Below, in pieces: positions 1 through 18,053 of a stretch of 18,053 nucleotides of DNA; within the stretch, counting starts at the first letter, position 1; every line of letters starts with the position of its first letter. The DNA is from Deltaproteobacteria bacterium (GTDB lineage: Bacteria > Bdellovibrionota_F > JAHFAK01). The stretch is taken from contig JAHFAK010000036.1 of assembly GCA_023250585.1 (NCBI GenBank), positions 1 to 18,053 on the forward strand. Direction: 5' to 3'. A program made the translations under genes and the position numbers. The notes under the pieces are model-generated. The model saw nothing but the letters and a program-made list of their open reading frames with translations, was not told the origin of the DNA and did not search any database.

Positions 1-748
1 TAATTTTTTTCCCCTCTTTTCGAGCTTTATTGATAAGATCGGCAGATGTTTTAGTTATTTTAAAATATTCAGAATGCATGGTATGAGATTCAAGTTCATC
101 TGTTTTGATCGGTTTAAAAGTTCCGATTCCTACATGCAGTGTTATCGGAATAAAGATAATTCCTTGAGCTTTTAATCCTTCAACCATAGTCTGGCTAAAG
201 TGTAAAGCAGCTGTAGGACTTGCTATTGCGCCCTCTTCTTGCGCAAAAACTGTTTGATATCGTTCATCATCAATTTCTTTCTCATATTCTCTCTTAATAT
301 AGTGAGGAAGAGGAAGTAAGCCTTGTTTTTTTAAATAATTTTTTGAATCTGGATTTAATATAACTGAATATTTTCCTTCACCAAGCGTTTCATCAATAAT
401 AATTTTTGCGTTTTTTTCTAAAATTATTTCTTCCCCCGCCTTCAGAGTATTTTTTGCTTTTATAAGACAGATATTTTTATCCGTCTCTTGAGGGTTCGTC
501 AAAAAAAGAAATTCCAATTTGCCGCCTGATTTTCGAGTTGCAAAAATTCTATTAGGTAGAACTTGGGTATTATTAAAAACAAGCACATCGCCTTTTTTAA
601 GATAAGAACCAATTGAAGAAAATATATCGTGGTGTATATTTTTTTCTTTACGATTAATAATCATGAGTTTAGCATCTTCTCTTTTTGTTGCAGGAAAAAA
701 GGCGATGTGCTTTTTATCAAATGTATAATTAAAAAGGTCCGTTTTCAT
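1..748 (-). CDS. queA: S-adenosylmethionine:tRNA ribosyltransferase-isomerase (QueA), C-terminus cut by window edge
   Basis: QueA transfers and isomerises the ribosyl group of S-adenosylmethionine onto 7-aminomethyl-7-deazaguanine in the tRNA wobble position, giving epoxyqueuosine in the cytoplasm. I translated about 249 codons from the ATG at 748. Family landmarks are visible in order: the N-terminal GDVLVFNNTQVLPNRIFA block, GLLPLPHYIKR, the DDERYQTVFA stretch leading into IASPTAALHF, HVGIGTFKPI, and HTMHSEYF near the edge. E. coli QueA has about 356 residues, so roughly the last 100 lie outside the window. The start overlaps the rarA stop as ATGA (748-745), a translational-coupling junction, which makes this the sixth gene of the zapA operon. 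The region around residues 18-26 (PATKREDAK) is slightly divergent from the usual PxxxRD form. Identity is secure; only completeness is unknown. Confidence 0.94.
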   Translation of the reverse strand, partial: MKTDLFNYTFDKKHIAFFPATKREDAKLMIINRKEKNIHHDIFSSIGSYLKKGDVLVFNNTQVLPNRIFATRKSGGKLEFLFLTNPQETDKNICLIKAKNTLKAGEEIILEKNAKIIIDETLGEGKYSVILNPDSKNYLKKQGLLPLPHYIKREYEKEIDDERYQTVFAQEEGAIASPTAALHFSQTMVEGLKAQGIIFIPITLHVGIGTFKPIKTDELESHTMHSEYFKITKTSADLINKARKEGKKI

Positions 749-2001
749 TTATTTTTTAATGAGAGTTTTAATTTTTTGAAATATTCCATTCGTTTTTTCA
801 TTTCACGTTCAAATCCAACTTCTTTGGGGATATAATACTGTCGGTTACGTAATTCTTCCGGCATGCATTCCATTGCTGTCGTTGTTTCTTCATAATTATG
901 GGCATATTTATACCCTTTTCCATAGTCGAGCTCTTTCATCAGTTTTGTTGGTGCATTTCTTATCTGTAACGGGACAGGATAAATTTCCCCTTTTTTTATA
1001 TCGCCCTGAACTCGCTTATATGAGGTATAAACAGAATTACTTTTCGGTGCAAGTGCCAGATAAATAACGAGTTGAGCGAGAGCATTGTCGGATTCAGGCA
1101 TACCGATAAAATGCACAGCTTCTTTTGCTGATACAGCCAGAATTAAAGCCTGAGGATCGGCATTGCCAATATCTTCACTTGCAAAACGAATAAGTCGTCT
1201 CACAATATATTTCGGGTCCTCTCCACTCTCAAGCATTCGTGCAAGCCAATAGAGTGATGCATCAACATCGCTATTTCGCATACTTTTATGAAGAGCTGAA
1301 ATAATATTATAATGCTCTTCGCCGTCCTTGTCATATCGAAGCAGGGCTTTTTGTAAAACTTCCTGTAGTAACTCTCTGTTGAATTCTTTTTCTACATCAG
1401 TCATTGAAAGAATAATTTCTAATGTTGTTAGAGCAAATCGTGCATCGCCGGCTGCGTATTTTACAATTTCGCTCAGCCATTCTTTATTTGAAGAATTGAT
1501 CCCAAGTTTTTCTAAAGCTCGTGTTAAAATTTTTATAAGCGCTTCCTCGGAAAGTTCATGAAAAACATAGACGCGAGAACGAGATAAAAGCGGTGAGATA
1601 ACTTCAAACGATGGATTTTCAGTTGTGGCTCCGATCATAACTATTGAACCATCTTCAACAAATGGCAAGAACGCATCTTGCTGTGATTTGTTGAAACGAT
1701 GAATTTCATCAATAAAAACGATGGAGGATTTTTTACTTTCTTTTGCTTTCTGCATTACTTCCCGCACTTCTTTAATGCTTGTAAAAGTAGCGCTAAACCA
1801 AATAAATTCGCGTTTGGTGAATGATGATATAATCTTTGCAAGCGTAGTTTTGCCTGTGCCAGGAGGTCCCCAAAAAATCATGGAATGAAGATCATCCTGC
1901 ATGATTTTTTCATATAACAGTTTACCTTTTTCAATAAGATGTTCTTGACCGAAAAAATCGTCTAAAGAGGAAGGCCTTATTCTATCGGCTAGTGGTTGCA
2001 T
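745..2001 (-). CDS. rarA: Replication-associated recombination protein A (RarA/MgsA), AAA+ ATPase
   Basis: RarA/MgsA is a clamp-loader-related AAA+ ATPase that acts at stalled replication forks. The 418-residue product has the usual family length. Seen motifs are Walker A GPPGTGKTT (residues 45-53), Walker B with VFIDEIHRF (about 95-103), the sensor-1 segment GATTENPSFE followed by SPLLSRSRVY, a GDAR sensor-2 motif near 189, and the family-specific C-terminal block from SDVDASLYWLARMLESGEDP to ASEDIGNADPQAL. The oligomerisation domain with its KAPxxxx-like tail follows. The ATG at 2001 lies 34 nt downstream of the apt stop and has no clear SD, so expression probably depends on upstream translation. 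Its TGA overlaps the queA ATG by four bases. Identification is confident from the motif set. Confidence 0.96.
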   Translation of the reverse strand: MQPLADRIRPSSLDDFFGQEHLIEKGKLLYEKIMQDDLHSMIFWGPPGTGKTTLAKIISSFTKREFIWFSATFTSIKEVREVMQKAKESKKSSIVFIDEIHRFNKSQQDAFLPFVEDGSIVMIGATTENPSFEVISPLLSRSRVYVFHELSEEALIKILTRALEKLGINSSNKEWLSEIVKYAAGDARFALTTLEIILSMTDVEKEFNRELLQEVLQKALLRYDKDGEEHYNIISALHKSMRNSDVDASLYWLARMLESGEDPKYIVRRLIRFASEDIGNADPQALILAVSAKEAVHFIGMPESDNALAQLVIYLALAPKSNSVYTSYKRVQGDIKKGEIYPVPLQIRNAPTKLMKELDYGKGYKYAHNYEETTTAMECMPEELRNRQYYIPKEVGFEREMKKRMEYFKKLKLSLKNK

Positions 2002-2035
2002 AAAAATGTTATGCGAAAAAAGTTATAAGAAGTTA

Positions 2036-2551
2036 TTAATATTGTAATATTGAATGCACTTCTCGTGGGAGTAATTTATTTCTGCCTTTTAAAAAGTTAA
2101 GTTCTATAACAAAAGCACATTCAATAATTTTCCCACCTTGCTGTTCGATAAGCTCTGCAACGGCTTGCGCGGTTCCGCCCGTGGCAATAAGGTCATCGCA
2201 CAGAATAATTCTATCATCTTTAGTGATAGCATCTTCATGCATTTCTAATACATCAGTGCCGTATTCTAATGAATATTCTTTTTGCACTGTTTTATAGGGT
2301 AACTTTCCGCGTTTTCTCACCGGTACAAACCCAGCACTTAAGCTGTCTGCTAAAGCGCCACCAAAAATAAATCCTCGTGATTCAATACCCACAACTTTTG
2401 TGATTTTTTTATTCACGTAACGCTCTTTAAAATGTTTAATGAGCATTGAAAAACCTTTTGGATCTCCTAAAACAGGGGTAATGTCATAGAATAGAATTCC
2501 TTTTTTTGGAAAATCAGGTACTTCTCTAATAAAACTTTTTACGTATTCCAC
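2036..2551 (-). CDS. apt: Adenine phosphoribosyltransferase (Apt)
   Basis: Apt converts adenine and PRPP to AMP in purine salvage. With the GTG start chosen here the product has 171 residues, close to the roughly 170 of compact family members. Visible motifs are DFPKKGILFYDIT near the N-terminus, ESRGF (57-61), the flexible-loop RKRGKLP (79-85) and the PRPP-binding loop IILCDDLIATGGTA (115-128). I chose GTG 2551 because a strong SD, TAAGGAG at 2567-2561 beginning with the rny TAA stop, lies 9 nt before it. The frame is also open upstream to ATG 2575 and TTG 2581, which would overlap rny by 11-17 nt and add 8-10 residues with poorer ribosome sites. Function is secure; the start is a reasoned choice. 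Confidence 0.94.
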   Translation of the reverse strand: MEYVKSFIREVPDFPKKGILFYDITPVLGDPKGFSMLIKHFKERYVNKKITKVVGIESRGFIFGGALADSLSAGFVPVRKRGKLPYKTVQKEYSLEYGTDVLEMHEDAITKDDRIILCDDLIATGGTAQAVAELIEQQGGKIIECAFVIELNFLKGRNKLLPREVHSILQY

Positions 2552-2564
2552 AACTTTTTTCTCC

Positions 2565-4142
2565 TTATTTTGCATAGTCAACTGCTCGTGTTTCCTTAAT
2601 TACCGTAACTTTAATTTGGCCAGGATACGTAAGCTGAGATTCTATTTTTCGAGCAATATCCCGTGAAAGCATAGAAACTTTTTCATCAGGCATATTTTCT
2701 CCTTCAACAAGAATACGGATTTCACGACCAGCTTGAATTGCAAATGATTTGGTAACACCTTCAAAAGAATTTGCAATTTTTTCAAGATCATCTATTCGTT
2801 GTAAATAGGATTCAAGTATTTCACTTCGTGCCCCTGGACGACCACCAGAGATTGCATCTGCAGCTTGTACAATATAATCAAGTGAGGTTTCTTTTTTAAT
2901 TTCTTCATGATGCGCGCCTATTGCACGAGCAATATATTCTGGCTCACCATATTTCTTGGCATAATCATAACCAATCATTGCATGGGTTCCTTCAACTTCA
3001 TGGTCAATTGCCTTTCCAATATCATGCAGAAGTGCGGCTTTTTTTGCGTCTTTAACATTGATCTTTAATTCAGCTCCAAGCATGCCTGCAATATGAGCAC
3101 ATTCAATTGAATGGTAATATTGATTTTGGGTATAGCTATAACGGTATTTAAGCATGCCAACAAGACGCTGTAATTCAGGATGTAAATTATGTATCCCAAG
3201 TTCAAGGAGAGCCTGTTGTCCTGCTTCTTTAATTGTCTTTTCAATTTCTTTTTCAGTACGTTTTACAACTTCTTCAATACGGGCAGGATGAATTCTCCCA
3301 TCAGCCATCAGCTTTTCAAGAGAAAGACGCGCAACCTCACGTCGAATAGGATGAAATCCAGAAAGAATAATAGCTCCCGGTGTATCATCAATGATAAAAT
3401 CGATTCCGGTCATGGCTTCAAGGGTACGGATATTACGTCCTTCACGGCCGATGATTCTTCCTTTCATATCATCGCTCGGAAGAGTAATAACCGATACCGC
3501 TCGTTCAGAAACATAATCTCCAGAATAGCGATCAATCGCAATTGAAATGAGACGTTTAGCTTCCTTTTCAGCATTTTCCTTTGCCTCGTCTTCAATGATT
3601 TTCATACGCTTTGCTGACTCGTATTTTGCCTCATTAACAAGCATGTCCATTAATTCTTTTTTTGCATCGGTTACCGTCAATCCGGATACACGTTCGAGTT
3701 TTTCTTTTGCTTGTTTAACAAGTTCAGTAAGCTCGTTTTCTTTTTTACCGAGAGACTCTTCTTTCGTTTTTAATCCGTTCTCACGGCGATTAAACTCACC
3801 TTCTTTGGTATCAATAAGACTGAGTTTTTTATCGAGATTTTCTTCTTTAAAGCTCAATCGCTTTTCGAGTTGTGTTAAATCTCGCCGCTTTTCACGTGAT
3901 TCTTTTTCAAAGTCGCCTTTCATTTCGTGAACAAGATCTTTAGCTTTCAAGGTTCCTTCTTTGATCATTACTTCTCGTTCTTTTTTTGCTTCTTCAATAA
4001 TTTTTTGGGCATTAACCTTTGCAGAATTAATAGATGTACGTTCAAGCACTTTTTTGATAATAAACCCTAATACAAAACCGACTATTAAAACAGCCGGAAC
4101 GGTAATATAGGGAAATTGTGTGAGAAAATTTGTTCCTTCCAT
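2565..4142 (-). CDS. rny: Ribonuclease Y, membrane-anchored endoribonuclease
   Basis: RNase Y starts bulk mRNA decay at the inner face of the cytoplasmic membrane. The 525-residue product matches the family length of about 520. Domains in order are an N-terminal membrane helix (about 12-33), a long highly charged coiled coil (about 40-150), a KH RNA-binding domain (about 215-275, with GRIIGREGRN at 228-237) and an HD phosphohydrolase domain. The HD domain has YHSIECAH near 343-350, the metal-binding LLHDIGKA with H373-D374, and ADAISGGRPGARSE (about 428-441), and a conserved C-terminal domain follows. The ATG at 4142 is preceded by an excellent GGAGGT SD (4156-4151) with an 8-nt spacer. It sits 34 nt after the folate cyclo-ligase gene, and its TAA forms part of the apt SD. 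Identity is very secure. Confidence 0.97.
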   Translation of the reverse strand: MEGTNFLTQFPYITVPAVLIVGFVLGFIIKKVLERTSINSAKVNAQKIIEEAKKEREVMIKEGTLKAKDLVHEMKGDFEKESREKRRDLTQLEKRLSFKEENLDKKLSLIDTKEGEFNRRENGLKTKEESLGKKENELTELVKQAKEKLERVSGLTVTDAKKELMDMLVNEAKYESAKRMKIIEDEAKENAEKEAKRLISIAIDRYSGDYVSERAVSVITLPSDDMKGRIIGREGRNIRTLEAMTGIDFIIDDTPGAIILSGFHPIRREVARLSLEKLMADGRIHPARIEEVVKRTEKEIEKTIKEAGQQALLELGIHNLHPELQRLVGMLKYRYSYTQNQYYHSIECAHIAGMLGAELKINVKDAKKAALLHDIGKAIDHEVEGTHAMIGYDYAKKYGEPEYIARAIGAHHEEIKKETSLDYIVQAADAISGGRPGARSEILESYLQRIDDLEKIANSFEGVTKSFAIQAGREIRILVEGENMPDEKVSMLSRDIARKIESQLTYPGQIKVTVIKETRAVDYAK

Positions 4143-4176
4143 CGTTTTTTACCTCCGTTCCATGAAATCAAGTACT

Positions 4177-4758
4177 CTATGGTTTTGATTTCATACTAGC
4201 GTTTTCAGTAACTACATAGTGCATCGGAATATCTTCTGTACGTGTTGGTAATCTTTCAGGAAATAATTGAAACGAATATGCAACTCCAATAAAGAGTGCA
4301 TCTTTACGTGCCTTTTTTAATGCCTCATCATAGCATCCCAAACCTGAACCAAGACGATTACCAAACGAATCAAAGCATACTCCCGGCACAAAAAAAACAT
4401 CAATTCCATCAATGGCAACATCTTCACATTCCTTACGTGGTTCCCTAATTCCAAAGGCTCCCATCTCCAAATCCTCTTCATTATGAACTTTACAAAAAGA
4501 GATATTACTTTCCCCTAAATATTTTGGAAAAAGAGCTGTTTTATGAGCTTTTAAAGATTGGTGAAATAAATCTTGTAAGGAAACTTCATGGTGAGTACCT
4601 GAGTAGAAAGCTAAAATATTTTTTTCTCTATACCAAGGACTACTCGTAATATGCGCAATGATTTTTTGTGTTCTCATACTTAGATCATAAAAAGTATATT
4701 GTTTAATTCTTTCTTTATATTCTTTACGTAAAATCTTTTTGTCGTTTACGTTGTGCAT
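4177..4758 (-). CDS. 5-formyltetrahydrofolate cyclo-ligase family protein
   Basis: The family carries out ATP-dependent conversion of 5-formyl-THF to 5,10-methenyl-THF, recycling an inhibitory folate. The 193-residue product has the family length. It shows the N-terminal KKILRKEYKERIK helix, LAFYSGTHHEVSLQDL (substrate side), MGAFGIREP, and the nucleotide-binding PGVCFDSFGNRLGSGLGCYD (125-144), followed by the closing DIPMHYVVTE block. One oddity is that the usual GYYDR ending of the nucleotide motif reads GCYDE here, replacing a basic residue with an acidic one. ATG 4758 has no obvious SD; 63 nt separate it from zapA and 34 nt from rny. The zapA adjacency resembles the gammaproteobacterial zapA-ygfA pair, which supports the call. 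The gene is known as fau/ygfA elsewhere; catalytic competence is likely but not certain. Confidence 0.9.
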   Translation of the reverse strand: MHNVNDKKILRKEYKERIKQYTFYDLSMRTQKIIAHITSSPWYREKNILAFYSGTHHEVSLQDLFHQSLKAHKTALFPKYLGESNISFCKVHNEEDLEMGAFGIREPRKECEDVAIDGIDVFFVPGVCFDSFGNRLGSGLGCYDEALKKARKDALFIGVAYSFQLFPERLPTRTEDIPMHYVVTENASMKSKP

Positions 4759-4821
4759 GGAAAATAATTTTAGGGAAGATTTATGGAAATAAAATAATAA
4801 CAGTGAAGTACGAATAAAATA

Positions 4822-5130
4822 TTAGCTTACGTGCGAAATATTTTCTTTCATTAAAATTTGATCAATTGTTTCAATAGCTTTTTTAGATTTATTCAAGATA
4901 AACTTCTTTTGTAATTCGGTTTTATTTTTTTCTTTAATGAAATCACTCGCAATATTTAATGCTACTAATACTAACACATTCGTACTCGCAATGTTTTTGT
5001 TAACGTTGTCTGATATTTCCTTAATCTTTCCATTAATATAATTTTTAATTTGTTCTATTACTTCATCGTTCTCATCGCTTTTTAGAAAATACTCCCTTCC
5101 TAGTATTTCTATTTTAAAAGTTTTCTTCAC
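4822..5130 (-). CDS. zapA: Cell division protein ZapA
   Basis: ZapA is a small cytoplasmic protein that binds FtsZ and bundles its filaments at the division site. The 102-residue product has the expected N-terminal beta-rich region, with FKIEILGREYFLKSDENDE close to the family pattern of V-x-I-x-G-x-x-Y. A central helix carrying VLVLVALNIASDFI (matching the avLAALNiA block) and a charged C-terminal coiled-coil helix follow. The start is GTG 5130, with an AAGGA SD at 5143-5139 and an 8-nt spacer; the nearby ATG at 5146 is out of frame. The gene is first in a six-gene operon and has a good promoter (5174-5201) directly upstream. ZapA implies an FtsZ-based division system. The family is diverse and short, so confidence rests on motif plus context. 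Confidence 0.87.
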   Translation of the reverse strand: MKKTFKIEILGREYFLKSDENDEVIEQIKNYINGKIKEISDNVNKNIASTNVLVLVALNIASDFIKEKNKTELQKKFILNKSKKAIETIDQILMKENISHVS

Positions 5131-5173
5131 CTTCTTTGTCCTTCATTATCTACTTTTTTACGTAGTACTTAAA

Positions 5174-5201
5174 GTATTACATGAAAAAAATGCACAGTCA
5201 A
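5174..5201 (-). promoter_or_regulatory. Predicted sigma70-type promoter of the zapA-queA operon
   Basis: Read on the minus strand, TTGACT (5201-5196) is followed by a 16-nt spacer and TAATAC (5179-5174), each close to the TTGACA/TATAAT consensus. Initiation would fall near 5167, giving a leader of about 36 nt before the zapA GTG at 5130. The -35 box begins only 5 nt after the gshB stop codon, so there is no room for a terminator between the two operons and read-through from the peptide-transport operon is possible. This is a sequence match only. Confidence 0.55.
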
Positions 5202-5206
5202 TATTT

Positions 5207-6160
5207 TTATAACATCGAGTATTTATTATATAATTTATCTATCCACTCCAGGGAAAAATTATAGCGATAGAGATTGTCGGCTTGTCGTAAAAGCGATGGA
5301 CTTGTCATATTGATTTCCGAGAGTTTATCGTCAATAATATCAAGAGCTGTAAAGAACAATCCCTCTTTTTTACAAAAACCTCCAATGTGTTCGCATAGTT
5401 TTTTTTCAGTTGCAGTTAACGTATGTGGTAGCAACTGAGCGCCACTGTGCAGATTAGTATAGATAGAACCCTTTTTGGGAACCTTTTTTAAGGCTACAAG
5501 AGGTTTATCTTCTATCATCAAAACTCTGGTTTCTCCATTGATAATAGCAGGAAGAAATCGTTGAATCATAACTCTTTCTTTTTGATGAGCAGTTCCTGTG
5601 AGAATTTTTTCTTCATAGTCTTTCTGTGTCTCATCCAGTAATACGACTCCCTGTCCTCGACAGCTAAAGAGAGGTTTTAAAATACCCTTCCCGCCCAAGT
5701 CTTTGATCTGGGTTTTAATTTCTTGAATAGTAGAACTGACATAGGTGTCGGTAATAAGACCTTGAAAATTAAATATTACCATCTTTTCATTATGTTCTAA
5801 AAGTTTCGTAGGATTATTAATAATCAATGGCCCCTGAACGGTTTCTAATAAAAGAAGAAGGGTCACATAACTCATATCAAACGGAGGATCTTTACGAATA
5901 TGGATAAAATTAAAACCATGTAAATCGTAATCATTTTTTGGCTCACTATTACTATGAGCAATAACATCTTTTATTATTTTTTTATTATAACTATACGCGT
6001 GACAGATTTTCTTTTTGGAACTAAGAGCAATGTCATATTCAGTGCAAGAATAGACTTCATCCCCTTTTTTCATAAGTTGTTCCATGAGATACAGAGAAGT
6101 GTCATCATCTATATGAAGTTTCTCAAATGTGTCGAGGATAAAAAGATGTTTAAATGTCAT
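5207..6160 (-). CDS. gshB: Glutathione synthetase (GshB), ATP-grasp ligase
   Basis: GshB joins gamma-glutamylcysteine and glycine with ATP to make glutathione in the cytoplasm. From the ATG at 6160 the product has 317 residues, against 316 in E. coli. Visible blocks are the N-terminal MTFKHLFILDTFEKLHIDDD strand-loop, FIHIRKDPPFDMSYV (85-99), NNPTKLLEHNEK (115-126), the ATP-grasp stretch ILKPLFSCRGQGV (160-172), MIQRFLPAIINGETRVL (198-214) and the Mg/ATP-binding SEINMTSPS (281-289). The frame is open to an ATG at 6190, which would overlap oppF by 25 nt and add ten residues with no counterpart in E. coli GshB, so I prefer 6160. Neither start has a clear SD. It is the last gene of the peptide-import operon, 5 nt after oppF. 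No gshA (glutamate-cysteine ligase) is in the window. Confidence 0.92.
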   Translation of the reverse strand: MTFKHLFILDTFEKLHIDDDTSLYLMEQLMKKGDEVYSCTEYDIALSSKKKICHAYSYNKKIIKDVIAHSNSEPKNDYDLHGFNFIHIRKDPPFDMSYVTLLLLLETVQGPLIINNPTKLLEHNEKMVIFNFQGLITDTYVSSTIQEIKTQIKDLGGKGILKPLFSCRGQGVVLLDETQKDYEEKILTGTAHQKERVMIQRFLPAIINGETRVLMIEDKPLVALKKVPKKGSIYTNLHSGAQLLPHTLTATEKKLCEHIGGFCKKEGLFFTALDIIDDKLSEINMTSPSLLRQADNLYRYNFSLEWIDKLYNKYSML

Positions 6161-6165
6161 AAAAA

Positions 6166-7137
6166 TTAATACAAATGACAGCTTACCCAATGTTCATTTT
6201 CTGCTGTTCCCACATTTTTCAATTCAGGAATTACTTCTCGACAGATTTCTTTTGCCTCTGGACAGCGAGGATGAAAAGGACATCCCGGTGGAGGAGCCCA
6301 TGAAGATGGAGCATCTCCTTCGAGAATTATTCTTTGTGGTTTTTGTTTAGGATCAGCAACAGGAATAGCTAAAAGCAGCGATTGAGTATATGGATGCTTT
6401 GGGTTTTTGTAGAGATTTTCCGTAGAAGTTTTCTCGACGATTTTTCCTAAATACATTACTGCTACATCATGACTAATATGTTGAACAACTGCAAGATCAT
6501 GTGAAATAAAAAGAAATGAAATACCAAATTTTTTTTGTAATTCTGATATTAAATTTAGCACTTGAGATTGAACAGAAACATCCAGTGCGCTTACCGGTTC
6601 ATCGGCAACAATGAATTTTGGATGGAGCGCCAGCGCACGTGCGATTCCGATTCTTTGTCGCTGCCCTCCTGAAAATTCATGTGGATAGCGATTTAATACA
6701 TTTCTTCGTAAATGCACTACATCTAATAAGTCTAAAATTCGTTTTGATTTTTCTTCTTTAGAACCGATATTATGAGTATCAAGTGGCTCTCTAATAATTT
6801 CACATATAGTCATTCGAGGATTTAATGAACCATAGGGATCTTGGAAAATTATCTGCATATCTCTTCTTTTTTTATTCATATGCTTTCGGCTTAAATGTAC
6901 TATATTAATGCCCTCGAAGAGAATTTCTCCGGCTGTCGCTTCCATAAGACGAAGGATTGTTCTTCCTAAACTCGTTTTTCCACAACCAGATTCACCAACA
7001 AGTCCCAGTGTTTTAGCTTTTTGTATTACAAAGGAAACTCCATCAACTGCCTTTAAATGATGCCGAACTCTTCTCAAGAAACCGCTTTTTACGGGAAAAT
7101 ATTTTTTAAGATTTTTAACTTCTAAAAGATTTTGCAT
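6166..7137 (-). CDS. oppF: Oligopeptide/dipeptide ABC transporter ATPase, OppF/DppF type
   Basis: This is one of the two nucleotide-binding subunits that drive peptide uptake from the cytoplasmic face. The 323-residue product has Walker A GESGCGKT (48-55), Q-loop IIFQDPYGSLNP (Q99), signature SGGQRQ (156-161), Walker B FIVADEP (175-181) and switch histidine H213. The peptide-transporter C-terminal extension carries four cysteines (286, 292, 299, 320) with CPFHPRC spacing. KKYFPVKSGFLRRVRHHLKA at the N-terminus is typical of the F-type rather than the D-type subunit. The start ATG 7137 lies 14 nt after oppD with an AAAGG-like SD. Substrate specificity cannot be read from the ATPase, so the opp symbol names the family rather than a proven substrate. 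Confidence 0.94.
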   Translation of the reverse strand: MQNLLEVKNLKKYFPVKSGFLRRVRHHLKAVDGVSFVIQKAKTLGLVGESGCGKTSLGRTILRLMEATAGEILFEGINIVHLSRKHMNKKRRDMQIIFQDPYGSLNPRMTICEIIREPLDTHNIGSKEEKSKRILDLLDVVHLRRNVLNRYPHEFSGGQRQRIGIARALALHPKFIVADEPVSALDVSVQSQVLNLISELQKKFGISFLFISHDLAVVQHISHDVAVMYLGKIVEKTSTENLYKNPKHPYTQSLLLAIPVADPKQKPQRIILEGDAPSSWAPPPGCPFHPRCPEAKEICREVIPELKNVGTAENEHWVSCHLY

Positions 7138-7151
7138 ACTTTATGCCTTTA

Positions 7152-8126
7152 TTAATACGGATAAAAACATGCTACTTCAGTTTTGTCATCTTTTTTTTCA
7201 AGCGGGGGCTCTTCTAAGCGGCAATGATCTCGAACACGTTCACAGCGATCAGCATAACGGCATCCTACAGGTAAATGGAGCAAATCAGGCACTGTGCCCT
7301 CAATAGTAGGAAGCTTTTCCAATTTTTTTTCCCGAATGCGTGGAATTGAAGTAAGTAAGCCGCGGGTATACGGATGCCGTGGGCTCTCAAAAAGAGTACT
7401 AACATCAGCTCTTTCAACAATTTTACCACAGTACATGACCAACACATTCGTACATGTCTCAGCAATAACCCCTAAATCGTGTGTAACGAGAATAACTGCG
7501 GTATTAAATTTTTTTTGCAGCTCACTAATTTGTGCCATAACTTGTGCTTGAACAGTTACATCGAGTGCTGTCGTTGGTTCATCCGCAACAAGTATTTTAG
7601 GGTTACATGATAACGCCATTGCAATCATTATTCGCTGTCGCATCCCACCAGACATCTGATGTGGATATTCATCTATTCTCCTTTCTGGATTGGGAATACG
7701 AATTCGTTCAAGCATTTTAATCGCACGTTCTTTCGCTTCTTTTTTAGAAGCATGTGTATGTTGTCTGATAACATCAATCATTTGATTACCAATAGTAAAT
7801 ACAGGATTGAGACTTGTCATTGGTTCCTGAAATATCATGGAAATTTCTTTTCCACGGAAATGGCGCATTGCTGATTCTGATTTAGATACGATATCTTTTC
7901 CCTGATAGAGAATGTGCCCTTGGATAATTTTTCCTGGAGGAGAAGGAATAAGTTTAAGGAGAGAGAGTGCCGTAACTGTTTTTCCACACCCCGATTCCCC
8001 AACAATACCAAGTGTTTCGCTGTTATTAAGGCTAAAACTAATTCCATCAACTGCGCGAACTTTTCCTTTATCAGTTGTAAATTCAATTACTAAATCTTGT
8101 ACTTCAAGTAATTTTTGGTTGTTCAT
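7152..8126 (-). CDS. oppD: Oligopeptide/dipeptide ABC transporter ATPase, OppD/DppD type
   Basis: This is the partner nucleotide-binding subunit of the peptide importer. The 324-residue product carries Walker A GESGCGKT (43-50), Q-loop MIFQEPMTSLNP (Q100), signature SGGMRQ (159-164), Walker B ILVADEP (178-184), D-loop TALDV and H216. Its C-terminal extension holds GTVPDLLHLPVGCRYADRC and four cysteines at 289, 295, 302 and 320. A characterised DppD homologue binds an iron-sulphur cluster in this extension, so the cysteines may do so here. The ATG directly follows the oppC stop (TAA then ATG, no gap). D and F subunits are expected to form a heterodimer on the OppB-OppC membrane core. Confidence 0.94.
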   Translation of the reverse strand: MNNQKLLEVQDLVIEFTTDKGKVRAVDGISFSLNNSETLGIVGESGCGKTVTALSLLKLIPSPPGKIIQGHILYQGKDIVSKSESAMRHFRGKEISMIFQEPMTSLNPVFTIGNQMIDVIRQHTHASKKEAKERAIKMLERIRIPNPERRIDEYPHQMSGGMRQRIMIAMALSCNPKILVADEPTTALDVTVQAQVMAQISELQKKFNTAVILVTHDLGVIAETCTNVLVMYCGKIVERADVSTLFESPRHPYTRGLLTSIPRIREKKLEKLPTIEGTVPDLLHLPVGCRYADRCERVRDHCRLEEPPLEKKDDKTEVACFYPY

Positions 8127-9020
8127 TTAGCTAACTTTCTTAGGATCAAGCGCATCTTGTAAGGCATCTGAAAATGTATTAAAGGCAAGCACTAAAATCA
8201 ACATAAAGCCGGAAGCTGCAATAAAATTATTAAAGTTTCCTGCGGGAACCTCTTGAGCTGCCTCAGCAAGCATTAATCCCCAGCTAACCCCTTCTTTTAC
8301 TCCCAGATTCAAAAAACTCAATATGACTTCACTTTTAATTGCGGTAACAAAAAGAATAGTCGATTGGACAAGTAATATATGTATTGTATTTGGGATAATA
8401 TGTTTAAAAATTATTTTGGTATAGGAAACACCTATTGCTCGAGCAGCTTCAATATATTCTAAATGTTTAATTTTAATTACTTCTCCTCGTATGATTCTAC
8501 ACGTTGATGTCCAAAACGTACTAATCATTGCAATATGCATTGCATATGGATTATCAGCTAAAGCAACCGCAAGTGCTGCAACAAATAAATAAAAGGGAAT
8601 TGAATCAATAACACCATAAAACCAAGTAATAAGAACATCGGGTATTTTTCCTGAAAAGAAACCAGCAACTGCTCCTAAGATTCCCCCTAAAAAAGTAGCT
8701 ACAATGGCAACAATAAAACCAATTTGAAACGCTGTTTTTGTACCATATAGTGCTCTTTCAAAAATATCTTGGCCATTTAGATTAGTACCAAAAATATGTT
8801 GACGAGACATACCTGAATATCCATCTGTTACAAAGCGATCCCATGATGATCCAAAGAATCCTAGGCACACTCCTACTGCGATTCCTAAATAAATTAAAAC
8901 GACAAAAAATGCGACAATACCTATTGTATCTTTTCGTAATTTCCTTAGAGCTTTTGACCATAAGGATTCACCGTAGGTATGAGTTTGCTTGTTGGTACTA
9001 TTTTGAATCACTTCATTCAT
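8127..9020 (-). CDS. oppC: Peptide ABC transporter permease, OppC/DppC type
   Basis: This is an integral inner-membrane subunit that forms half of the peptide translocation pore. The 297-residue product has a first membrane helix at about 32-55, then a periplasmic loop with HIFGTNLNGQDIFERALYGT, the OppC-type N-terminal signature. Further helices follow, then the EAA loop IEAARAIGVSYTKIIFKHII that contacts the ATPases, a LSFLNLGV segment, and the C-terminal NTFSDALQDALDPK typical of the family. ATG 9020 overlaps the oppB TGA as ATGA (9020-9017), which implies translational coupling, and the gene abuts oppD. Family and position in the B-C-D-F order are secure; substrate is not. Confidence 0.94.
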   Translation of the reverse strand: MNEVIQNSTNKQTHTYGESLWSKALRKLRKDTIGIVAFFVVLIYLGIAVGVCLGFFGSSWDRFVTDGYSGMSRQHIFGTNLNGQDIFERALYGTKTAFQIGFIVAIVATFLGGILGAVAGFFSGKIPDVLITWFYGVIDSIPFYLFVAALAVALADNPYAMHIAMISTFWTSTCRIIRGEVIKIKHLEYIEAARAIGVSYTKIIFKHIIPNTIHILLVQSTILFVTAIKSEVILSFLNLGVKEGVSWGLMLAEAAQEVPAGNFNNFIAASGFMLILVLAFNTFSDALQDALDPKKVS

Positions 9021-9970
9021 TTTAATGTCACTCGTGGGTCAACAACTGTATACATAATATCCGTAAGAATTAAACTCAACACATAAATCATTGCCGTCCA
9101 GGTAACAGCCGCTTTAATTATGGGGAGATCTCCCGTTAGAATTGCATCATATAAAACAAGCCCTATTCCGGGAATACTAAAATATGATTCAAGGACAATA
9201 CTTCCTGCAATAATAATAAAAGGTAATGTTATAATAATTCTCGTCATAATAGGAATAAGACTATTTTTTAAGATATTTTTGAAAAGTAATTTTAAAGGAT
9301 GTGTACCGAAAGCCCTTGCGGTTCGAACATGATCTTTAGTAATTTCTTCTACAATTACCGCTCGGTAAAAACGCGTATTATAGCCAATAGAAAGAAATAC
9401 AGAAGCTAAAACTGGTACAGTAACATATTTTAAATAACTCGTGAATGACTCTACTTCCCAACCTTGTACGGGAAAGATATTAAGTCCATAACTTGAACAG
9501 AATATAATTTGAAAAAGTATAACAATGATAAGATAGCTCACACTCATTCCAATAACTGCAACAAACATCACACTTTTATCAATCATTTTTCCCCGAAAAT
9601 ATGCTGCTATTAATGCAAGAATAATGGAAATAATATTTCCTGAAATCAGAATCGGTAGCTGAACGGCTAGAGAAACAGGAATTGTTCGTGCAAATATACT
9701 TGAGACTTTTTCACCGGTTGAATCCGAATATCCAAAATCAAAAGTAATAATTTCTTTAAAAAAAATAAAATAACGCGTAAGAAAAGGTTGGTCATAGCCA
9801 AGTTGGTGATGTACCTCTTCTATTTGTTGCTGAGTAGGATTTTTTCCCAGAAGATCATATGTCTTATCCGGACCAAAATATACCATTAGAACAAAACTAA
9901 TAAGAGTAACTCCAAAAATTAATGGAATACTTTGAAAGAATTTTCGTAAAGAATATATGAATGTATCCAC
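9017..9970 (-). CDS. oppB: Peptide ABC transporter permease, OppB/DppB type
   Basis: This is the second integral membrane half of the peptide importer. The 317-residue product begins with a membrane helix (about 13-30, SIPLIFGVTLISFVLMVY), as in OppB/DppB, followed by the periplasmic stretch containing LGYDQPFLTRYFIF. Several helices follow, with the EAA-like loop RTARAFGTHPLKLLFKNILK and the FSIPGIGLVLYDAI segment conserved in this family. It ends with LTDIMYTVVDPRV. The start is GTG 9970, one base after the oppA stop; no SD is visible, so it probably depends on ribosomes finishing oppA. Its stop overlaps the oppC start by four bases. Confidence 0.94.
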   Translation of the reverse strand: MDTFIYSLRKFFQSIPLIFGVTLISFVLMVYFGPDKTYDLLGKNPTQQQIEEVHHQLGYDQPFLTRYFIFFKEIITFDFGYSDSTGEKVSSIFARTIPVSLAVQLPILISGNIISIILALIAAYFRGKMIDKSVMFVAVIGMSVSYLIIVILFQIIFCSSYGLNIFPVQGWEVESFTSYLKYVTVPVLASVFLSIGYNTRFYRAVIVEEITKDHVRTARAFGTHPLKLLFKNILKNSLIPIMTRIIITLPFIIIAGSIVLESYFSIPGIGLVLYDAILTGDLPIIKAAVTWTAMIYVLSLILTDIMYTVVDPRVTLK

Positions 9971-9971
9971 G

Positions 9972-11720
9972 TTATTTTATATCGACATATTTAAAATAAT
10001 TTCCAAGAACATTTTCAACTGGATATAATATTACATTTTTATGCCATACCCACAAATCAGTACGTGAAAAACCAGCAATAGTTACTGAATCTTCAAGAAG
10101 CAATTTATGCATCTTTTTATAAATTTCTGATCGTTCTTTTGAAGGTTGCATTGTACTAGCTTTTTCATACAGTGCATTGTATTCCGGGTTATTGTAATTA
10201 GAATTATTTGATCCCGGAGAAGAATTAGGTCCATAAAAAAGCTGCAAAACGTTTTCACTATCAGGAAAATCAAGCCCCCATGCCATTGCAATAGTCATAG
10301 TTTTTCGTGATTTTACTGCTTTTGAATAATCCCCAAAACTTGCAAACGTTTGCTTTTTAATTTTACTCGATGGATATCCGATAGTAATAAGCCATCCTCT
10401 AAATTGATCATACATCTGATTTTGCCGTATATCTGACACCATTGAATATGTAATGTCTGGAAGATTAGCTGCAGTCCATCCATTATCCTTAAGAATTTTT
10501 TTTGCTCCCTCAGGATCATGCGTAATGTATTCTTTTGATAATGTGGGATCATACCCATCAATGCCAGGTGAAATAATACCAGGATATGCTTCACCTAAAT
10601 CATCAAAAAATGTTTTAATATATTGTGGCCAATCCCAAGCTTTATGAATTGCTATTCTTAGAGCTTTATTCTTTTTTTCTAATTCCTTATCTTTGTTGTA
10701 ACCAATCTTTGGATCGTCCATATTAAAGTTAAGATAGCGAAAAGCAAATTCAGTTTGAGGTAAGAAGTAATATTTTTGAGCGTACTCTTTATTGAGGCTC
10801 AAGGGATTTCTCGATGCAATGACGTTATTAAATTGTTGTTCAGGTATAAATCCAAATTGAATTTCAGAACCTTTAGTAAAGGAAATCCATCTCATTGAAA
10901 AATTTTCCATAAAATTAATTTCAATTTGATCAACAATGGGAAGTTTCTTCCCTTGTAAAGATTTAATACCAGTAAATCCATGGATCTTTTCATCGTATCC
11001 TTCATTTTTTAAATCAAAAATTTCTTCTCGATACTTTTTATTTTTTAAAAGAACTGCTTTTTGGTTATTAAAACTTCCTAAGACCCAAGGTCCCGAACCT
11101 ACTGGATGAATTGAAATTTCAGGACCATATTTTTCAACAACTTCTTTGGCAACAATTGCTGAATATCCTTTTGTAAGTGTATAAACAAGTTGAGGGTATG
11201 GTTTTACTAAAGAAATCTGAATGGTATATTTATCAATGGCTTTAAGTCCCTCAACTTGTTTTTTATAGTCTGAACCAGCTGTTTTCCAATCGTCAATTCC
11301 TTTAATACGTCCTTGCCAGAGCCATGCACCACGAGGGAGTGTCTTGGGGTCAAAGTGACGTTTAATTGAATATACAAAATCCTCTGCCGTTAGTTCTCTT
11401 CCCTTCCCACCTTTAAATGCAGGGTCATCACTAAAGAAAACTCCTTTTTTAATCTGAATCGTATAGGTAAGCCCATCTTTACTTATTTTTGGTAAAGCTG
11501 CTGCTAAGTTGGGTTTGAGCTCATAGGGAATTTTAAGGTATTTATAATCATATAATGTATCACAAATAGCACTGACTATCCTATTTTGATACTTTGTTGA
11601 ACTTTGAACTGGATCGAGAGAAGTCGGTGTCCCCTCAACTGAATACTTAAATACTTTTATTGCAAATGCAGAAGTTGAAATTGTACAGAAAATAAATAAT
11701 AAAAACAGTTTCTTTTGCAT
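9972..11720 (-). CDS. oppA: Periplasmic peptide-binding protein, SBP_bac_5 (OppA/DppA) family
   Basis: This is the extracytoplasmic receptor that captures peptides for the OppBCDF importer. The 582-residue product has a signal peptide (1-20, ending SAFA before IKVF) with no lipobox cysteine after cleavage, so it should be soluble in a periplasm rather than a lipoprotein. Family 5 features are GTPTSLDPVQSS at the mature N-terminus, LTAEDFVYSIKRHFDP, HPVGSGPWVLGSF, a helical ALRIAIHKAWDW segment, and the C-terminal NNPEYNALYEKAS with SEIYKKMHKLLLEDS. The length is within the 500-600 range of the family. ATG 11720 has an AAGGAGGG SD 9 nt upstream and a likely promoter at 11766-11794. It is first in the operon. 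Residues lining the pocket do not tell which peptides bind. Confidence 0.93.
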   Translation of the reverse strand: MQKKLFLLFIFCTISTSAFAIKVFKYSVEGTPTSLDPVQSSTKYQNRIVSAICDTLYDYKYLKIPYELKPNLAAALPKISKDGLTYTIQIKKGVFFSDDPAFKGGKGRELTAEDFVYSIKRHFDPKTLPRGAWLWQGRIKGIDDWKTAGSDYKKQVEGLKAIDKYTIQISLVKPYPQLVYTLTKGYSAIVAKEVVEKYGPEISIHPVGSGPWVLGSFNNQKAVLLKNKKYREEIFDLKNEGYDEKIHGFTGIKSLQGKKLPIVDQIEINFMENFSMRWISFTKGSEIQFGFIPEQQFNNVIASRNPLSLNKEYAQKYYFLPQTEFAFRYLNFNMDDPKIGYNKDKELEKKNKALRIAIHKAWDWPQYIKTFFDDLGEAYPGIISPGIDGYDPTLSKEYITHDPEGAKKILKDNGWTAANLPDITYSMVSDIRQNQMYDQFRGWLITIGYPSSKIKKQTFASFGDYSKAVKSRKTMTIAMAWGLDFPDSENVLQLFYGPNSSPGSNNSNYNNPEYNALYEKASTMQPSKERSEIYKKMHKLLLEDSVTIAGFSRTDLWVWHKNVILYPVENVLGNYFKYVDIK

Positions 11721-11765
11721 GTCACCAACCCTCCTTATTTCATACTGATTTCATAATTCGAAAAA

Positions 11766-11794
11766 TTTTTAACATTAATAGAATAGAGAGTCAA
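11766..11794 (-). promoter_or_regulatory. Predicted promoter of the peptide-import/gshB operon
   Basis: On the minus strand TTGACT (11794-11789) is separated by 17 nt from TAAAAA (11771-11766), which overlaps an AAAAATTTTT tract. The optimum spacing and a near-consensus -35 support it; the -10 is weak. Transcription would begin about 40 nt before the oppA ATG, leaving the SD in the leader. It lies in the 154-bp gap between the 730-residue cassette gene and oppA, where I see no strong intrinsic terminator. Confidence 0.42.
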
Positions 11795-11874
11795 ACATTA
11801 ATGAAATGATTTTCGTGGAATTAAACGGTTTGCTTCAAAGCTAAATATTATGAGACAATTATGGGTGATTTTTT

Positions 11875-14067
11875 TTACATCTTTGGAATTTTTTCACAGA
11901 GTTTATTTAATGATTCAATATGTTTTGTTTCTCGTTCTACGAGCCAATGCCAACTGTTCCCTTTGGTATCAAATTCAGAAAATGTTTTTTCTAAATACTT
12001 TGCAAATGCAAACCCTGCAATAAGCGTATCTTGATAGGAAGAATTTACCAGCGGAGCTGAATATACCATAGAGGGAGGGTAGGATGAATCTTTAATGTTA
12101 ATTTTTTTTGGGTCAATCTTTTGTAAATCCTTACATTGTTCTCGAATAAAATCTCGTCTCGCTACATCTAAACCATAATAGATATTCCTGAGTTGTGCAC
12201 GTGCTTTTTCCACTTTGTTATTTAACTTTTCACTCGATTGTTTCATCCAATCATTTGTATACTGACGCTTTTCTTCTAATTTTGGATCTTGATCCTCTTT
12301 TTTCTGAAATAATTCATTATATTCTTCTTGAGGAGATTGAGGAGAAGCACCATTACGTGCCAAATCATCAAATGTTCCATCACCTTCACAGAATGGTTTA
12401 AAAATAATAGGAGAAGGCTCGTATGCTCCCCAACGAGCTAAATCTTTAATATTTGCATTAAGAAAATGACAAACATGTTTCGTTTTTATTGGGACAGGGA
12501 TTTTTTTCCCCAATACAGTACCTAATGAATGAGTGGTAACAAACGTATCAAAAGCGACTCCTTCTTCTCTGAGCTCAAATAATGGCTTTGATTTCCATAA
12601 ATCATTAGTAAGAAATGCATGAATCCTCTCTTCATTTTCCTGCATAACATCGATACGTATTGTTTCTACACGGCCTTCTTCTAGGAATTGATTATCTTTA
12701 TCAAAAGTCTCTCCTAAAACCAGCCGGCGATATTCATTCAATAGCTGATAAAAAGTAGAAACCGTAGCATTTACTACCCAAGGATCAAGAAGAGGGTCAT
12801 GTAAAAATGTATAAAAAATACTTCGTGTATCTTGAAGGGCTAACCAAATTTTTCGTTTCGTATACCATTGAGTAATTGGACCCTCTAAAAGCATCGATGC
12901 AGTGATTACTGCAAGTTGATTGAGAATAAATACTTTCCAACCTAATGGACCAGTAGCTGCTTCTCCAACAGCTGCTGCTTTAGAGCCTGCTCGAAATACT
13001 TTATAGGCCTTTATTAATCGTGTAACTCCTGCTAAGGCAACTCTCGATGTGGCGTAGGATAGCGCAACAGAAGAAAGAATCGGGACTAAAGAAAAAGAAT
13101 CTTCTTCCTCCATTAACTCTGGAAAATACATGAGTGCCATCAGTGCTATTGTCTCTTTCCCAAATTGTCCAAGCATAGGAAGACCTTTAATGGCTTGTAA
13201 ATTATGAGGAACAAGAAATGAGAGATCCATCTTTTTAAGAATAGCTGCTCCCATCATTGAACTATAAGGTAAATATCTAAATCCTGGATAGGTATTTGCT
13301 AAACTGCTTACTCCAATATTTTGTCCAAAGTGTTTATCAATAAAATAGGTTTCGAGTAATGTATTTGCACGTTTTTGTGCATCATAATTCAAATCTTGAT
13401 CGATTAAATTTTCATCACCTGAATAAATTCCTGAATCAGCAATGATCATCCACAAAAGACGATTTAAAAATGGATCTTTGGCAAACTTTGCTAAACCTTC
13501 AATAAAGTCGACTTTATTGAGAACTCCTTGCTGAGCATCTCCAAAAGAATCAAACAAAAAAGCATATAAATCTGCTTCATTCCGTTGCATATCTCGTGTC
13601 TCATCAATGAAATATTTACTAGCACCAACGGTTTCATTTCCTGTATCAAAGAGCCAATCACCAAAAGTGTACGTTATAAAAAATGTTCCCATTGAAAGTA
13701 TAAATCGAGTTTTTTTCCAGCTTTTTAGTCGATTATGAAAGAGAAATCGATCAATGGAACAAGCAACAATAAGACTGAAAGCGACTTTTAGTTTTAACTC
13801 TATAAGTGATTTATTTTCATCTCGTACATTGAGTAAATCATTCTGAATTTTTGCGAGTCTCTCTATATGAACACGATGTACAATGCTATCTAATGTGACG
13901 GATATTTTTTTATCAGGAGTTTCAGGAGATACGGGAATTTCAATGCTGATTTCTTTAAGTTTATCAAAATCAATGTATTCTCCATCTTGCGCATAGGTAA
14001 TTGAAGTAAGAAATATGCCCATACAAAATACAAGAAGAGTATAATACATCCTCTTATTATGGGTCAT
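11875..14067 (-). CDS. Unrecognised exported membrane-associated protein, 730 residues (second gene of cassette)
   Basis: I do not recognise a family. The N-terminus is a signal peptide (about 1-26, KR then a hydrophobic core, ending ITYA before QDG). Hydrophobic stretches that could span or enter a membrane lie near 93-110, 122-140, 326-347 and 376-394. The rest is predicted mostly helical and charged, with a Lys/Glu/Gln-rich, probably coiled segment at about 580-640. Four cysteines lie in the C-terminal half (533, 560, 645, 724) and two between the signal and residue 110 fall in hydrophobic parts. ATG 14067 is 2 nt after the upstream gene's stop, and its AAGGAG SD (14078-14073) encodes the last two residues of that gene, so the pair is surely co-expressed. 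Its C-terminus is repeated in a second gene at the right edge. It may work with its partner in the envelope; no enzymatic motif was seen. Confidence 0.85.
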   Translation of the reverse strand: MTHNKRMYYTLLVFCMGIFLTSITYAQDGEYIDFDKLKEISIEIPVSPETPDKKISVTLDSIVHRVHIERLAKIQNDLLNVRDENKSLIELKLKVAFSLIVACSIDRFLFHNRLKSWKKTRFILSMGTFFITYTFGDWLFDTGNETVGASKYFIDETRDMQRNEADLYAFLFDSFGDAQQGVLNKVDFIEGLAKFAKDPFLNRLLWMIIADSGIYSGDENLIDQDLNYDAQKRANTLLETYFIDKHFGQNIGVSSLANTYPGFRYLPYSSMMGAAILKKMDLSFLVPHNLQAIKGLPMLGQFGKETIALMALMYFPELMEEEDSFSLVPILSSVALSYATSRVALAGVTRLIKAYKVFRAGSKAAAVGEAATGPLGWKVFILNQLAVITASMLLEGPITQWYTKRKIWLALQDTRSIFYTFLHDPLLDPWVVNATVSTFYQLLNEYRRLVLGETFDKDNQFLEEGRVETIRIDVMQENEERIHAFLTNDLWKSKPLFELREEGVAFDTFVTTHSLGTVLGKKIPVPIKTKHVCHFLNANIKDLARWGAYEPSPIIFKPFCEGDGTFDDLARNGASPQSPQEEYNELFQKKEDQDPKLEEKRQYTNDWMKQSSEKLNNKVEKARAQLRNIYYGLDVARRDFIREQCKDLQKIDPKKINIKDSSYPPSMVYSAPLVNSSYQDTLIAGFAFAKYLEKTFSEFDTKGNSWHWLVERETKHIESLNKLCEKIPKM
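11884..12074 (-). repeat. Direct repeat copy 1 (3' end of the 730-residue gene)
   Basis: These 191 bases match 17863-18053 in the same orientation at an offset of 5979, with four mismatches (11884, 11887, 11934, 11953 against 17863, 17866, 17913, 17932). All four are silent in the reading frame shared by the two copies. Similarity stops within the last three codons of this gene; the flanks beyond are unrelated. The other end of the repeat is unknown because copy 2 runs off the window. Confidence 0.97.
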
Positions 14068-14069
14068 GC

Positions 14070-17000
14070 TTACTCCTTGTGCCCCGATTCTTCTTCCCCA
14101 CCTGAGATTGCATGAATAATCTGAGAAATAAATTCCTCAGTCTTATCTATGGTATACCCTGCTACATTGCCCGGTGCATGATACATTCTACTTCCCATAT
14201 CTCCAAACATTTTACCGAGTGCTTTGTTACTTCCGTTTTTACGCTCATAATCAATATAATCAGTGATAAAATTAACTTGGATAACATTCGATAAAATACT
14301 GGTAGAGAGGCCTGCTGTCATTGCATAACTGAAATCGTAAATGATCCCCTGTTGAGCAAATTTAGGCGCTGCTCGAGGTACACTTTTGAAAAATCCCCAC
14401 GCAGGATCAATGAATAAGATTCCAACAACCTGATTGCCAAGATATGATATCCAGCTAAATTCTCCACGTTTTGACATTTGTAACCAATAATTCACGAGAA
14501 AGCCTGACTGAAGACGGAGCAATGTATTTTTTATGTTGGCAAAAAGCATATTTTTGCCGAATTCTCTGAACCCACGCCAAAAACGTGTTCCATCTCCCCA
14601 AAGAAAACTAAAGATAGCTCTCCCTTCTCTGGCTTCTATATCTACAATATGGTTATTAAGAGCTTTAGTAAGAATTTCTCTATTGAACTTCATTGCAGTA
14701 TCCTCACCGAATTGATTTTTAACAATCTCAAGTATCTTTGAAGAAAGAACGCTGACCCGAGCCTCTAACATATGAAAACGAAATGCCTTTGCCAGGATTC
14801 CAAAATAGAGATTTCTCCAAAAACGTTCATTCATATCACGATGGATCCATGCAGTATGAGACTTTGTATAAGGAAAATCATAGGTTGAAAACATTGCTTT
14901 ATGCTGATCTTGAGGATTTGCCTCATCGACGTAATACGATCGTAACATAAGTTCAGTAGGTAAAATCGTTCCAACAATTTCGAAAAATTCAATTAAAATA
15001 CCTTTACGTATTTCGTCTGCACTCACTTCGCGTACATAATTTTCTGCTTGAATTTTATAGAAGAAAGAAAATATACGATTAAAGAACATCCGCGGCAGTT
15101 TTCTTCCTGCCAATATCGTTCCCTTTAAAGAAGGTTCTTCTCCTGCCATTAATTCAGTGGCAAATGATTTCATTGTTTGCTTAAACCACTTGGCAAGGCC
15201 CCAATTACTCATAAAAACTTGAGGATACTCTTTGAGTAAGGAAATAATATTTTCTACAACCTCTGGATCAGCTGCATTTTTTTTCCCTAATTTTATGAGT
15301 TGTCTTCGTAATGCACCCCAATTAATAGCTTTAAATACTGACTGAGCTTCTTCTGATTGAATACCATCGAGAGCTCTCTCTATGTGTTTTTCAAGAGCTC
15401 CATTGTTTTTAATTATAGTCAGATCTTTTCGAATAATAGGAATTATATACTCTAAACCTTTCTGAACACCTGCTTGTATTGCTCCTTGATATTCACGAGT
15501 AGCCTGGACAGTTTGTTGCACCAGTTTGATTTGAGCCTCTGCAAGAGCTTCATCTGTTTGCTTTCCCATGGTTGCTTTCAAAAATTTCTTGAGCGCATCT
15601 ATAATTCTTGTCATATATGAACGTTGTAATGGATCCACTTCCTTTTCTAAATTATTTGCTATTCCTTCCAATTCAGAGAATGCTTGTGTTGCGCTTGCGC
15701 CTCCTTTTTTTGCAAATTGTTTGTCAATCGTAGCTTTAAGTACTTGGAGACTTTCTTTTGAACCAGGTGTTATAAGATTATTAGCTAACTCCATAGCAGC
15801 AGCTATAAGCTGTGTATTAAAGACCTTAAAATACAAGTTCGAAAGGCGTGCCATCATATCATACGGCGTATATCTGAATTGTGACGAAAGAAAACTACCC
15901 GAAACAAACGGTTTAAAAAGTTTTGGTTTTAATGCAAAAGGAGCAACGATCCCAATGCTTATAGGAATTGCCAATTGCCACATCCAATCTTTAGAAGCTG
16001 TCCGTACGTATTCGGGATGGGTACTTAATGATTTATCGAGTTCTCTATTAGCAAACTGTTGCTTGGTCGCTTGACCTATAGAACTGCAGGCTTCAATAAA
16101 ACTAGAATCCTCTGGAATGACTGCTTCTGGATCATGACCTATCGTAATCCACGTTACCCCAAGTGCCTTATACTCATCAGTTACTGTTCTAAAAGGGTTA
16201 TTAAAATCGATTGGCCCTGACTCTTCAAAATATAATTTGCGATCGATGGTTTGAATTTTCTCATAAAGACCTGTTAAGAGTTTTGCAATTTTTTCGGTAA
16301 ATTGTTCGTATAATGCAGTTGCTTCTTTATTATTTCCGAAACGTTCAATGGTAGTATTCAATAATGTAGTAAACTCTTTATCCGTAAGTTTACTTCCATC
16401 GTTTTTTCGGGAATGAGGAGCTATCGATGCTTGAAAATTTTCATCGGAAACGATTTTATCAACCTGGCTATAATATTCTTTTTGGAGTTTTTTTATTTCT
16501 TCGACGAGATCATGGTATTGTGCGATTACCGCATTATCTGAAGTTGCATCCACGTTCCCAGCTTTACTAAGATTCGCTACAAGAACAGTCATTACCAGAA
16601 ACTGCTCAAATTCCTGAATCGGAATTCGTTCAGCAACAGCATCTTTTACGTCGTGTTCTCCTGACTTATGAGCAAAAACATCAATCGATTTTTCTCGGGT
16701 TGTTAAAAGCCGGAGATTATCTTTAAATTCTTGCTTCATCTTTGCAATTTCAGGATCATCGTCCTGTTTTTTTGCTTGTTGAGAGACCTTTTCTGCTTCT
16801 AGACTTGCAGTAATAGTCTGAATATCGCCTATCTCAGGAAGAGGATAAAAATAGTAAGGAATCTCTCTATTTTTATAGAGGTTATGAATAAGATTATGCA
16901 CAATATCTATTTTTCTAAAAACATAAAAGCCTTTACTCTCAGCATTGTCAGGAATCATAAATATATAGTTTTGAGATTGCCCAATGGGTTTTTTCTCCTG

Positions 17001-17534
17001 CAGGGGACGCACATCCAGCGAATAAAAGAAGAAATGAGTTTCTGCGGTATTATAAAAGAGAATTCCCTTATTTTTAAGAACTGCAATACGCCATTGATAG
17101 GGAACAGTACATCCCGTAAACGGACTATCTAATTTATGTAACTTCTCTTTTAGTTCTTCAATTTGTTCTTTTGTTTTCAAATGATTATTCGAACAATCTT
17201 CTTCATTGACTACATAGGTGTAGTTAAAGATTTGAGTTCTTTGTTTGGTAAGTTCCTCGTGGATAATTCTTGTAAACTCGGCTTTATCCTTATACTCTTT
17301 TACCTCAAGATCAAAAAGCTTGAGTAAAAATTCTTCCCGCGAATTATCATCGTTAAAAATACTCTCGGCAGTTATTTCTGGTATTACAAGATTGTCTGGT
17401 TGAGTTGAATATTGTTTCAGATAATCGAGGGACTTCTCTGATCGAGCATAAACAAAATTATCCCCCTGATTAGTCAATGGAAGAAAGGCAAGCGCGATTA
17501 AAAAAATACCTAAAAATAGTTTTCTCTTATTCAT
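14070..17534 (-). CDS. Unrecognised large exported protein, 1154 residues (first gene of cassette)
   Basis: I do not recognise a family. Residues 1-30 form a signal peptide (NKRK, hydrophobic core, cleavage after VYA), so the protein should leave the cytoplasm. The exported part is mainly charged and helical. A likely mixed N-terminal domain (about 31-240) holds two of only three cysteines (114 and 142), which could form a disulphide; the third is C483. A helical region covers about 240-430. A strongly hydrophobic stretch at about 517-535 (WMWQLAIPISIGIVAPFAL) could be a membrane segment. Helix-rich, Gln/Ala/Lys-rich sequence follows to about 760. The C-terminal third is rich in aromatic residues and Arg (FWRNLYFGIL, RFWRGFREFG) with two further hydrophobic patches near 1029-1047 and 1066-1085. 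ATG 17534 has a GGAGG SD with a 7-nt spacer. No catalytic motif was seen; an envelope or host-interaction role is only a guess. Confidence 0.85.
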   Translation of the reverse strand: MNKRKLFLGIFLIALAFLPLTNQGDNFVYARSEKSLDYLKQYSTQPDNLVIPEITAESIFNDDNSREEFLLKLFDLEVKEYKDKAEFTRIIHEELTKQRTQIFNYTYVVNEEDCSNNHLKTKEQIEELKEKLHKLDSPFTGCTVPYQWRIAVLKNKGILFYNTAETHFFFYSLDVRPLQEKKPIGQSQNYIFMIPDNAESKGFYVFRKIDIVHNLIHNLYKNREIPYYFYPLPEIGDIQTITASLEAEKVSQQAKKQDDDPEIAKMKQEFKDNLRLLTTREKSIDVFAHKSGEHDVKDAVAERIPIQEFEQFLVMTVLVANLSKAGNVDATSDNAVIAQYHDLVEEIKKLQKEYYSQVDKIVSDENFQASIAPHSRKNDGSKLTDKEFTTLLNTTIERFGNNKEATALYEQFTEKIAKLLTGLYEKIQTIDRKLYFEESGPIDFNNPFRTVTDEYKALGVTWITIGHDPEAVIPEDSSFIEACSSIGQATKQQFANRELDKSLSTHPEYVRTASKDWMWQLAIPISIGIVAPFALKPKLFKPFVSGSFLSSQFRYTPYDMMARLSNLYFKVFNTQLIAAAMELANNLITPGSKESLQVLKATIDKQFAKKGGASATQAFSELEGIANNLEKEVDPLQRSYMTRIIDALKKFLKATMGKQTDEALAEAQIKLVQQTVQATREYQGAIQAGVQKGLEYIIPIIRKDLTIIKNNGALEKHIERALDGIQSEEAQSVFKAINWGALRRQLIKLGKKNAADPEVVENIISLLKEYPQVFMSNWGLAKWFKQTMKSFATELMAGEEPSLKGTILAGRKLPRMFFNRIFSFFYKIQAENYVREVSADEIRKGILIEFFEIVGTILPTELMLRSYYVDEANPQDQHKAMFSTYDFPYTKSHTAWIHRDMNERFWRNLYFGILAKAFRFHMLEARVSVLSSKILEIVKNQFGEDTAMKFNREILTKALNNHIVDIEAREGRAIFSFLWGDGTRFWRGFREFGKNMLFANIKNTLLRLQSGFLVNYWLQMSKRGEFSWISYLGNQVVGILFIDPAWGFFKSVPRAAPKFAQQGIIYDFSYAMTAGLSTSILSNVIQVNFITDYIDYERKNGSNKALGKMFGDMGSRMYHAPGNVAGYTIDKTEEFISQIIHAISGGEEESGHKE

Positions 17535-17583
17535 AGTTAACCCTCCAGAGCCAACTTTGTTACTCTATTACATAATCATGCAA

Positions 17584-17612
17584 TTTTTATGCCATAATAC
17601 ATATATTTTCAA
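17584..17612 (-). promoter_or_regulatory. Predicted promoter of the secreted two-gene cassette
   Basis: On the minus strand TTGAAA (17612-17607) is followed by a 17-nt spacer and TAAAAA (17589-17584). The same spacer and -10 hexamer occur before oppA. The leader to ATG 17534 would be about 43 nt. A shifted -10 choice (TATTAT inside the spacer) is also possible, so this is a modest call in AT-rich DNA. Confidence 0.35.
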
Positions 17613-17718
17613 CTATTTAATATTATTTGACTATTCTACTATTGCTGTTTTCTCATGCGACATTTTAGAACATGTATACGTCCGTCCCCTTGCATAATTC
17701 TTTACCACATGCAATATG

Positions 17719-17748
17719 TCATGATCTTATTGATACCATGAGCTTCAT
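17719..17748 (-). other. Nine-codon reading frame behind an ideal Shine-Dalgarno
   Basis: The minus strand carries AAAGGAGGT (17765-17757), an 8-nt spacer and ATG 17748, then MKLMVSIRS and a TGA at 17721-17719. The SD is as good as any in the window, yet the frame is tiny. It may be a leader peptide upstream of the cassette, the decayed start of a lost gene, or chance. No attenuator-like hairpin pair follows that I could see. I report it as a possible translated element, not as an established gene. Confidence 0.3.
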
Positions 17749-17809
17749 AATTGTATACCTCCTTTGTTGGGAAATTAATGTGAGTCAAAGGCCTCATTGC
17801 ATATCTCCT

Positions 17810-17826
17810 GATTCCTTCAAGGAATC
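17810..17826 (-). terminator. Perfect dyad after the edge paralogue, possible 3' hairpin
   Basis: The plus strand reads GATTCCTTCAAGGAATC, with eight-base arms around one central base; a realistic RNA hairpin would be GATTCC and GGAATC with a five-base loop. It starts 12 nt after the stop of the truncated gene at 17839, a normal place for a transcript end. There is no following U-tract, so it is not a classical intrinsic terminator and could instead be a protein-binding site. Confidence 0.3.
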
Positions 17827-17838
17827 TCTATTATCAAG

Positions 17839-18053
17839 TCATCTGCTATCTAAGTTTATTATCGGGATTTTTTCACAGAGTTTATTTAATGATTCAATAT
17901 GTTTTGTTTCTCTTTCTACGAGCCAATGCCAGCTGTTCCCTTTGGTATCAAATTCAGAAAATGTTTTTTCTAAATACTTTGCAAATGCAAACCCTGCAAT
18001 AAGCGTATCTTGATAGGAAGAATTTACCAGCGGAGCTGAATATACCATAGAGG
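17839..18053 (-). CDS. C-terminal part of a second copy (paralogue) of the 730-residue exported protein
   Basis: The frame is open from the window edge to a TAG stop at 17841-17839, so the gene begins beyond the right end; the ATG at 18048 is internal, matching Met667 of the downstream protein. From that Met, 62 residues are identical to residues 667-728 of the 730-residue protein (from MVYSAPLVNSSYQDTL to the Cys-Glu-Lys-Ile-Pro near the end). The tails then differ: IINLDSR here against KM there. All base differences in the shared part are silent. This gene precedes the 1154-730 pair on the same strand, which suggests a series of related cassettes. Because the repeat meets the window boundary, an assembly break or collapse there cannot be excluded. 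Confidence 0.85.
   Translation of the reverse strand, partial: SMVYSAPLVNSSYQDTLIAGFAFAKYLEKTFSEFDTKGNSWHWLVERETKHIESLNKLCEKIPIINLDSR
17863..18053 (-). repeat. Direct repeat copy 2 (edge paralogue)
   Basis: This is the partner of 11884-12074, 187 of 191 bases identical and still matching at the last base of the window, so the true repeat is longer than can be seen here. The match ends on the other side a few codons before the stop codon. Confidence 0.97.

Follow-up and report, generated by a model that had tools for sequence, protein, structure and literature searches.

Locus organization

The window considered in this study is the entire contig C89 of the source genome, 18,053 bp in length. 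The assembly comprises 164 contigs and 2.24 Mb, and 16S rRNA is absent from it. A scan with the neighbouring RarA protein had its best matches at 52-58% in many phyla, which gave no placement, and revealed no gene order in common. The genes of interest, A2 and B2, lie on the minus strand of the window, and the paralogues A1 and B1 are found on another contig, C79. The relevant features are as follows:

Window 11875-14067, minus strand: B2, ORF call of 730 aa, with the paralogue B1
Window 11888-12981, minus strand: 3' portion of B2, which B1 matches almost exactly over the region assembled in both copies
Window 14068-14079, minus strand: A2-B2 junction, with AAGGAG in the end of A2, TAA, a 2-nt gap, and the ATG of B2
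Window 14070-17534, minus strand: A2, ORF call of 1154 aa, with the paralogue A1 and homologues in family f132 of a second phylum
Window 17729-17783, minus strand: 55-bp element, identical to L007 7138-7192 upstream of A1
Window 17863-18053, minus strand: C-terminal end of B1, the B copy lying upstream, last 63 residues, cut by the contig end
L007 7260-10760: A1, 1166 aa, paralogue of A2
L007 10766-11971: B1, directly after A1, truncated by the contig, 402 residues assembled
L015 7568 to L007 1860, L007 2015-4693, and L007 4720-7038: D genes, immediately upstream of the A1-B1 pair and on its strand

Hydropathy analysis bears out the initial annotation, in which both proteins were credited with signal peptides and several hydrophobic segments. 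In A2, the signal peptide spans residues 6-24, with likely cleavage between VYA and R, and it is followed by hydrophobic segments at 304-322, 517-535, 846-864, 1031-1049, and 1072-1090. The signal peptide of B2 spans residues 7-25, with likely cleavage between TYA and Q, and four further segments are found at 87-105, 122-140, 327-345, and 380-398. Hydropathy leaves room for some of the segments in either protein being buried rather than membrane-spanning. The exported N-terminal region of A2 carries the family motif SKNYIF..P..GFY..RKID..IPYYF.PLPEIG, and the protein continues with a conserved hydrophobic segment, the sequence KPKLFKPF, and a C-terminal part that is helical and membrane-prone. 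The first two segments of B2 form a hairpin that encloses a K/R-rich loop. Both this loop and the flank after the conserved segment of A are rich in K and R and poor in acidic residues. AlphaFold2 models of A2 and B2 reach a pLDDT of 33 in both cases and a pTM of 0.21-0.26. Consequently, they give neither an interface nor a fold.

At the junction between the two genes (...CACAAGGAGTAAGCATGACC), the Shine-Dalgarno sequence of B2 (AAGGAG) is formed by the A2 codons AAG GAG TAA, as expected from the earlier description of a 2-nt gap and a ribosome-binding site inside the end of A2. The A1-B1 pair has the same layout, with a 5-nt gap and the Shine-Dalgarno sequence of B1 inside the final codons of A1.

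Directly downstream of B2 (window 5207-11720), the minus strand carries an oligopeptide ABC transporter operon in the order oppA-B-C-D-F and, after it, a glutathione synthetase-like gene. The opp genes (9017-11720) adjoin the pair on the same strand, as would be expected if A and B were an accessory uptake module of this operon. Such a role is highly improbable, given the 155-bp gap between the opp genes and the pair and the lack of opp neighbours at the A1-B1 copy and at all f132 loci. The D family upstream of A1-B1 comprises three large exported proteins (763, 892, and 772 aa) encoded in tandem, none of which belongs to a known family.

Tandem array and divergence of the copies

The duplicated relative reported upstream of the pair in the initial annotation corresponds to the end of B1 and forms part of an array, A1-B1-A2-B2. 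Its fragment at 17863-18053 is 98.9% identical to B2 over 187 nt. The terminal 121 bp of C79 have the same sequence as window 12981-12861; the 121 bp with which C89 begins, read on the minus strand, are identical to window 12074-11954. Both contigs end within one repeated, near-identical B segment, with equal overlap length. The simplest closure would be a tandem array A1-B1-A2-B2 across C79 and C89, which may hold further repeats of the A-B unit.

A1 and A2 are 31% identical over about 1,080 codons, and B1 and B2 are 56% identical. A2 and B2 are real genes: the A1 and A2 frames stay open, with a pS of 0.72 against a pN of 0.45. The identity of B1 and B2 in 40-residue blocks is 18-70% up to residue 320 and 95-100% beyond, and the dS of the 3' half is 0.10. 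These comparisons indicate an old divergence of the A copies and of the B 5' halves under purifying selection (dN/dS about 0.3, dS near saturation), together with recent homogenization of the B 3' halves.

The 55-bp element contains AAAGGAGGTATACAATTATG, a strong Shine-Dalgarno sequence, and a start codon that opens a frame of 8-9 codons (MKLMVS...). It occurs only twice in the genome, once upstream of each A gene, and the repeat is exact although the A genes have diverged so far. It could be a leader element, a converted segment, or the remnant of a gene start; an Rfam search of the leaders returned no RNA match.

An array of this kind might serve as a recombination reservoir for variation if A and B were fast-changing surface or host/prey-contact proteins. 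This role would suit the tandem arrangement and the recently homogenized B 3' half, the presence on C79, a short way upstream, of three exported D paralogues in tandem, and the patchy distribution of A and B. However, the recombination observed homogenizes the copies and does not diversify them, the dN/dS ratio denotes constraint, and the conserved hydrophobic segments with their K/R flanks suggest proteins embedded in the membrane, not released at the surface. Variation of the surface is consequently considered an unlikely function of the pair.

Comparison with known families

No meaningful match to A2 or B2 was found in Pfam, NCBIfam, PHROGs, PADLOC, or PDB sequences, which agrees with the earlier statement that neither protein has a recognizable family, and no known family with an unrelated role was matched. 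The top Pfam E-values were 0.0027, obtained for a 21-residue scrap under its cut-off, and 0.06. The PDB matches were short and were rejected as chance matches. With respect to anti-phage defence, no PADLOC model matched A2 or B2. A literature search returned nothing relevant to the pair.

DotA/TraY and VirB6/TrbL are large polytopic inner-membrane proteins, and the signal peptide of DotA is cleaved. A and B resemble both groups in being large, polytopic, and probably located in the inner membrane, and the combination of a signal peptide with a large, polytopic, helix-rich protein resembles DotA/TraY. It is nevertheless quite improbable that A and B are diverged polytopic parts of a secretion or conjugation machine. 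No match of this type was obtained in Pfam or NCBIfam at an E-value of 1. Moreover, no ATPase, lytic transglycosylase, channel, or pilin gene lies near any copy, and secretion ATPase and core-complex genes are absent from the window, C79, and the f132 loci.

Homologues in a second phylum

Two-row profiles gave no match in G001, one other genome of the same class, and one weak match to A in G131, a genome of another phylum (E 0.0014). The G131 protein is an exported protein of 809 aa with three colinear conserved blocks, and it was judged genuine. Within the phylum of G131, A was found in five genomes, all of family f132 (G131, G388, G412, G419, and G431). A joint profile of both groups, applied to 368 genomes, recovered the same set of f132 genomes. 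Its additional candidate for A, G657 (E 0.0095), was rejected as a false positive, the protein being an M16-type peptidase as judged from its sequence; a candidate for B, G260 (E 0.0097), was rejected as well, its locus carrying unrelated genes only.

Homology of A across the two phyla is firmly indicated by HMMER E-values of 1.4e-15 and 2.9e-13 with colinear blocks and by a profile-profile (hhalign) score of 102.7, where none of 60 column shuffles scored above 28.0. B is probably homologous between the source genome and f132. Its hhalign score is 40.5 (P 3e-4), where 150 shuffles yielded at most 27.7 and reversed profiles at most 18.5, and HMMER alone gives an E-value of 0.04. Adding members raised the score from 30.8 to 40.5, and no shuffle reached the latter value. 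The similarity covers about 150 columns, namely the hairpin with its K/R loop and the A..G....F motif that follows it, both of which are shared by the window and f132 proteins. The A proteins of f132 share with those of the window the signal peptide, a GFY.LR..D....PIP.FFIP region, the conserved segment followed by KKPF, and an RGSF motif near the C-terminus. The f132 A proteins are about 800 aa long, whereas window A has approximately 350 more residues, located in the middle. The f132 B proteins, in contrast, have an additional N-terminal exported domain and lack the long C-terminal part of window B.

Outside the source and f132 lineages, A and B were found in none of approximately 385 other genomes, and in the rest of the f132 phylum in none of approximately 360. 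Searches of IMG/VR, plasmids, and phages did not detect them, and a scan of genome contigs with two short A peptide patterns gave no match, which is weak evidence of absence. The absence elsewhere thus refers to about 750 genomes searched by profile, complemented by the weaker pattern scans, and not to all bacteria. The term lineage-specific, as used in the initial annotation, does not hold in view of the f132 homologues, although these are rare and patchy.

B is present in G131, G388, G412, and G419. The only A-bearing genome without it is G431, which is 61% complete and has A close to a contig end; A and B occur together in every A-bearing f132 genome that is more than 80% complete. In G419, B overlaps the gene A(b) by 8 nt if B begins at ATG, and AAGGAG for B again lies inside the final codons of A. 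The order in G388 is A, an inverted gene C, and B. G412 has the same order on the assumption that C61 and C32 meet within C: each of these two contigs ends in the gene, and the pieces of 272 and 209 residues add up to roughly its full length. In G131, C adjoins B, and A lies about 9 kb away. The genes of these three genomes are separated yet near, and strict adjacency of A and B is evidently not universal. In the survey of related genomes proposed earlier, co-occurrence holds in f132, and adjacency holds in G419 and fails in G131, G388, and G412. Scattered single homologues were not encountered, the proximity in G412 depending on the contig join. One A copy adjoins a ribonucleotide reductase gene, identified from sequence, in all five A-bearing f132 genomes.

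Several f132 loci also contain exported proteins of 1100-1500 aa beside C and B, referred to as the X family, with tandem copies in G412:

L119 2410-8615: X
L109 3010-6408: X
L118 1-4614: X

In four of five comparisons of X with A, scores of 25-37 were obtained against shuffled maxima of 20-24, none of them with window A alone. The X proteins may be distant paralogues of A. No such link was seen for the C and D proteins. C and X genes are not seen beside the window pair, no C homologue occurs among the compared proteins of the window and C79, and D genes are not seen in the f132 loci.

A putative envelope complex

The reading given most weight, held to be somewhat better than an even chance as a whole, is that A and B associate as partner subunits in a single envelope complex with an inner-membrane anchor. 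Because the pairing is conserved, the genes are coupled, and they were duplicated as a unit, a single complex is suggested. The tight coupling and joint system proposed in the initial annotation gain support from this duplication, from the overlapping pair in G419, and from the co-occurrence in f132. With regard to the host-interaction role also suggested there, what the analysis shows is no more than an exported pair of membrane proteins. We infer complex formation, topology, and function, the topology by means of hydropathy and the positive-inside rule.

A would be exported via its signal peptide and would expose an N-terminal domain, probably beta-rich, in the periplasm. It would cross the membrane at the conserved hydrophobic segment, whose C-terminal flank is positive (KKPF or KPKLFKPF), and would carry additional membrane-associated helices. 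B, the smaller partner, would be a helical membrane protein with the K/R-rich loop in its first hairpin. The signal peptides and the K/R-rich, acid-poor flanks suggest that the N-terminal domains lie in the periplasm and are attached to an inner-membrane anchor. Translational coupling would tie B to A, as a fixed stoichiometry would predict. Counting against the complex, no ATPase or other energy source adjoins the A and B genes. The coupled exported proteins form a rare membrane-protein family, contained in no library, whose anatomy is known well enough for a test as one complex.

The neighbours in both lineages are rich in large exported proteins of no family, D in the source genome and C, X, and Y in f132. 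On this basis, A-B may serve as a membrane platform for anchoring, assembling, or exporting surface proteins specific to each lineage. This is the least certain step of the proposal and is regarded as doubtful. If it is true, the platform would represent a new envelope system, present in two lineages about which little is known. A still bolder and less likely version would make A-B the membrane core of an undescribed envelope machine, present in two unrelated phyla probably as a result of horizontal transfer, by which variable sets of large exported proteins encoded nearby are assembled or displayed.

A further observation concerns G131, in which a signal-peptide protein of 1432 aa (L118 4860-9158, plus strand) adjoins B and C. 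Residues 1175-1236 of this protein make up a complete J-domain of the DnaJ type (Pfam E 2.5e-27).
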